The notes beneath the pieces were generated by a model. It was not told the origin of the DNA, ran no database searches, and was given only the letters and a program-made list of their open reading frames with translations. From Marivirga arenosa (lineage in GTDB: Bacteria; Bacteroidota; Bacteroidia; Cytophagales; Cyclobacteriaceae), in NCBI RefSeq assembly GCF_030503875.2, contig NZ_CP129968.2, positions 3,498,001 through 3,562,000 of the forward strand: 64,000 bases of DNA, read 5' to 3'. Each line of letters begins with the position of its first letter. The stretch's first letter is position 1. Positions 1-64,000 of this stretch are shown here, piece after piece. The position numbers were made by a program, and so were the translations under genes.

Positions 1-225
1 CTTCTAAACTTCTATCGCTCACAAGATCAAGATATCCTGAAAAATCGAAAGTGAGCTCCATTAAATTATCTCTTTTATCCAATAAGAGATCAATTTTTAC
101 TTCTCCACTATCAATCAAATCCCCTTCAAACTTGCTGAAAAAGTCTTTATCAACAGAAAACTTATATTCATGCAGCTTGTTTCCAAGCTTATATACTTGA
201 ATGTCGAATTCTTTCAACTTTTCCA
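1..225 (-). CDS. DUF177/YceD-family protein, N-terminal part (cut by window edge)
   Basis: An open frame of 75 codons starts with ATG at 225 and runs off the left edge. It begins MEKLKEFDIQVYKLGNK and ends with CDRSLE-like residues (VSDRSLE), the pattern of the DUF177/YceD family. In Bacteroidota this family usually lies just upstream of rpmF (ribosomal protein L32) and is linked to 23S rRNA accumulation. The gene lies 57 bp downstream of pdxA on the same strand, which is the usual neighbour order in the phylum. The family call is from remembered sequence style; the C-terminal part is not in the window. Confidence 0.7.
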
Positions 226-282
226 TCCCACCTGAATTAAGAGCGCAAAGATAAAAAGATTATTTGATATTACTAAATAGCT

Positions 283-1293
283 TTAAGAATATTCTTTTCT
301 ATTCTTAATGATATCGGATGCCAAGAACAAGGCTTGTCGCATAGAAGTTTCATCCGCCTGACCTTTTCCTGTTAAGTCATAAGCTGTTCCATGGTCTGGT
401 GAAGTACGTACAAAAGGTAAACCAGCAGTATAATTAACTCCATTTGAAAAGGCTAATGTTTTAAAAGGAATCAATCCTTGATCATGATACATAGCTAATA
501 CAGCATCAAAGTTTTTATACTGTTGATTTCCAAAAAAGCCATCAGCTGGAAAAGGACCAAAAACTAATTTCCCTTTTTCTTTCCTCTTTTCAATTAATGG
601 TTTGATAAAGTCTTCTTCCTCATTTCCGATAACTCCACCATCGCCCGCATGTGGATTTAACCCTAATACTGCTATTTTAGGTTTTTTGATTCCGAAATCC
701 TGCTTTAAAGATTTTTCTAAAACATCTAATTTACTGTCAATTTTTTCTGCTGTAACCTTATTTGCTACATCTTGAATAGGAATATGCCCAGTTACCACCC
801 CTACTCTCAAATCACCATCTACTAATAACATTAAACTGTCTTTAACTTCAGATTTCTGCGCTAAATACTCTGTATGTCCCGCAAAATTAAAATTATCGGA
901 CTGAATATTATTTTTATTGATTGGAGCCGTAACAATAGCATCAACATTTCCTGCAAGAGCATCATCAACAGCTTTTTCTATGCTGATAAAAGCATATTTA
1001 CCTGCTTCCTCAGTAGATTGCCCCATGGTGATATTCACAGTTTCTTCCCATAAATTGAGAACATTCAATTTCTTGTCATTTAGTTCTTCCAATTTTTTTA
1101 ACTGAAAATAATTGAAATCACGAATGTTTAGAGCTTTTCTATAATAGGACAATATTTTACCTGAACCATACACCACTGGAGTCATCAATTTCAAAATTCT
1201 ATTGTCTTCTAAAGCTTTAATGATCACTTCAGGAGCAATACTATTTACATCTCCAATAGTAATAGCAATTGTGGGTTTATTATTTTCTTCCAT
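283..1293 (-). CDS. pdxA: 4-hydroxythreonine-4-phosphate dehydrogenase
   Basis: This 336-aa protein matches PdxA, which oxidises 4-phosphohydroxy-L-threonine in the DXP-dependent pyridoxal 5'-phosphate pathway. The N-terminus has the family's TIGDVNSIAPE segment, with Asn-Ser where many homologues have Pro-x-Gly. The metal-binding His regions are visible (AGHTEYLA near 138, HAGDGG near 215, AMYHDQG near 267), as is the C-terminal TSPDHGTAYD signature. The length is normal. It is divergent from rsmA, with 86 bp between the two starts, and it may be cotranscribed with the DUF177 gene downstream. Confidence 0.95.
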   Translation of the reverse strand: MEENNKPTIAITIGDVNSIAPEVIIKALEDNRILKLMTPVVYGSGKILSYYRKALNIRDFNYFQLKKLEELNDKKLNVLNLWEETVNITMGQSTEEAGKYAFISIEKAVDDALAGNVDAIVTAPINKNNIQSDNFNFAGHTEYLAQKSEVKDSLMLLVDGDLRVGVVTGHIPIQDVANKVTAEKIDSKLDVLEKSLKQDFGIKKPKIAVLGLNPHAGDGGVIGNEEEDFIKPLIEKRKEKGKLVFGPFPADGFFGNQQYKNFDAVLAMYHDQGLIPFKTLAFSNGVNYTAGLPFVRTSPDHGTAYDLTGKGQADETSMRQALFLASDIIKNRKEYS

Positions 1294-1379
1294 ATCTTAA
1301 ATCAGAACTTGAAGCTGAATTTTGAAATAATTATGATTAAATTCTGTGCAATTTAGTTTTTTTTTATCTGCTTTGAAAA

Positions 1380-2162
1380 ATGAAGGGAGTTCGAGCGAAA
1401 AAACATCTAGGTCAACATTTCTTAAAAGACCAAAATATTGCCAACAAAATTGTGGATAGTTTAAGTGGTCATCAATCCTATAATAAATTATTAGAGATTG
1501 GTCCTGGCACGGGTGTTTTGAGTGATATTTTAATTCAACAAAATATTTATGATTTATTATTTATGGATGTTGATCAGGAATCCATTGATTATCTAAAAGT
1601 TCAACATCCTGATTATTCCGATCAATTCATTTTGGAAGATTTTTTAAGAATGGATGTATCAAAATACTTTAATGAGCCATTCGGAATAATTGGCAACTTT
1701 CCATATAATATTTCATCACAAATTTTCTTTAAAGTTTTAGAGTATAGAAATCAAATTCCTGAAGTGGTAGGAATGATTCAAAAAGAAGTGGGAGAAAGGA
1801 TAGCTGCAAAAGAGGGGAATAAAACTTATGGCATATTAAGCGTATTAATTCAAGCTTTTTATGATGTTGAATATTTATTTTCAGTACCTCCTAATGTATT
1901 TAATCCGCCTCCGAAGGTAACTTCAGCAGTATTAAGATTAAAAAGAAATGAAACTGAAACTTTAGATTGTGATGAAAAGTTGTTTTTCAGGGTTGTAAAG
2001 CAAGGTTTTAATAATCGTAGGAAAACATTACGCAATGCATTAAAAAGTTTTGATTTAACAACTGAACAAAAGTCACTAGATTTACTTGATAAAAGAGCCG
2101 AACAACTCACCGTTAACGATTTTGTAGAATTAACTAATCTGCTAGCAGATGGAGAATCTTGA
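1380..2162 (+). CDS. rsmA: 16S rRNA (adenine1518-N6/adenine1519-N6) dimethyltransferase
   Basis: This 260-aa protein is RsmA/KsgA, which dimethylates two adjacent adenines near the 3' end of 16S rRNA during 30S maturation. It opens with the family's KKHLGQHFL segment. The SAM-binding motif LLEIGPGTGVLS lies near residues 38-50, and the catalytic N-x-P-Y motif appears as GNFPYNIS near 106. A C-terminal small helical domain contains FNNRRKTLRNAL. The length is normal. Its last 14 bp overlap the start of mgtE, so the two are probably translationally coupled. A neighbour pairing of this kind is common in Bacteroidota. Confidence 0.96.
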   Translation: MKGVRAKKHLGQHFLKDQNIANKIVDSLSGHQSYNKLLEIGPGTGVLSDILIQQNIYDLLFMDVDQESIDYLKVQHPDYSDQFILEDFLRMDVSKYFNEPFGIIGNFPYNISSQIFFKVLEYRNQIPEVVGMIQKEVGERIAAKEGNKTYGILSVLIQAFYDVEYLFSVPPNVFNPPPKVTSAVLRLKRNETETLDCDEKLFFRVVKQGFNNRRKTLRNALKSFDLTTEQKSLDLLDKRAEQLTVNDFVELTNLLADGES

Positions 2163-3525
2163 ACAACAAGAACATATTGATCAGTTTGAACTATCGAAAG
2201 AGTATTTTGAGAAATTACAACTTGCCATAAATGGAAAGGATGAAAATTTCATAAAAAATACACTAGAAGGGACTAATCCTGCAGATATTTCAACTATCCT
2301 GCTTGAATTTAATACTGAAGAATCAAGATATGTTTTGGATGTATTGGAGAACGAAGTCAGTGCTGAAGTCATTAATGATTTAGATGAAGATGTCCGTTCT
2401 AAATATCTGAAGGAGTTCGAGACGGTTGAAATCGCAGCCATGCTTAATGAACTCGATTCTGATGATGCGGTGGATATTATTAATGAACTACCGCTTAAAG
2501 ATCGAGAAGAAGTAATTGCTTCCCTTGATAATAAAGAAAAAGCAAAAAACATTCTGGACTTACTTCGCTACGAAGAAGATGTAGCGGGTGGTTTGATGGC
2601 TAAAGAATTGATTAAAGCCAACGTGAATTGGTCAATTAATCAGTGTATAGATGAAATCAGAAGACAAGCAGAAAATGTTGAAAAAATTTATTCTGTTTAT
2701 GTAGTAGATGATCAAAACATATTATTAGGTAGAGTTTCTTTGAAAAAAATTATACTTGCCGATGATCATTTGAAAGTAAAGGATCTGTATGATGATGATG
2801 TGATTTCAGTAGAAACCTATATGGACGAGGTAGATGTGGCTGAAGTAATGCGTAAATACGATTTAGATGCCGTGCCGGTAGTAAATGTGCAGGGAAAATT
2901 GATGGGCCGCATTACGATTGATGATATCGTAGATGTTATTACAGAATTGGCGGAGGAAGAAAGACAAATGATGGCCGGTATTTCTGAAGATGTAGAGGAA
3001 GATGATAGCATCTGGATGCTAACACGCGCTCGATTGCCTTGGCTAATCATAGGTATGTTTGGGGGATTATTAGGCGCTCAGTTTATTGGTGTATTTGAAG
3101 AGGATATTTTGTTGGTTCCCGCAATGGCTTTCTTTATTCCATTGATTACAGCAACAGGTGGAAATGTTGGAATTCAGTCCTCTTCTATAGTTTTACAAAG
3201 TTTGGCTAGCAAGTCAGTTTTTGATGATTCCTTCCTTAAAAGAATCACAAAAGTTTTAGTTATTGCTATATTAAATGGATTAGTTATTGCCGGAATAGTA
3301 ATGGGAATGAATTTAATTTTAGGCCAAGAAGTAAAATTAGCTATTGTGGTGTCAACTGCATTATTTGCTGTAGTTCTGTTAGCCTCTTTTATGGGTACTG
3401 TTACCCCAATTGTGCTCGATAAATTTGGCATAAATCCCGCCCTAGCTGCAGGTCCATTTATTACCACCACTAATGATTTATTAGGATTATTGGTTTATTT
3501 CTCAGTAGCCCATTTTTTATATTAA
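2149..3525 (+). CDS. mgtE: Magnesium transporter MgtE
   Basis: This 458-aa protein has the MgtE architecture. An N-terminal superhelical domain (about 1-130) is rich in acidic residues. A pair of CBS domains follows (about 135-260; VYVVDDQNILLGRVSL and AVPVVNVQGKLMGRI). The C-terminal membrane domain has five predicted helices from about residue 285. The membrane part holds the conserved PLITATGGNVGIQSS segment and the GPFITTTNDLLGLLVYF helix that lines the Mg2+ pore. In the family the N and CBS domains sense intracellular Mg2+ and close the pore. The gene overlaps rsmA by 14 bp and is followed after 5 bp by the dehydrogenase gene, so the three look like one operon. Confidence 0.95.
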   Translation: MENLEQQEHIDQFELSKEYFEKLQLAINGKDENFIKNTLEGTNPADISTILLEFNTEESRYVLDVLENEVSAEVINDLDEDVRSKYLKEFETVEIAAMLNELDSDDAVDIINELPLKDREEVIASLDNKEKAKNILDLLRYEEDVAGGLMAKELIKANVNWSINQCIDEIRRQAENVEKIYSVYVVDDQNILLGRVSLKKIILADDHLKVKDLYDDDVISVETYMDEVDVAEVMRKYDLDAVPVVNVQGKLMGRITIDDIVDVITELAEEERQMMAGISEDVEEDDSIWMLTRARLPWLIIGMFGGLLGAQFIGVFEEDILLVPAMAFFIPLITATGGNVGIQSSSIVLQSLASKSVFDDSFLKRITKVLVIAILNGLVIAGIVMGMNLILGQEVKLAIVVSTALFAVVLLASFMGTVTPIVLDKFGINPALAAGPFITTTNDLLGLLVYFSVAHFLY

Positions 3526-3530
3526 GTATT

Positions 3531-4475
3531 ATGAAAGTTCTCATTATTGATGATATGCATGAAAGCATAATCACTTCATTAAATTCAATCAATATTGAAG
3601 TAGATTATAAGCCCAATATTACAAGAGATGAAATAATTTCATCAATCCATGGCTACCAGGGTATGATTGTAAGAAGTAAAACCCCTATTGATAAAGAATT
3701 GCTCGGTCATTCAACAAATTTAAAATTTATTGCTCGTGCTGGAGCAGGAGTAGATAATTTGGATGTAGAAGAATTAAACAATCGGAAAATCCATTTATTA
3801 AATGCACCTGAAGGAAATAGAGATGCCTTAGCAGAACATGCTATTGGAATGATTTTAAATTTATTTAATAATATTAATAAGGCAGATCTTGAAGTTAGAA
3901 AAGGGATTTGGGATAGAGAGGGCAATAGAGGGATTGAATTGATGGGAAAAACTGTAGGCTTAATGGGGTTTGGCTATATGGGAGAAGCCTTTGCTAAACG
4001 TTTAAGTAGTTTTGGATGTAAAATTCTTGCATTTGATGATCAAAAATCTGGTTTTGGAAATGATTATGTTAAAGAGGTAAGTTTAAAGGAATTTAAAGCA
4101 GAATCTCAAATACTAAGCATACATATTCCTATGAATAAGCATAATAAAGGAATAGTTAATTATGAATTTCTAGATCAATTCAAAAAACTCGATTATATTC
4201 TTAATACGGCAAGGGGAGAAGTTTTAGTTTTAAAAGACTTAGTAAAATTATTGAAAGAAAAGAAAATAAAAGGCGCAGCCTTAGATGTTCTTGAAAACGA
4301 GAAAATTCAAAAATTAAAAAGTGATGAATCATCTGTTTTTCAAGAACTTATTAAATTCAATCAAGTATTATTAACCCCACATATTGCAGGATGGTCATTT
4401 GAATCTTATAAAAAAATCAGTGAAGTTTTGTATCAAAAAATCAAATCATTGGTTAAAGAAGAAGATTTTGTATAG
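3531..4475 (+). CDS. D-isomer-specific 2-hydroxyacid dehydrogenase, phosphoglycerate dehydrogenase-like
   Basis: This 314-aa cytoplasmic NAD-dependent dehydrogenase has the family's two domains. The nucleotide-binding Rossmann segment reads VGLMGFGYMGEAFAKRL (G-x-G-x-x-G near 142-147). The catalytic Arg lies in NTARGEVLV, and the catalytic His in LLTPHIAGWSFES near the C-terminus. ARAGAGVDNLD and NAPEGNRDALAEHA are typical of 3-phosphoglycerate dehydrogenase (SerA) relatives. It is short and has no C-terminal ACT domain, so the substrate is not certain; related 2-ketoacids are possible. The 5-bp gap to mgtE suggests cotranscription. Confidence 0.85.
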   Translation: MKVLIIDDMHESIITSLNSINIEVDYKPNITRDEIISSIHGYQGMIVRSKTPIDKELLGHSTNLKFIARAGAGVDNLDVEELNNRKIHLLNAPEGNRDALAEHAIGMILNLFNNINKADLEVRKGIWDREGNRGIELMGKTVGLMGFGYMGEAFAKRLSSFGCKILAFDDQKSGFGNDYVKEVSLKEFKAESQILSIHIPMNKHNKGIVNYEFLDQFKKLDYILNTARGEVLVLKDLVKLLKEKKIKGAALDVLENEKIQKLKSDESSVFQELIKFNQVLLTPHIAGWSFESYKKISEVLYQKIKSLVKEEDFV

Positions 4476-4535
4476 TTTTAAATAACTTTCTTACAAAAAA
4501 TCTACAAAAGTGAGATACTGAGCTATTAAAAGTCT

Positions 4536-5378
4536 ATGGACATTAAAGAATACAGAAATAAGGCAGAGGAAAAGATAAAAGAGATAATTGAGAAGCCAAT
4601 TATGACTTCTTTTATTGTTCTTATTATTCTTACCATAGTAGTTCTAGGATTAAGTGCTCCATATTATTTTGATAACTTCCGCGACTTTTTCAAAGAAGTA
4701 ATGGCTGAAGCCCACGGTATGATTTTCGATATCGCGATCATAGGTATTCTAATTTACTGGCTAAATGCTAACGGTGAAAAACAGCTCAGAATAAGAATGT
4801 ATAAAGATGAAATTGATGACTTTAGGCAATGGGAATCAGAAGAAGCTGCTTTTAGAACTGTTGGTAACATCAAAAGGCTTAACCGACACAACATTACAGA
4901 AATAAATCTAGTAAACTGCCATTTAACCAAAACCAATATGAGTCATGTTGATTTAACAGGCTCAAACTTAAATTCCTCAAATTTCAGTCATGCTAATGCA
5001 ATAGAATGTAATTTTACTGGCACTAGGGCGAATCAAACAAATTTCGAAAATGCTAAAATGAATCAAGCTAACTTCGAGGGTGCTTTTGCAAGTGGGGCTA
5101 ATTTTAAGGATGCATTTTTGATTAAAGCTAATTTCAAAAACGCGTTTTTAATAAAATCAGATTTTACAAATGCTTATCTAATGGAATCTGACTTAAGCAA
5201 CTGCCATTTAACAGGAGCTGTATTTGACGAAGCCAGTTTGTATAAAGCAAATTTGAAAGGTGCTGAAGGATTAACTTTAGACCAGCTTAAAAAAGTAAAA
5301 ACTCTATACTTAGCTGAACTTGATGAAGACATCAAGAAAGAAATTCAAGAACATTATCCAGAACTTTTAGGTAAGTAG
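4536..5378 (+). CDS. Membrane-anchored pentapeptide-repeat protein
   Basis: This 280-aa protein has two predicted transmembrane helices near residues 24-46 and 60-80. A long run of pentapeptide repeats of the A(D/N)LxX type follows from about 112 to 250 (for example ANFKDAFLIKANF, SNLNSS), which should form a right-handed quadrilateral beta-helix on one membrane face. The last 25 residues are charged and helical. Proteins of this type occur in many bacteria, but their targets are mostly unknown, and no specific function can be read here. The intrinsic-terminator-like hairpin at 5451-5482 lies downstream. Confidence 0.75.
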   Translation: MDIKEYRNKAEEKIKEIIEKPIMTSFIVLIILTIVVLGLSAPYYFDNFRDFFKEVMAEAHGMIFDIAIIGILIYWLNANGEKQLRIRMYKDEIDDFRQWESEEAAFRTVGNIKRLNRHNITEINLVNCHLTKTNMSHVDLTGSNLNSSNFSHANAIECNFTGTRANQTNFENAKMNQANFEGAFASGANFKDAFLIKANFKNAFLIKSDFTNAYLMESDLSNCHLTGAVFDEASLYKANLKGAEGLTLDQLKKVKTLYLAELDEDIKKEIQEHYPELLGK

Positions 5379-5395
5379 AACGTTAATGCATCGTC

Positions 5396-5426
5396 TTGTT
5401 TTCAAGATTTAATTCATTTATATTTG
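5396..5426 (+). promoter_or_regulatory. Bacteroidota-type promoter for greA
   Basis: A TTG at 5396-5398 is followed after 20 bp by TATATTTG at 5419-5426, which fits the Bacteroidota sigma-A pattern TTG-N17..23-TAnnTTTG. It points at greA and would give a leader of about 80 nt. Confidence 0.6.
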
Positions 5427-5450
5427 TGTCAAATATTCAGAAAACAAAAA

Positions 5451-5482
5451 AGACGGCTCATGCAAAATTGTGCCGTTTTTTA
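5451..5482 (+). terminator. Intrinsic-terminator-like hairpin in the greA leader
   Basis: ACGGC (5453-5457) pairs with GCCGT (5472-5476), and flanking A and T runs extend the stem; a T tract follows. It lies between the greA promoter and the greA start. It could end pentapeptide-gene transcripts, attenuate greA, or both. Confidence 0.7.
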
Positions 5483-5513
5483 TTTTATAGAAATTTCAAT
5501 TTTTTTTAAAACA

Positions 5514-5987
5514 ATGAGTAAAGTATCATACTACACAGAAGAAGGTTTGAAAAAAATGAAGGATGAACTTCATCATTTAAAAACCGTGGAAAGGCCAAAA
5601 GCTTCAGCTGATATTGCAGAGGCCAGAGACAAAGGAGACTTAAGCGAAAATGCAGAATATGATGCAGCTAAAGAAGCTCAAGGTTTACTTGAAATGAAAA
5701 TCAATAAACTTGAAACCGTAATTGCGAATGCAAGAGTTATTAAAGAATCAGACGTTGATACTTCTAAAGTAGGATTACTAACCAAAGCTAAAATTAAAAA
5801 CAAGAAAAATGGCATGGAAGTAACCTACACTATGGTTTCAGAAGAGGAGGCCAACCTCAAGGAGGGTAAAATTTCAATTAAATCGCCTATAGGGAAAGGG
5901 CTAATGGGGAAAAAAGTTGGTGAAGTTGCTGAAGTAGATGCACCAGCCGGAAAAATGGAATTTGAAGTTTTAGAAATCAGTTTGTAA
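5514..5987 (+). CDS. greA: Transcription elongation factor GreA
   Basis: This 157-aa protein rescues backtracked RNA polymerase by stimulating transcript cleavage. It has the N-terminal coiled-coil finger with SYYTEEGLKKMKDEL at the start and the acidic tip segment AEARDKGDLSENAEYDAAKE, which contains the tip Asp and Glu. The C-terminal FKBP-like domain ends in GKMEFEVLEISL. The frame is open up to 5424, but the start at 5514 is chosen because it gives the normal family length and the conserved N-terminus; the 30 extra codons read through the leader hairpin. The gene is followed by a terminator at 5995-6021. Confidence 0.95.
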   Translation: MSKVSYYTEEGLKKMKDELHHLKTVERPKASADIAEARDKGDLSENAEYDAAKEAQGLLEMKINKLETVIANARVIKESDVDTSKVGLLTKAKIKNKKNGMEVTYTMVSEEEANLKEGKISIKSPIGKGLMGKKVGEVAEVDAPAGKMEFEVLEISL

Positions 5988-5994
5988 ATTATTT

Positions 5995-6021
5995 AGCCGA
6001 GTCATAAGATTCGGCTTTTTT
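5995..6021 (+). terminator. Intrinsic terminator after greA
   Basis: AGCCGA at 5995-6000 and TCGGCT at 6011-6016 form a stem followed by a T run. It lies just after the greA stop and before the HIT gene. Confidence 0.85.
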
Positions 6022-6036
6022 ATTAACATTATAATT

Positions 6037-6429
6037 ATGGCTACTATATTCACTAAAATCATTAACAGAGAAATTCCAGGACATATTGTTGCTGAAGATG
6101 ACAACTATATTGCTTTTCTTGATATTAATCCTCTCGTAATGGGGCATGTTTTAGTTGTACCAAAACAGGAAACGGACTATATATTTGATTTGGATGATGA
6201 TGTATTAGCAGGTCTCCATGTTTTCTCAAAGAAGGTAGCTAAAGCCATTGAGAAATCTGTAAAATGTATTCGAATTGGGGTAGCTGTTATTGGTTTAGAA
6301 GTACCTCATGTTCACGTGCATTTAGTTCCTCTTAATTCCATGAATGACATTAATTTCAGCAAAGAAAAATTAAATCCTTCTCAAGAAGAATTAGAAAAAG
6401 TAGCGAGTGAGATAAAGGCTAATTTGTAA
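6037..6429 (+). CDS. HIT family protein (histidine-triad nucleotide hydrolase)
   Basis: This 130-aa protein is a histidine-triad hydrolase. It starts ATIFTKIINREIPGHIVAED and carries the active-site triad in PHVHVHLVPL (His-x-His-x-His) near residues 89-94. Members hydrolyse nucleoside phosphoramidates or dinucleoside polyphosphates such as AMP-lysine; the physiological substrate here is unknown. The length is typical of bacterial HinT-type proteins. It lies between the greA terminator and a shared terminator with clpB, so it is probably a single-gene unit or a read-through from greA. Confidence 0.93.
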   Translation: MATIFTKIINREIPGHIVAEDDNYIAFLDINPLVMGHVLVVPKQETDYIFDLDDDVLAGLHVFSKKVAKAIEKSVKCIRIGVAVIGLEVPHVHVHLVPLNSMNDINFSKEKLNPSQEELEKVASEIKANL

Positions 6430-6431
6430 AT

Positions 6432-6468
6432 AAAAAAACCGCAATGACTTTTAGTTCACTGCGGTTTT
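6432..6468. terminator. Bidirectional terminator between HIT gene and clpB
   Basis: ACCGCA at 6438-6443 and TGCGGT at 6460-6465 form a stem flanked by an A run on the left and a T run on the right. It therefore serves both convergent genes, and is strongest for clpB on the minus strand. Confidence 0.85.
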
Positions 6469-6489
6469 GGACTATATTAATTTAAACTA

Positions 6490-9114
6490 TTACTCTATTT
6501 CTACATCTTCAACATTTTTGAAGGCAATTTCTCCATTTTCCATTTCAACCAATACTGTACTATCATTTGATATCTCTCCACTTAAAATTTGCTTAGAGAG
6601 TTCGTTTAGGATAGTTTTTTGCATTACTCTTTTCAATGGTCTTGCTCCAAATTGTGGATCGTACCCTATCTCACCTAGATAATCTAATACATCCTGTGTA
6701 GCATCTATCTGGATTCCGTTTTCTTTCAATCTTCTTTGAACATCTTTCCATTGGATGTTTACAATTTTTCTCAAAATTTCTTCATTCAACGGTTCAAACA
6801 TAATGATTTCGTCAATTCTATTCAAGAATTCTGGTTTAACTGACTTCTTCAATAATTCAAAAACCTCATTTTTAGTATCTGATAGAATTTGTTCTTTCTG
6901 CATCTCATCACCATTATAATTTTCTGGGCTTAATCTTTCCTGAATTAAGCTTGAACCAATATTGGTAGTCATGATGATGATTGTATTTTTAAAATTAGCC
7001 AAGCGGCCTTTATTATCGGTTAATCGACCATCATCCAAAACCTGTAACAATATATTAAAAGTATCTGGATGTGCTTTTTCAATCTCATCTAGAAGAATTA
7101 CAGAATATGGTTTTCTTCTTACCGCTTCGGTAAGTTGACCACCTTCATCATAACCGACATAACCTGGAGGCGCTCCAACTAATCTGCTGACAGAATGCCT
7201 TTCCTGATATTCAGACATATCAATTCTGATCATCGCATTATCATCATTAAAGAGATATTCAGCTAAAGCCTTTGCTAACTCTGTTTTACCTACTCCCGTT
7301 GTACCCATAAAGATAAATGAGCCTATTGGCTTTCTAGGATCTTGTAAACCCGCCCTACTTCTTCTCACTGCATCTGATAAAGCTGCTATGGCTTCTTTTT
7401 GCCCTGCCACTCTTTTACCTAATTCTTCTTCAAGATGTAATAATTTCTCTCTGTCGCTTTGCAGCATTTTTGTAACAGGAATACCTGTCCACCTAGCCAC
7501 TACTTCAGCAATTTCTTCAGAACCCACTTCCTCTTTTAAAAGGGTCTGGCTAGAGCTTTGCATTTCTTTCATTCTAGCTTGATACTCATTAAGCTTTGCT
7601 TCTGCTTCAGAAAGTTTACCGTATCGAATTTCCGCTACTTTTCCAAAATCACCTGATCTTTCAGCCTGCTCTGCTTCTACCTTAAGCTTATCGATATGTT
7701 CTTTCTGCTTTTGGATGCCTTGAATTACTTCTTTTTCACCCTCCCACTTCGCTTTTAAGTCTTTCCGCTTCTCTTCAAGGTCTGCTAGTTCTTTATTAAC
7801 CGTTACTTCTTTATCCCTATTTTTTTCTCTCCTCATTGCCTCACGCTCAATTTCTAACTGCATGATTTTCCTATTCAACTCATCCAATTCTTCAGGCAAT
7901 GAATCAATTTCAATTCTCATTTTTGATGCCGCCTCATCCATTAAATCAATGGCTTTATCAGGCAAGAATCGATCTGAAATATATCTACTTGAAAGTTCTA
8001 CTGCCGCGATTACCGCATCATCTTTAATGCGAACCCCATGGTGAACTTCATACTTATCTTTAATACCTCTTAAAATTGAAATAGCATCTTCTTGAGAAGG
8101 TTCATCAACATTTACAGCCTGAAATCTTCTTTCTAAAGCTTTATCCTTTTCAACATACTTTTGGTATTCCTTTAAAGTTGTAGCACCTATTGCATGTAAC
8201 TCTCCTCTAGCCAATGCTGGTTTTAGTAGGTTTGCGGCATCCATAGCGCCTTCTCCTCCTCCAGCTCCTATTAGCGTGTGAATCTCATCTATAAATAAGA
8301 TAATTTGTCCATCAGAATCAGTTACCTCTTTAATAATAGATTTCAATCTTTCTTCAAATTCACCTTTATACTTGGCTCCGGCTACTAATAATCCCATGTC
8401 TAATGAGATCAAAATCTTATCTTTAAGATTTTCAGGTACATCACCGTCAACAATTCTTTGTGCCATTCCTTCCACAATGGCAGTTTTCCCAACACCCGGC
8501 TCACCTAATAGAATAGGATTGTTTTTGGTCCTTCTTGAGAGAATCTGAAGCACTCTTCTAATTTCTTCATCTCTACCAATTACTGGATCAATCTTACCCG
8601 CTTTAGCCTGATTATTTAAGTTAATGGAATATCTTTCCAATGATCGATACTTAGACTCTGCATTTTGATCCTTTACAGAATCACCACCTCTTAATTCCTT
8701 AATGGCTTTTATAAGATCTTTTTCAGCATAGCCAGCATCCTTTAATAATGCAGAAGTTTTATCGCCCGCTTTCAATAAGCCTAATAATAAATGCTCAATT
8801 GCAACGTAATCATCCTTAAAATCTTTTAAGAATTTCTTTGCCTCTGTCATTGCTTTATGTGCATCATTTGACAAATAAGGTTGAGAACCACTAACTTTTG
8901 GATAGCTGTTCACTAACTCTTCTAACTTATTATCAATTAAGGTTTTATTTATATTTAATTTCTTATTTACAAAAGACAATACATTCTCATCTGTTTGCTG
9001 AATAGCTTTCAACAGATGCCCGGTTTCTATGGCTTGCTGACCATTAGCCATAGCAATCTCTGCCGCTTTTTGAATGGCCTCTTGCGATTTTATGGTATAT
9101 TCATTTAAGTTCAT
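6490..9114 (-). CDS. clpB: ATP-dependent disaggregase ClpB
   Basis: This 874-aa protein is the Hsp100 disaggregase that works with DnaK to resolubilise aggregated proteins. It shows the N-terminal repeat domain (1-150) and a first AAA+ module with Walker [14 protein letters not shown] and Walker [12 protein letters not shown] long middle coiled-coil domain (about 410-530) separates ClpB from ClpA and ClpC. The second AAA+ module has [13 protein letters not shown] and the pore-loop GYVGYDEGG. The length is normal. A TTTCAAG (CTTGAAA on the coding strand) lies about 100 bp upstream at 9216-9222 and resembles a heat-shock -35 element, but no clear -10 partner was found. Confidence 0.97.
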
Positions 9115-9384
9115 TTTTGTAAGATTTGATTACAGTTTTTTTCTTATTCTATGCAATTCTTTTACCAATACTGAAGCTCTGCCTTTATGACTTATTCATA
9201 GTTATAATTTAAACATTTCAAGACTTTTTGACATTTACTTAAAAAAATGAATAGAAATATTCTGTCAAAAATTGTAGAAGAGTATTAAAATCAGTTATAA
9301 AATTGAAGGGATTATAAGGTAAAGGAATATTTAAAATTGAATTATTTCAATATATTTACAAATTGTATTTATCCAAAACATGAG

Positions 9385-12165
9385 ATGAAACTAAAGTATC
9401 TCCTTATCTTTTTAATCTTCAATATTCAAGCACTTTTAGCACAAAATGGAGATTTGCCCTTAACGCATTATGAGATCCCTATTCCGTCTCAAGATTTAAA
9501 ATTCAATGATCTAAAAATTGATAATCAAGGTCGATTAATACTTGCTTATGATAAGGGATTACTACAATATGATGGTAATTCATGGCTTAAAATTGAAATC
9601 AATAGCAGTCCGTTAAAATTTTTAGATATAAATGAAACACCATTTTTAATAGCAAAAGATGGGATTTATACTTTTAAAGAAGATGCATTTCATCAAAATA
9701 CTTTACACAAAAAAGTATCATTATCAATAAATTCTTCTTTTACTGACTTAGTATATCATCAAAACAAATTCTATTTATTGATTGATGAAGAAATAATTGT
9801 TTATGATGAGGAATTCAATAAAGTCGATGTTTTCCGTTCGAATTTGGGTTATAAAGACATATTTACATTTGATGATAAACTATTTGCTTTTGAAGATAAC
9901 TATTTACTCGAAAATGTTGAGGGTACCTGGGTTGACTTAAACTTATATGCACCAGAAAATACAGACTTCCTCTTTTCTTTTAAAGGCAATGATATATTAT
10001 ACTTTGCTTATGATAATGGAGAATTTTATTCATTTAACGGAAAAAAATTTGAAACCTTTTCCGATGAAATTAACCAATATCTTAGTGACAATTTTGCAAT
10101 CTCGGGTAAATTCTATGAAGATAAACTAATCATCTCGACTTTAAGCGGTGGTGTACTCTTAATCGATGAGAATTCAAAAAAAATCTCTTCCACTATTCAA
10201 AAATATAATGGTTTACCTACCAATGAAGTAAGCGCTGTAACCATGGACCTGCAAAATGGTTTGTGGTTGGCTCATCCTTTTGGACTATCCCGTGCATCTC
10301 TTAATATACCATTATCGGACTTCCAATATTACCCTGGGATTGAGGGCTTACCTGAAACCAGCATCTTACATAATGGAAAATTATGGGTGGGTACAACAAG
10401 AGGGTTATTTTACTTAAAAGAGGTGAAGGATTATGAGACCTTAACAAAAAAATATATTGAAAAAGTAAAAGTATCCTCTAATCAAAAACCAGAAGATGAA
10501 GGAGACGAAAACTTCTTTGAAGAACTATTCAGTGTTGAAAATAATAATGCTGAAGTCGAGATATATATAGAGAAAGAACTCAACAAATTTAAAGAAATAT
10601 ACAAAGAAAAAGGAATTCGATTTTTAGCCTTAAGAAGAAAACTAAATGAGAAGGAAGAACAATTACGAGATTCTATACGAAAAGCGAATAAGGGTGAACC
10701 TAAAGCTAATCCTGAGTATAAAACCGTTATTAAAACCACCAACATAAGTAAGCTTAAATCCATTGATTATGAATATGAGAAAATATCAGAAATTGATGAC
10801 CATATTGAAACATTAATTCCATTTAAAAACAGTTTAATTGCTAAAAGCAATACTGGAATTTATTTGATAAAGGATTTTAAGGCTAATAAAATATCCTCTT
10901 TAAAGATGATTAATAAGCTTTATTTCGAAGTAAATAAGAACAGATTATGGATAGCAAACGATCAGGGACTTTTCAGCTTATCAATAAAAGATGATAATTA
11001 TAAAGTCATAAAACATAGCGACCACATTTTTAATGATATGCTAATTATTAGAAATCAACTAATTGCTGTTGGTAGTAATCAGATTGAAATATTTGATATA
11101 GTCGAAAATGACATAACATCAAAAAAGAAGATTGAAATTAGCAACAATTTTTCAGAGGAATTAGCAGTGTTTAATTCAGGTCAACAAATTAAATTATTAA
11201 GGTCAGATGCTATTCTTGACTTGAATTTAAAATCATTTAAACTAAAGATAGACTCAACATTTGAGAATCCTTTAAAATATTTCTTAAAAGATCAGAAAGA
11301 AAATATGTGGATTATTTCATCTGACAACCAATGGACAGTTTTAAATAAAAACATTCAAGAACAGGCCCGAAAATGGTTCAGAATTTTACCTTCCATAAAA
11401 AATATAAATTTCATTAATGATGAGAAAATATTCTTTATTTCTAATAACAGAATTATTGAATGGCTTTCAACTCCACTACAAAATTACACTACACCTAAAA
11501 GTTTTATAGATGGAATTAAAATTGAAAATAAATGGATAGAGGATCTTGACAAGATAAAGTTAAAACATAATGAAAATAACCTACAGGTTCTACTCAGTAC
11601 TCCTGAATATTTATTTACAGATGATATTGAATATCAATATTATGTAAAGGGCCTTATGGATGAATGGTCAGGATGGTCTAAAAACAAGGAAATAGATTTT
11701 CCTTACATCCCTACCGGGAATTATAAACTACAAATTAAAGCAAGAACCATTCTTAGTAATGAAATCAATAATTTCAGTTTAGATTTTAAAGTCACACCTC
11801 CATACTGGCAAACCTGGTGGTTTTATCTACTAGAAATTGCTTTCTTCAGTATTCTAATATTTATCTCTATTAAATTAAATACAACTAATCAAAGTTCATT
11901 TTTAACTAAAACCTTTACATTTTTAACTTTAATTTTATTTCTTGAATTCATAGCAACGATTCTTGAAAACAATTTGGAAGGATACGTTGATGATTCACCG
12001 GTTTATACCTTTATCATTAATGTAATTCTTGCGGTATCGATTTCTCCAATAGAGCGAGGTATTTCAAAAATCTTAGTAATCTGGAATTCCGCAAGAAGTA
12101 AAAGTTTAATTTCTCAAATGAGAAAAAATCAACAGAAAAAAGAAAATGAGCAGAATCAAGATTGA
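9385..12165 (+). CDS. Two-component-regulator-propeller / Y_Y_Y-domain membrane protein without an output domain
   Basis: About 926 aa from the chosen start, which places a signal peptide ending in LLAQ at the N-terminus; an earlier in-frame ATG at 9337 would add 16 residues that spoil it. The body is a beta-propeller of the type found in periplasmic sensor domains of hybrid two-component proteins (GLPTNEVSAVTMDLQNGLW, KLWVGTTRGLFYL). A charged, probably coiled-coil insertion lies around 360-460. Near the C-terminus is a Y_Y_Y-like domain (YQYYVKGLMDEWSGWS), then about three hydrophobic helices and a basic tail. No kinase, HTH or guanylate-cyclase domain is present, so signalling would need a partner. 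The last 20 bp overlap the thioesterase gene. Confidence 0.75.
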   Translation: MKLKYLLIFLIFNIQALLAQNGDLPLTHYEIPIPSQDLKFNDLKIDNQGRLILAYDKGLLQYDGNSWLKIEINSSPLKFLDINETPFLIAKDGIYTFKEDAFHQNTLHKKVSLSINSSFTDLVYHQNKFYLLIDEEIIVYDEEFNKVDVFRSNLGYKDIFTFDDKLFAFEDNYLLENVEGTWVDLNLYAPENTDFLFSFKGNDILYFAYDNGEFYSFNGKKFETFSDEINQYLSDNFAISGKFYEDKLIISTLSGGVLLIDENSKKISSTIQKYNGLPTNEVSAVTMDLQNGLWLAHPFGLSRASLNIPLSDFQYYPGIEGLPETSILHNGKLWVGTTRGLFYLKEVKDYETLTKKYIEKVKVSSNQKPEDEGDENFFEELFSVENNNAEVEIYIEKELNKFKEIYKEKGIRFLALRRKLNEKEEQLRDSIRKANKGEPKANPEYKTVIKTTNISKLKSIDYEYEKISEIDDHIETLIPFKNSLIAKSNTGIYLIKDFKANKISSLKMINKLYFEVNKNRLWIANDQGLFSLSIKDDNYKVIKHSDHIFNDMLIIRNQLIAVGSNQIEIFDIVENDITSKKKIEISNNFSEELAVFNSGQQIKLLRSDAILDLNLKSFKLKIDSTFENPLKYFLKDQKENMWIISSDNQWTVLNKNIQEQARKWFRILPSIKNINFINDEKIFFISNNRIIEWLSTPLQNYTTPKSFIDGIKIENKWIEDLDKIKLKHNENNLQVLLSTPEYLFTDDIEYQYYVKGLMDEWSGWSKNKEIDFPYIPTGNYKLQIKARTILSNEINNFSLDFKVTPPYWQTWWFYLLEIAFFSILIFISIKLNTTNQSSFLTKTFTFLTLILFLEFIATILENNLEGYVDDSPVYTFIINVILAVSISPIERGISKILVIWNSARSKSLISQMRKNQQKKENEQNQD

Positions 12166-12568
12166 AGAACCTGATAAGTATTTATTCACCGCCAAAATCA
12201 CTACCCGAATTACCGATTTAAACTATGGTGGTCATGTTGGTAATGATAGAATATTTGCCTTCATGCATGATGCAAGAGTTCAGTTTTTCAAATCATTAGG
12301 TTATAAAAGTGAATTAGATTTTGATGGCTTAGGAAATATTCAAAGTGATGCTGCCATAACTTACAAAGCAGAGATTTTTGCCCATGAAGAAATTTCAATT
12401 GAAGTTGGCGTAAAAGACATCAATAAATATGGATGTGATTTTGTTTATAGGTTTTTGAAAGAAGACGGAAAAGTAGCTGCTGTAGGAAAAACAGGGATAA
12501 TATTCTTTGATTATGAACAAAGAAAAATTGCCAATATGCCTGAATCATTCCTAGAAAAAATAAAATAG
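12146..12568 (+). CDS. Acyl-CoA thioesterase, 4HBT hot-dog fold
   Basis: This 140-aa protein belongs to the 4-hydroxybenzoyl-CoA thioesterase/YbgC-like hot-dog group. The segment DLNYGGHVGNDRIFAFMHDAR covers the active-site region, in which an Asp or Asn next to the Gly-His pair activates water. A long central helix and beta strands (ISIEVGVKDI, DFVYRFLKEDG) follow. It probably hydrolyses an acyl-CoA; the specific chain is unknown. It overlaps the end of the propeller gene by 20 bp on the same strand, which suggests coupled translation, though no functional link is evident. Confidence 0.85.
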   Translation: MSRIKIEEPDKYLFTAKITTRITDLNYGGHVGNDRIFAFMHDARVQFFKSLGYKSELDFDGLGNIQSDAAITYKAEIFAHEEISIEVGVKDINKYGCDFVYRFLKEDGKVAAVGKTGIIFFDYEQRKIANMPESFLEKIK

Positions 12569-12585
12569 TAAATATAGTCAGTTTA

Positions 12586-15500
12586 CTATCTGACTACATT
12601 TACCCCACCTCTTTGCTCGTAAGTTCTACTATTTTCTTCCGTTCCTTTGTAATTGATCACATAAGCATATAAGCCTTGTGGAACTTGTACACCATTCAAG
12701 TCAGTAGCATCCCATTCGAACCCCTTATCATTCGATTGAAATACAATGGTTCCCCATCTATTAAAAATGATGATTTGGAAATCCCCTACGTAATCATTTG
12801 CAAAAACCTTGAAGATTCTATTTTCTGCAATTGAACTACCAGGACGAATCGCAGTTGGCGCAAAAACTTGTGGTTGACAATCTTCTAAAACTGTGGTTGA
12901 GATATTATATTCACAGCCAGCAGCAGTTAGAACTGCTCTATATTCACCTGGCTCATTAGCTATTACTGTCCTGTTCGTAGAAGTATTTCCATTTGGAAGA
13001 GTCCAAGTATAACTTCCGAATGAACCTGGATCTAAAACCACTGATCTTACAGATTCAATACCCGTAGAACAGATATAATAAGTTTCTTCAATTTGAGGTT
13101 GGAATATCTCTTGAACCGTTAAATCTCTGGTAATGATAATTGGATCACAACCACCTGGCCCTGTATCTGAAACAGTTAAGGTATAAGTATCTGTTTCAAT
13201 AATCTCCCATTCTAATGCAGCTTGAGAGTTATCAATGGTAGGGATTTGTGTGCCATCTGAATTTGTTAAAACTACATTGTAATTTCCACTTGCTCCGCTT
13301 GCAATAGCAGTTGCTATAATTGTTCCATCTTCACAATTCACTTGTGTTTCAAGACTTGCATTTAATGGCTCAAAATTTTCAGCTACATCAACTGATGATT
13401 GTGCAGCACAAGAAATATTCCCATTAGGTGCAACAGTAACCGTATAAGTTCCAGCTTGATTTACTGTAATACTCTGTCCTTGAGCCCCATTACTCCAATT
13501 AAAGGTGAAGTTATTCGGATCTTGACCATCTAAAATTACAGTTAGGTCTCTACCTCCACTACAATTTATTGTGTTTTCTATATCTAAAATATTTGCTTGA
13601 GGACTTATTTGTAAATTAATAGTTGCAGTATCAGCACATAGAACTCCAGTAGTGTCGGTTGCAATAATTGAATAAATACCCGCTGTAGCACTGGATAAAT
13701 CAATATTTGGAGTTACTGAATAGACAATATCATTTGTATGGGAAGCAAGTTCTTGAAGATATGATAGCAAATCATAATTTGAACCACAACCAAATACATT
13801 ATCATCAGGATTAAAATTTATTTGCTGGGCTGGATTTAAGGTAAATGAAGAACTTGCCAAACATCCATTGGCATCAGTTACCTCAATACTGTACGATCCT
13901 TCATTTAAACTATCTACTGTAAATATTGAATCATTCGTAACACTACTTGCAATAATAGATCTTGTTTGATCTAATATTTCCCATTGAAATGCGGGCCTCA
14001 AAATATCGCCACTCGCATTTAATGTAATTTCAACTTCCTGTAAATTAGGATCACAAGATGAGGCAATTTGTACAGCCGATGCAGTAAATGTAGCATTACT
14101 TAAACTCACAGTTTCAGTGGTACTACAATTAGTAAGGTTATCTATAACTGTCACATTGTAACTGCCCGCCCCAAGTGCTGTAGCATTTGTTGTTCCGGCA
14201 TTAACAGTAGTTGGTCCATTCCAGTTGATTGTATAATCTCCAGAGCCTCCACTCAGAGATATTGAAATTGAACCGTCATTAACTCCACATGAAGGTTCAG
14301 CTGTATTGTCAATCGTAATTATAGGATTTTCGTTTACAATCACTTCAATTTCATCGGAAGCAAAACAATTAGGATCAATTGGGTCTGGAATTTCTACCCT
14401 AATCATAAAAGTACCTGGAGTAGAGGTGTTAACATCAAAATTCTGTCCGCTAGCTGTTTGTTGCACATCATCAACAAACCATCTGTAAGTTGATGCGCTT
14501 CCATCCGCATTTAATCTTAAACTTGCATCTTGACAAACTATTCGATCACCTCCGAGGTCTACTTCATATGGCGGACCTACAAATATATCAGCTGTTGAAG
14601 TACAGCCATTTACAGAAGTAATCGTAACAGAATAATTTCCTGTTTCAGTTACATCAATTGTTTGAGTAGTATCTCCAGTATTCCACACGTAAGTATGTCC
14701 TGGTTCATCTACTATATCATCTCCTAGTGTTAAAGTAGTACCGCAGAAAGTTCTGGTATTGGAAACATTACTAACATCAGGGCTTGGATATAATTCAAAA
14801 TTTTCGACAAGAAGATTATCATATCCACATTCATTGGTAATTCTTAATGAAGCTTCATATTGACCTGGATCTAATTGGATATCTAAAGTATCATTCTGGC
14901 TATTCGATGTATAGACACTATTTGTACTTCCAATCGGTGTAATAGTCCAATTAAATTGGTCAAAATTAGTAGTTCCATTCCCTTGCAAAATAATTTGATC
15001 TGATGTACATGAAGCTATCACTGCTATCGAAGGTTCTTGACTTGGGGTGGATAAATTCTGAACAAAATTAGGCAAGCCTAATCTACTTGTTCTACCCGCT
15101 AAATTAAATGGCTGTAAACTTGATGCCAGATTAGCTCCATCAGCTGGATCATATCGTTGGTCTGGGGCTCCAATTGTATAAACATCAGGACTATTATTGG
15201 CTGCTATGTATATTTGGCCATTTGGTCCAGTTTGCAATGCTCCTGCTTCAAATCCTAAGTCAGCAACTGTCACACTATCTGGATTTTGAATATCATCAAT
15301 TGAATAATCATCATCTATCGGAATTTGCAATAACAATGAATTAGCTCCATCATTAATAGTTGCATACAATAAGTTACTGCTAGGAGAAAATTCAATTCCA
15401 TAAACTGTTCCACCGAAATTAACATCAATCAATGCTTCTTCCCATCCATTCACACTATCGCGCCTGATGTAATCTATAAAAGCACCACCAGAATTGTAGG

Positions 15501-17736
15501 CTTGTGCAATTTTATCTCCACCAGCTGCGTACTTTAAATATCCGTTTGCTGAAGAATTCGAAAAATAGTTGCTTCCTTCGGATATAAATTCAGCTGCATT
15601 TATTCCTTGATCATTAACTGGGTAATATCTGAAGCTATTACTTCCAAGCTCATGAGTTAACACGTTCGTATTTTGAACCCCTTGAGCAGCCACTTTTTCA
15701 GTACTCCTACTATAGATTTTTCTCCCTTTCAATACAACATCTCCTAATCCATTATTAAGTTTCATATCTATTAAAGCATAGGAGAAGATGTTACTACCAG
15801 TACTTGCATCTTCATTCAAGAATAAATAATATAATGAAGGATCAGAACCATGCGTTACTGCAACCACTCCCTGTGAAGCAGCGGGATCTCCACCCAGATC
15901 GGTTCCATTCGCCATCACATTGTGTTGAGAGTCCCAAATAGTCTCCCCATTGGTATAGAATAATAAATCACCATTATCATCAGAAACGGTTGTACACCCT
16001 TCCTCTGCTTGAATATTACCGTCAGTAACAGCAACTGGTCCCCCATCGCCACTAAAATCTATTCCTGCACCTTCCCCGAAATACCAAAAATTAGCAACTT
16101 GCTTTTGCTCTTCAAATAAGGTCAAGGTAAAGCTAGCTGTAACGGTGCAGTTTCCAACAGTAACTGCAGCTGTATAAACTCCAGAAGAATCGAAAGTAGC
16201 TGTTCCATCACCATTATCGGTAAACTTAGTTGTGTCAGCATTGATCCAAACGACATTATCGGGTTGAGAACCATCTGACAATGTTGGTCCATAATTTTCA
16301 AGAGGTAATTCACAAACAGTAGTATCCTGGAGCTGAACTTGAGAGTTAAACTGTTCTACTGTTACTTGAGAAGAATCAATAAAAATATTTCCTCCTACAT
16401 TTACCGTTAGGGTAACATTATAATTACCCGGCTGATCAAAAATCACATTAGGGCTTATTGCATTGGATGATTGTCCATTTCCAAAATCCCAGTTTAAAGA
16501 AGTTACATCATTAAAATCTCCATAATCAGCAAAAAAGGAAACGGGGTTATTTTGACATATACTCGTGTTTAACTGGGAAGTATACCAGTCAAAACTTACG
16601 GCACCATCCACTATTGCAGGAGGTGCTATATTTGGAAAACTATTAGCTTGTCCATAAGATGTTACACTAAACAATTCCCATTCAATTCTCAAAGAATCAG
16701 GGATTGAATCTGCTCTTAATATTCTACTTAAATAACTCTCTGCTCCATTATTGTAAAGGAAATACATATTTCCATCAGGGCCGTTCTGTATGGAATTAAC
16801 GGTAGCTACAGATCTATTTAATACATTTTCTGAAGATGCACTATCTAAATTCACTTGAATCAAGCTGGCTTGCCCACTAGAATTATTTCTGGCATAATAT
16901 AAGTTTGTTCCCCCTATTGACCATTCGACATCTGAAATAGTTTGATTTACTGCCCCAGTATTAGTTAATGAATTTTCATTTTGAAATAAAGGATTTAAAG
17001 GATCCGAAAGGTCTAAATCTAGTAATACAATATTTTTTGGAGTTCCACTTACGTTATCAGAGGAAAGTGCTAATTGTGGATTAGTACCAGAATTGGGTCG
17101 AAAGGATAATCCATTTAAGCTAAAACTAATGGAGAAGTTATGACTTGCAACAGAAGCTAATGTCCCATCTGCTTGAACCTGTGCTAGTTCTAAACTGTTA
17201 CCAGACTGAAAAATGAGGAAATAATTATCTCCAAATTTATAAGAATTGATAAAGTCGCTCAGATTAGCGAAACCTGTTCCTTGAGCTGAAGCAGTAACTT
17301 CACCATAAGTACCTAAAGACATGTCTACGCTAAGGTATTGTAATTCTCCTGCATCATTAATAATGTACACATAATATATGTCGCTATTAGCATTTGGTGA
17401 TGGAGAAATCGCCACTGGATGACGCAAAGTATTATCCCCACCTATTGCTGTCCCACCCGGTATAGCATTATGATCTTTCCCGTAAATTAAATCTCCATCT
17501 GTGTAGAATAATAATTGACCATCAATCGCATTGGTTGCAACAGCCGCTCCAGAATTCCCGAAAGGAGTAGCTTGATCATCAATTAAAAAAGATTGACGGG
17601 CATTATTTCTATCAAATCTTACAGCATTATTATTATCGCCAAAATACCAGAATGTTTCTGAGAAATTTTGAGCCAAAGCTACTTTTACACTAAGTAAAAA
17701 GACAAGAAAAATAGATTTAAGTATTTTATTATTCAT
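12586..17736 (-). CDS. Very large T9SS type B surface protein (gliding-motility-associated C-terminal domain)
   Basis: About 1716 aa from the ATG at 17736, which gives a signal peptide ending in VALAQ; an ATG at 17775 would add 13 unhelpful residues. Two propeller-like regions each start with a WYFG motif (about residues 30-340 and 550-860) and are probably an internal duplication. A PKD domain lies between them (LNWDFGNGQ). Many Ig-like or SprB-like modules follow. The C-terminus is a CHU_C-type sorting domain (IIIFNRWGTIVFQS...YAYVINYKG), the type B T9SS signal that holds proteins on the surface through a PorP/SprF partner. The divergent gene at 17989 is such a partner. It is probably an adhesin. 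Confidence 0.85.
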   Translation of the reverse strand: MNNKILKSIFLVFLLSVKVALAQNFSETFWYFGDNNNAVRFDRNNARQSFLIDDQATPFGNSGAAVATNAIDGQLLFYTDGDLIYGKDHNAIPGGTAIGGDNTLRHPVAISPSPNANSDIYYVYIINDAGELQYLSVDMSLGTYGEVTASAQGTGFANLSDFINSYKFGDNYFLIFQSGNSLELAQVQADGTLASVASHNFSISFSLNGLSFRPNSGTNPQLALSSDNVSGTPKNIVLLDLDLSDPLNPLFQNENSLTNTGAVNQTISDVEWSIGGTNLYYARNNSSGQASLIQVNLDSASSENVLNRSVATVNSIQNGPDGNMYFLYNNGAESYLSRILRADSIPDSLRIEWELFSVTSYGQANSFPNIAPPAIVDGAVSFDWYTSQLNTSICQNNPVSFFADYGDFNDVTSLNWDFGNGQSSNAISPNVIFDQPGNYNVTLTVNVGGNIFIDSSQVTVEQFNSQVQLQDTTVCELPLENYGPTLSDGSQPDNVVWINADTTKFTDNGDGTATFDSSGVYTAAVTVGNCTVTASFTLTLFEEQKQVANFWYFGEGAGIDFSGDGGPVAVTDGNIQAEEGCTTVSDDNGDLLFYTNGETIWDSQHNVMANGTDLGGDPAASQGVVAVTHGSDPSLYYLFLNEDASTGSNIFSYALIDMKLNNGLGDVVLKGRKIYSRSTEKVAAQGVQNTNVLTHELGSNSFRYYPVNDQGINAAEFISEGSNYFSNSSANGYLKYAAGGDKIAQAYNSGGAFIDYIRRDSVNGWEEALIDVNFGGTVYGIEFSPSSNLLYATINDGANSLLLQIPIDDDYSIDDIQNPDSVTVADLGFEAGALQTGPNGQIYIAANNSPDVYTIGAPDQRYDPADGANLASSLQPFNLAGRTSRLGLPNFVQNLSTPSQEPSIAVIASCTSDQIILQGNGTTNFDQFNWTITPIGSTNSVYTSNSQNDTLDIQLDPGQYEASLRITNECGYDNLLVENFELYPSPDVSNVSNTRTFCGTTLTLGDDIVDEPGHTYVWNTGDTTQTIDVTETGNYSVTITSVNGCTSTADIFVGPPYEVDLGGDRIVCQDASLRLNADGSASTYRWFVDDVQQTASGQNFDVNTSTPGTFMIRVEIPDPIDPNCFASDEIEVIVNENPIITIDNTAEPSCGVNDGSISISLSGGSGDYTINWNGPTTVNAGTTNATALGAGSYNVTVIDNLTNCSTTETVSLSNATFTASAVQIASSCDPNLQEVEITLNASGDILRPAFQWEILDQTRSIIASSVTNDSIFTVDSLNEGSYSIEVTDANGCLASSSFTLNPAQQINFNPDDNVFGCGSNYDLLSYLQELASHTNDIVYSVTPNIDLSSATAGIYSIIATDTTGVLCADTATINLQISPQANILDIENTINCSGGRDLTVILDGQDPNNFTFNWSNGAQGQSITVNQAGTYTVTVAPNGNISCAAQSSVDVAENFEPLNASLETQVNCEDGTIIATAIASGASGNYNVVLTNSDGTQIPTIDNSQAALEWEIIETDTYTLTVSDTGPGGCDPIIITRDLTVQEIFQPQIEETYYICSTGIESVRSVVLDPGSFGSYTWTLPNGNTSTNRTVIANEPGEYRAVLTAAGCEYNISTTVLEDCQPQVFAPTAIRPGSSIAENRIFKVFANDYVGDFQIIIFNRWGTIVFQSNDKGFEWDATDLNGVQVPQGLYAYVINYKGTEENSRTYEQRGGVNVVR

Positions 17737-17988
17737 ATATTCGGGAATTGTCAGCTGATTACTAACGAAAAACAATCGAAATAAATTTTCTTTATTTTAA
17801 AATATGTTTTTCGATTTACAGACGTTAAATGTACCAAGTCGAAATTTATAAAATAATAGATAAAGAAGTGAACAATTTAATCATTTTCAGTTTTTTAAGT
17901 AATTTTTATATTTTTTTTTAATTAGGTGCGTCCCCTTTTCTGACTTATTTTATATATTTCGATGATTTTTGAATTTTAAATTTGTGTT

Positions 17989-19032
17989 GTGCTAGAGAGT
18001 TTTATAAGAAATAGTTTACTGATTTCAATCATCTTGGCTGCCTTTTTTCTAAGGCCAGAAATTGCAAAGGCCCAAGATCCGCAATTTTCACAATTTTATG
18101 CGGCACCCTTATATTTAAATCCTGCTTTTGCAGGAAATACTCAAATGAGTCGTGCTGGTATCAATTACAGAAATCAGTGGCCAAGTATTAATGCAAACTT
18201 TGTAACCTATTCAGCCTATTTCGATCATTATTTTGATAGATTAAAAAGTGGTGTAGGTTTAATTGTGACTAGAGATGAAGAAGGATTGGTGGGTTTAAGA
18301 TCTACTTCTGTAGGTGCTCAATATGCCTATCAATTAAGATTATCAGAAAAATTAACTTTTAGGCCTGGTGCTCAAATTGGTGTATACAATAGAAATTTAA
18401 ATTTTGCTGAACTTACATTTGGCGATCAATGGGATCCTGAAACTCAAAGTTTTCAAAACCCAACTGGGGAAGTTGCAACAGGTCAAAGTAAAACCTTTCT
18501 CGATCTATCATTCGGAGGTGTACTATATTCTGACAATTTCTGGTTCGGATACTCGGTTTTTCATCTAAATCAGCCTAATCAATCAATTTTAGGTGAAGAA
18601 AGTATACTTCCGATGAAACATTCATTCCATGCTGGGTACAAAATACCTATCAACACAGGTTACCGAAAAGGTTTTAGTAGAAATGGAGATGAAAGAAGTA
18701 TAACGCCCACTGCTCAATATAAAATGCAAGGAGGTTTTCAGCAAGCTGATTTAGGTCTTTATAGTACATTAGAACCTATGGTGGTAGGACTTTGGTATAG
18801 AGGTATTCCTTTCAATACTCCAAATGGATTCTCTTCTTCGGAATCTTTAGTCCTTTTAGTAGGATATTCTTACCAAAAACTTGCAGTGGGTTACAGCTTT
18901 GATTACACTCTATCAGACTTGGGAATCAGAAGTGGCGGAGCCCATGAGATTTCAATATCTTATGTACTATCATTAAGGGATCCACGCAGACCACCTGCCG
19001 ACAAACTTGTGATTCCGTGCCCTAAATTTTAA
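17989..19032 (+). CDS. PorP/SprF family type IX secretion membrane protein
   Basis: This 347-aa outer-membrane barrel starts with a signal peptide ending in KAQ, followed by the family hallmark DPQFSQFYAAPLYLNPAFAG and NYRNQWP. Family members bind type B T9SS cargo and help to surface-localise it (SprF with SprB; PorP in Porphyromonas). The start is GTG; no in-frame ATG precedes the signal peptide, and the upstream frame is closed by a stop at 17977. A TAAATTTG box at 17977-17984 lies only 5 bp before the start. The gene is divergent from the type B adhesin gene, and the M48 protease gene follows after 8 bp. Confidence 0.88.
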   Translation: MLESFIRNSLLISIILAAFFLRPEIAKAQDPQFSQFYAAPLYLNPAFAGNTQMSRAGINYRNQWPSINANFVTYSAYFDHYFDRLKSGVGLIVTRDEEGLVGLRSTSVGAQYAYQLRLSEKLTFRPGAQIGVYNRNLNFAELTFGDQWDPETQSFQNPTGEVATGQSKTFLDLSFGGVLYSDNFWFGYSVFHLNQPNQSILGEESILPMKHSFHAGYKIPINTGYRKGFSRNGDERSITPTAQYKMQGGFQQADLGLYSTLEPMVVGLWYRGIPFNTPNGFSSSESLVLLVGYSYQKLAVGYSFDYTLSDLGIRSGGAHEISISYVLSLRDPRRPPADKLVIPCPKF

Positions 19033-19040
19033 AATACTTT

Positions 19041-20285
19041 ATGATTTTAACTTCAGATCAATTTTTTGCGATCATTTTAATGGTGGTAGCTATTGACTAT
19101 GCACTTAATACTGTAGTAGACTTACTAAACTTCAAAAGAGCTAATTCAAAACTACCAGAGGATTTACAAGGTTTTTTCAATCAAGAGAAATATTCAGAAG
19201 CAGTTAAATACCAAAGAGTAAACACTAAATTCGGTTTATGGAGCGGATTATCTAGTTTGGTAATCATGCTTATTGTATTACTGTTTGGTCTATTTGGAGA
19301 ATTAGATGATTATGTAAGAGTTCATTTTAATTCTGTTATCACCCAAACATTAGCCTTCTTCGGAATTATTTTTATTGTAAACGATATATGGAATATTCCT
19401 TGGCAATGGTATTCTACATTTAAGATTGAGGAAAGCTTTGGTTTTAATAAAATGACATCCACCTTATTTTGGAAGGATAAAATCAAATCATACGTTTTAA
19501 CAGCAATAATTGGAGGAATCCTATTGTCTATTTTAGTATTTCTGATTACCTGGATAGGCCAATCTTTTTGGTGGATTTTTTGGATTGTGATAGCAATATT
19601 TATGATTGGTGCTAATTTTTTTTACACTAGCTGGATATTGCCTCTTTTCAATAAGTTAGTGCCTTTAGAAGATGGAAGTTTACGCGAGAAGATAATGTCA
19701 TATGGTAAATCTGTAGAATTCCCTATTCAAAATATTTATGTTATGGATGGCTCTAAAAGATCCGCAAAAGCTAATGCCTTTTTCTCAGGTTTTGGTAAAA
19801 GGAAGAAAATTGTACTCTTTGACACTTTATTAGAAAAGAATACAGAAGAGGAGTTAGTTGCCATTTTAGCTCATGAAGTAGGTCACTACAAAAAGAAACA
19901 TACAATTTCCGGTCTGTTCAGTGGTATTCTTCAAACCGGTGCTATGCTATTTATCATGTCATTTATGATATTCAACCCTGAATTGAGTAAAGCACTGGGT
20001 GCGGCTCAGCTAAGCTTCCCTGTTAATTTTATTGCATTTGGAATTATATATACACCTATTAGCTTGATTTTATCATTGTTTTCAAACTTTATTAGTCGAA
20101 AACATGAATATCAAGCTGATGAATTTGCGACAATTACTTACAATGGTAATGCTTTGCAAAATGCTCTTAAAAAGCTTTCTGTGGACAGTTTGAGCAATTT
20201 AAAACCACATAAGTTGTATGTATTCTTTCATTACTCACATCCCCCGCTCTTAGAAAGACTAAAAGCTATCGATAAGCTCAAATAA
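19041..20285 (+). CDS. M48 family metallopeptidase (CAAX-protease-1-like)
   Basis: This 414-aa integral membrane protease of the Ste24/HtpX clan has an N-terminal membrane domain with several helices (about 1-210). The zinc site HEVGHYKKKH lies near residue 278, and the third ligand is in the EYQADEFA segment near 355. The N-terminal M48_N-like region and the length of about 415 aa resemble CAAX prenyl protease 1 homologues. In bacteria these proteases take part in membrane-protein quality control; the substrate is unknown. It lies 8 bp after the PorP/SprF gene and may be cotranscribed with it. Confidence 0.88.
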   Translation: MILTSDQFFAIILMVVAIDYALNTVVDLLNFKRANSKLPEDLQGFFNQEKYSEAVKYQRVNTKFGLWSGLSSLVIMLIVLLFGLFGELDDYVRVHFNSVITQTLAFFGIIFIVNDIWNIPWQWYSTFKIEESFGFNKMTSTLFWKDKIKSYVLTAIIGGILLSILVFLITWIGQSFWWIFWIVIAIFMIGANFFYTSWILPLFNKLVPLEDGSLREKIMSYGKSVEFPIQNIYVMDGSKRSAKANAFFSGFGKRKKIVLFDTLLEKNTEEELVAILAHEVGHYKKKHTISGLFSGILQTGAMLFIMSFMIFNPELSKALGAAQLSFPVNFIAFGIIYTPISLILSLFSNFISRKHEYQADEFATITYNGNALQNALKKLSVDSLSNLKPHKLYVFFHYSHPPLLERLKAIDKLK

Positions 20286-20447
20286 AGATTGTTATATTTT
20301 TAAAGAAAAAAATTATCTTTATGCCATAAGAGTACTAATACCGCTTTAAATGATTATATTTCTTAAACAAATTGACGAAATATAATATTATTTTGTAGTG
20401 TTATTAAAGCTATCAACAAGCTTATAATTAATTAAAAGCAAATTATT

Positions 20448-22760
20448 ATGAAAAAATCACTTATTGTATTATTCTGTTTAAGCATCTCTACTATGGTTTT
20501 TGCTCAACAGGATAAAATAGATGGCTTAATCTATAGGGGTGAAAATCTTTTTAAAATAAAGAATTACGAAGGAACAGTTAAATCATTAGCTGAAGCCGTA
20601 GAACTAGGTGCAAACGAGCCCTATGTTAATTATATGTTAGGAGTATCATATTTAATGATGCCAAATGCAACCGACCAATTAAAAGCTGCACCTATTTTTT
20701 CAAAATTGGAAATGCAAGGCAGCTTTTCTGATCTACCCCAAGATGCTTACTACTATATGGGACAAGCATTCCATAAATCTTTGGAATTGGAAAAAGCGAC
20801 TAAATATTACAACCAATATTTAAATAGCTTAAGTGATTCCCAAAGAAAAGAAAGAGCGGATGTAGAGTTAGAGATCGCGAAAGTTGAAAATGCTAAACGA
20901 TTATTAAGCCAGAAAAAAGATATCAATATTCAAAGAATGGCTCCTCCTATCAACTCAGAATTCACTGAATATAATCCAGTGGTTTCTGCAGATCAGTCGG
21001 TAATGGCATTCACCTCATTAAGACCTAACCAAAGAACTGGAAGATCATCTGAAGATGTATATATCACTTACAAAAGCTCAGGCGACTGGGGTGAGCCTCA
21101 AAAAATTGACATCAGAACTGACGAAAACGTGGGTACTGCTGGTATCTCACCTGATGGCCAACAAATGCTAGTTTTTATTGGATCAGGAAACACTGGAAAC
21201 CTTTATATCATGAGAAAAGAAGCTGATGGATGGAGTCAGCCATCAGCTATTGAAGGATTAAATTCTCGTGATTTAGAAAGTACTGGTTCAATCACACCTG
21301 ATGGAAAGAAAATCTATTTTGCGAGTAACAGGCCAGGTGGTTATGGTGGAATGGATATTTGGGTAGCTGAAAGCTTAGGAAACGGAAAATGGGGAAATGT
21401 AAAAAACTTAGGTGCAGAAGTGAACAGTAAATATGACGAAGATGCTCCTTTCATTCACCCTGATATGAAGACTTTGTATTACACTTCTAATGGTATAAAT
21501 TCCATGGGAGGAAGAGATATTTTTAGAACTAACCTTGTGGGTGGAAAATGGACTTCACCACAAAATATGGGATATCCAATTAACACTCCGTTAAATGATA
21601 ATTACTTTACCTTATCAGCAGATGGAAGTAAAGGATATTTCTCATCTGATAGACAGGGTGGATATGGAGGACAGGACATCTACATTTTTGATATGCCTGA
21701 AAAATATGCCAATATTCCTCTTACCATGCTAAAAGGTAAAATTACTGCAGGTGAGGATGAACAACCCGTTCCTACTAAAATCAAACTAATTGATAATGAA
21801 AATAACACTAAAGTAGATTATGTGTACGATCCAGATCCTAATACAGGTAATTATCTAATCATTTTACCCCCAGGTAAAAATTATGACTTGATAATTGAAT
21901 CAGAAGGATATCTTCCTTACACCTTAAACATCAATGTACCTAACCAGACTTATTTCTATGAGCTTTATCAGAAAATTAATCTAAAGCTTATAAAGCAGTT
22001 TGATGTAGTGGTAGGACAAGAAGTTTCAGTTAACAATGCATTTTACGATACCAAGCAAGAAGGGACGTACTCTCCTAGACAGGCAAATGAGGCTATGTTA
22101 GTACAAAGTGATAGTTTGGATGTTTACGATATGATGGATGCGATAATTGCCGCTGAAGATACTGCAGCTTTTAATTATATGATGGATTTAATGTACTCAG
22201 TAAATCCAATTGAGGATGTTGATTTCAGCGCGAATGAAGATGAAATGGAAATCGCTAGTAGAACCTATTATTATGATGAAAGTGATACTACTACCTTAAA
22301 AAGTAGAGTGGTTGAAGGTGAGACTATTTACTCTCTGCCGACAATGTATGTAACGGAAGAAGCTGAGCAACAAAAGAAGGAAAAAGCACAGAAAGCTGAA
22401 ATCACATACGACAAATCTTTACTTGAGCCTGTTTACAAAATCTATTTTGATGTAGGGGAAGCAAAGTTTGCAGATAAATACAATTCTCAATTACAAGAGA
22501 TTTATGAGCAATTACAGAAGCATGATGCGCTGGGGATTCAAATTTCAGGATATGCTTCAGCTGAAGGAGACCCCGAATTAAACAGGAAATTATCGAATAA
22601 AAGAGCTATTGAAGTAGTAAATTTCTTCAACTACAAAGGAGTTGTTAGGAGAAGAATTATTGCAAAAGGATACGGCTCTACTAAATCAGACACTAAAAAT
22701 CCAGCTGAAAACAGACGTGTAGAAGTTCAAATAATTGATCTTAATAATGTTGACAGGTAA
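20448..22760 (+). CDS. TPR-WD40-OmpA periplasmic/outer-membrane protein, PorE-like
   Basis: This 770-aa protein has a signal peptide ending in VFAQ and TPR-like helices (about 25-150). A PD40/WD40-like propeller follows, with repeats such as YFASNRPGGYGGMDIWV and YFSSDRQGGYGGQDIYI (about 165-420). Next is a carboxypeptidase-regulatory-like domain (about 430-510), and last an OmpA-like peptidoglycan-binding domain (about 640-770; ISGYASAEGDPELNRKLSNK). This order matches PorE, a T9SS component that links the apparatus to peptidoglycan, so a T9SS role is likely but inferred. The linker between 520 and 640 is acidic. A strong terminator follows at 22781-22809. Confidence 0.75.
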   Translation: MKKSLIVLFCLSISTMVFAQQDKIDGLIYRGENLFKIKNYEGTVKSLAEAVELGANEPYVNYMLGVSYLMMPNATDQLKAAPIFSKLEMQGSFSDLPQDAYYYMGQAFHKSLELEKATKYYNQYLNSLSDSQRKERADVELEIAKVENAKRLLSQKKDINIQRMAPPINSEFTEYNPVVSADQSVMAFTSLRPNQRTGRSSEDVYITYKSSGDWGEPQKIDIRTDENVGTAGISPDGQQMLVFIGSGNTGNLYIMRKEADGWSQPSAIEGLNSRDLESTGSITPDGKKIYFASNRPGGYGGMDIWVAESLGNGKWGNVKNLGAEVNSKYDEDAPFIHPDMKTLYYTSNGINSMGGRDIFRTNLVGGKWTSPQNMGYPINTPLNDNYFTLSADGSKGYFSSDRQGGYGGQDIYIFDMPEKYANIPLTMLKGKITAGEDEQPVPTKIKLIDNENNTKVDYVYDPDPNTGNYLIILPPGKNYDLIIESEGYLPYTLNINVPNQTYFYELYQKINLKLIKQFDVVVGQEVSVNNAFYDTKQEGTYSPRQANEAMLVQSDSLDVYDMMDAIIAAEDTAAFNYMMDLMYSVNPIEDVDFSANEDEMEIASRTYYYDESDTTTLKSRVVEGETIYSLPTMYVTEEAEQQKKEKAQKAEITYDKSLLEPVYKIYFDVGEAKFADKYNSQLQEIYEQLQKHDALGIQISGYASAEGDPELNRKLSNKRAIEVVNFFNYKGVVRRRIIAKGYGSTKSDTKNPAENRRVEVQIIDLNNVDR

Positions 22761-22780
22761 TTAATTGAAACAAAAGTTTA

Positions 22781-22809
22781 AAGGCTATCCAAACAGATAG
22801 CCTTTTTTT
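22781..22809 (+). terminator. Intrinsic terminator after the PorE-like gene
   Basis: GGCTATC at 22783-22789 and GATAGCC at 22796-22802 form a stem with a 6-nt loop, followed by seven T residues. Confidence 0.9.
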
Positions 22810-22895
22810 ATGCTTAATATTCATAGTTTGAGGCTAAAAAATTCGTTTTTCGTTCAACACATTCTATCTTTGAAGGAATATAAGTTGATCATACT

Positions 22896-24485
22896 ATGGC
22901 AAAAAACGACATACAAAAAGCTGTTTATACTAAACCTACCAATAAGGAAAAAAACGAGCTATTAAAAGAAAAAAATGCTGCTGCACTAAAAGGTGGTGGT
23001 GAAGATCGAATAGAAGCTCAACATAAAAAAGGCAAACTTACGGCCAGAGAAAGAATTGATCTTTTAATGGATGAAGGTTCTTTTGAGGAAATTGGCAAGT
23101 TCGTGATGCATCGTTGCAAAGACTTTGGATTGGACAAACAACATTATCCAGGAGATGGTGTAGTAACAGGCTATGGAACTGTAAATGGTAGATTAACCTA
23201 TGTATTCAGCCAAGATTTTACTGTTTTTGGTGGCTCACTATCTGAAACCCATGCAGAAAAAATAGTGAAAATCATGGAAATGGCTATGAAAAATGGGGCT
23301 CCAGTAATTGGCTTGAATGATTCTGGTGGAGCTAGAATCCAAGAAGGGGTCGTTTCTTTAGGGGGGTATGCTGATATCTTTTACAGAAACGTTAGAGCAT
23401 CTGGGGTTGTACCACAAATATCAGCTATAATGGGGCCATGCGCTGGTGGAGCGGTATACTCTCCTGCCATGACAGATTTCATTATGATGGTTGAAAATAC
23501 AAGTTATATGTTTGTGACTGGGCCAAATGTTGTAAAGACAGTAACTCAGGAAAACGTAACTTCAGAAGAGCTTGGTGGGGCAAGTACGCATAGTACTAAG
23601 AGCGGTGTAACACATTTCTCTTGTGCTAATGAATTAGAATGCATCAATAATATTAAAACATTATTGAGCTATGTTCCTCAGAATTGTGAAGATCCTGTTC
23701 CATCTGTTCATTATGAATTAAAAGAGGATGAAACAAGAAAAGGATTAAATGAGATAGTTCCTGACAATCCTAATCAGCCTTATGATATGAGGGAAGTGAT
23801 TGAAGAAACTGTAGATGAAAATAGTTTCTTTGAAGTTCATAAAAACTATGCTGAGAATATAGTAGTTGGTTTTGCTCACTTAGCAGGAAGAAGCATTGGT
23901 ATAGTTGGAAATCAACCTGCATCATTAGCTGGAGTATTGGATAATGATGCTAGTAAAAAAGCTGCCCGATTCGTTCGTTTCTGTGACAGCTTTAACATTC
24001 CTTTATTAGTATTTGAAGATGTACCAGGTTTCTTACCAGGAACAGATCAAGAATGGAATGGAATTATTTCGAATGGTGCAAAACTGCTATATGCTTTCAG
24101 TGAAGCTACTGTTCCAAGAGTAACCGTTATTACGCGTAAAGCGTATGGTGGCGCCTATGATGTGATGAACTCTAAGCATATAGGTGCGGATATGAATTAC
24201 GCATGGCCAACTGCTGAAATTGCCGTAATGGGTGCTAAAGGTGCATCAGAAATCATTTTCAGAAAGGAAATTGCAGCAGCAGATGATCCTGAAGCTAAAT
24301 TAGATGAAAAAGTACAAGAATATACCGAAAAGTTTGCTAATCCTTACAGAGCAGCACACAGAGGTTATGTGGATGAGGTGATATTACCATCTGATACAAG
24401 AAAGAAACTAATCAAAGCTTTCTCAATGTTGGAAAACAAAGTAGATACACTGCCTAAAAAGAAACACGGAAATATTCCATTATAA
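22896..24485 (+). CDS. Acyl-CoA carboxylase, carboxyltransferase (beta) subunit, propionyl-CoA carboxylase-like
   Basis: This 529-aa protein is a biotin-dependent carboxyltransferase of the PccB/MmdA family, which moves the carboxyl group from biotin to an acyl-CoA. Visible signatures include [19 protein letters not shown], the first oxyanion-type motif [26 protein letters not shown], and the second-domain segment [15 protein letters not shown] with the later AYGGAYDVM. The length is normal. Substrate choice between propionyl-CoA and methylmalonyl-CoA cannot be settled by eye, and no biotin carboxylase gene is adjacent. A TATCTTTG box lies at 22865-22872 and a terminator follows. Confidence 0.9.
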
Positions 24486-24489
24486 TCTA

Positions 24490-24513
24490 AGCCTCCACAT
24501 GGAGGCTTTTTTA
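24490..24513 (+). terminator. Intrinsic terminator after the carboxylase gene
   Basis: GCCTCCA and TGGAGGC form a perfect stem with a 2-nt centre (24491-24506), followed by a T run. Confidence 0.9.
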
Positions 24514-24541
24514 TTGAGTTAAAAAGTTATATGTAACTTTG
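24514..24541 (+). promoter_or_regulatory. Bacteroidota-type promoter for the sterol-desaturase-family gene
   Basis: TTG at 24514-24516, a 17-bp spacer, then TAACTTTG at 24534-24541. It lies directly after the terminator and about 60 bp before the start codon. Confidence 0.55.
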
Positions 24542-24599
24542 GTTACATTTAATCGAACTGCTTTATTTCTATATTCGTTATAGTTTGAAAATTTAGATA

Positions 24600-25478
24600 A
24601 TGGAATACATTGATATCTTTATCACTTCATTTAAAGACTACGCGAGATATGTAGGAAATGAAGTAATTAATCCACATTGGGGTAATTATTTATACTGGCT
24701 GATTGGAATATCGCTATTCTTCTATGCATTAGAACTAATCATGCCTTGGAGGAAAAACCAACCTAAAATTAGAAAAGACTTCTGGTTGGATGCTTTTTAT
24801 ATGTTCTTCAACTTTTTTCTATTCTCTTTAGTGGGATATTATGCAGTTTCAAATGTATTCGTTGAGTTATTTAATGATTTCTTAGCTTTGTTTGGAATCG
24901 AAAATTTGGTAGCCATTGAAATCAATACCTGGCCAGTATGGGCTCAATTACTTACCTTATTTTTAGTTCGAGATTTTATTCATTGGAACGTGCATAGATT
25001 ACTGCATGCTGTGCCTGCATTATGGGAATTCCACAAAGTCCATCATTCGGTTGAACAAATGGGATTTGCAGCTCATTTAAGGTTCCATTGGATGGAAACT
25101 ATAGTGTATAGAACCATTGAATATATTCCACTAGCCATGATTGGTTTCGGAATACAAGAATTTCTATTGGTTCATTTATTTGCATTGGCAATCGGACACT
25201 TTAATCATTCTAATATAAAAGTCCCATTAGGTCCTTTAAAGTATATATTCAATAATCCGCAAATGCATATATGGCATCATGCTAAGCATATACCATCAAA
25301 AACTGGAGTGAATTTCGGGATTTCATTAAGTATATGGGATTATATTTTTGGCACTCATTACATACCAAAAGAAGGAAGAGATGAGCCATTAGGTTTTGAT
25401 GGTATGGATAAATTTCCTGAAAATTTAAAAGATCAATTAATCTATGGGCTTAAACCTCATAAAGAAAATTCAAAATAA
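24600..25478 (+). CDS. Sterol desaturase / fatty acid hydroxylase family protein
   Basis: This 292-aa integral membrane di-iron enzyme has about four hydrophobic helices. The histidine clusters of the fatty-acid-hydroxylase superfamily are present: HRLLH near 137, EFHKVHH near 147-153, and the C-terminal MHIWHHAKH near 221-229, with further His residues between them. Members hydroxylate or desaturate lipids, carotenoids or alkylglycerols; the substrate here is unknown. The gene is the last chromosomal gene before the tRNA used as island attachment site. Confidence 0.85.
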   Translation: MEYIDIFITSFKDYARYVGNEVINPHWGNYLYWLIGISLFFYALELIMPWRKNQPKIRKDFWLDAFYMFFNFFLFSLVGYYAVSNVFVELFNDFLALFGIENLVAIEINTWPVWAQLLTLFLVRDFIHWNVHRLLHAVPALWEFHKVHHSVEQMGFAAHLRFHWMETIVYRTIEYIPLAMIGFGIQEFLLVHLFALAIGHFNHSNIKVPLGPLKYIFNNPQMHIWHHAKHIPSKTGVNFGISLSIWDYIFGTHYIPKEGRDEPLGFDGMDKFPENLKDQLIYGLKPHKENSK

Positions 25479-25571
25479 TTGATTAATTCCTTCGATATCT
25501 ATTGCGCAATTACCTGCAATTCCGTAACATTGCAATCCGAAAAACAGAGAGTTTCAAAACTCTAGTTTTTA

Positions 25572-25645
25572 GGGCCTATAGCTCAGCTGGTTAGAGCACT
25601 TGACTCATAATCAAGGGGTCCCTGGTTCGAGCCCAGGTGGGCCCA
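25572..25645 (+). tRNA. tRNA with CAT anticodon (tRNA-Ile2 or tRNA-Met)
   Basis: A 74-nt cloverleaf folds without error: acceptor GGGCCTA/TGGGCCC, D stem GCTC/GAGC, anticodon stem CTTGA/TCAAG with loop CTCATAA, and T stem CCTGG/CCAGG. CCA is not encoded. The CAT anticodon allows elongator tRNA-Met or the lysidine-modified tRNA-Ile that reads ATA. C4-G69 and C5-G68 pairs, which TilS recognises in E. coli tRNA-Ile2, favour the Ile assignment. The last 16 nt belong to the island's 35-bp direct repeat. Confidence 0.93.
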
Positions 25646-25664
25646 CTTTCAAAAATCATTTTGA
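25630..25664 (+). repeat. Left attachment repeat (tRNA 3' end)
   Basis: Thirty-five bases, identical to 50956-50990. They include the T-arm 3' strand and acceptor of the tRNA, so integration leaves the tRNA intact. Strand exchange must have happened within this block. Confidence 0.92.
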
Positions 25665-25670
25665 TACAAA

Positions 25671-25703
25671 AAGCCTTAAATCTTACGATTTAGGGCTTTT
25701 TTA
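25671..25703 (+). terminator. Intrinsic terminator after the tRNA
   Basis: AAGCC-T-TAAATC and GATTTA-G-GGCTT form a stem around TTAC, followed by a T run. A near-identical copy lies at the far end of the island (about 51000-51032). Confidence 0.85.
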
Positions 25704-25745
25704 TTTTTTATCATTCAATAAAAACCAATTAATATCAAATAAAAA

Positions 25746-25763
25746 GTGTCCATTTGGTGTCCA
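25746..25763 (+). promoter_or_regulatory. Paired GTGTCCA motifs, probable left integrase arm sites
   Basis: GTGTCCA occurs at 25746-25752 and again at 25757-25763, exactly 11 bp apart. A third copy lies at 25855-25861. The same pair with the same spacing occurs inside the right end. Arm-type binding sites for a tyrosine integrase are the simplest reading. Confidence 0.6.
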
Positions 25764-25878
25764 TTTTGAAATTGTATATTTTTGAACACTCGGCCCTTTC
25801 AAGCAAGTAGAGGCCGTTTTGCTGTCTGTTGTAATTATTTCTGCTCATGCTTTAGTGTCCATTTTAACATTACGCAAC

Positions 25879-27132
25879 ATGAGCAATTCAAAAAATCATT
25901 CATTAAGTACTTTACTGTATGTAAAGAAGCATCGCATCAAGGAAGGTTTAGCCCCTTTGTATCTGCGAATTTCAACCACCAATTCGAGAGTAGAATATTC
26001 ACTCAGTAGAAAAGTAGAATTCAAAAAGTGGAACTATAACAAGCAAAGGTTAGGAGGATCCACTCAGGAAACAAAAAAGTTAAATCGTTTCCTGGATCAA
26101 CTAATAGATAGAATTCACAAAATTTATGAAGAGCTGATACTGAACCAAGAATATGTAACAGCCGAAGTAATTAGAAACAAACTTTTCAACCTGGAAGAAG
26201 AAAGCGAAATCACCCTACTCTATCTTTCAAAGTATCACTTAGAGAACTTCACCAAGAAACTAAAGTGGAGCACACTAAAACACTACAAAGTGACAGAGAG
26301 ATATTTTCAAAGATTCCTAAAGGCAAAACACAAGTTAAGCGACATCCCTTTGAAAAGTATTGACTATAAATTTCTAATCGATTTTGAAGATTTCCTTCGC
26401 AATTGGAAACCAAAGGACCATCAAAAGGCACTAAATAATAATGGTGTGATGAAGCACATGATAAGATTTAGGAAACTTTTAAAACTAGCCCAAAGGCTCG
26501 ATTGGATAGAAAAGAACCCATTTAAAAAATATCAAACCCATTTTGAAAAAGTTGAAAGAGAATATCTGGATGGGAATGAACTTCAAGCCATTGAGGAAAA
26601 AGAGTTTAATATCCCAAGGCTCGAAATGGTAAGAGATATCTTTATATTCAGCTGTTATACAGGCCTATCTTATGTTGATATCTATCATTTATCGAAAGAT
26701 AATATTTCTATAGGCATGGATGGTGAGAGATGGATTCATTTGAAAAGAAAGAAAACGAATACATCCTTCTCGGTGATGCTTTTGCCAAAGGCAGAACACA
26801 TTATTGAAAAATATACAGATCATCCAAGAGCTTTTGAAAATCAGCTTTTACCTGTTTTATCTAACCAAAAAACCAACGCCTATCTAAAGGAAATTGCAGA
26901 TCTATGCGGCATAAAGAAAACGCTAACCTTTCATATAGCCCGACATACCTTTGCCACCACGGTTACTCTTACGAATGGAGTACCGATTGAAACAGTGAGC
27001 AAAATGTTAGGCCATACCAAGTTGGCCACCACACAGATTTACGCTAAAGTGGTCGAGAATAAAATAGGTGAAGATATGGCTGCACTAAAGCAGAAATTAT
27101 CACAATCCGAGCAACTGAAAAAGGCAGATTAA
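25879..27132 (+). CDS. Tyrosine-type site-specific recombinase (island integrase)
   Basis: A 417-aa integrase from the ATG at 25879. A start at 25819 is open too, but it would place a probable arm site (25855-25861) inside the gene and add a non-family N-terminus. The protein has an N-terminal arm-binding Arm-DNA region (SLSTLLYVKKHRIKEGLAPLY), a SAM-like core-binding domain and a catalytic domain. Catalytic residues seen are H352 and R355 (HIARH), H379 (LGH) and the nucleophile Y388 (QIYAKV). The usual first Arg is replaced by S264 in YTGLSYVD, as in IntDOT-type integrases of Bacteroides. It lies next to the tRNA and should catalyse integration and, with an excisionase, excision. Confidence 0.93.
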   Translation: MSNSKNHSLSTLLYVKKHRIKEGLAPLYLRISTTNSRVEYSLSRKVEFKKWNYNKQRLGGSTQETKKLNRFLDQLIDRIHKIYEELILNQEYVTAEVIRNKLFNLEEESEITLLYLSKYHLENFTKKLKWSTLKHYKVTERYFQRFLKAKHKLSDIPLKSIDYKFLIDFEDFLRNWKPKDHQKALNNNGVMKHMIRFRKLLKLAQRLDWIEKNPFKKYQTHFEKVEREYLDGNELQAIEEKEFNIPRLEMVRDIFIFSCYTGLSYVDIYHLSKDNISIGMDGERWIHLKRKKTNTSFSVMLLPKAEHIIEKYTDHPRAFENQLLPVLSNQKTNAYLKEIADLCGIKKTLTFHIARHTFATTVTLTNGVPIETVSKMLGHTKLATTQIYAKVVENKIGEDMAALKQKLSQSEQLKKAD

Positions 27133-27151
27133 TCTGCCTTTTCTTTTTTAC
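27121..27151 (+). terminator. Intrinsic terminator overlapping the integrase stop
   Basis: AAGGCAGATTAATCTGCCTT is a perfect palindrome at 27121-27140 that contains the stop codon, followed by a T-rich run. Confidence 0.85.
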
Positions 27152-27317
27152 CAGAGCAATATAATTTAATACCCAATAGTTTTAATTATTATATTTTAAA
27201 TACAACAGTATACTTATGGAATAATATTTGATATCAAACGAACCAATATTTCAGTCAAAACAGAACCATTCTCCCCACTTTTGAACCAATAATTAAACTA
27301 TTAAACCCTATTGAAAA

Positions 27318-28523
27318 GTGAGATATGAATTAGACCTATTTGACTATATCGTCTCTGAGTATTTTAAAAATGAAAAACAACAACTATCAAAATCAGAATT
27401 TCATGAATGGAAGCAGAACCTCTTAAAAGAAGAAGAACGGCTAAGGCAAAGCTTAATGAAAATGGTCTTTGTCAATCAGGATGACCAAGCCATTGAAAGG
27501 CAAGTACAATTCTACCAGCACAAACTGATTACCATTTCAAAAGAGGTAGCCAATCAGATTGAATACCTCCCAATTCCTTATGAGCGCATTATCAAAAAAG
27601 ATGACTACAGATCTCAATTAGGGCATCTATTTCTTAAAATTCTCTCTGACCTATTAACCTTTATTGAAAATCACTTTGCCCGATATTTCAATCAGGACAG
27701 CGAAGTACCCACCACTTATTTTGAAAGGTCCAGTACACAGCTGCGCTATAAATTATTTAAAATCAAAGAGCTCGGAGACCTTAAAAATATAGATCCTCCC
27801 CTTTTGAAAATTATTATTCATCACATTCAAAAAGCAATAGACAACCCAAAAGGCATCTCCTACCGCAAGTTTATCTATTGTAAAACATTCCTTTCTGAAA
27901 TGCTGGTTATGCTTTCTCGAGATCCGAAAGGCATTAAGATGGAAAAACAGATTATTACCAACTTAATATATCTGAACTTCAATGTATTTGCCATTTACAA
28001 TTACATTAGCAACCGACTTACTGAGCACTATCAAGCCAAATCCAATTATAATGATCAGCTACTGCAATTGCAGCTTTTCAAAAAGTTGATCAATCAATCT
28101 CATATAAAGCCTGATTTTGAATTTCATTCCAATACTCCAAGTCTTAAAGAAAGCCTTTTAATTTGGATTGAGGAGGAAGTATTCTACTTCAAAGAAAGAA
28201 AGCAGCTTTCAATTCAATACCAACAACCAGAGGTAGCCTGGAATAAAGCACATAAAACCAAAAAGCTTTACAGTACACTTTCAGTATCACAGCTAGCCTA
28301 TTTCATGAGGTTATTGTCAAATGCTAACATTATAACCCTTGAAAGTAAAGCCAAATTAATTGAATTAATATCAGATAACTTTTCTACTACGAGTCAGAAA
28401 GACATCTCCGTTAAGAGCTTAAAAAATAAAATCTATTCACCCGAATTTTCAACAATTGAGAACATTCAAAATCTGTTAGAAAACTTAATCCAAATGACCG
28501 AAAAGGATAAAACGATAAATTAA
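27318..28523 (+). CDS. RteC-like protein
   Basis: This 401-aa cytoplasmic protein starts with GTG at 27318; no earlier in-frame ATG gives a better start. The C-terminal third (YSTLSVSQLAYFMRLLSNANII, then STTSQKDISVKSLKNK) follows the pattern of RteC, a DNA-binding regulator that activates excision genes in the Bacteroides conjugative transposon CTnDOT. RteC itself is much shorter, so the N-terminal 200 residues, which are helical and charged, are an extension of unknown role. Its position between integrase and excisionase-like gene fits a regulator of excision. The family call is from remembered sequence style only. Confidence 0.55.
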   Translation: MRYELDLFDYIVSEYFKNEKQQLSKSEFHEWKQNLLKEEERLRQSLMKMVFVNQDDQAIERQVQFYQHKLITISKEVANQIEYLPIPYERIIKKDDYRSQLGHLFLKILSDLLTFIENHFARYFNQDSEVPTTYFERSSTQLRYKLFKIKELGDLKNIDPPLLKIIIHHIQKAIDNPKGISYRKFIYCKTFLSEMLVMLSRDPKGIKMEKQIITNLIYLNFNVFAIYNYISNRLTEHYQAKSNYNDQLLQLQLFKKLINQSHIKPDFEFHSNTPSLKESLLIWIEEEVFYFKERKQLSIQYQQPEVAWNKAHKTKKLYSTLSVSQLAYFMRLLSNANIITLESKAKLIELISDNFSTTSQKDISVKSLKNKIYSPEFSTIENIQNLLENLIQMTEKDKTIN

Positions 28524-28568
28524 TTTCATTTTTTTTCGTTTAAAAACTCTATTTAAACAAAATGGAAA

Positions 28569-28594
28569 GGGGTTATAGGGGGTTATATAACCCC
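28569..28594. promoter_or_regulatory. Palindromic operator-like site upstream of the excisionase-like gene
   Basis: GGGGTTATATAACCCC at 28579-28594 is a perfect 16-bp palindrome. It is preceded directly by a second GGGGTTATA half-site at 28569-28577. The site lies about 70 bp upstream of the HTH gene start and is probably a repressor or activator binding site. Confidence 0.5.
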
Positions 28595-28660
28595 TTTGCA
28601 ACTGTTTTAGCATTCCTCCTTTTTGCAGCTTTGCCATGACAACAAAAACAAGTAAATAGT

Positions 28661-28930
28661 ATGGCAGCGGAAATAATCACAACAGATGACTTAAGAGAAT
28701 TCAAACTGGAATTACTCGATGATTTCAGAAAGCTTTTAGCAGAACAAAAAGGGATCCCCACCAAAAAGTGGCTACGATCCGAAGAAGTCAAAAAGCTTTT
28801 AAACATCAGTCCGGGTACACTCCAAAATTTGAGAGTAAACGGCACACTCCCCTTCACAAAAATGGGTGGTGTTTTATACTACGATGCACAGGATATTCAA
28901 AATATCTTACAATCAAATAAGATAGGCTGA
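28661..28930 (+). CDS. Helix-turn-helix (excisionase/HTH_17-like) DNA-binding protein
   Basis: This 89-aa protein has an N-terminal helix (about 8-30) and a winged HTH of the MerR/excisionase kind. KWLRSEEVKKLLNISPGTLQ is the HTH, and FTKMGGVLYYDAQDIQNIL is the wing and last helix. Bacteroidota integrative elements commonly carry such a protein just upstream of their replication genes, where it serves as recombination directionality factor or regulator. Its stop codon overlaps the next start by one base (TGATG), so the two are translationally coupled. Confidence 0.8.
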   Translation: MAAEIITTDDLREFKLELLDDFRKLLAEQKGIPTKKWLRSEEVKKLLNISPGTLQNLRVNGTLPFTKMGGVLYYDAQDIQNILQSNKIG

Positions 28931-29679
28931 TGAATACAGCAGAAAATAGTATGAAGAAACCGGTGAATTTTATTCACCAGTTTCTTTCCGCTATGGATAA
29001 AATATCTGAGGAGAAAAGCTTCAATCCAACACATGTAAGTCTTTATGTGAGCTTATTCACAAGGTGGAACTTAAACCATTTTAGAAACCCAATATCCATC
29101 AACAGAGAAGAGGTGATGACGATTTCTAAAATAGGTTCTAAAAACACCTATCATAAGTGCTTAAAGGATTTACAAAAAAGTGGATTTATTGATTACCTCC
29201 CTTCTCATAACCCTATGAAAGGCAGCCAAATCAACATGCTCAAAATCAGTACAACTACTGATACAAGCACTGAACAAGTGGTGGACAAGTACAATACAAC
29301 TACTACACAAGTAGTGAGCCCTTCATTAAACAATATAAACAGTATAAACAATACAAAGAATATAGATATAGGCTCGAATAAAAATTCAACTAAAAAATTT
29401 AAGCCACCAAAATTAGACGAGGTGAAAAATTATCTAAAGGAGAAATCAAAAGAATATGAACTACAGAAAAAAGAAATCGACCAGGAGGCCGAAAAATTCC
29501 TCAACTACTATTCAGCCAAAGGCTGGATAGTAGGCAAAAATTCAAAAATGAAAGACTGGCAAGCTGCTCTTCGCAACTGGTTATTGAATTACAAAAAATT
29601 CAACCCATCAGACACCAAACAAAACCAAGCCGGCCACCTCCACAACAACGAAATCAAAGACTATGATATACCCCTCTAA
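28930..29679 (+). CDS. Replication-associated DNA-binding protein (DnaD/helix-turn-helix-like)
   Basis: This 249-aa protein has an N-terminal winged-helix-like region (FNPTHVSLYVSLFTRWN, then IGSKNTYHKCLKDLQKSGFIDYLPS) of the kind seen in phage and island replication proteins. A low-complexity Ser/Thr/Asn linker (about 95-150) follows, and then a C-terminal helical segment with KDWQAALRNWLLNYKKF, similar in style to DnaD-like or primosomal loading proteins. It probably opens or marks the island replication origin and recruits the DnaC-like ATPase encoded 454 bp downstream. The family is inferred, not proven. The repeat tract at 29729-30096 separates the two genes. Confidence 0.55.
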   Translation: MNTAENSMKKPVNFIHQFLSAMDKISEEKSFNPTHVSLYVSLFTRWNLNHFRNPISINREEVMTISKIGSKNTYHKCLKDLQKSGFIDYLPSHNPMKGSQINMLKISTTTDTSTEQVVDKYNTTTTQVVSPSLNNINSINNTKNIDIGSNKNSTKKFKPPKLDEVKNYLKEKSKEYELQKKEIDQEAEKFLNYYSAKGWIVGKNSKMKDWQAALRNWLLNYKKFNPSDTKQNQAGHLHNNEIKDYDIPL

Positions 29680-29728
29680 CCTCTGCAGCATAAGGTCTGC
29701 AGAAACCAGCGCGCAGGAAGGTCAAAAT

Positions 29729-30096
29729 AGCGGGCCAGCTGCTGGATGCAGCGTTGAAGCATCATATTGTTGTGCCTTTTGAATACTTTTTGGCTAGAAA
29801 AAGTTGAACTGACAGCTCCTTTCTTTGAGCGAGGGAAGGACAAAATAGCGGGCCAGCGGTAGCCATGCGGGTGGAAGCATCATTTTGCCTTGATTTTTGC
29901 AATACTTTTTATCAAGAAAAAGTATGAAACAGAAAACCTAAAACTATAAAGATAAAACTAATGAAAGCAAATACTCAGCAAATAAGCACAATCCCTAGGC
30001 GGGCTGGATTGGTGAAAAGGCGGGCCAGAGTTGGCCAGTGCATGGCAGCATCTTTTCACCATGCTTTTTGCATACTTTTTAGCTAGAAAAAGTATG
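29729..30096. repeat. Threefold hairpin repeat between replication-type genes (possible origin)
   Basis: Three units each begin with GCGGGCCAG (29729, 29848, 30020), carry GCATC about 30 bp later, and end 51-55 bp downstream in a hairpin with a 6-nt loop. Hairpin stems are ACTTTTT/AAAAAGT (29784-29803), ATACTTTTT/AAAAAGTAT (29902-29925) and CATACTTTTT/AAAAAGTATG (30071-30096). The first two units also share a preceding (A)CAAAATA-type sequence. The tract fills most of the gap between the replication-type protein gene and the DnaC-like gene. It may be an origin with iteron-like units, a small-RNA cluster or a dispersed palindromic repeat. No convincing gene lies in it. Confidence 0.8.
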
Positions 30097-30133
30097 AAGT
30101 AAATGACTTCAATATTTATTAATAAGGATTACG

Positions 30134-30787
30134 ATGGCATCAAATGAAATAAACTTAAAGAACTATAGATCAAAAAAATTCCAATTCCACCACTGCTTAA
30201 ACTTCCTTCAAAAAGCAGGACAAACAGAATTCGGAAATCACTTCAAAATCCATGAAGCCGATCATGAAATTCTCTTCAAAATACTGGCCTACTTCTATGA
30301 AGATGAAGAAATCTGTAGTGATAATAACATCTCATTGCGGAAAGGATTACTACTCACAGGACCAGTAGGCTGCGGCAAAACAAAACTAATGATGCTCTTC
30401 AGGCACTTCCTCCACAAAGTCCATAAATACTCAGTAAAATCAACTAGAGATATTGCTTATGAATTCATGGAACATGGCTTCTCCGTAATCAACAAATATT
30501 CAAAAGCTCACTTTCAACGTTATCAAGACCAGCTGGTACCCAAAACACTATGCTTAGATGACCTAGGACTTGAATCCACTATCAAACACTTTGGTAACGA
30601 AACCAACACCATAGCTGAAATCCTCCTAAACCGTTACCACCTTTTCACCACCAGGAGCATGATCACCCACGCCACTACAAACTTAATTCCTACTGAATTA
30701 GAAAACCTCTATGGAAATAGAGTTAGGTCGAGAATGAGAGAAATGTTTAATTTGATTGCATTCCATTCTACTGATAAAAGAGCTTAA
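30134..30787 (+). CDS. DnaC/IstB-like ATPase (helicase loader-like)
   Basis: This 217-aa AAA+ ATPase has Walker A GLLLTGPVGCGKTKLMML near residues 70-87, Walker B TLCLDDLGLES near 136-146, and sensor/arginine-finger segments (THATTNL, GNRVRSRMREMF) near the C-terminus. This is the layout of the DnaC/IstB group that loads replicative helicase or assists transposition. With no transposase nearby and a replication-type protein upstream, a helicase-loading role in island replication is the better guess. Confidence 0.8.
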   Translation: MASNEINLKNYRSKKFQFHHCLNFLQKAGQTEFGNHFKIHEADHEILFKILAYFYEDEEICSDNNISLRKGLLLTGPVGCGKTKLMMLFRHFLHKVHKYSVKSTRDIAYEFMEHGFSVINKYSKAHFQRYQDQLVPKTLCLDDLGLESTIKHFGNETNTIAEILLNRYHLFTTRSMITHATTNLIPTELENLYGNRVRSRMREMFNLIAFHSTDKRA

Positions 30788-30819
30788 CTTAATATTCAAC
30801 AATTTTTCTTAATTATGTA

Positions 30820-30871
30820 GTGTAAATAAAGTAATGTAATTTTATTTACACGTAGAGTAAAATTGTTTACT
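30820..30871. promoter_or_regulatory. Two inverted repeats upstream of the membrane/DUF2971 gene pair
   Basis: GTGTAAATAAA (30820-30830) and TTTATTTACAC (30841-30851) are perfect 11-bp inverted copies with a 10-bp spacer. A second inverted repeat, AGTAAA/TTTACT, lies at 30856-30871. They precede the gene at 30906 by 35-85 bp and look like a regulator binding region. Confidence 0.5.
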
Positions 30872-30905
30872 TTATGGAATTGTTATATACCATTAAGATA
30901 GTGCA

Positions 30906-31550
30906 ATGAAACAGTATAGTAGAATTTTAGGAATTGTAAGTTTTATAGCCTGTATAGGTTTGTTCGGTCTTCTGATTTTTGGCTTCATCGAATCTGAAGA
31001 AGAACGATGGATACTAATACTTCTTTCTATACCTCTATACGCTTTTATTCACTTCATTCTTCTTCATAGGTTTGGCTTCAATTATAAAGCTGAATTTACT
31101 AAGCCTCAAAGTATTGCTGTAGTTAGTCTCTCTTTAATATTTGGATTGTCATTTTTATTACTAATTCCACCTAATATCGTCAGATTTAACTCAATTATAA
31201 AAGAAAATGAAAAACTTGCAGAACCATTGAAACTTGGAATTGATACAACAGCATATGGTTATTCAGCTGGGTTAAATACTAAATTTCTTAATGGTCAGAT
31301 TAATTACCAGTTTCAGACTCTAGCAAGCGAACCCTTTAAAAAAGACAGACCCAACGTTCCTTCGTTCACTATTAAATTTTATGATGAAGATGGGTTTTTT
31401 ATTAATGAAATAGAAATCAGTAACTACACTCGAAATGTTGATAGTGAAGGTAACGTTACAGGTATTTCAGCTAACTCTAGTGAATACATGAATTCAGGTG
31501 ACTATAAAAGAATTGCTGACTGGGGTCTAGTAATAAATAAATCGAAATGA
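30906..31550 (+). CDS. Unrecognised membrane protein
   Basis: This 214-aa protein is not recognised. It has three predicted transmembrane helices in the first half (about 7-27, 35-52 and 72-92). A soluble domain of about 120 residues follows, with beta-rich segments (GQINYQFQTLA, PSFTIKFYDEDGFFINEIEIS) and no visible catalytic motif. Its stop overlaps the start of the DUF2971 gene by four bases (ATGA), so the two are translated together and probably act together. A two-gene membrane-effector module is possible but speculative. Confidence 0.6.
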   Translation: MKQYSRILGIVSFIACIGLFGLLIFGFIESEEERWILILLSIPLYAFIHFILLHRFGFNYKAEFTKPQSIAVVSLSLIFGLSFLLLIPPNIVRFNSIIKENEKLAEPLKLGIDTTAYGYSAGLNTKFLNGQINYQFQTLASEPFKKDRPNVPSFTIKFYDEDGFFINEIEISNYTRNVDSEGNVTGISANSSEYMNSGDYKRIADWGLVINKSK

Positions 31551-32308
31551 AAGTCATTGGCACTATTTCTAAAAAGCTTAAAGAAAAACCCTATATCTAT
31601 AGAATTGAACTACTTGACCGATTTGAAAAGCTTCTATCAGATAAAGAAATTGTTTTTGTAAGACCATCAACTTGGCAGGACCCTCTTGAAAATCTTATTT
31701 TCAATGCAAAACTGGTAAAGGATGGTAAAGAGTATCACCACCCAGTTAAAGAAAAAATCTATTCGCAATGTTGGAGCTATGAAGGAGATTCCTATGCTCT
31801 ATGGCAGATTTACACTACAAAAAAGAATGATAAGGGCGAATTCAAAAGACATTTGGGCGTTCGAATAACAACAAAACTTGACAAGTTACAACAAATATCA
31901 AATCTCAATAATGGCGATTTTTACTATGGTCAGGTAAATTATTTATGCAAATACCAACTTGAAAAACTACCTAAAGACCTATCTATAATTAAATCATTAA
32001 GAGATACGAATTTGAATGAAAATCATCTAAAGACACTTCTGATAAAACGTAAATCATACCATTATGAAAATGAGGTGAGATTAATTGCAAATCCTATTGA
32101 CAAATTGATAGATAAAACTGATAATCGCTTATGCAGATTAAAAATAGAACCAATGAATTTCATCACCTCTGTCAGATTTGACCCTGCAATGCCTTATAAG
32201 GACTTTAAAAGCAAGAAGGAGGAACTAATTGATAAGTTTGGTTTTAGACCAAAACAAATCACGCAATCAACTTACTTTAAGAAAAATAAATTCGTTATTA
32301 AATTATAA
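31547..32308 (+). CDS. DUF2971-like protein
   Basis: This 253-aa soluble protein resembles the DUF2971 family: an N-terminal basic strand region, the acidic turn TWQDPLENL near residue 48, a central CWSYEGDSYALWQIY-like aromatic segment, and the late YHYENEVRLIANP segment near residue 178. The biochemical function of the family is unknown; members are frequent on mobile elements. It is coupled by a 4-bp overlap to the upstream membrane protein gene. It is followed by about 120 bp without a gene and then by the convergent reverse transcriptase gene. Confidence 0.6.
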   Translation: MKVIGTISKKLKEKPYIYRIELLDRFEKLLSDKEIVFVRPSTWQDPLENLIFNAKLVKDGKEYHHPVKEKIYSQCWSYEGDSYALWQIYTTKKNDKGEFKRHLGVRITTKLDKLQQISNLNNGDFYYGQVNYLCKYQLEKLPKDLSIIKSLRDTNLNENHLKTLLIKRKSYHYENEVRLIANPIDKLIDKTDNRLCRLKIEPMNFITSVRFDPAMPYKDFKSKKEELIDKFGFRPKQITQSTYFKKNKFVIKL

Positions 32309-32430
32309 AGGCAAATAGTAAATGCTAAAAATGAATATGCATACTGAGCCATTCAAGGGCTTATGCTAGAATTAAATACCAGCGCTGTTAGCAACTGGGT
32401 CACATACTCATTTTAGCTGTGCGTAGTGTT

Positions 32431-34005
32431 TTATTTTTTCAAGCTTATTATTTCTTCGTAGGTAGCTTTTTTGACATCGTGAAATTTACTCCAAACCTTT
32501 CTGTATTGTCGAATTATTGTGTCATCCTTGTTTATTTCTTTCATAACGTGATTTGCCTTGTTCAGATAACTGATAAAATTACCCCAATCGTAATGTTTAG
32601 AAGGACTATAACCAGTTGCACTGTTCTCATCTGGTAACCACTTTAGCCGTCTTTGCGAACCTAAATGTGTAAATCTCTTATATAGTCGCGTTTCAAAAAG
32701 TGAGTCAGAGGGTATGTGAGCTGATTTTGCAAAATGAACACCCCTTCTAAATGACCTTTTCATAGTTCTATAAAATTTCGAAAAACCTGCTGTTTTTACT
32801 CTGATTTTTGAGCCGTCATACATGAACCCCAAATATTCTAATTGTTTGTTAGGATTTAATATCTCATTTTTTATTAAACCGCCTTTAAATTCTGTGTTTT
32901 TGTTTAACTCATATCTGTAGATATTAGTTTTTTTTGGTTGAATGTCAAGATTTGCTTCGACTTCAATTTCTTTTTGAATTAATTGATAAAAGTGCTTTTC
33001 ATCTTTCTGGTCGCAAATTATTATTAAGTCGTCACTATATCTTTGGTAATATGCGTTTCTTGATGTTGTCTCTGAATAAACTTTTTCATCAAAGTCTAAC
33101 ATATAAATATTTGCTAGTGTTGCACTTATTGGTGTGCCCTGTGGTATTCCTTTCTTTTCTTCTTTATTCAGTTTTTTTCGAATACCCTGTTTATATGGCT
33201 TGTCCGCTCTTATTAAATCAGTAGCTTCTTCAAAGAACTCATTCTTATCACAAAATGCGACTACATTTTCGTGTCGCATATTGTAAATTTCACTAACCTT
33301 TTTACGCTTGAGTTCTTTTTGAGAAGTATCATTTGGTAAAAATCTTTCAATTATAAGTTTATGCTGAAACCTTTTAAATAATTCGTTTTCATTTACATAT
33401 TTGTTATCCACCAAATTTTTAAAAATTGTATAATGGTCATCTGGTAAATTAGTGGAATTCAAAACTCGTTTCCATTGACGATGTAAGATCCGATGGTCTA
33501 AATTGTCAAAGAATGCAGTAACATCAGCAACTATAATTGATAGTTTTCGATGTTTGTTGTTTTCTACAAATTCAAAAGACTCAAACGCAAATTCGATATT
33601 GGATTTATTTCCGCTTTTACCATTTCCAATTGGTATTTTTCTGTAAGCAACAGCGACAGAGCCATAAGGCTTATTCTCTAAATATTCTTCATAGGCTTTT
33701 GTTAGAAGATGGCTGTAATAGCTATAAATATTAGAATCTAAATGGGTTGGAAAGTAAATATGACGTTCTTTTTTATCACTAACTGTACGTTGCCTTTTAC
33801 CACTGCTGTTTTTTGGCGCATTTTCAGTGGGTCTATATTTTCTTTGACTTAAAGTTCTGTGCAACAGAGGTACAAACTTGTGATTGGCAATATTCTCAGG
33901 ATTTTCAATATAGTCTTTTAACCAACCTTTGTCTTTTTTGCTTGTTAGTGGTTTACCAATGTGCGGATACTTTTTGAATTTAAGCCATTCATCATTCATA
34001 GGCAT
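32431..34005 (-). CDS. Reverse transcriptase of the UG/DRT (defence-associated) class
   Basis: This 524-aa RNA-directed DNA polymerase carries the palm motifs: VADVTAFFDNLDH with the first catalytic Asp at 161, GIPQGTPISATLANIYM (287-302), and YSDD at 323-326 inside QRYSDDLIIIC. Next come KTNI and YLGFMYDGSKIRVK. A basic thumb-like segment (SKFYRTMKRSFRRG) and a C-terminal helical domain (LGSQRRLKWL) resemble unknown-group RTs used in anti-phage systems rather than group II intron maturases. No maturase X/HNH domain, integrase domain or intron boundary is seen. The subfamily is not assigned. A start at 33999 is equally possible. A structured leader of about 290 nt lies upstream. Confidence 0.85.
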   Translation of the reverse strand: MPMNDEWLKFKKYPHIGKPLTSKKDKGWLKDYIENPENIANHKFVPLLHRTLSQRKYRPTENAPKNSSGKRQRTVSDKKERHIYFPTHLDSNIYSYYSHLLTKAYEEYLENKPYGSVAVAYRKIPIGNGKSGNKSNIEFAFESFEFVENNKHRKLSIIVADVTAFFDNLDHRILHRQWKRVLNSTNLPDDHYTIFKNLVDNKYVNENELFKRFQHKLIIERFLPNDTSQKELKRKKVSEIYNMRHENVVAFCDKNEFFEEATDLIRADKPYKQGIRKKLNKEEKKGIPQGTPISATLANIYMLDFDEKVYSETTSRNAYYQRYSDDLIIICDQKDEKHFYQLIQKEIEVEANLDIQPKKTNIYRYELNKNTEFKGGLIKNEILNPNKQLEYLGFMYDGSKIRVKTAGFSKFYRTMKRSFRRGVHFAKSAHIPSDSLFETRLYKRFTHLGSQRRLKWLPDENSATGYSPSKHYDWGNFISYLNKANHVMKEINKDDTIIRQYRKVWSKFHDVKKATYEEIISLKK

Positions 34006-34293
34006 ATATTAGTTAAAAAAAGGATTGAGGTTGGTCGTGGCTTACTTTTCGATAGATACAATCCTGAAGTTGCTTTTCACTTTCGCTATAGGCAACGCCA
34101 CTCATTGATAGAATAGAGTTCGTATCTTTACTAACACCATCAATTATGAAAGTATTCGCAGAAATAGAAACTAAGACAGTTCATCTCGCATTCCTCACAA
34201 TGCATCTTGTAATAACATTGATAAAGATTTGCAAGATTGGAATCTCTCTTCACACGTCAGCCAAAGTCTGCGTGTGGGACACTAATGTGCACT
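34006..34293 (-). ncRNA. Candidate structured ncRNA or leader for the reverse transcriptase
   Basis: The stretch has no gene on either strand and lies directly upstream of the RT start. It contains a stem CACACG-CAG/CTG-CGTGTG with one bulge (34251-34276), GCATT/AATGC (34188-34203), and AGGATTG/CAATCCT enclosing 31 nt (34021-34065). A weak minus-strand promoter match lies just upstream: TACGTTTT (34300-34307) with a TTG at the distal end of a 23-bp spacer. UG/DRT and retron RTs often use an upstream RNA as template, so this is a fair candidate. The ends are estimates. Confidence 0.35.
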
Positions 34294-34536
34294 TTACATA
34301 AAACGTACCTATCAGTCTTGACCCAACTCTCAACCATTATCATCAAGTTGTCACAAATCATTCCAATGTTAAAATTGTGACGAAATCAGTTTGATTTATT
34401 GCAATTTATGCCATTTTGGCATTATTACTTGCAGTTTCTAAGGAATCTTAATGAATTGTCGAGTTTTATCAATCCCTATTTAGTTTTCACATTGAGTACA
34501 ACATCCCTGTTTTTAATTCTTTCTTCCTATTAATTT

Positions 34537-34567
34537 TTGCCATTCCTTTATATTAAATCTATTTTTG
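34537..34567 (+). promoter_or_regulatory. Bacteroidota-type promoter for the five-gene operon
   Basis: TTG at 34537-34539, a 20-bp spacer, then TATTTTTG at 34560-34567, a full match to TTG-N17..23-TAnnTTTG. It lies 30 bp before the start of the TPR-protease gene. Confidence 0.6.
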
Positions 34568-34597
34568 TCCATACATTTTAATAAAATTTAGCCCTTA

Positions 34598-36574
34598 ATG
34601 ATTATTTATCATAAAATTGACAACTTCATATTTTCGTTATTCAATATCCAGTCTGAAGATGAAGGAAAACTCATAGAGGCTGCCAAGCAATTTTATTCCT
34701 TCCAAGGCATGGAACCAACCGTTTCTATTTCTGAAGGCCTACTCAAAATAGAACTTAATGAAAAAGCTTCAAATCAGGCTAATCAGGAGTTTCGAAAGGT
34801 ATTGGATTTATGCAATAGCCGTCAATTTGAAGCAGCAAAGCCACTAATAGAGTCCATTATAAAGGATTCACCTCAAGTTTCAGAATTCCATAGAGTCTAT
34901 GGCCAAATCCTATCTGAATTGGGCGATCAAGAAGAAGCACAAAACGAGTTGATTGACGCTTTAAAATGGGATCCAAATAATGAATGGGCATTACTCATGA
35001 TGGGCAATATTTTAGTCAAAGAGAAAAATGATATTGATGGAGCCCTGAAATACTATGACCAAATTCTTGAGACCAATCCAGAAGAAAACATCACGCTTAA
35101 TAATATTGGTGCAGTCCTCATGAACCAAGGCAGATTCTTAGAGGCTCAAAAATACTTTCAAAAATCAATAGAAATCCAGCCTGAGTTCCCTAACCCTTAC
35201 TATGCATTGGGCAGATGTCATTCAGCACTCAAGCAACATTCAAAAGCTTTTGATTTAGCAATTACCGCAGCTAAAAAGAATAATCAGCGAGATGAGATTT
35301 ATACAAGCTCGCTTCAATTAGCTTTAGATTCTGCCACAGCCATTCGTGAAGAAAGGGATGAATTCGAAACAGTAGAGGATTATAAACTGCGATTGCAAGA
35401 TAGAGCAGGTATCGAAATTAGAATTGAGGATGATATCAGCATCCAAACGGCAGCTAAATTGGAAATTGATGAGAAATACAAACGAGGCTACCATTTAGTC
35501 AAGTTCAATCCCAAGCATTCAAATGTCGAGCATTTAATTATGCACGAGCTGGTGCATTTGGAGTTTATTTTGGACGCTCGTGACAACGGTGAGAACTTCC
35601 TTTTCACCTCCTCTCAAGAGCATAAATCCAAGTTCGATAAGTCTTTTGCCAAATATCGAGTTAAACTTATTAAAAATGGGCTTGCGCCCGAAAAGGCAGA
35701 TAACTTCCTTACCTCTTTGTTTGATGGGCTCAATGGACAATTATATAATACACCCATTGACATCTTCATTGAAGATCTCCTATACAAAAGACATCCAAAT
35801 TTAAGACCAACCCAATTCCTTTCAATCTTCAATATTGTTAAGGATGGTATCAAAGCCACTACTTCAAAAGATATTGTCAATCTAACCCCTGCAAAAGTGG
35901 TTTCCGTTTCCAAAATTTTAAACTTGGTCAATGCCTTTCATTTTAAAGACCTATTCGGGGTAGATTTAATTCAACAGTTCAAAGCTACTCCTTTAGAGAA
36001 AAAGCAAGCCGAAGAATTTTTTGAAGAGTTCAGTGAATATAGGCAAGACAAACAACCAGGGGAAGAATATGAAATCATTCAACATTGGGCGGAAGATCTA
36101 GAAATTGATACTTACTTCGAATTAAAAGATGAAAAGAAAGTTTACAAATCTCAATCAGCAAAAGTAAATTCTCCTGAAGATGTATTGGAATCAATTGAGA
36201 AAGATCCTTACGGATTAGATCAAAAGAATCCTGATAATGAAGCAGAGATGAAAACATTCATCGAAACTCATTCCAAAGGAGATGTGAACATGGCGGTGGC
36301 CATGTACATGGTGGAAGCTTTAAAATACTTCTCCAATATGCCGCAGGAAGATATTAAAAAAATAGCTTTTGAAATTGCTCATATTGGCATTACTGGTATC
36401 AACCCATCAAGTAATTATAAGGTAAGTTCCATTCCGGGTAAATCCTTTTCAGGTTATCACCTTTTAGCATATTATTACACAAGCTGGGCTTTGGCAGTCC
36501 CGGAAATGCTTTCGCAACTCCAAATGCCATTCGATGAAGAATTCAGACTGGCTACACTACTTAATGAAAATTAA
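34598..36574 (+). CDS. TPR-HExxH metallopeptidase-like protein (operon gene 1)
   Basis: This 658-aa cytoplasmic protein has no signal peptide. Residues about 60-240 form tetratricopeptide repeats (VYGQILSELGDQEEAQNEL, ALKYYDQILETNPEEN, NIGAVLMNQGRFLEAQKYF). A zinc-protease-like domain follows, with HELVH at 316-320 and a possible third ligand in the segment PIDIFIEDLL near 386-395. The last 250 residues are helical and unrecognised. The layout suggests a protease that recognises partners through its TPRs. It heads a five-gene operon, with 2 bp to the next gene. The family is unnamed to me, and protease activity is inferred from HExxH only. Confidence 0.65.
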   Translation: MIIYHKIDNFIFSLFNIQSEDEGKLIEAAKQFYSFQGMEPTVSISEGLLKIELNEKASNQANQEFRKVLDLCNSRQFEAAKPLIESIIKDSPQVSEFHRVYGQILSELGDQEEAQNELIDALKWDPNNEWALLMMGNILVKEKNDIDGALKYYDQILETNPEENITLNNIGAVLMNQGRFLEAQKYFQKSIEIQPEFPNPYYALGRCHSALKQHSKAFDLAITAAKKNNQRDEIYTSSLQLALDSATAIREERDEFETVEDYKLRLQDRAGIEIRIEDDISIQTAAKLEIDEKYKRGYHLVKFNPKHSNVEHLIMHELVHLEFILDARDNGENFLFTSSQEHKSKFDKSFAKYRVKLIKNGLAPEKADNFLTSLFDGLNGQLYNTPIDIFIEDLLYKRHPNLRPTQFLSIFNIVKDGIKATTSKDIVNLTPAKVVSVSKILNLVNAFHFKDLFGVDLIQQFKATPLEKKQAEEFFEEFSEYRQDKQPGEEYEIIQHWAEDLEIDTYFELKDEKKVYKSQSAKVNSPEDVLESIEKDPYGLDQKNPDNEAEMKTFIETHSKGDVNMAVAMYMVEALKYFSNMPQEDIKKIAFEIAHIGITGINPSSNYKVSSIPGKSFSGYHLLAYYYTSWALAVPEMLSQLQMPFDEEFRLATLLNEN

Positions 36575-36576
36575 TC

Positions 36577-37191
36577 ATGAAACTACCTCCACTCTCCAAA
36601 TGCTTTCCTAACACCGAATCTTTGGCTGAACTATATGGCGGTTGGTCAGAAGGCCCAATCTTCAAAGTCAGCTTTACAGCTGAAAGCTTTGAGTTGGCAA
36701 TTGAGAAAACCAACACCTATTTAGCTCAACATGGCTTTAACTATGAACTTCAATTGGAGGACTTTGAGGAAGAAAAATCTATCGATTTTGCAGATTTAAC
36801 ATTTGCCAGAAACATCACTGCAAAAAATCAAATACTTTTAGCCTACCACCAACCACTTGATAATAACCCTTTAGATAATATCTTGGCTTTCCTTAACAGC
36901 TTCAGAGAAGAAAGAGACTGGAAGAAGTTCCACACTTCCAAAGACCTATCCCTTGCCATTAATTCCGAAGCAGGCGAATTAGCAGATCTATTCCTTTGGG
37001 ATCGAGCGGAAAGGGTCAACGAGGAAAAGGTAAAAGACGAATTAGCAGATATTATAACTTATTGCATATATTTAGCAGACAACTACAAAATAGATTTATT
37101 GGATGCTATAGTATCCAAAACCATATCAAATTCAGAAAAATACCCTGTGGCCAAATCAAAAGGCTCTGCGAAAAAATATAACGATATATGA
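36577..37191 (+). CDS. MazG-like nucleotide pyrophosphohydrolase (operon gene 2)
   Basis: This 204-aa protein has a C-terminal MazG/dCTPase-like all-alpha domain (about 100-204) with FREERDWKKFHTSKDL, the metal-binding E131-x-x-E134 and E155-x-x-D158 pairs, and the late segment KYPVAKSKGSAKKY seen in the dCTPP1/RS21-C6 group. Such enzymes cleave (d)NTPs to monophosphate and pyrophosphate. The first 100 residues are an extra N-terminal domain of unknown fold. It lies 2 bp after gene 1 and overlaps gene 3 by 4 bp, so it is part of the operon. Nucleotide depletion during infection is a plausible but unproven role. Confidence 0.85.
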   Translation: MKLPPLSKCFPNTESLAELYGGWSEGPIFKVSFTAESFELAIEKTNTYLAQHGFNYELQLEDFEEEKSIDFADLTFARNITAKNQILLAYHQPLDNNPLDNILAFLNSFREERDWKKFHTSKDLSLAINSEAGELADLFLWDRAERVNEEKVKDELADIITYCIYLADNYKIDLLDAIVSKTISNSEKYPVAKSKGSAKKYNDI

Positions 37192-39047
37192 TTGTATACA
37201 AATCAACCAAAAAAGATTTTCTAGTAGATGTGTATGATGCCGATATTCAAGACATTGTCAGGGAAGCAGTTGAGAAAAAATTGTTTATTAAAGTTGGTGA
37301 TAGCGAGCTTAATTCATGGGGCAACTCAATTCCTCAGGTCGAAATAATTCTTAGGGATAAGGACATCCCTGATGATGCTTTGGTGGCGATTGAATATAAC
37401 ATTCCCCGAACACAAAACAGGATTGATTTTATCATCAGTGGCACCGGTGAAAATGGAGAGGATAATGTAATCCTGATTGAATTAAAGCAATGGTCCAAAG
37501 CTACGCTTACAGAAAAAGATGCCATCGTAACTACTCGCTTCGCTCATGGCGAAAAAGAAACAGTTCATCCTAGTTATCAAGCTTGGTCATACTCTATGCT
37601 TCTCAGAGGGTATAATGCTGCAGTCTATGAAGGAAAGATCAACCTTTTTCCATGTGCCTATCTCCACAATTATAATGATGATGGCATCATATCAAATGAA
37701 TTCTATAAAGATCATATTACAAACGCTCCGCTTTTTTGTAAAGGAGATAAAAGAGATTTTAGGGAATTTGTCAAACGCTTTATAAAATATGGCGATAAAA
37801 AGGATTTGATTCTAACCATTGAAAATGGAGAATTAAGGCCTTCAAAGAAGCTAGCCAGCAGTTTAGCTTCATTACTTAAGGGTAATAAGGAATTCACTCT
37901 AATTGATACGCAAAAGGAAGTATACGAAACCGCAAAAACTTGCGCTATTGCAGCAAAGAACGGCCACAAAAAAGTGCTGATTGTGGAGGGTGGCCCTGGT
38001 ACTGGAAAATCGGTAATAGCCATTAATTTATTGGTAGAGCTCACTAAAAAAGGGCTTATTACTCAATATGTCACAAAAAATTCAGCTCCTCGCGCAGTTT
38101 ATGAATCCAAATTAACTGGAACAATTAAAAAAACACAGTTCTCAAATTTATTTTCAGGCTCAGGATCTTATTCTTCTGCCAAACCTAATTCTTACGATGC
38201 CCTTATTGTAGATGAGGCTCATCGATTAAATGAGAAATCTGGTCTATATTCCAACTTAGGAGAGAACCAAATCAAAGAAATTATATCATCATCCGTTTTC
38301 TCTATTTTCTTTATAGATGAGAAACAAAAAATACACATCAAGGACATAGGTTCTATTGAGCAAATTAAAGCGTGGGCAGAATTGGAAGATGCAGAAGTTC
38401 AAGTGATGGAATTAACTTCTCAATTTAGATGCGAAGGTTCTGATGGTTACTTATCATGGCTTAATAATTCCCTTCAAATTAAAACAACGGCAAACAGAAT
38501 TCTAAATGCAAAAGAATATGACTTTAGAGTTTACGATAATCCCAATGAACTACGTGATGAGATTTTCAAATTAAATAAGGTAGATAATAGTGCTAGGCTT
38601 TTGGCTGGTTATTGCTGGGATTGGAACAGTAAGAAGGATCCTGATCTGATGGATATTGTGATACCGGAACATAACTTTGAAATGCAGTGGAATCTAAATA
38701 AGAATGTCATGCTATGGATGATCAAACCTGATTCAGTATCTGAAATAGGATGTATTCATACATCTCAAGGCTTAGAAGCTGATTACGTAGGTGTAATTAT
38801 TGGTCCTGACCTAATTGTCAGAAATGGCAAGATTATCACTAACGCATTCGAGCGGTCAGGAATGGATCATTCGATCAGAGGTTTCAAAAAACTTCATAAA
38901 GCTGACCCAAAGTCAACAAATTTGTTAATGGATCAAATTATCAAGAACACCTATTACACTCTTATGACAAGGGCAATGAGAGGCTGTTTTATTTATTGCA
39001 CTGATGAAGAAACATCTGATTATTTTAAAAATTTAATTGAGCATTAA
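37188..39047 (+). CDS. PD-(D/E)xK nuclease fused to DUF2075 helicase-like ATPase (operon gene 3)
   Basis: This 619-aa protein has an N-terminal nuclease-like domain with D80 (RIDF) and E98-x-K100 (IELKQW), the arrangement of PD-(D/E)xK enzymes. A DUF2075 superfamily I-like ATPase follows, with Walker A GGPGTGKS at 268-275, Walker B IVDEAHRLN, SQFRCEGSDGY, and the late motif HTSQGLEADYVGV. The ATPase probably translocates on or unwinds nucleic acid and delivers it to the nuclease. Its start overlaps gene 2 by 4 bp. The next gene encodes a paralogue with the same domain order. Confidence 0.8.
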   Translation: MIVYKSTKKDFLVDVYDADIQDIVREAVEKKLFIKVGDSELNSWGNSIPQVEIILRDKDIPDDALVAIEYNIPRTQNRIDFIISGTGENGEDNVILIELKQWSKATLTEKDAIVTTRFAHGEKETVHPSYQAWSYSMLLRGYNAAVYEGKINLFPCAYLHNYNDDGIISNEFYKDHITNAPLFCKGDKRDFREFVKRFIKYGDKKDLILTIENGELRPSKKLASSLASLLKGNKEFTLIDTQKEVYETAKTCAIAAKNGHKKVLIVEGGPGTGKSVIAINLLVELTKKGLITQYVTKNSAPRAVYESKLTGTIKKTQFSNLFSGSGSYSSAKPNSYDALIVDEAHRLNEKSGLYSNLGENQIKEIISSSVFSIFFIDEKQKIHIKDIGSIEQIKAWAELEDAEVQVMELTSQFRCEGSDGYLSWLNNSLQIKTTANRILNAKEYDFRVYDNPNELRDEIFKLNKVDNSARLLAGYCWDWNSKKDPDLMDIVIPEHNFEMQWNLNKNVMLWMIKPDSVSEIGCIHTSQGLEADYVGVIIGPDLIVRNGKIITNAFERSGMDHSIRGFKKLHKADPKSTNLLMDQIIKNTYYTLMTRAMRGCFIYCTDEETSDYFKNLIEH

Positions 39048-39076
39048 ATTAATATAGCCTCGAAAATTCCCCTGCC

Positions 39077-40951
39077 ATGAAACTATATTCCGGATCATCT
39101 TCCGATTTTATAAATGACAATAACCAAAACTTAATAGTCTCAAAGCTTCAGTCAGAATTCTTTAAGCATTTCCGCCAAGATCCCCAGCCAAGTGAAATCA
39201 GGTCCTGGAAGGAATCACTGCAAGCAATGAGCAGCATTTTTGAAAAACTAAAGTTCACCTCTCATGGTGTCCTACTAGAATACCAACTTCCATTAACATC
39301 CAAAAGACTCGACTGCCTAATCTGCGGTAAAGACGATAATGGAAAAGAAAATGCAGTTATAATTGAGCTTAAACAATGGTCGGAAACCTTTGATTCAGAT
39401 TGTGAAAATTCCCTTTCTGTCAATTATGGAGTAGAACTAAAAGAATTATTGCACCCCTCAGTGCAGGTCGGCCAATATGCCGAATATCTTTCCGAAAATC
39501 ATTCGATTTTCACAAGCAATACCGATATCCCTCTTTTCGCTTGCGCTTATTTACACAACTATGATTACTCATCCACTGACCCTCTCTTCAATAATAAGTT
39601 TTCAGATCAGATCTCCAAATACCCTATTTTTTGTAAAAAGGAAGAATCAAATCTAGAGGAATTCTTATTATCTAAACTTTCTAAAGGAGATGGCTTGCCA
39701 ACTTTGGAGAAAATCCAGGAGGGTAAATATAATCCCCCAAAAAAATTACTCTCTGAAGTCAGTGAAATTTTAAAAGACCGATCGCCTTATATTCTTCTTG
39801 ATGAGCAACTGGTCGTTTTCGATAAGGTGAAAACATTAATTAAAAATGCATACCAGACTAATAAGAAAGCAGCCGTTATTGTAAAAGGTGGCCCTGGCAC
39901 TGGCAAATCTGTCATAGCTTTAAACTTACTTTCTTACTTTTTACACAACAAGTATAAATCACATTACGCCACGGGCTCAAAAGCTTTTACTGAAACTTTC
40001 AGGAAAATATTTGGAGCAAAGTCAAGAAATTTTTTCACCTACTTTAATGAATACAGAAATGCCTATCAAGATGATCTCGATGTACTTATCTGCGATGAAG
40101 CGCATCGCATAAGGGAGTCTAGTAACAACAGGTTTCAAAAAAATAATGGAAAAACAATCCCACAATTATATGAAATCTTAAAAGCTTCTAGAGTTACAGT
40201 TTTATTTATTGATGATTTTCAAATAGTGCGCCCTGGTGAAATAGGTTCAATCAAATATGTAAAGGAATATGCAGAATCAAAAAATGTCCAAGTCTTTGAA
40301 TATGAATTGGAATCTCAATTCAGATGCAATGGTTCTGATGGTTTCATCAATTGGCTAAATAACACATTAGGCATCAAAGCCACAGCCAATGTCATTTGGA
40401 AAGAAGCGGATCACTCTACTTATGACTTTAGAATTATCGATTCCCCTCAAAAACTAGAACAATTAATTATCAAAAAAAATAAAGAAGGTCATTCTGCCAG
40501 AATGGTAGCAGGTTTTTGTTGGCAATGGTCAGATCCTGATCCAAAAACAGGGCAGTTGAAAGAAGATGTTATAATTGGAGACTTTAAAAGATCATGGAAC
40601 GCAAAAGAATTTTCTAAGAACAAATTAGCCCCTAATATCCCTAAATCCTCATTATGGGCATATAGCAAAAATGGCATTGGCCAAGTAGGTTGTGTTTACA
40701 CTGCTCAAGGATTCGAATTTGATTATGTAGGTGTGATTTTCGGGAAAGACATGGTCTATGATCTGGATAATGGAACATGGAAAGGACTTCCTGAAAACTC
40801 ACATGACAGACCTGTAAAAAAAGATAAGGTCAATTACGAAAACTACATTAAGAATACCTATAAGATATTAATGTCACGAGGCATAAAAGGCTGTTATATT
40901 CATTTTATAGATAAAGACACAGAACGCTTTTTCAAATCGAGAATGGAATAA
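39077..40951 (+). CDS. PD-(D/E)xK nuclease fused to DUF2075 helicase-like ATPase, paralogue (operon gene 4)
   Basis: This 624-aa paralogue of gene 3 keeps every key residue: D79 (KRLDC) and E97-x-K99 (IELKQW) in the nuclease-like domain, Walker A GGPGTGKS at 271-278, Walker B ICDEAHRIRE, SQFRCNGSDGF and YTAQGFEFDYVGVIFG. The sequences are clearly related but far from identical, so this is an old duplication; the two may form a hetero-oligomer or recognise different substrates. It starts 29 bp after gene 3. Confidence 0.8.
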   Translation: MKLYSGSSSDFINDNNQNLIVSKLQSEFFKHFRQDPQPSEIRSWKESLQAMSSIFEKLKFTSHGVLLEYQLPLTSKRLDCLICGKDDNGKENAVIIELKQWSETFDSDCENSLSVNYGVELKELLHPSVQVGQYAEYLSENHSIFTSNTDIPLFACAYLHNYDYSSTDPLFNNKFSDQISKYPIFCKKEESNLEEFLLSKLSKGDGLPTLEKIQEGKYNPPKKLLSEVSEILKDRSPYILLDEQLVVFDKVKTLIKNAYQTNKKAAVIVKGGPGTGKSVIALNLLSYFLHNKYKSHYATGSKAFTETFRKIFGAKSRNFFTYFNEYRNAYQDDLDVLICDEAHRIRESSNNRFQKNNGKTIPQLYEILKASRVTVLFIDDFQIVRPGEIGSIKYVKEYAESKNVQVFEYELESQFRCNGSDGFINWLNNTLGIKATANVIWKEADHSTYDFRIIDSPQKLEQLIIKKNKEGHSARMVAGFCWQWSDPDPKTGQLKEDVIIGDFKRSWNAKEFSKNKLAPNIPKSSLWAYSKNGIGQVGCVYTAQGFEFDYVGVIFGKDMVYDLDNGTWKGLPENSHDRPVKKDKVNYENYIKNTYKILMSRGIKGCYIHFIDKDTERFFKSRME

Positions 40952-40966
40952 TACAAATGAATTAAA

Positions 40967-41920
40967 ATGGTCTTAAAAAAGAAATTTATGTTATTTGACT
41001 TAATTGATGAAACCTTTGATAAAACAATAAAGACTGATTTACAAAATAACTACCTCAATCAAGTACAAGTATCAAAAAGATGGGCATGTTATAGTGATTA
41101 TTGTTTTGATGATCCACAAAAGCCAAATGATGTTGTTTGTTTTACTTTAATTCCCTATTTCGATGATTTCCACCAACTATCAGATAAAATTCAAGATTTG
41201 GCTAATGTTGATATTAAAAATACAAGAAAGGTCAGAAAAGAATTTACAGAATTTCTAAAAACATATCCTTTAATTAATTTTTCATTTATACTAAATGATA
41301 AAAAGAAGATTTTTGGTAATAATCATGAAGAAAGGAAAAAGACACTCAAAAAAGAATATACCGACCTAAAGAAAAAATATAAAGAATGGCTTAACAATCA
41401 ACCAGATCAAAAAGAATATTATAGTCAAATTATTAAAAAAATTGACTGTGTTTTACTATCTATTGAGAGGAATAAAAAAATTAAACAAATTATTGGGATG
41501 ACTTTAGTAACAGCATTAGGTGCATATGTCTCCAACCAGGTAGTTAAAAAACTGGATTTAGATATTTTTGGTTGGTTTTCAGACAGAGATAGTATAAATG
41601 AAGTTTGTGATAATTTTTCTATTCAGTTATTTCACACTTATTTACATAATTTTTCAGATGGTAAGCAATTCAAATTTTTAGCTTCTCCAGCAGGAAGCAC
41701 AGCTAATGCTTTTTATGAACAACTAGTAAGAATTCCAGACTATATATCTGGAACAATTTCTGACTATGATAGGAAACTTAATCAGATCAGTAATGATAAG
41801 TTTGACGCAATGCTTACAAACTACATGGCAGGTAATACTCATAATAACTTTGTATTGAAATTATCGACTGATGTTAATGGATTATATTGCTCAAGAATAT
41901 TAATAGATCTAAAGGAATAA
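40967..41920 (+). CDS. Unrecognised protein closing the protease/MazG/DUF2075 operon (operon gene 5)
   Basis: This 317-aa protein is not recognised. It is Lys-rich and apparently cytoplasmic. Residues about 125-165 form a charged helix (KKEYTDLKKKYKEWL), a short hydrophobic stretch (IIGMTLVTALGAYVS) near 185 may be membrane-proximal, and the segment DRDSINEVCDNFSIQLFHTYLHNF holds conserved-looking Asp, Asn and His residues without a known motif. It follows gene 4 by 15 bp on the same strand and is probably cotranscribed. A role as effector or sensor of the operon is possible. Confidence 0.55.
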   Translation: MVLKKKFMLFDLIDETFDKTIKTDLQNNYLNQVQVSKRWACYSDYCFDDPQKPNDVVCFTLIPYFDDFHQLSDKIQDLANVDIKNTRKVRKEFTEFLKTYPLINFSFILNDKKKIFGNNHEERKKTLKKEYTDLKKKYKEWLNNQPDQKEYYSQIIKKIDCVLLSIERNKKIKQIIGMTLVTALGAYVSNQVVKKLDLDIFGWFSDRDSINEVCDNFSIQLFHTYLHNFSDGKQFKFLASPAGSTANAFYEQLVRIPDYISGTISDYDRKLNQISNDKFDAMLTNYMAGNTHNNFVLKLSTDVNGLYCSRILIDLKE

Positions 41921-42158
41921 GCCTTCCTAATTAATATCCATTCTGTTAAATTTTAGATGTAAAAAGCGAATTTGCATTTCGATAATTTGCAAACCAAACA
42001 GCCGGTTTTTTTTTCAAAATTAATCATCTAACTTCATAACTATATTTTAAAATAAAAGAATGAAATATCAGAGGATACCCACTCAATCAATTTTCATAGA
42101 TTAAATAAACCTAGAAATAAACGATATAAAACTATACCTTAACTCAAATTCAACCAAC

Positions 42159-43223
42159 ATGAAACCTCAACTAACCTTATTTTTAGCATTTCTTGTATTT
42201 TCGCTTTCAGCTCAAATCCCCGAAGGCTATTATGAAACTACAGCTGGTCTCGATGGTGAAGAACTAAAGGCAGAACTTCATGAAATCATTAACGACCATG
42301 AAATTTACACCTACACAAGTTCCAATACCGATACTTGGGACATCCTCAAGCAAACCGATAAAGACCCAGAAGATGGAAGCTATGTAATTGGCTTCTATTC
42401 TGGTTTCAAAATGGATGCATCTAAAGAGTACGATAATGGCAATGGCTGGAACAGAGAACACGTTTGGGCTAAAAGCCGTGGGAGTTTAGGCACAAATAGG
42501 GGTCCAGGCACTGATGTTCATAACCTACGAGCTGCAGACATCTCAACTAACTCAGCACGAAACAACCGCAATTTTGACGAAGCAGATGACCAATACATAG
42601 ATGAATCAGGTCAACACCAAGGAGAAACAGACAGCTACACAAGTTCATCCGAATGGATATGGGAACCAAGAGACAAAGTTAAGGGAGATGTAGCAAGAAT
42701 ACTTTTCTATATGGCCACTCGCTACGAGGGCACAAACGGAGAACCTGATTTAGAACTAAGAGAAGAACTACTAAGTAATGACAGCAATGAACCCTACCAT
42801 GCGCGTCTTTCAGTTTTGCTCAAATGGCATGAAGAAGATCCCGTAGACGAAATAGAAAGAAATAGAAATGATGTCATTTATTCATTCCAGGAAAACCGTA
42901 ATCCTTTCGTTGACCATCCCGAATTCGTTTCACTCATCTGGGAGGGTGAGGAAGCTGAAGAACCGGAACCAGTCCTATCCACAAAAGAAGAAATCAAAAA
43001 CAAATTCAAATTCTACCCTAATCCAGTAAAAACAAATTTCACAATTGATGCTCCGAGAGGTACAAAATTCACAGTTATAGATTCAACTGGTAAAGTTATA
43101 ATTGAAAATAACTCGAAAAGAAAAACTCAAAATAAGATAGCATCATTTAATGCTGGTATCTATACCCTGCTTACTCAATTTAAGGATATAGAAATTTCAT
43201 TTCAACTAATAAAAAGTGAGTGA
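42159..43223 (+). CDS. Secreted endonuclease I with T9SS sorting domain
   Basis: This 354-aa protein has a signal peptide ending in SLSAQ and then an endonuclease I (EndA/NucM-type) domain. WNREHVWAKSRG holds the catalytic His of the beta-beta-alpha-metal site, and DVHNLRAADISTNSARNN is the second half of the active site. A C-terminal type A T9SS sorting domain begins at FKFYPNPVKTNF (about 283) and ends in FNAGIYTLL...FQLIKSE. The enzyme should be exported and act on extracellular DNA for nutrient use or biofilm turnover. It is unusual cargo for an island otherwise rich in intracellular defence-type genes. Confidence 0.85.
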   Translation: MKPQLTLFLAFLVFSLSAQIPEGYYETTAGLDGEELKAELHEIINDHEIYTYTSSNTDTWDILKQTDKDPEDGSYVIGFYSGFKMDASKEYDNGNGWNREHVWAKSRGSLGTNRGPGTDVHNLRAADISTNSARNNRNFDEADDQYIDESGQHQGETDSYTSSSEWIWEPRDKVKGDVARILFYMATRYEGTNGEPDLELREELLSNDSNEPYHARLSVLLKWHEEDPVDEIERNRNDVIYSFQENRNPFVDHPEFVSLIWEGEEAEEPEPVLSTKEEIKNKFKFYPNPVKTNFTIDAPRGTKFTVIDSTGKVIIENNSKRKTQNKIASFNAGIYTLLTQFKDIEISFQLIKSE

Positions 43224-43434
43224 TTTTTTTACTTATTAATTACCTCTTTTTTTTCTATCAAATTAAACACCCTAAATAAAACATATTCGATCAAATACCT
43301 TTAAAATATATTATTTTCCTTAATTTAACTACTTATACTCCAAGCATACATTAATTAGTAACAATTTATATCTGCAATATAATTATTATCTGTATCTGGT
43401 ATGTGCTAAGTAATTGAAGCCAAATAAAAAAACC

Positions 43435-45282
43435 ATGAAAATTAAATTACCCAAAATAGAAAAGCACATCCATACTAATGGCAGTAATTCTATAAAGCAA
43501 TATTATAAAGAGTCAATTACAGCAAACTTCGAATTTGTTAAAAGCACACCTTTTATAATTTCCTCAAACGAAGAATCATATTTTATCACTAGTAGAATTG
43601 ATGATGAAATTCCTAATAATTGTAAATACGCTTTACTAGCTTCAAAAAAACCAAAAAAAAAGGATTTCTTATCAAATTCATTAAAATTAAAAAGATGGCT
43701 AAAGCATCCTTTATTTAAAGACTTGTCACCTCAAGAAGTTGTTTCTTCATGGAAAAATAACTTTAGGTTTATAAAAGAAGATGTTGAGAACGGAATTAAA
43801 GGATTACGGCCTCCCCAAATTGGTGCTCTTTATTCCATATTAGCTCATATCCAAACACCAGAGGAAAAGGGCATTGTAGTTATGCCGACTGGAACAGGTA
43901 AAACAGAAACAATGATATCAACCTTAGTAGCTAATGAATGCAAAAAATTATTAGTTGCTGTCCCATCAGATTCATTACGTACTCAGTTATCAGCAAAATT
44001 TAGCACCCTTGGATTGATTAGGGATTTTGGGATGGTCAATGATTCTTGTCATAATCCTATAGTAGGGATAATCAATGAGAAATTTGAAAGTGAAGAATAT
44101 CTTTTAGAGTTTATCACTAAATCAAATGTAGTCATTACAACAATGAGCATTCTTGCAGGTAGTTCCTATGAACATCAAATTGCTTTTTCTAACTCATTTA
44201 GTCATTTATTTGTTGATGAGGCTCATCATTCCGAGGCAAGTTCGTGGAAAGAATTTATCAATCATTTTAATAAAGAAAAGGTCTTTCTTTTTACTGCAAC
44301 TCCGTTTAGAAATGACGGTAAGAATTTAGATGGTAAATTTATTTTTAATTTATCCCTTAAAGAAGCACAAAGACAAGGGTACTATAAACAAATCAACTTC
44401 TTACCTATAAGAGAATATGATAAAACTGAAGCAGATAAGAAAATAGCAGTAAAAGCAGTAAATAAATTAAAAGAAGATATTGCTAATGGGTATCCCCATA
44501 TAATTATGGCAAGATGTGTTTCAAAGAACAGAGCTGTAGAGGTCTTTGAACACTATAGGATATATGAAGATTTAAATCCAATCTTAGTGTACACTGGTAT
44601 TCCAAATCTGAAAAACAAATTAAAAGCAGTAAAGGAAAAAAAACATAGTATTGTTGTATGTGTAAATATGCTTGGAGAGGGATTTGATCTTCCTGAATTA
44701 AAAATTGCTGCTATTCATGATGAAAGGCAAAGTTTACCAATTACTCTTCAATTTGTAGGTAGGTTTACCAGGACATCTTTTAATTCTCTAGGAAATGCTA
44801 GCTTTATAACAAATATCGCATACCCTCCAATTCAAGAAGAACTCAATAATCTTTATGCCAAAAATGCTGATTGGAATCTTTTGCTTCCAAACATGAGTGA
44901 AGGTGCAACAGACAAAGAAATTGATTTCCAAGAATTTTTAGATGGTTTCAATAATCTAGAGGATTCTAAAATACCCTTTCAAAATATAAACCCTGCAATG
45001 AGTTCAGTTGTGTTTAAAAATAGTGGAAGAGAATGGTACCCTAATAATTGGAGGCAGGGTATTAGCAACATAGGAACATATCAACATCAATTTAGTAATC
45101 ATAATCCTGATAAGAAAACATTGGTAATAATATTAGGAAAGGTAGAAAAGGTAGATTGGGGTGATTTTGATGTTGTGCAAGATATGGAGTGGAATATGAT
45201 TGTTGTACATTGGGATTTGCGCCACGATAGGAATTTGATATTTGTTCATACATCATTAAAAATTTATCATCAGAAAAGTTAA
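43435..45282 (+). pseudogene. DEAD/DEAH-box helicase-nuclease, N-terminal part before a frameshift
   Basis: The N-terminal two thirds of a large SF2 helicase: Q-like region LRPPQIGALYSI, Walker A MPTGTGKTE, Walker B VDEAHHSE, motif III TATPFR, and motif VI QFVGRFTR. The ATG at 43435 is preferred over an in-frame TTG at 43414. The frame stops at 45282, but the downstream frame (to 46676) continues the same protein. A single extra base in the A5 run at 45258-45262 would join them into one protein of about 1080 aa. The gene is broken by a 1-base loss, by a sequencing error, or by programmed slippage. Confidence 0.75.
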
Positions 45283-45329
45283 CTAAAGCAATTTTTGGTG
45301 AAGACGTTAATCAAATTGACGGCACTAAC

Positions 45330-46676
45330 ATGTTTAAGATTTTTCATAATGTTAAAAGACTCACATTGTATAATGTAGGCGCTAGACCAGGTGCAGGACG
45401 CGATATTAGTTTTCAGTCTTTCTTTGGGAAAGGTGTACAGGACGGCTTAAGTTTATTAGAGCAAGGCACACTTATCAAAAATAATATTTTTGGTGTAGGT
45501 TTTAAAAATGGAGAAAAAATATCGTTAGGATGCTCTATCAAAGGTAAAGTTTGGTCTTACTTAAGAGGGAATTTAAATGAGTTAACTCAATGGTGTGAGT
45601 CTATTGGAGATGCACTTGATGATCCTAATATAAATCCAAATACTGTTTTAGAAAACACGCTTGTCCCAGAAATAATAACCCAACGGCCAAATGTAGCTCC
45701 CATTGCAGTTGAATGGCATTATAAAATGTTTCAGTACTCAGAGAACAGATATATAATTAGCATTAATGGTAACGATTATGACCTTTCTAATTCAGAACTA
45801 AATATTGTTGATAGTCCTGCCGATTCGCCTTTAAGGTTTTGCTTCAAATGCAAAGACTATATTATAAATTATGAATTAGTATTAGGGTCTAAGTCTGTCA
45901 ATAGCAAACCAGAGGCTTTCTTTGAAGTGAAAAAAAAATCTACGGAAGATCCTATAATAACTTATGGTAGCACTAGAGAAAGTCTCACTTACTTTTTACA
46001 AAAATACACTCCCACTTTTTGGTTTGCCAACGGTGCCCAATTATTTCAAAATAATCTTGTTACGCCTAAAGAAAGTGTTGATGGAATTTCATTAAAAAAC
46101 ATCATTCCAATGAATTGGAATGGGGTTTCTATAAGAAAAGAATCCCAAGGCATTGCTCCATACGAAACAGATTCAATTCAATATCATTTTATAAATGAAG
46201 TTCACAAAGATTTTGAAATCATCTATGATGATGATGGTTCTGGCGAAATTGCAGATGTTATCGGAATAAATAATGGAGACAAAACAATTGACATCCACTT
46301 ATTTCATTTGAAATATGCTAAAAACGGTCGGACTAGTAACGATATCAGTAATTTTTATGAAGTCTGCGGTCAAGCACAAAAATCTTTGAATTGGAAGTAT
46401 CGTGATGGTAAGGATTTCTTTAATCATCTATTAAGAAGAGTAACAAAATCAAAAAACGATGTCACTTGTAGCAGAATAATCAAAGGCAACGAGGAAGATT
46501 TGGAACTTTTATTAAATGCTGCCAAATGGACTAAAGAAATGAAATTTCATATTTACATTGTTCAACCTAGTCTAGTCAAAAATGAGGCCTCGAAAAGTAT
46601 TTTGCTATTATTAGGCAATACTCAACATTATTTACAGACTGTCGGAAATGTTGAATTAAAAGTTTATTCAAGCTAA
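45330..46676 (+). pseudogene. DEAD/DEAH-box helicase-nuclease, C-terminal part after the frameshift
   Basis: The C-terminal part of the helicase above. Its frame is open from 45231, and residues before the first ATG (FGEDVNQIDGTN) continue the upstream protein. GARPGAGRDISFQSFFGKGV and the late segment IADVIGINNGDKTIDIHLFHLKYA...FYEVCGQAQKSLNW resemble the C-terminal region of large DEAD/DEAH proteins, where an Asp and an HxK replace the usual (D/E)xK nuclease motif. Translation from 45330 alone would lack the ATPase. The family call for the C-terminal region is from memory. Confidence 0.7.
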
Positions 46677-46765
46677 AAGTAATTATTTACATAGAATATT
46701 AAAAAAATAATAAGAAAGGGCTTTTATGATTAAAGCTGGAGATATGAAAAACTTCTTATTAAAAA

Positions 46766-46793
46766 AAGCCGAAAGGCCCCCTTCCATCGGCTT
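46766..46793 (-). terminator. Intrinsic terminator on the minus strand
   Basis: AAGCCGA (46766-46772) and TCGGCTT (46787-46793) form a stem; on the minus strand it is followed by seven T residues. No annotated minus-strand gene ends here, which suggests a non-coding minus-strand transcript. Confidence 0.65.
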
Positions 46794-47128
46794 ATTTCAA
46801 CCAAAACCTACAAAGTCAGGATTGACTTATAAGAGCTTCAACGTAAATTAATTACTTTGGTATATACAAATATTTTGAAGAATAAATCTTAAAATTTCCT
46901 TCCTTAATCCCACCAATGCAGCTTTACTTCAACAAAAGCATTTCATCTTACAGTTATAAAATCCCCCACCATGCGCATTGCCTAATTTCCCTCCATCCCT
47001 TTCACAATCCAAAAAATTAGCCAAAGCCCATGGCTCCCTCAGCCAAAAGCCTTTAATTTCCCTAAAGGGTAAATCAAAGGCCCTCGGCTAACCTGCAGCA
47101 CTTACCCGCACAAACCTTCCCTCAGAGG

Positions 47129-47176
47129 CTTTTGCTTTTTTTTGATAAAGCATTTAAAGCAGTAAAAAAGCAAAAG
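47129..47176. repeat. Perfect 12-bp inverted repeat
   Basis: CTTTTGCTTTTT at 47129-47140 and AAAAAGCAAAAG at 47165-47176, with a 24-bp spacer. Confidence 0.8.
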
Positions 47177-47184
47177 AAAGTGGT

Positions 47185-47208
47185 CTTTTTGGCTCCCAAG
47201 CCAAAAAG
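47185..47208. repeat. Tight 10-bp hairpin
   Basis: CTTTTTGGCT and AGCCAAAAAG are perfect complements around the tetraloop CCCA. No T run follows on the plus strand. Confidence 0.85.
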
Positions 47209-47287
47209 CTGTTGTTTGATATACCAGCCGCACGGCCAGGTACAATGGTGTGATGCCCTTGAGCTGCGGCAAAGGTTCTCGCCAGCA

Positions 47288-47345
47288 TTGGCTTCAGGCT
47301 TTCAAATAAGTGTTAATTTATAAGGTATTGAAAGCCAAAAGCCAA
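47288..47345. repeat. Long hairpin with 16 paired bases
   Basis: TTGGCTT-ca-GGCTTTCAA (47288-47305) pairs with TTGAAAGCC-aa-AAGCCAA (47328-47345), with one symmetric 2x2 internal loop and a 22-nt apical loop. Confidence 0.85.
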
Positions 47346-47401
47346 CCCCTTTGGGGCTGAGGTGCTGTCATGCCCTTTGCAGCTTAGCCCAAGTGCATCA
47401 C

Positions 47402-47470
47402 GGCAACCTACTTTGTCTGTTGCTTTAAAATTCCGTTAACTCCATTCAAAAGCAACAGCCATCGGTTGCC
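47402..47470. repeat. Hairpin family member 1 with loop motif ATTCCGTTAACTCCATT
   Basis: An outer stem GGCAACC/GGTTGCC (47402-47408, 47464-47470) and an inner stem CTGTTGCTTT/AAAGCAACAG (47417-47426, 47449-47458) enclose ATTCCGTTAACTCCATT. Confidence 0.8.
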
Positions 47471-47770
47471 AGTGTTAGGCTCGCCTGCGGGCGACCCCGG
47501 GCTGCGGCTTGTCATGGTTTTTGTAGCCCTACGTGACTAAAGCCCCTTATGATAAAGGCGCTTTGGCACTCCCGCAGCAAGAATAAGCCAGCCATCCTGC
47601 CCTCATATCCTTTACTTCCATGGCTGCCTTAACCTTGCTTTTACCTTCCCAACAAAAAACCACGCCAAGCCTTGTTCGCTCAGTTACTCTTCTCTCATGG
47701 CTAGCCCCCGTTCCCTGCGGTCACTCTCGGTCTACCACCCGGGGTCGCTCTCGCAGACGGCTCGACACAC

Positions 47771-47815
47771 AGCGGATTGCAAACCATTCCGTAAACTCCA
47801 TTATTTGCAACCGCT
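47771..47815. repeat. Hairpin family member 2 with loop motif ATTCCGTAAACTCCATT
   Basis: AGCGG-a-TTGCAAA (47771-47783) pairs with TTTGCAA-CCGCT (47804-47815) with a single bulge, enclosing ATTCCGTAAACTCCATT. The loop matches member 1 in 16 of 17 bases, but the stem sequence differs with pairing kept. Confidence 0.8.
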
Positions 47816-48071
47816 CTTCCTGCGTTCTTCCATTCCTCAGCTTCACGACATCAGTGCCTTGATTTACCTTAGTGCAAATACGATAGGTCAGCATTCCACA
47901 TCCTTTCCCAAATTCCCCACCTCTCATTTAATGTGCATCTGTTAGCTGCAATGCGTTAACCCCAGGAATTTGATTTGATGACTTTTTGCTTCTTATTTAA
48001 ATATTTAACTAATAAAATAAAGAAAAGAGGAAAGCAAAATAGGGCTGCTTTCGCTTTTAGGCCGCAAGCCC

Positions 48072-48137
48072 AAGCCTTTCAGGTTTTTTGAGAAATCTCC
48101 ACCGCCAGCTGGCGGTTGTATTTCCCAAAAAAGGCTT
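48072..48137. repeat. Extended imperfect palindrome around ACCGCCAGCTGGCGGT
   Basis: A perfect 16-bp palindrome at 48101-48116 is the centre. Outer arms also pair: AAAT with ATTT, TTTTTTG with CAAAAAA, and AAGCC with GGCTT. The whole span is about 65 bp. Confidence 0.7.
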
Positions 48138-48679
48138 GCCCCCTGAGCGAGCAGCCCAAAAAGAAACCGCTTTCTCTTTTCTTTTTTCCCTTTTTGTTTT
48201 CTCTTTTAATAATATTATATATGGAGGTGCAGAATATCAAGAGGAGGTTTTCCATAGCTGATTTCCTACAAGATTGCGTGCTTTTACAAAAAGCTTTAAG
48301 CCAATTACCCTGCAACTGGAAACTTAAAAAAATAACACAAACATAGGCAATTTACAGGCATGCGGATGAGAATGATGACAAGAGTACGCGTTGCCGGCTA
48401 CAAAAAAAATCTCCAGCATCCTTCCCGACTTCCAAACCCTTCATGCTCGTATTTTTTGTTTTGCCGCTCTTGCATCTATCTCACCGTTCCTGTGTGGAGG
48501 CGCACTATGTTTAAATTAATTTTTAAAGTACGTATCGCCAGCAAGTGGCTGGTGGCGTACGTTCGCCTGCGCCCTGCTTTTCGCTTCACGCGCTTCTATG
48601 TTCAATCTGAAAGTTATTATTTCTCTCAGTTCTTATGGCTTGAGCTTAATTTCTCGCCCTTGCCTTTTTAATCTTTTTG

Positions 48680-48716
48680 CCCAGTAGGTTCTGCCTGCTG
48701 GGTTTTCCTTTTTTTT
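48680..48716 (+). terminator. Intrinsic terminator on the plus strand
   Basis: CCCAGTAGG (48680-48688) pairs with CCTGCTGGG (48694-48702), with one T-G wobble, followed by a T-rich run. No recognised plus-strand gene precedes it. Confidence 0.7.
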
Positions 48717-48742
48717 GTGGATTGTAAAATAGATAAAAAAAA

Positions 48743-48765
48743 AGCCATAGTCATGAACTACGGCT
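48743..48765 (-). terminator. Intrinsic terminator ending the minus-strand operon
   Basis: On the minus strand AGCCGTAGT and ACTATGGCT form a stem with one G-T wobble, followed by a long T run. The hairpin includes the stop codon of the 59-aa gene. Confidence 0.8.
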
Positions 48766-48930
48766 CTTTATTTTCCTGACTACCCATTTCATAGCCAGTG
48801 ACACACAAAAACTGACCAGGGCTCCAATGGCAGCCAGAATACAGGTCTTTACCAAATCAGCGGATTGCAAATTCACTAATACAGTGAGCAATGTTCCTCC
48901 TGCTACTCCTGCCTTATCATGGACTTGCAT
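48751..48930 (-). CDS. Small membrane protein, 59 aa
   Basis: Starts MQVHDKAGVAGGTLLTVLV and has two hydrophobic stretches, about residues 9-21 and 27-47, followed by a basic tail (KWVVRKIKSRSS). It overlaps the end of the DUF5675 gene by 14 bp and ends inside the operon terminator, which argues that it is real and translationally coupled. Small hydrophobic proteins with basic tails next to DUF5675 genes could be holin-like, but this is inference. Confidence 0.6.
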   Translation of the reverse strand: MQVHDKAGVAGGTLLTVLVNLQSADLVKTCILAAIGALVSFCVSLAMKWVVRKIKSRSS

Positions 48931-49576
48931 GATCCTGACTTTTACTAAGCTTCTCTTTCGAATCTATTGATTCATTTTCTACCGTTACCTGACTGACTGC
49001 AGTCAATACACTAGCCCCTACAGTCAAATAACCTGCTAGGGTAATCACTCCAGCGGGTAAACTTATCGGTGCACTCAATATAGCACCTCCTATGGCGGCC
49101 AATATCAGTCCTGCAGTTCTTAGCTTCTTAAAGAATTTAGGGGTTGGCTGCTGAGCTCGTTTTATAATATTCATATTTGATTGTTTTTTAATGGTGAGAT
49201 ATACCAATTCATTTTCTTTTTGAACCTCCTCAAAGGATTCTAAAAGTTTATCCATTGCTTTTCGTGAATGAATACCTTTACCTATACCGCTAAGCTTCAT
49301 CACAGGAGCTATACATCCCTGCAATTCCGTAAGCGCATCATTCGCAGGATGGATTAAAATCCAGCTTCGTCCTGGTAAATTTTTCAAGATCAGATGAAAT
49401 CCTCTTTCATGAGTAATCCTTTTTTCCAAAAGGTATCTCCCCTCAGGAATGCAACTGATATTTACTTTATTCTCCCTCCAGGGAAGTTCGATGGTATGAC
49501 AGACCAGTGATCCATCATACCAAAGAGCTCCATTAGTTCCGCTTGGTTTATAGGTTCGCTTTAATTCAAACTCCAC
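48917..49576 (-). CDS. DUF5675 protein fused to a holin-like C-terminal region
   Basis: This 219-aa protein has residues 1-130 matching the DUF5675 style: ALWYDGSLVCHTIELPWRENK, IPEGRYLLEKR, and ILIHPAND...LQGCIAP, where the His and Cys suggest a YkuD-like active site. Residues 135-219 start MNIIKRAQQPTPKFFKK and hold two hydrophobic helices (TAGLILAAIGGAILSAP, VITLAGYLTVGASVL). In my recollection these are two separate genes in other Bacteroidota, so this may be a fusion, or the second product may start at the internal ATG at 49174. Function is unproven; a phage-type cell-wall role is possible. Confidence 0.7.
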   Translation of the reverse strand: MEFELKRTYKPSGTNGALWYDGSLVCHTIELPWRENKVNISCIPEGRYLLEKRITHERGFHLILKNLPGRSWILIHPANDALTELQGCIAPVMKLSGIGKGIHSRKAMDKLLESFEEVQKENELVYLTIKKQSNMNIIKRAQQPTPKFFKKLRTAGLILAAIGGAILSAPISLPAGVITLAGYLTVGASVLTAVSQVTVENESIDSKEKLSKSQDHASP

Positions 49577-49584
49577 TATAAATA

Positions 49585-50346
49585 CTATTTAGCGTCATTT
49601 TCGATCTCAACCAATGCCAGTGAATTGAATGCACCATTTTTAAGCGGATACATTGTCCCATTCACTTCTTGAAGAAATTCAACTCCAAACAGCAAAAAGA
49701 TCGGCTCTTGTCCTCCAGCAGGAAGAGTAGCTGTTAAAGTAATAGCAGCTTCAGTTTGAGGACCTATAACAATTTCGCTGCTTTCATCAGTATCCAGATT
49801 AAAAGTTTCCTCAGCAAAATCCACTTTACTTGCAGCGGCTACTAAACGCATATGAGTAGCACCTCCAGGAGCAGCAAAAGTATTCTGAGGAATAAAATCC
49901 GGAATGTTTACTGTTGCTTCACCCGTTGCTCTGTCTATAGCAGCCGTATAAGGCGCATACATGGTCGCATTCAGCTTTCCATTCTGATTGAACTCAAACC
50001 CTCTTAATAATTCAATGTCTCCATCAACAGCCGTTCTTTCTCCTCTAGCATTAGAGGTATCGCTTTTCACAACCTTCACCAATTCTCGAGTCATTCTGCT
50101 GGTCACCCGACTATCCGCAGCTTTCAAAAGCAACGGCCTTACAGAGGTTCTCAAAAGCCTCCCAGCTTTTCCAGCTCTCCCAAATTCAGATCCATTTTCT
50201 CTGGTCCTTTGGAAAGCAGGATCATTCTGAATTCTTGCTTTATCAACGCCTCCTTTTTCCCTGGCTAAATAGCCATCCTTAGTTTTGTAAAAAGACAGAT
50301 CCCCGATCTTTCCCTTTAGCTTAATCACTCCTTTTTGTCTTGCCAT
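49585..50346 (-). CDS. Conserved hypothetical protein of Bacteroidota islands
   Basis: This 253-aa protein begins MARQKGVIKLKGKIGDLSFY followed by KTKDGYLAREKGG, a start I have seen in proteins of unknown function from Bacteroidota mobile regions. The middle is basic and helical (GRAGKAGRLLRTSVRPLLL), and the second half is beta-rich (NIPDFIPQNTF, AAITLTATLPAGG). There is no signal peptide or catalytic motif. It lies 8 bp upstream of the DUF5675 gene and heads the operon. A structural or phage-derived role is possible. Confidence 0.6.
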   Translation of the reverse strand: MARQKGVIKLKGKIGDLSFYKTKDGYLAREKGGVDKARIQNDPAFQRTRENGSEFGRAGKAGRLLRTSVRPLLLKAADSRVTSRMTRELVKVVKSDTSNARGERTAVDGDIELLRGFEFNQNGKLNATMYAPYTAAIDRATGEATVNIPDFIPQNTFAAPGGATHMRLVAAASKVDFAEETFNLDTDESSEIVIGPQTEAAITLTATLPAGGQEPIFLLFGVEFLQEVNGTMYPLKNGAFNSLALVEIENDAK

Positions 50347-50472
50347 TTCTAAAATTATATTTGATGAGCAAGCAAAGTATTCTCTCTATAGGCTGTTGTC
50401 AAAAATCCACTTCCGCCCCTGTTCATCATGACTTAAATGGCAAGTATTGTCGTTATAGCCTAAAGGAATTTG

Positions 50473-50520
50473 GCTATATTAGTGTATAGCATCCTTATGG
50501 ATAAAGTATAGATAAAGTAT
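50473..50520. promoter_or_regulatory. Operator-like repeats upstream of the small HTH gene
   Basis: GCTATA/TATAGC is an inverted repeat at 50473-50490. Two direct copies of ATAAAGTAT follow between 50500 and 50520. They lie in the 180-bp gap between the divergent gene at 50346 and the HTH gene at 50527. Confidence 0.4.
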
Positions 50521-50526
50521 GAAGTC

Positions 50527-50724
50527 ATGTTATTGAAAAGAACCGTCATATATCCAAAGGACATTCAGCGCATCACAGGTAAAAGCGAACGCACCGGAAG
50601 AAGAATATTAGAAAAGATCCGAGAAAGAAAAGGAAAAGAAAAGCACCAGCTCATCACCGTTGCCGAGTTCGCAGACTACACTGGAATTGATGCCGAAACA
50701 GTCCAGGAATACCTCACCGATTAG
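50527..50724 (+). CDS. Small helix-turn-helix-like protein, 65 aa
   Basis: Short basic protein beginning with VIYPKDIQRITGKSERTGRR, which looks like a helix-turn-helix recognition region, followed by KIRERKGKEKHQLITVAEFADYTG. I recall similar small proteins next to the DUF5675 gene set in Bacteroidota islands. It is divergent from that operon, 180 bp away, and could regulate it through the repeats in between. It is the last island gene before the right attachment repeat. Confidence 0.65.
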   Translation: MLLKRTVIYPKDIQRITGKSERTGRRILEKIRERKGKEKHQLITVAEFADYTGIDAETVQEYLTD

Positions 50725-50880
50725 CAGAGAAAAAGCCTATTCTAATCCCCAAATTACCCGCCTTTTATACATAATATTTGCCCTTTTTTGTGTATATTTA
50801 GTATATCAAAGAAAAGTTCTTTGGAAGTATGTAGCAGGAATACAGTCATTAGATAGCACCAATATTATATAATAAATCAG

Positions 50881-50898
50881 GTGTCCAATTAGTGTCCA
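50881..50898 (+). promoter_or_regulatory. Paired GTGTCCA motifs, probable right integrase arm sites
   Basis: GTGTCCA at 50881-50887 and 50892-50898, 11 bp apart, lying 58 bp inside the right attachment repeat. Spacing and orientation equal those of the left pair. Confidence 0.6.
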
Positions 50899-50955
50899 TA
50901 AAAATTAAACCACTAATATATAACTGACAATCAACACCTTATAAGATTTAACGGT

Positions 50956-50990
50956 AGCCCAGGTGGGCCCACTTTCAAAAATCATTTTGA
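50956..50990 (+). repeat. Right attachment repeat (displaced tRNA 3' end)
   Basis: Perfect 35-bp copy of 25630-25664 with no tRNA upstream. It is followed by an insertion of AC relative to the left copy and a second copy of the tRNA terminator hairpin. It marks the return to chromosomal sequence. Confidence 0.92.
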
Positions 50991-51235
50991 ACTACAAAAA
51001 GCCTTAAATCTTACGATTTAGGGCTTTTTTTATTTTTATGGTTCATTAAAAACCAATCTCTAATAAATAATAAATGGCCTGACCTTTATTTTTCAACAGT
51101 ATATCAATACCTAGTTAGAATCCTATTCATAGCAACTCGTATTTAGTAACTAGATATAAATTGCTTAAAAATCATCGGTAAGAGTAGTATTTTTAGGAAG
51201 GATTGATTTTGTTGCTTGCTCTTAAACTACTATAA

Positions 51236-51718
51236 ATGAAAGCAGCAACATTAGCAGAAATCAAAAAGGAATTAAAGCATAAATCAGAAGATGATCTACT
51301 ATCTTATTGTTTGAGTTTATCTCGTTTTAAAAAAGAAAATAAAGAACTTCTCACTTATTTGCTTTTTGAAGCCTCAGATGAAGAAGCTTATATCCAATCT
51401 GTAAAAAATGAAATAGATTTACAATTCTCAGATATCAATACTCAGAATTATTATTGGATGAAAAAGACAATAAGGAAGATATTGAAGGGAACTAGAAAGT
51501 TTATCAGGTATTCAAAAAAGAAGACTACTGAAGTAGAATTGCTGCTATATTTTTGCTCTCAAATGGATTCATTATCTCCCTCAAATAAAGAAAATACAGT
51601 ACTAAGCAATCTGTATGAACGCTTGATTATATCTATTCGAAAAACAATTTCAAAAATGGAAGAGGATTTGCAGTATGATTACAATCTACAAGTCGATGAG
51701 CTTGAAAACAAATCATAA
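51236..51718 (+). CDS. Conserved hypothetical helical protein
   Basis: This 160-aa protein is all-helical, rich in Lys, Glu and Leu, without signal peptide or membrane helices. It begins MKAATLAEIKKELKHKS and contains YYWMKKTIRKILKGTRKFIRYS near the middle. I recall similar proteins of unknown function in Bacteroidota chromosomes. It is the first chromosomal gene to the right of the island and lies 62 bp upstream of the oxidoreductase gene on the same strand, so the two may share a transcript. Confidence 0.65.
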   Translation: MKAATLAEIKKELKHKSEDDLLSYCLSLSRFKKENKELLTYLLFEASDEEAYIQSVKNEIDLQFSDINTQNYYWMKKTIRKILKGTRKFIRYSKKKTTEVELLLYFCSQMDSLSPSNKENTVLSNLYERLIISIRKTISKMEEDLQYDYNLQVDELENKS

Positions 51719-51780
51719 ATAACTCAAATCATTTATGTATGATTATCGTAATCAATCAGCGTAAAAGGTAAAAAAGACAA

Positions 51781-52797
51781 ATGGAATATAAGAAAGTTGT
51801 CATTTCAGAATATGGAGCTCCAAACGTATTAAAAACAGTTAGTGAAAAAGAACTTCCCAAGCCTAAAAAAGGTGAAATCAGGATTAAAGTTTTAACTACA
51901 AGCGCTTGCTTTACAGACACACTTATACGAAGAGGTGTTTATCCTGCAGTCAGAAAAAAACCACCGTTTTCACCTGGATATGATTTAATAGGTGTGGTCG
52001 ATGCTTTAGGTGAAGGAGTTGATAATTTAGCTGTTGGGCAAAAAGTTGGCGATTTAACTGTAATTGGTGCTTACACAGAATACATTTGTCTGGATGCTAA
52101 CGCTGTAGTTCCAGTTCCAGCTCAATTAGATGATGCAGAAGCAGTTAGTATGATATTATCTTATCTTACAGCCTATCAAATGCTTCATAGATTTACCAAA
52201 GTGAAGAATGGGGATACGATTTTGATTCATGCCGTTTCAGGTGCTGTGGGTGCAGCATTAGTAAAGCTAGGTAAACTCATGAATCTAAAAATGTATGGTA
52301 CTGCTTCTGAAAAAAAACATGAGTTTGTAAAAGACTTAGGAGCAATTCCTATTGACTACAAGAATAATGATTTTGAAGAGGTAATAAAAGCAAAAGAACC
52401 AGATGGTATTGATGCTGTTTTTGATCCAATTGGAGGAAATTATTTTCCAAAGTCATTAAATACTCTTAAAAAGAATGGAACTTTAATAGCTTATGGCTAT
52501 CAGAATTCAGTGGATGGAAAAGGTGGTAATGTAGTATTCGATTTCTTTAAAGTACTTTTTTGGAATTTACTCCCAACAAAACCTTCCGCTAAGTTTTATG
52601 TAATCACTTCTGAAAGAAAAAAACATCCTAATTGGTTTAAAGATGATCTAAAAACACTTTTCAAATTATTAGAAAAGAAAAAGATCAAACCAAGTATTGG
52701 TAAAATAATGAACTTAGAAGATGCTGCAGAAGCACATGAGTTAGTAGAAAATTATAAAATAGAAGGGAAAATTATTTTACGAGTAAACAATCCATAA
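51781..52797 (+). CDS. Medium-chain dehydrogenase/reductase (quinone-oxidoreductase-like)
   Basis: This 338-aa MDR superfamily enzyme has a GroES-like N-terminal domain (GYDLIGVVDALGEGVDNLAVGQKV) and a Rossmann domain with the NADPH motif ILIHAVSGAVGAALVKLGK near 155-173. The Cys cluster and His ligands of zinc-dependent alcohol dehydrogenases are absent, which places it with quinone oxidoreductase and enoyl reductase relatives. The substrate is unknown. A strong terminator follows at 52862-52887. Confidence 0.85.
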   Translation: MEYKKVVISEYGAPNVLKTVSEKELPKPKKGEIRIKVLTTSACFTDTLIRRGVYPAVRKKPPFSPGYDLIGVVDALGEGVDNLAVGQKVGDLTVIGAYTEYICLDANAVVPVPAQLDDAEAVSMILSYLTAYQMLHRFTKVKNGDTILIHAVSGAVGAALVKLGKLMNLKMYGTASEKKHEFVKDLGAIPIDYKNNDFEEVIKAKEPDGIDAVFDPIGGNYFPKSLNTLKKNGTLIAYGYQNSVDGKGGNVVFDFFKVLFWNLLPTKPSAKFYVITSERKKHPNWFKDDLKTLFKLLEKKKIKPSIGKIMNLEDAAEAHELVENYKIEGKIILRVNNP

Positions 52798-52861
52798 AAG
52801 ACACTTTAAACTATGGTGTACCTAATCAAAATTAGTTCTAGTATCGTAGGAGAAAATAGCA

Positions 52862-52887
52862 AACCCTCAGTTCATAAACTGAGGGTT
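52862..52887. terminator. Terminator between convergent genes
   Basis: AACCCTCAGTT (52862-52872) and AACTGAGGGTT (52877-52887) form a perfect 11-bp stem with T residues on the plus side and A residues on the other. Confidence 0.88.
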
Positions 52888-52909
52888 TTTAGTTTTTCAT
52901 AGATATTAA

Positions 52910-55900
52910 TTACTGTTTTTTAATAATCTTGAGCATACTTTGATTACCATTTTCTGATTTCAGGTAATATACTCCTTCATCTAAATCTGTTAAATCGATC
53001 TCCTGATTTTGTTCATTTCTTAACCAAATAGTTTTAACTATAGCACCATTACTTGAGACGATAGAGACTTCTTGTTTCTCTCCTTGATATCCATTTAGAT
53101 AAAGAATGCCCGAAGTTGGGTTAGGGAATAAGTTCAGTTGATCTATAGCTAAGTCATTGGACAAAATAGTGATAATTTCAAAGTCTACTATACCCTTATC
53201 ATTTATATAAACCATTACACTTAATTCAATTATTTGCCCATCAATAGGTAATTCAAAAGAAGTTGCTGACTCTTCAAGGCCTGGTATATCTAACAGTAAT
53301 TCGAACTCACCATTAGTTAAGTTTTCCATTTTGAAATTCCCTTCTAGATCAGTCACGGCACCGTTTACTACCTCACCATTTGCATCATTTTTAAGGTATA
53401 AAATCACCTCACTAACGCCTTCTCCATCTTCTAATTTACCAGTAGACACCCTTGAGTTAGACTGATTGTCAGACCACACAACTTTACCATTAATTTGACG
53501 ATTTCCATTTGAGGCACTCCTTTTAGCCTTCATTTTCATGTTTAAGCTTAAATTATTATTTAACCTTAGTGGGGAAGCAGCCTTATTAAATAAGGTATTA
53601 GCATAGTAAGTAGGGAAAATATCAGACGTAAGACTACCCACTGGAATTATCTGTAATATATAGTCAGCAGAACGCACGTCTTCAAAGCTTAAATCACCAT
53701 TGGTAAATTCAGTTCTTTGATACAGTCCACCATTTAGGTAAAAAAGCTTTGCTATCCCCTCTTCTAAAGGAGAGTCATCTGGTCGCTTAACATTAACAGA
53801 AATATCATAGGTACCTAGCACAGCTACCGTTTTAATTACCTCAGCGCTGTTTATGGTATCATTTCCTACTTGATAGGCTTTAACACTAACCACTGATCCG
53901 CTGGTTATGATAAGTTTGTTATCAAAAATACTAGCTGATCCTCTTTCTACGCTGAAACGAACCGGCAGACCACTAGAAGATGAAGCTACCAAGGGATAAG
54001 GAGACTGATCCTGAGACAATGTATCTGGAAGATTGAAGGTAATGGTTTGATCTTCCTTAACTATCTCCGCTTTTGTCACAATAACTTCCCAATCTTGAGT
54101 TGTACTTTCATCTTGAGCAGTGACCGTATATTGCACAGCTTCGGTAAAGTCCCTACCTATGTTAGTCGCTGGAGAAATAGAAGCACCCTCTGAAATTTCA
54201 ATTTCCGGAATTAAATCAGTGAGATCGGTCAAGCCTTCCACTTCAATTTCTACCGTATGATTTTCAGTATTAATAATAGCATCGGATGTAGAGGATTCTA
54301 ACTCAAAGCTAAGGATATCGGTTGCTGTGTTAGGCTTGGTAAATATTTCAGCGGAAAGGCTAGCAGTACAAGCTGAGCTGGTATCGGTAAGCTGAATATT
54401 ATAATTACCTTCCGATAAACTATCAATTATGATCTCCTGCGTATTTACATTGACAATACTAAAGAATTCTCCATTTAAAAGAATTTCATAAACACGATTT
54501 GGTCTGCTTATCTCAATCGTAATAGAACCATTGGCAACAGAACCGAAATCTTTATCTTCGCTATTCAATATGCTTGCGGTAAATGAGGCCTCATCAATAA
54601 TTTCAATTGTTTCAATATTAGTCAGGCAACTCCTATTATTATTCATTGCTTGAACTGTATAAAAGCCAGGTGCTAAACTATCTAATATTGCGCCAGTTTC
54701 ATCAAAATCAGTCTCGTTTTTTACTGCAGATCCTTTATACCAGAAGAAAGTGTAATCAGCTTCCGTATCTAAATCAACGATTGCTTCTATCCTACCATTA
54801 TATGGATTACAAGTGGTAACAGGATCTGTTGTTACAGTTAAATTTGGAATAATGATGTTATTATTGATCGTTACAATTTCAGTAGCCGAACATCCGGTGT
54901 CATTATTGGTCACTTTTGCCGTATACTCTCCACCGCCAAGTCCGCTAACACTTGTTCCTGTTCCAACAATTGTAGCTGTTGTTCCGGCACCTGCGAACCA
55001 TTCAATAGTATGATCAGCTACATTACCGATTATAGAAACGGTTACCGTACCATTTGGATTACTAATATCACATGAGTTATTTTCTGTGCTTGAAATAGCG
55101 TCTATTTCCGGAGCTTGAGTTTGATTCACATCAACTGTTACCAAGTCAGATTCACAACCACCTGTATTATCAGTTACTTTAACAGTGTAGCTTCCTTCAG
55201 GAAGATTATTTACAGTAGCCCCAGTATAATCAGGCGTAGGTTTTTCACTAGTCCCTATATACCATTCAAAAGTATATCCTGCAGTATTGCCTCCTACAGA
55301 GGCCGTTACTACTCCAGAATTCGTATCCGAACAAACAATATCTGTGGCACTCGCTGTTGCTACAGGAGGGTTAGTTTCATCAGGTACATTAATAGATTCA
55401 ATAGTTTGGCAACCTGTTGCTATCTCAGTTACCAATACCGTATAGGCAGCTGAACTCAAACCTGTTGCAATATGACTGTTACTGATTTGAAGTCCACCCC
55501 CAACAGTATTTCCTTCATACCATTCGTATTCAAAATTCCCAACAGGCTCTCCGCCATTTACTGCTACTGATAATTCTCCATTCGGAATTTGACAGTTTGA
55601 ATTTCCACTGTTTACTGTAATTGTAGCATTTAATGGTTCTATATAATCTTCTACTACCACTTGAATTGTATCAGAACTACAGCCTACTAATGTGTTGGTA
55701 GCAAACACAGTGTAAGTACCAGCTTCTAAACCTGAATAAGTGGAGCCTACAAAATCAGGAGTACCTAATACTGTAGTTCCATCAAACCAATAGAAATCAT
55801 AGTCAGCGGTAACTTCAGTAGTTCCTTCTAACTTAAATACTCTGACAGAGCCATTTGGTGGCAAGCCACCTGAGCTACAAGTTATATTATCTATTACTTC

Positions 55901-57997
55901 AGTGGATAATTCAAAAGGTATTGGATTGATTTCTGCTGAAATAATATTATTGAAGAAATCACATTCTAAAAAATTAGTATTTGGTAGAGTTATAGGGCTA
56001 GGATTAGAAGAACCATCATCATTTAGAACAGCATATAACCTAAAATTAGCTCCTGTACCATTAACCGTAACATCCTGAGCTGAAACAGTTTCACCTACAT
56101 CAATATTAACTGAGATCAATTCAGTATTTAATTTAGTAGCACCTGCAACTAAAGGATCACCATCATAAAAGGTAACTGGAATCTGTCCATTAACAGCCAC
56201 ATCACCTATGTTTTCAAAGTCAAAACTTAAGGTGAAATCCTGATCAGGACAGGTTGGTTCGGAAATTGCAAAAGTTGAACTAATAATACTTAGATCAGAG
56301 GAAGGATAAGTCGGACATCCATCAGAACTTAAAAAGGGTGACTGATTTAAAAAGTTATTTAATGGACGGCTCGGTCCAGCGGTACACACTCCATTAGAAA
56401 ATACTGCCTGATGCTTCTGCTGATTTTGGGGAACGGTTAAATCATCATTGATATTGACATTAAAATACGCATTCTGATTCCAAACCCTTCTTGCAGGTAC
56501 CCATGGTGCTCCAGCTGATTTATAGATTCTTACTTCAGCAGGATCACCCAATCCCAGTTCAACTCCTCTTGAACCAGGCCTGAAATCTTCACTAAAGCAA
56601 GTCACACAAATTTCGGCAGCTCCATCAGCATCTATATCTGCAACTATGGGGTTTTCAATTTGAGTTCTGGAACGACATGATAGTTGAGTGTCAATACTTC
56701 CATCATTTCCATTGATTATATAAAGATAATCTTCATCTCTGTAAATGATTTCGGTTAGTCCATCTCCATTTAAATCAAATAAAGTACTACTTGTTATACC
56801 AGAAGATTCTTCATTTATTACGATTGGATTTGGGTCACCAAATGAATCATTCCAATGAGACTCCCAGTTCTCGTCTAAGGCATAGAAATATCTTCCAGAG
56901 ACAAATACTGCATTTAGTAGCCCATCTCCATCAATATCTCCAACATTAACTCTTCCCATCCCTCTTCTCCAGCCAAACTGGTAATCTCCAGTACCACGTG
57001 GATCGCTAAATAATTTAGTAGTATTATTAGCAACATCCCATAAGAATACAGTAGTGACATTCGTTGTGGGATCACCATTTGTGGCCCCAGTGACAATCAC
57101 ATCTAAATTACCATCTAAATTATAATCAACAACAGTTGTGCTTGAAGATGTACCAGAATTATAACTACCGCTTTTAACACGAAAAGATGCTGGCATAGTA
57201 GCTAGAAGCGTTAAATTACCCGAATCCTGACTTCTATCCCCCAAATTAACCGCATAGATTTTATTACCTAATACTAATTCTAAATCTTCATCTCCAATTA
57301 TATCTACTGCAACTCCACCCCCAGGAATTTCATCCCAATTTACAGTTTGAGACTCCACGATTCTAGTTCCTGTAAGAGGGTCTCTAATTTCATCCTTATA
57401 ATACATTTCGGGCACACCATCTCTATTAAAATCTGCATAATTCAATTGAACTGGATTTTGATTTAAACTATCTGAAACCCACAATAGATTCAATTGACAA
57501 TCTAAAGAAGCTATTGTATACCTATTTAAAGAAACCTCACTAATTACAAATACTTCTCCACAATTATCATCTTCAAGATTAACCATTGAAGCTGAATAAA
57601 AACTTGGATTGTTAATTGTAGCTTGGTGCTTTACTGTGGCATCATCACCACTTAAAATATAAACTCTGTCTCGATATCTATTTGTAGATAATATTTCAGG
57701 AATTCCGTCCCGATCTAAATCTCCAACTGCAATACGGCTCAGACTTAAGGTCACATCATTATTTGATTTATATCCTTGCTGTATTGAAAATGGGGAGAAC
57801 ATATTGGGCTCGGCATTACAGGAAACATCGTTGCTCATATAAAAGCCATCACAAGCTGTATCTGACGCACAATCTCCATCGAAACAGTCAATAAAACCGT
57901 CTCCATCATTATCAATGCCATCATTACAGATTTCTTGAGCGATGCTAATTGTTAAAAAGGAAAAGAGGGAAATGATAAATAGAAATAATTTTTTCAT
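52910..57997 (-). CDS. Very large T9SS type A secreted protein with FG-GAP and SprB-like repeats
   Basis: This 1695-aa protein starts with a signal peptide ending in SIAQ, followed by a calcium-type segment NDGIDNDGDGFIDCFDGDC. Residues about 60-560 hold FG-GAP/VCBS integrin-like repeats (VGDLDRDGIPEIL, DIDGDGLLNAV). Next are CARDB-like modules (about 580-700) and about six tandem SprB-like repeats with xGCxS ends (about 700-1190). Then come Ig-like domains, a carboxypeptidase-regulatory-like domain, and a type A sorting domain (LNLFPNPTSGILYL...LKIIKKQ). It should be exported by T9SS to the surface or medium as an adhesin. The gene begun at 63872 encodes a paralogue. Confidence 0.85.
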   Translation of the reverse strand: MKKLFLFIISLFSFLTISIAQEICNDGIDNDGDGFIDCFDGDCASDTACDGFYMSNDVSCNAEPNMFSPFSIQQGYKSNNDVTLSLSRIAVGDLDRDGIPEILSTNRYRDRVYILSGDDATVKHQATINNPSFYSASMVNLEDDNCGEVFVISEVSLNRYTIASLDCQLNLLWVSDSLNQNPVQLNYADFNRDGVPEMYYKDEIRDPLTGTRIVESQTVNWDEIPGGGVAVDIIGDEDLELVLGNKIYAVNLGDRSQDSGNLTLLATMPASFRVKSGSYNSGTSSSTTVVDYNLDGNLDVIVTGATNGDPTTNVTTVFLWDVANNTTKLFSDPRGTGDYQFGWRRGMGRVNVGDIDGDGLLNAVFVSGRYFYALDENWESHWNDSFGDPNPIVINEESSGITSSTLFDLNGDGLTEIIYRDEDYLYIINGNDGSIDTQLSCRSRTQIENPIVADIDADGAAEICVTCFSEDFRPGSRGVELGLGDPAEVRIYKSAGAPWVPARRVWNQNAYFNVNINDDLTVPQNQQKHQAVFSNGVCTAGPSRPLNNFLNQSPFLSSDGCPTYPSSDLSIISSTFAISEPTCPDQDFTLSFDFENIGDVAVNGQIPVTFYDGDPLVAGATKLNTELISVNIDVGETVSAQDVTVNGTGANFRLYAVLNDDGSSNPSPITLPNTNFLECDFFNNIISAEINPIPFELSTEVIDNITCSSGGLPPNGSVRVFKLEGTTEVTADYDFYWFDGTTVLGTPDFVGSTYSGLEAGTYTVFATNTLVGCSSDTIQVVVEDYIEPLNATITVNSGNSNCQIPNGELSVAVNGGEPVGNFEYEWYEGNTVGGGLQISNSHIATGLSSAAYTVLVTEIATGCQTIESINVPDETNPPVATASATDIVCSDTNSGVVTASVGGNTAGYTFEWYIGTSEKPTPDYTGATVNNLPEGSYTVKVTDNTGGCESDLVTVDVNQTQAPEIDAISSTENNSCDISNPNGTVTVSIIGNVADHTIEWFAGAGTTATIVGTGTSVSGLGGGEYTAKVTNNDTGCSATEIVTINNNIIIPNLTVTTDPVTTCNPYNGRIEAIVDLDTEADYTFFWYKGSAVKNETDFDETGAILDSLAPGFYTVQAMNNNRSCLTNIETIEIIDEASFTASILNSEDKDFGSVANGSITIEISRPNRVYEILLNGEFFSIVNVNTQEIIIDSLSEGNYNIQLTDTSSACTASLSAEIFTKPNTATDILSFELESSTSDAIINTENHTVEIEVEGLTDLTDLIPEIEISEGASISPATNIGRDFTEAVQYTVTAQDESTTQDWEVIVTKAEIVKEDQTITFNLPDTLSQDQSPYPLVASSSSGLPVRFSVERGSASIFDNKLIITSGSVVSVKAYQVGNDTINSAEVIKTVAVLGTYDISVNVKRPDDSPLEEGIAKLFYLNGGLYQRTEFTNGDLSFEDVRSADYILQIIPVGSLTSDIFPTYYANTLFNKAASPLRLNNNLSLNMKMKAKRSASNGNRQINGKVVWSDNQSNSRVSTGKLEDGEGVSEVILYLKNDANGEVVNGAVTDLEGNFKMENLTNGEFELLLDIPGLEESATSFELPIDGQIIELSVMVYINDKGIVDFEIITILSNDLAIDQLNLFPNPTSGILYLNGYQGEKQEVSIVSSNGAIVKTIWLRNEQNQEIDLTDLDEGVYYLKSENGNQSMLKIIKKQ

Positions 57998-58154
57998 TAT
58001 AGGTTGAATTAACTAACTGGCTATTGAAATACCGAAATCAAAATAGCGTGCAACATACTAATTTTTTAGTATATTGGTATAGTTACAGTCAATTAATTTA
58101 ATTAAATCCACGAATTGTTATATAATTATAAGAGGATTAATATCTATCTACCAC

Positions 58155-61100
58155 CTATCTCAGCAAAGTAATGCTTCCTGCTTTAATTTTACCTCTCTCC
58201 GCACTTTTAACAACATAGTAATACACACCATCCGGTACTTGGGTTCCGCTGCGAGTTCCATCCCAATCATTGTTATAAGGAATCGCGTTATAGATTAGAT
58301 TTCCTTGCTGGTCGTAAATTTCCACTTCAAAATCAGAGAAAAATTGTATATTCTGAATTCTCCAAAAATCAGCTACTCCATCTCCATTTGGCGAGAAAAA
58401 TTTCATAGCCTCTAACTGATCTCCTAAATCCTCCCCTTGCTGTACTTCAATTATGACCTCTGCAAAACCAAAGCATCCGTTTTCATCAACTCCCTCTACT
58501 ATGATAGAGGTGGTAGATAATGGAGTTATTTGAATCTCATCAGATGAACTTTCAATTAATGTGGAATCAGCATACCATTGAAATGAATCTAAACCATCCA
58601 CCGCAAGTGTCACCGTATCGCCAATACTCACGGCTAAACTAGAAGCTTCAATTTCCACTTCAGGAATAGGATTTACCTCTATTTCTATCTCAGAAAATCC
58701 CTGACACCCATTAGCATCTACAACGGTTAAACCATAGGTACCATCTTCTGTAACAGTAATTGATGCAGTTTCTTCACCTGTATCCCATGAATAAGATTCA
58801 AACTCACCTTCAACAGACAAACTCACTTCATCACCTTCACAAACAGAAGTCTCCGATGCGGTTATTGAGAAATTTATTGAACCCAGTACTGTTATCTCCT
58901 GAGTGAAAGTTTGGCTGCAGGATGATAAACCTTCGTAAGATACTTCCAAGCTTACCTCAAAAACTCCTTCCGAATTATAAACATGAGTAGGGTCCTTTTC
59001 ATTTGAAGTATTTCCATCTCCAAAAATCCATCGATACCGTGCTAGTGACTCATCTGCTACAGTTGATTCATCATTAAAAGCAACTGCTGTTCTTATGCAG
59101 GCATTTTCAGGTAGAGAAAAATTTACTTCAGGAGCTTCTAAAAAATCTACATTGAGTGTATCAGTATAAATTTTCGGACAAAAAGCATTGACTTGATCGG
59201 TAATTTCAACATAATATTCACCAGACTCGGAAGGATTATAGGTAACATTGGTTGCATCAGTAATTGGGCCATTAGAATCGAACCACTGATATGTGTAATT
59301 TGAGTTATTAGGTGAAACAGTCAACTCAGAAGATTCTCCTTGGCATAAAATCCCACCCTCGGATTGGGTAATAGAAAAATTGGGGCTTGCAACAGCTTCT
59401 ACTATTATACTTTTGCTATCTATTATACATGAACCAGAATACACATCAAGAAAATATCTTCCCGCTTTAGTTGTATTAAAATTTCCTACTTCAACTGATA
59501 TTCCTTCTGCAGTGAAATCTTCTGGGCCACGCCATTCGTATTTATTGGCTCCTACATCTGTAGAAGTTAAGGTAAGAGTCCCACCAGTGCAAACAGGATC
59601 ATTAGCACTTAACTCTGCACTTGGCAAAGTTGAAGCATCAGTAATTGAAACCTCAATTTCTTCAGACACTTCATTACATGCTCCATTTTCAGTTGATAAA
59701 CTTACAGTATAGGTTCCGGAAGAAGCAATATCAGAAAATTCAATAAAATTCTCAGGACCAGTCTTAACGGAAGCACCGTCCTTAAACCATTCATAGGTTA
59801 AGCCATCTATCTTTTGTGTTTCTAATCGAACCGTATTCCCCTCGCAAAAATTGATTGGACCTTCGGGTGTAATAATGGGCTTAATACACCTATTATTCCT
59901 TAATATTGAAATTTTAGAAGCTACAATATTATTGTTGTCATCATCTACGCTAGAGAAAACAATATCTGGTTTGCTATCTCCATCGATATCACCAACCTGA
60001 ATGTTTCTATTGATAAAATCTACTGGGATAGAAACAGTATTAAAGCTTAAATTATTTCCACCTTCATTATTTAAAACATTGATTGCTTTGTCTTCTCCAA
60101 TTGTGGAAGTAACAATATCAATATCACCATCACCGTCAATATCTCCAAAATCAAGGCCCCAAGGTCTTCTATCTGTGGAAATATTCTGTGCTGAACCAAA
60201 ATCTGGTACACCGCCATTAGGTGTTTGATTTAAAAAAACAGCAACAGCCGAACTTAAAAACAAAGTAGCCACTACATCCGGTTTATTATCATTATTAAGA
60301 TCTGCTACTTTAAGGTTTACGAATGTACCTGCCGAATTGAATTGCTTAAAATCAGTAAATGATATATTTCCTACACTCCCTTGATTGGTAGCAACATAAA
60401 ATCCACCACCATCCGTTAGAAATTGATTTGTAATGATTTCAGGCTTACCATCATTATTCAAATCCTCAACTTCTAAACCTGCAGTACTTTGTGCGTTATC
60501 AACAGTTAAATAAATAGGATTATCAAATGATACACTTCCATTAGATGTATTTTTTAAAATGATAATCTGATTGTTTGTTTGGTCAGATATGGTTAAATCA
60601 ATTCTACCATCCAAATCAAGATCTTTGGCAACAATTCTTTTGGTTGAAGCACCTTCTATCCTGATATTTTGTATAGAAAAATTAGGGTTACCTGGGGTAC
60701 TATTGTTAATAAGAATTAATATTCGATCTCCATCATTCCCTTCAGAAAAAATGAGTTCTGGCTTCCCATCACCATTCAAATCTCCAGCGGTTACATTTAA
60801 GGATGAGGTTTGAATATTCAGGTTGTTTCTAGCTAAACTTAATGAGCCTGGCGTACTTAAATTCCTGGCTATAGTTACAAAATTAGCATTAGAATTAGCC
60901 CCAACTATATCATTCTTTCCATCTCCATCTATATCAGTAATAACAACATCGAACAACCCACTTGCAGCATCTATATTAGTTTGAGGTGTATCAAAATCTG
61001 AACTTTCAACACCTTGATCTCCCCCAAAACTTAAAAAGAAATCATCTGCTGAATAATATAAGCCAGTGGTAGAATTAAAAAGAAGGACATTATCATAAGT

Positions 61101-61337
61101 TGCACCTGAAGGTACTTCTGCTTCAACTAGTTGATCTGAAGAACTAATTACCACACCTTCTGAAGCTCCAAAAAAAACTCTATCAATTCCTGTTAAGCCT
61201 GATCCGGTAATTTCAATTTGATTACCTGAAAAAGTATTTTTAGGCTTAATGGATTCTACAAAAGTATCCTGAGCTATGGAGGAATATCCAAAAAGGGTAA
61301 AAATAAAAAAGATGATATATTTTTTTAATAATTTCAT
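58155..61337 (-). CDS. T9SS type B surface protein with FG-GAP repeats
   Basis: About 1060 aa from the ATG at 61337, which yields a signal peptide ending in SIAQ. An IPT/TIG-like domain (ITGSGLTGIDRVFFG) comes first, then FG-GAP/VCBS repeats (DIDGDGKNDIVGA, DLNGDGKPELIF) up to about 490. Ig-like modules and a PKD domain (YRWIFGDGNTSNEKDPTHVY) follow, and then a CHU_C-type sorting domain starting at MKFFSPNGDGVADFW. Type B cargo is held on the surface through a PorP/SprF partner. The gene 25 bp upstream encodes such a partner, and the two form an operon. Confidence 0.85.
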   Translation of the reverse strand: MKLLKKYIIFFIFTLFGYSSIAQDTFVESIKPKNTFSGNQIEITGSGLTGIDRVFFGASEGVVISSSDQLVEAEVPSGATYDNVLLFNSTTGLYYSADDFFLSFGGDQGVESSDFDTPQTNIDAASGLFDVVITDIDGDGKNDIVGANSNANFVTIARNLSTPGSLSLARNNLNIQTSSLNVTAGDLNGDGKPELIFSEGNDGDRILILINNSTPGNPNFSIQNIRIEGASTKRIVAKDLDLDGRIDLTISDQTNNQIIILKNTSNGSVSFDNPIYLTVDNAQSTAGLEVEDLNNDGKPEIITNQFLTDGGGFYVATNQGSVGNISFTDFKQFNSAGTFVNLKVADLNNDNKPDVVATLFLSSAVAVFLNQTPNGGVPDFGSAQNISTDRRPWGLDFGDIDGDGDIDIVTSTIGEDKAINVLNNEGGNNLSFNTVSIPVDFINRNIQVGDIDGDSKPDIVFSSVDDDNNNIVASKISILRNNRCIKPIITPEGPINFCEGNTVRLETQKIDGLTYEWFKDGASVKTGPENFIEFSDIASSGTYTVSLSTENGACNEVSEEIEVSITDASTLPSAELSANDPVCTGGTLTLTSTDVGANKYEWRGPEDFTAEGISVEVGNFNTTKAGRYFLDVYSGSCIIDSKSIIVEAVASPNFSITQSEGGILCQGESSELTVSPNNSNYTYQWFDSNGPITDATNVTYNPSESGEYYVEITDQVNAFCPKIYTDTLNVDFLEAPEVNFSLPENACIRTAVAFNDESTVADESLARYRWIFGDGNTSNEKDPTHVYNSEGVFEVSLEVSYEGLSSCSQTFTQEITVLGSINFSITASETSVCEGDEVSLSVEGEFESYSWDTGEETASITVTEDGTYGLTVVDANGCQGFSEIEIEVNPIPEVEIEASSLAVSIGDTVTLAVDGLDSFQWYADSTLIESSSDEIQITPLSTTSIIVEGVDENGCFGFAEVIIEVQQGEDLGDQLEAMKFFSPNGDGVADFWRIQNIQFFSDFEVEIYDQQGNLIYNAIPYNNDWDGTRSGTQVPDGVYYYVVKSAERGKIKAGSITLLR

Positions 61338-61362
61338 TCTAAATATTAAAGAATACAATTTC

Positions 61363-62661
61363 TTATTCTGGATCTACTACAATTACCTTCACATTTTTGA
61401 ATTTAGTTACTTCCTCAGCAATTTTCTTGTCTTTATAAGCATCTCTACGTGAGTAAGTTTCATAAATATACACATAATAGATTCCATTTCCTTTGTTGAA
61501 GAAAATATCTGCCACTATATCATTTTCTTTTTTCAACTGTTTAACCAACTTATCAGCAGAATTAAAATCTTTATATTCTTTTACTACAACATAATATTTA
61601 GTTTGTTGAGCCTGCCCCTCATCCCCTCCGTATTGTACATTTTCGCTAGAAAATCTTGGAGCTCTCTCCTCAGTTCTGCTTAAACTTTTTAGCTTCGGCC
61701 TTTCTCTCAGTTCTTCCAGTTTACCCCCAATATTAAATTTCAATTGAATTTCATGCGAACCATTTACAATACCATTTACAATATTGGTAGAAGGCTCATA
61801 AGCATAGCTGAAAGCAAATTTTTGCATATTTAAACCCACCATGCCAGCAAACCCATAATTAAGCCGATATGATGCCCCAAGCCAGAAAAGTTCGTCAAAA
61901 CTGAGTGTACTCATGAGTTCTATTCTTTGACCCACCACTTGAGAATATTGATATATCGCATAAAATTGTAAAGGCGCATAAACATCTTCTAGCTTAATTC
62001 TTTTTTTAAATCGACCCGTGCCCCTTGTCACTAATTTGTAATCAACAGGTTTCTTGAAATAGGCCATCACCAAAAATTCATCAAAGGGCGAAAAATCAAA
62101 TCGCTCGAAATTTTGGATACTATTATATCTCGAATTGAACATGCGAGGAAGACTAGCTCCAAAATTAATTCCTGTCGCACTTTCAATCTTCAACCCAACA
62201 TTGGCTAATGGCTGAAGGTTATTATTTAAAAAATTGGAGATTGAAGGATCACTTAAATCGGATACTTGAGTGAAATCCAGACTATTAGAAGTAACACCAC
62301 CTGAAATACCAAAACGCAGTTTTGTATCTTTTGTCAAATTCACAATATAGGAATAGGTGGCTAATACATCATTTGTTGAAAGTAATCCGCGATTAAAATT
62401 TCTTAAAGTACCGCTCAAACCAAACTTTTTATATTGAAAAGGAGATTCGAAAGTTAAAGTTGTAACCATTGGAGCTCCTTCAACCCCTATCCATTGTTGT
62501 CTATGATTTATTGAAGCAGTTCTAAATGGAAACATAGCCGCTTCTGCAGGATTATATAAATAAGGCGTAGTATAAAAATGATTATAAACAGGTAATTCTT
62601 GAGCACATATTTGCCTGACAAATAAAAATAATAAAGAATATAGTATGAATGCTCTAATCAT
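61363..62661 (-). CDS. PorP/SprF family protein with C-terminal SPOR-like domain
   Basis: About 432 aa from the ATG at 62661; the frame is open to a TTG at 62667. Signal peptide ends in ICAQ, followed by the PorP/SprF hallmark PVYNHFYTTPYLYNPAEAA and NHRQQWIG. The barrel domain runs to about 320. A linker leads to a C-terminal SPOR-like domain (YYVVVKEYKDFNSADKLVKQ, then GIYYVYIYETYSRRDA), a fold that binds denuded peptidoglycan in other proteins. It lies directly upstream of the type B surface protein and should be its anchoring or secretion partner. Confidence 0.85.
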   Translation of the reverse strand: MIRAFILYSLLFLFVRQICAQELPVYNHFYTTPYLYNPAEAAMFPFRTASINHRQQWIGVEGAPMVTTLTFESPFQYKKFGLSGTLRNFNRGLLSTNDVLATYSYIVNLTKDTKLRFGISGGVTSNSLDFTQVSDLSDPSISNFLNNNLQPLANVGLKIESATGINFGASLPRMFNSRYNSIQNFERFDFSPFDEFLVMAYFKKPVDYKLVTRGTGRFKKRIKLEDVYAPLQFYAIYQYSQVVGQRIELMSTLSFDELFWLGASYRLNYGFAGMVGLNMQKFAFSYAYEPSTNIVNGIVNGSHEIQLKFNIGGKLEELRERPKLKSLSRTEERAPRFSSENVQYGGDEGQAQQTKYYVVVKEYKDFNSADKLVKQLKKENDIVADIFFNKGNGIYYVYIYETYSRRDAYKDKKIAEEVTKFKNVKVIVVDPE

Positions 62662-62857
62662 GAACAAGATAAGCCAACAGTTGCTTTAATTATCAAATTT
62701 TCTTCTAAATGTAGCGAACTTTAAAATCTAAAAATATTAATCGTGAAACATAAAAAAAAATAGTTTGCTAATAAAGATTAATCTTTTCAATTAATTAGCT
62801 TTGAACTTACTATGAAAATATCTTGTCTAAATTATTAATATGAACTAACGTAGACCG

Positions 62858-63652
62858 ATGAGTTACTTTAAGCCTATAAAATCATTCTTTATTATAATCT
62901 TACTTATTCTAACAATAGATTCTGCTTATTCTCAAATCTACCTGGGATTAAAATCAGGCGCTAGAATGAATTGGTTAAAATATGAGGAATTTAATAGTGA
63001 AGACTACTCAAGGGCTCCATTCTACGGTTTTAGTGCAGGATTTAGCTCAGCCTTTAAAGTTCAGAAACGATTTTTACTTCAGTTTGATGTACTTTATGCA
63101 CAAAATGGTAAAAACATTATGGGTATTGAAGATCCTGTATTAGAAAACAATGCACGCTATCATTACATAAACACTCCAATTGTTTACAAATTAGATTTTA
63201 TTGAAGCGATAGGGAAAAGAACATTTAAATGGCATGTTGGAGTTGGCCCTAATGTTGATTTTTGGTTAGGCGGCAACGGAAAATTAAAATCAGTAGAATT
63301 ATTGGAGGAAAATATTGATGAAATTGAGTATAAAGTGAAATTTGGTGATTTCCCAGCAGATCCAGAAGATGGAACACTTTATTTTAGGGATGCCAATAGA
63401 GTGCAATTAGGTTTAATAGTATCGACTGGTTTAATATTAGAACCAGCTCCAGGGCAGGTTTTCCAACTTGATTTTATGTATTTGTGGGGACATAGCAATA
63501 TAGCAAAGGAAGAAGGCAGGTATTCAAATGTAATCGGATATCGAGATAACTTAGATGCCTCTTTTCAAAGTTTTCAGGTAACAATTTCATATCTCTATGA
63601 CTTTATAAACAAAGGAAAAAAAGAGAAGAAAAATTATTATGAAAATAAATGA
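62858..63652 (+). CDS. Outer-membrane beta-barrel protein (PorT/OmpW-like)
   Basis: This 264-aa protein has a signal peptide ending in AYSQ and then alternating strands typical of a small barrel (YLGLKSGARMNWLKY, RFLLQFDVLYAQNGKN, FQVTISYLYDF). The N-terminal GLKSGAR and aromatic strand ends fit the outer-membrane protein beta-barrel family found across Bacteroidota. Function is unknown. It is divergent from the PorP/SprF-SPOR gene, with about 200 bp between the starts. Confidence 0.75.
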   Translation: MSYFKPIKSFFIIILLILTIDSAYSQIYLGLKSGARMNWLKYEEFNSEDYSRAPFYGFSAGFSSAFKVQKRFLLQFDVLYAQNGKNIMGIEDPVLENNARYHYINTPIVYKLDFIEAIGKRTFKWHVGVGPNVDFWLGGNGKLKSVELLEENIDEIEYKVKFGDFPADPEDGTLYFRDANRVQLGLIVSTGLILEPAPGQVFQLDFMYLWGHSNIAKEEGRYSNVIGYRDNLDASFQSFQVTISYLYDFINKGKKEKKNYYENK

Positions 63653-63871
63653 CTTCTACAATTGTTTGTAATTTTATCGAAGTTTAACCCTGCTTTACCT
63701 TTTATTTATATCTATTCGTAGAATAAGAAAATTATTATTCTTAATTAATCGAATTTTTTCAACCCATGTAAGGAAATCCTTGCAGATCACAATGTCTTTT
63801 CTAATTTTAGTAGTATTTTTCGAATTGATTTTAAAATCCGCTAAGGATATGAATGCGTAATTTCAACTGCT

Positions 63872-64000
63872 ATGAAAAAATATATACAACTAGTCTTTTT
63901 TATATTTATAATTCCTGCGTTTTCATTTGCACAAGAGATTTGTAATGATGGGATCGATAATGATGGAGATGGATTCGTAGACTGCTTTGACGGTGATTGT
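63872..64000 (+). CDS. N-terminus of a T9SS-type protein, paralogue of the gene at 52910-57997 (cut by window edge)
   Basis: Forty-three codons from the ATG at 63872 encode a signal peptide ending in SFAQ and then EICNDGIDNDGDGFVDC, nearly the same as the start of the large type A protein on the other strand. The rest of the gene lies outside the window, so domain content and sorting signal are unknown. Confidence 0.7.
   Translation, partial: MKKYIQLVFFIFIIPAFSFAQEICNDGIDNDGDGFVDCFDGDC

Follow-up and report, generated by a model that had tools for sequence, protein, structure and literature searches.

Defences built on dCTP deaminases and dGTPases act by abortive nucleotide depletion, and ImmR/ImmA and RosmerTA pair an XRE repressor with an HExxH peptidase. 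Nucleases of the PD-(D/E)xK and GIY-YIG types are mainly DNases. Enzymes of the dCTP pyrophosphatase type DCTPP1/RS21-C6 are described as highly specific 5-methyl-dCTP hydrolases, the mammalian members being pool-cleaning enzymes (PMC10742078). MazG-type and similar domains have been predicted in phage defence, with none validated, according to the 2026 DefensePredictor study (PMC13092281). Another study presents Schlafen RNases as effectors associated with BREX loci (PMC12839542), and the main text of a McrBC census contains neither "pyrophospho" nor "dCTP" (PMC11090510). No named PADLOC system pairs a MazG-like dCTPase with a Schlafen-group-3 (SLFN-g3) nuclease-helicase, and among the papers listed from the open-licence PMC library we recognised none that pairs MazG with DUF2075/SLFN. 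Such a pairing is found in the operon analysed here. When its five proteins are compared with the PADLOC defence models, as a sequence-only reading of the locus had proposed, a match, where there is one at all, is a partial one to a helicase, nuclease or TPR stretch, which bears out the view that the combination carries no name. Signature genes of BREX, DISARM and other PADLOC systems are absent from the operon, and Pfam finds no McrB GTPase, DUF2357-McrC or methylase domain in the five genes.

The operon lies in a 64,000-nucleotide stretch of DNA from a marine bacterium (the window) and comprises five open reading frames on the + strand, from 34598 to 41920, with gaps of 2, -4, 29 and 15 bp (Table 1). 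The ORF coordinates agree with the arrangement originally read, and the motifs then reported are real: HELVH with TPRs in gene 1, E131/E134/E155/D158 in gene 2, and D...ExK plus Walker motifs in genes 3 and 4. The single promoter match at 34537-34567 has to be set aside as evidence, because sigma-70-like matches in the region (36) occur at about the shuffled level (32.5 +/- 5.7); Table 1 also lists a match to TTTG-N20-TAnnTTTG, the consensus of Bacteroidota-type promoters. The next gene upstream of gene 1 is a divergent reverse transcriptase (RT), not an HTH gene, and defence-like neighbours in the window include a Drt2-like RT (PADLOC E 1e-132) and PDC-S31 (5e-49). The description of the surroundings as a tRNA island survives in altered form: ARAGORN gives one tRNA in the window, 9 kb upstream of the operon, but that tRNA-Met is the integration site of the element that carries it. 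The element extends over 25.3 kb, from 25630 to about 50955, and contig C2 of the same assembly (25,320 bp) is its circularised form. With integrase, tRNA site, direct repeats and circular form all present, it is an integrative element at a tRNA. We do not take C2 for a second copy that has diverged, since its differences are scattered mismatches (141+40) and indels, mostly of 1-2 bp, resembling a low-coverage consensus; C2 duplicates of window genes were removed before all counts.

Table 1. Features of the operon and of the island that carries it (window positions).
Feature	Position	Strand	Basis or remark
tRNA-Met, integration site	25572-25646	+	ARAGORN, sole tRNA in window
attL core, perfect 35-bp direct repeat that shares the final 17 nt of tRNA-Met	25630..25664	+	
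Tyrosine (phage-family) integrase of island	25819..27132	+	Pfam
Bacteroidota-type promoter-like match, TTTG-N20-TAnnTTTG	34536-34567	+	Upstream of gene 1; window total 4 vs 3.94 expected
Gene 1, TPR repeats (~residues 60-250) + HExxH metallopeptidase-like region	34598..36574	+	ORF, Pfam, alignment
Gene 2, DCTPP1/RS21-C6-like dCTP pyrophosphatase (predicted), MazG-like PF12643, homology ~residues 99-204	36577..37191	+	Homology, predicted activity
Gene 3, PD-(D/E)xK-like nuclease (D80, E98, K100) + Schlafen-group-3 helicase (PF09848)	37188..39047	+	Pfam, alignment
Gene 4, paralogue of gene 3, distinct subfamily; three further genera have it behind gene 3 as well	39077..40951	+	
Gene 5, predicted RNase H-fold protein	40967..41920	+	Conserved acidic residues, 33 aligned sequences
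attR core, same 35 bp as attL	50956..50990	+	

By their distribution the five genes do not form one conserved system, contrary to the original supposition; gene 2 and gene 3 are the ones found together most consistently. Among 148 genomes of the family, gene 2 occurs in 11, with an adjoining SLFN-g3 helicase in eight (one in split frames) and none in three; a strong SLFN-g3 match (E<1e-50) occurs in 13 genomes overall, five of which lack gene 2. The 395 genomes of the phylum sample hold 20 close gene-2 loci (E<1e-47, counting the window but not its C2 duplicate). In 18 of them the helicase lies downstream in the same orientation, either directly or one gene further on, including one with a 363-aa gene between, one with the helicase cut short and one with it split; the other two lack it. 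A further locus, with a gene-2 match weaker than 1e-47 and thus outside the phylum count, has no helicase, nor is there one within 1.5 kb at any of 10 more distant gene-2 loci. The pairing is found again on plasmids of two other bacteria, Priestia and Ligilactobacillus, and of an archaeon, Halalkalicoccus. The archaeal pair is separated by 5 bp; in Priestia an MrcB_N gene precedes the pair, sharing 4 bp with gene 2, and genes for an N-6 MTase and HsdS come after it; in L. salivarius the order is reversed, and the pair adjoins HsdS and an N-6 MTase. Within 24 plasmid gene-2 records, at least five have a gene-3-like match within 1 kb, with two beside damaged-looking gene-2 frames (Halomonas, Nocardiopsis), in a comparison that covered 25 of 28 gene-3 records, with forms other than GIY-YIG as queries. 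Plasmid loci of Enterococcus, Paenibacillus and Streptomyces have gene 2 without the helicase; on Methanosphaera and Hymenobacter plasmids, the annotation shows the helicase with no adjacent gene 2. Because gene 2 occurs without the helicase, it may have a housekeeping dCTPase role. One gene-2 locus in the plasmid collection sits amid housekeeping genes.

Gene 1 is a separable, frequent accessory that is not tied to gene 2. Its neighbourhoods were counted at 80 of 164 gene-1 loci (the other 84 are outside the counts, and some loci end at contig ends): gene 2 comes after gene 1 in 39 and is missing from 41, eight of which have less than 1.5 kb of downstream sequence. In the phylum sample, gene 1 occurs in 25 genomes, of which only three contain gene 2 anywhere and 22 do not. 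Gene 1 also heads BREX, type I restriction-modification (RM) and DISARM-like operons, and it is likely, on these neighbourhoods, to be an add-on switch common to these and McrBC-like operons. An early tally placing gene 1 in 147 of 148 genomes was rejected as TPR noise (E<1e-40 leaves nine genomes besides that of the window), and later searches used the catalytic part alone. All 30 sequences of one alignment, made up of the window's own and those of 29 out of 120 listed homologues, keep H316, E317 and H320, as do 17 of 17 in another alignment; E392, invariant in both, is a candidate third metal ligand. Pfam gives no peptidase-family match, PADLOC matches are confined to the TPR part, a fold search with the whole protein gives TPR matches in the rows listed, and the HExxH region, used as a profile query on the PDB, yields a single match (E 2). 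No relative was found in the viral contigs scanned.

As for the claim of a single system, orders 1-2-3 and, in Rufibacter, Pontibacter and Hymenobacter, 1-2-3-4 do recur elsewhere, but gene 5 does not travel with them. No relative of gene 5 was found in 80 other gene-1 loci (some ending at contig ends) or in the viral contigs scanned, and in a 345-genome sample it occurs in the window's own genome only, plus one 43-residue fragment elsewhere. Gene 5 is a local addition outside the conserved set. Residues D44, D206, D208, D258 and D266 are invariant in the 33 aligned sequences, and plasmid relatives share 22-24% identity among the ten matches listed. A reading as a DUF3800-like protein was dropped, DUF3800 being absent among the Pfam matches listed. 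Two of the plasmid relatives were examined; one adjoins an AbiGi-like antitoxin and ATPase/helicase genes, and the other adjoins IS elements.

The conserved pair retains its catalytic residues. The nucleotide depletion first suggested for gene 2 can be sharpened, since the protein is closest to dCTP/5-methyl-dCTP pyrophosphatases: among proteins of solved structure it comes nearest to dCTP pyrophosphatase 1/RS21-C6 (E 1.2e-17 with a single sequence, 2e-25 with a profile), in an alignment that takes in both the metal sites and the tail at the C-terminus. Each residue of the ExxE...ExxD metal site (E131, E134, E155, D158) is kept in 39 of 40 sequences, window counted. An N-terminal extension of ~97 aa has a similar counterpart, judged by length, in eight of 39 relatives. 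Gene 2 is predicted to be a dCTP pyrophosphatase, with dCTP and C5-modified dCTP as its likely substrate class. Genes 3 and 4 match the whole PF09848 profile at 339 and 304 bits against a cut-off of 24. In the class-A alignment, D80/E98/K100 (gene 3 numbering), Walker A and a DEAH-type B motif are invariant in 24 of 24 sequences, although E98 and K100 carry no weight for six of them, because these were picked by their ExK-W motif. The nuclease part of gene 3 has a sub-threshold NERD match alone in Pfam, and its PD-(D/E)xK assignment comes from the motif.

The nuclease module beside gene 2 varies. Within two genes of the 39 gene 1-gene 2 loci are 17 GIY-YIG-SLFN, 13 PD-(D/E)xK-like-SLFN and seven McrB/DUF2357-PDDEXK_7 modules, in classes set by motif, with GIY-YIG confirmed by Pfam in four of four tested. 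The best gene-2 tree, which is weakly resolved, implies 13 changes of nuclease class, of which the starred branches force only two to three per class. An EVE-like reading of the McrB-like N-terminus, made by eye only, was dropped.

We propose, with moderate confidence, that the operon is an antiviral restriction module of a mobile island, with a core of dCTP pyrophosphatase and ATP-driven nuclease-translocase, gene 1 as a switch and gene 5 as cargo. Gene order, co-occurrence of the genes, their domains, the conserved catalytic residues, the changing nuclease module and the att-flanked island with its circular form are observed directly, whereas the activities of the enzymes, the antiviral role, the preferred substrate and the part played by gene 1 are inferred. 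A restriction-type defence role is likely; targeting of modified cytosine is a guess by analogy, made because relatives of the system include McrBC-like and MrcB_N genes. The nuclease-helicase (gene 3, with gene 4 as a second copy) would load on foreign DNA, translocate and cut, while gene 2 would hydrolyse dCTP, its C5-modified form or both, drawn from the phage pool or set free when DNA is cut. This hydrolysis would starve phage replication and also stop modified cytosines from entering the host's own DNA and exposing it to self-cutting. Gene 1 is probably a protease that, when infection is sensed, would clear away a repressor or inhibitor; gene 5 would be an RNase H-fold cargo that joined locally.

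The alternative that survives best, though we consider it rather unlikely, is a restriction system blind to modification, in which DNA is chosen by its ends, forks or missing host methylation and gene 2 drains canonical dCTP abortively. The conserved metal site of gene 2 would suit it, as would the two plasmid loci where the pair adjoins HsdS and an N-6 MTase in a type I RM-like setting, where adenine methylation would set self from non-self; but the five genes hold no methylase domain of their own, and the modules that replace the helicase in seven of the 39 loci, like the MrcB_N gene upstream in Priestia, belong to modification-linked families. Improbable, in our view, is a cassette for dNTP-pool sanitation and DNA repair on mobile elements, or for element maintenance. 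The pool-cleaning role given for mammalian relatives in PMC10742078 and the plasmid locus amid housekeeping genes would fit such a cassette, but gene 2 is patchy (11 of 148 family genomes), the island is mobile, the nuclease modules vary, and neighbours include the Drt2-like RT, PDC-S31, BREX and RM genes. Less probable still is defence at the RNA level, in which helicase and nuclease would act on RNA or tRNA and arrest growth, gene 2 playing an auxiliary part. In its favour, PF09848 carries the description of a DNA/RNA helicase domain and BREX-linked Schlafen RNase effectors are described in PMC12839542; but Pfam matches genes 3 and 4 to no family of Schlafen RNase cores, their N-termini are of PD-(D/E)xK-like type or, in relatives, GIY-YIG, alternating with McrC-type PDDEXK_7, and a dNTP pyrophosphatase fits DNA better.

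Should the proposed restriction module be borne out, it would represent a new logic in which restriction is combined with pool sanitation. The repeated presence of a nucleotide pyrophosphohydrolase beside "DUF2075" genes would then have an explanation. The MazG-type domain gains a concrete conserved partner in the nuclease-SLFN-g3 helicase, a likely substrate class and candidate operons, and gene 1 would indicate that several large defence systems share a layer of control of the protease type. A broader possibility, which we regard as doubtful, is that the locus belongs to an undescribed, widespread bacterial and archaeal family of modification-dependent restriction systems in which interchangeable modified-cytosine nucleases (PD-(D/E)xK-SLFN, GIY-YIG-SLFN, McrBC-like) are each joined to a DCTPP1-type destroyer of modified dCTP, with gene 1 as a general-purpose switch that also serves BREX, RM and DISARM-like operons. 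Cutting of DNA would there be coupled to cleaning of the nucleotide pool, which would deny modified cytosines to the phage and spare the host their incorporation and the self-cutting it brings.

Compared with described systems, the operon resembles each in part. McrB/McrC-like genes fill the nuclease slot after genes 1 and 2 in seven of 39 relatives (Pfam on one representative pair), as in type IV McrBC, whereas the nucleases of the window are of the SLFN-helicase type. The helicase parts of genes 3 and 4 match Nhi and AbiO (PADLOC PDLC02372, PDLC02350; E 1e-12 to 3e-11), but over only ~175-200 residues (178-330 of the 470 of the Nhi model for gene 3, with no whole-length match to that model), and the window proteins differ in their PD-(D/E)xK-like N-terminus, dCTPase partner and tandem arrangement. 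The best PADLOC match of both is PDC-S41 (E 9e-14 and 3e-21), the best stretch covering the N-terminal nuclease and the start of the helicase; this is a partial match to an unnamed candidate, whose single model implies no dCTPase or TPR partner. Gene 1 recalls ImmR/ImmA and RosmerTA in its HExxH motif and in the XRE-like HTH gene that lies within 70 nt upstream in eight of 80 loci (by eye and cluster, with Pfam on one), but it has TPRs and no Pfam peptidase family, and the window has a divergent RT in the upstream position. Gene 2, finally, has the metal residues and C-terminal tail of DCTPP1/RS21-C6; whereas the mammalian enzyme serves in pool sanitation, gene 2 bears an N-terminal extension and sits in a nuclease-helicase operon.

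The most consistent unit in and around the operon is gene 2 together with a nuclease-Schlafen-group-3 (SLFN-g3) helicase, as locus counts from both gene 2 and gene 1 indicate. All five reading frames, and the gaps between them, were recovered from the window sequence as the sequence-only reading had described them, while the promoter match it placed before gene 1 does not exceed chance expectation. Pfam scans recover TPRs in gene 1, a MazG-like domain (PF12643) in the C-terminal part of gene 2, and the SLFN-g3_helicase family (PF09848, formerly DUF2075) in genes 3 and 4; gene 5 matches no Pfam family above cut-off. The proposal that the five genes co-occur as a set holds for part of the operon: genes 1-2-3-4 stand in that order, with gene-3-like followed by gene-4-like proteins, in three other loci (Rufibacter L069, Pontibacter L089, Hymenobacter L130), but relatives of gene 5 were found in none of the 80 gene-1 loci examined (the best 80 of 164 confirmed). 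In the suggested search of defence models, genes 3 and 4 match PDC-S41, AbiO and Nhi partially, with weaker matches besides; gene 1 matches in its TPR part only, and genes 2 and 5 have no PADLOC match.

Counting from gene 2 avoids the bias of starting at gene 1. Gene 2 occurs in 11 of 148 genomes of the family, adjoined by the helicase in eight (once as split frames); a strong SLFN-g3 match (E<1e-50) occurs in 13 of the 148, five of which lack gene 2. Across 395 genomes of the phylum, 30 have some gene-2 match, and a helicase lies downstream in 18 of the 20 loci that belong to the close family (E<1e-47, counting the window); the ten more distant loci that were fetched have none within 1.5 kb. 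Larger stretches, covering the 19 close loci outside the window and one further genome (G369), contain a helicase in 17 of 20, of which 11 are GIY-YIG and six PD-(D/E)xK-like as classed by motif; among these 17, one has an intervening gene, one is just 231 aa, and one is split. Neither gene 2 nor the helicase is strictly bound to its partner.

Gene 1 is more loosely distributed. It lies beside three of the 20 close gene-2 loci (the window, G344 and G315), and of the 25 genomes in the phylum sample that match gene 1, some weakly, 16 come from a single distant genus (g138 of family f18; loci L177 to L191 among others) in which the scan of that sample found no gene 2. Among the best 80 of 164 gene-1 loci, gene 2 is present in 39: it is the adjacent gene in 35, and a single gene intervenes in the other four. 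Within two genes, 30 of these 39 carry an SLFN-g3 helicase and 7 a McrB/McrC-like pair; in the remaining two the contig ends (L103) or a T5orf172 GIY-YIG protein is present (L116). Gene 2 is missing from 41 loci, eight of which have less than 1.5 kb of downstream sequence. Neighbour clusters at these 41, counted on either strand over a span reaching 5 kb upstream and 8 kb downstream, with domain checks on one or two members each, are PLD-SNF2 (4), McrBC-like (3), BREX (3), DrmD-like (2), distal SLFN (2) and T5orf172 (1), and domains also identify a type I RM HsdR at L141 and a DrmMI-like protein at L121. A word search of the main text of a BREX survey (PMC12839542) returned no TPR, HExxH, metallopeptidase, zincin or MazG.

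The full-length model of gene 1 has a mean pLDDT of 85.8, and many TPR structures match its TPR part; the HExxH region returned no Pfam, PADLOC or PDB match. Because an XRE-like HTH gene sits within 70 nt upstream in 8 of the best 80 of 164 loci, the neighbourhood suggests a putative repressor-protease pair.

The nuclease module varies. Class A proteins (about 620 aa; genes 3 and 4) carry D80...E98-L-K100 followed by the helicase, and these nuclease residues and the helicase motifs are invariant in 24 of 24 aligned sequences, six of which were chosen by the ExK-W motif itself. Classes B (about 565-580 aa) and C (about 720-750 aa) have a GIY-YIG N-terminus (Pfam, 4 of 4 tested). The one class C protein scanned (L021:15087-17300) is a GIY-YIG-SLFN helicase ending in a Peptidase_S24-like region (E 1e-7), for which self-cleavage control is possible. 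The best gene-2 tree (63 rows) requires 13 changes of partner class, although it is poorly resolved and its starred branches force just 2-3 changes per class. A second arrangement (L072, L120, L131) lines up three genes: an SLFN helicase of ~700-734 aa, then an AAA_11/12 helicase of cluster C22, then a gene-4-type protein, which in L120 and L131 is truncated where the fetched stretch stops. The L072 member of C22 aligns partially with MkoA (E 2e-41).

The pair also extends beyond Bacteroidota. Among plasmids, tblastn matched gene 2 in 24 records and gene 3 in 28, of which 25 were listed. The two genes are adjacent in the archaeon Halalkalicoccus jeotgali (5-bp gap), in Priestia aryabhattai and, in reversed order, in Ligilactobacillus salivarius; in Nocardiopsis eucommiae and Halomonas they lie within 1 kb of each other, but there the gene-2 frames look damaged. 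In Priestia, an MrcB_N gene (E 1.5e-51) overlaps gene 2 by 4 bp from upstream, and an N-6 methylase and HsdS follow the pair. Plasmid loci of Enterococcus, Paenibacillus and Streptomyces have gene 2 without the helicase, and on a Methanosphaera and one Hymenobacter plasmid no gene 2 is annotated alongside gene 3.

The operon is enclosed by two exact 35-bp repeats, with an integrase just within the island.

Features of the island surrounding the operon (window coordinates)
Feature	Position	Strand	Remark
Left repeat	25630-25664		exact 35-bp, overlaps 3' end of tRNA-Met
DUF2971 protein	31547-32308		PADLOC candidate PDC-S31, E 5e-49
Drt2-like antiviral reverse transcriptase	32431-34005	-	PADLOC E 1e-132
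Stable fold	34006-34300	-	295 nt upstream of the reverse transcriptase
ResIII/DEAD helicase	43414-45282		followed by the 448-aa protein
448-aa protein	45330-46676		no Pfam, NCBIfam or PADLOC match
Right repeat	50956-50990		exact copy of the 35-bp repeat

The reverse transcriptase scores 328 bits, under the NCBIfam Drt2 cut-off of 390, and the fold upstream of it is unusually stable (z -3.64; 0 of 200 shuffles equal), as expected for a DRT2-type non-coding RNA. The DUF2971 protein is likely a further defence gene of the island, and the ResIII/DEAD helicase and 448-aa protein are possibly a further two-gene defence unit.

A second contig of the same genome, 25,320 bp long, corresponds to window 25630 to about 50955 in circularly permuted form, linking the right flank of the island through the 35-bp core to the left flank with the join expected for an excised circle; in the culture that was sequenced, the island therefore probably excises or was present in tandem copies. 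Many short indels in this contig point to low coverage. The assembly contains the circular form as a separate low-quality contig (G000 C2, L013 and L014), and such contigs could be mined for excision evidence in other genomes. Gene 1 is 93% identical to its M. sericea counterpart, marking the host as related to Marivirga. DNA of genes 1-3 matches two congeneric genomes, at 87% in one and, across most of its length, at 82% in the other; genes 4-5 have no DNA match in these two genomes and no protein match within the fetched stretches.

The solved proteins nearest to gene 2 are dCTP pyrophosphatase 1 and RS21-C6, with an alignment that takes in the tail KYP..GSA.KY as well as the blocks RDW..FH, E..E, LF.W and E..D. 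Literature on these relatives, called highly specific 5-methyl-dCTP hydrolases in PMC10742078, is the reason to predict that gene 2 may sanitize the nucleotide pool by destroying dCTP or C5-modified dCTP. The combination of a dNTP pyrophosphatase with an ATP-driven nuclease, the McrBC-type modules in the same slot and the mobile defence island make a restriction-type antiviral role for the operon core probable. The full proposal, in which dCTP or modified dCTP and gene 1 would also have their roles, has about an even chance of being correct, and specificity for modified cytosine, taken alone, seems rather unlikely. The system has no name in PADLOC 2.0.0 or the literature searched; every component of the operon is of an already-known kind.
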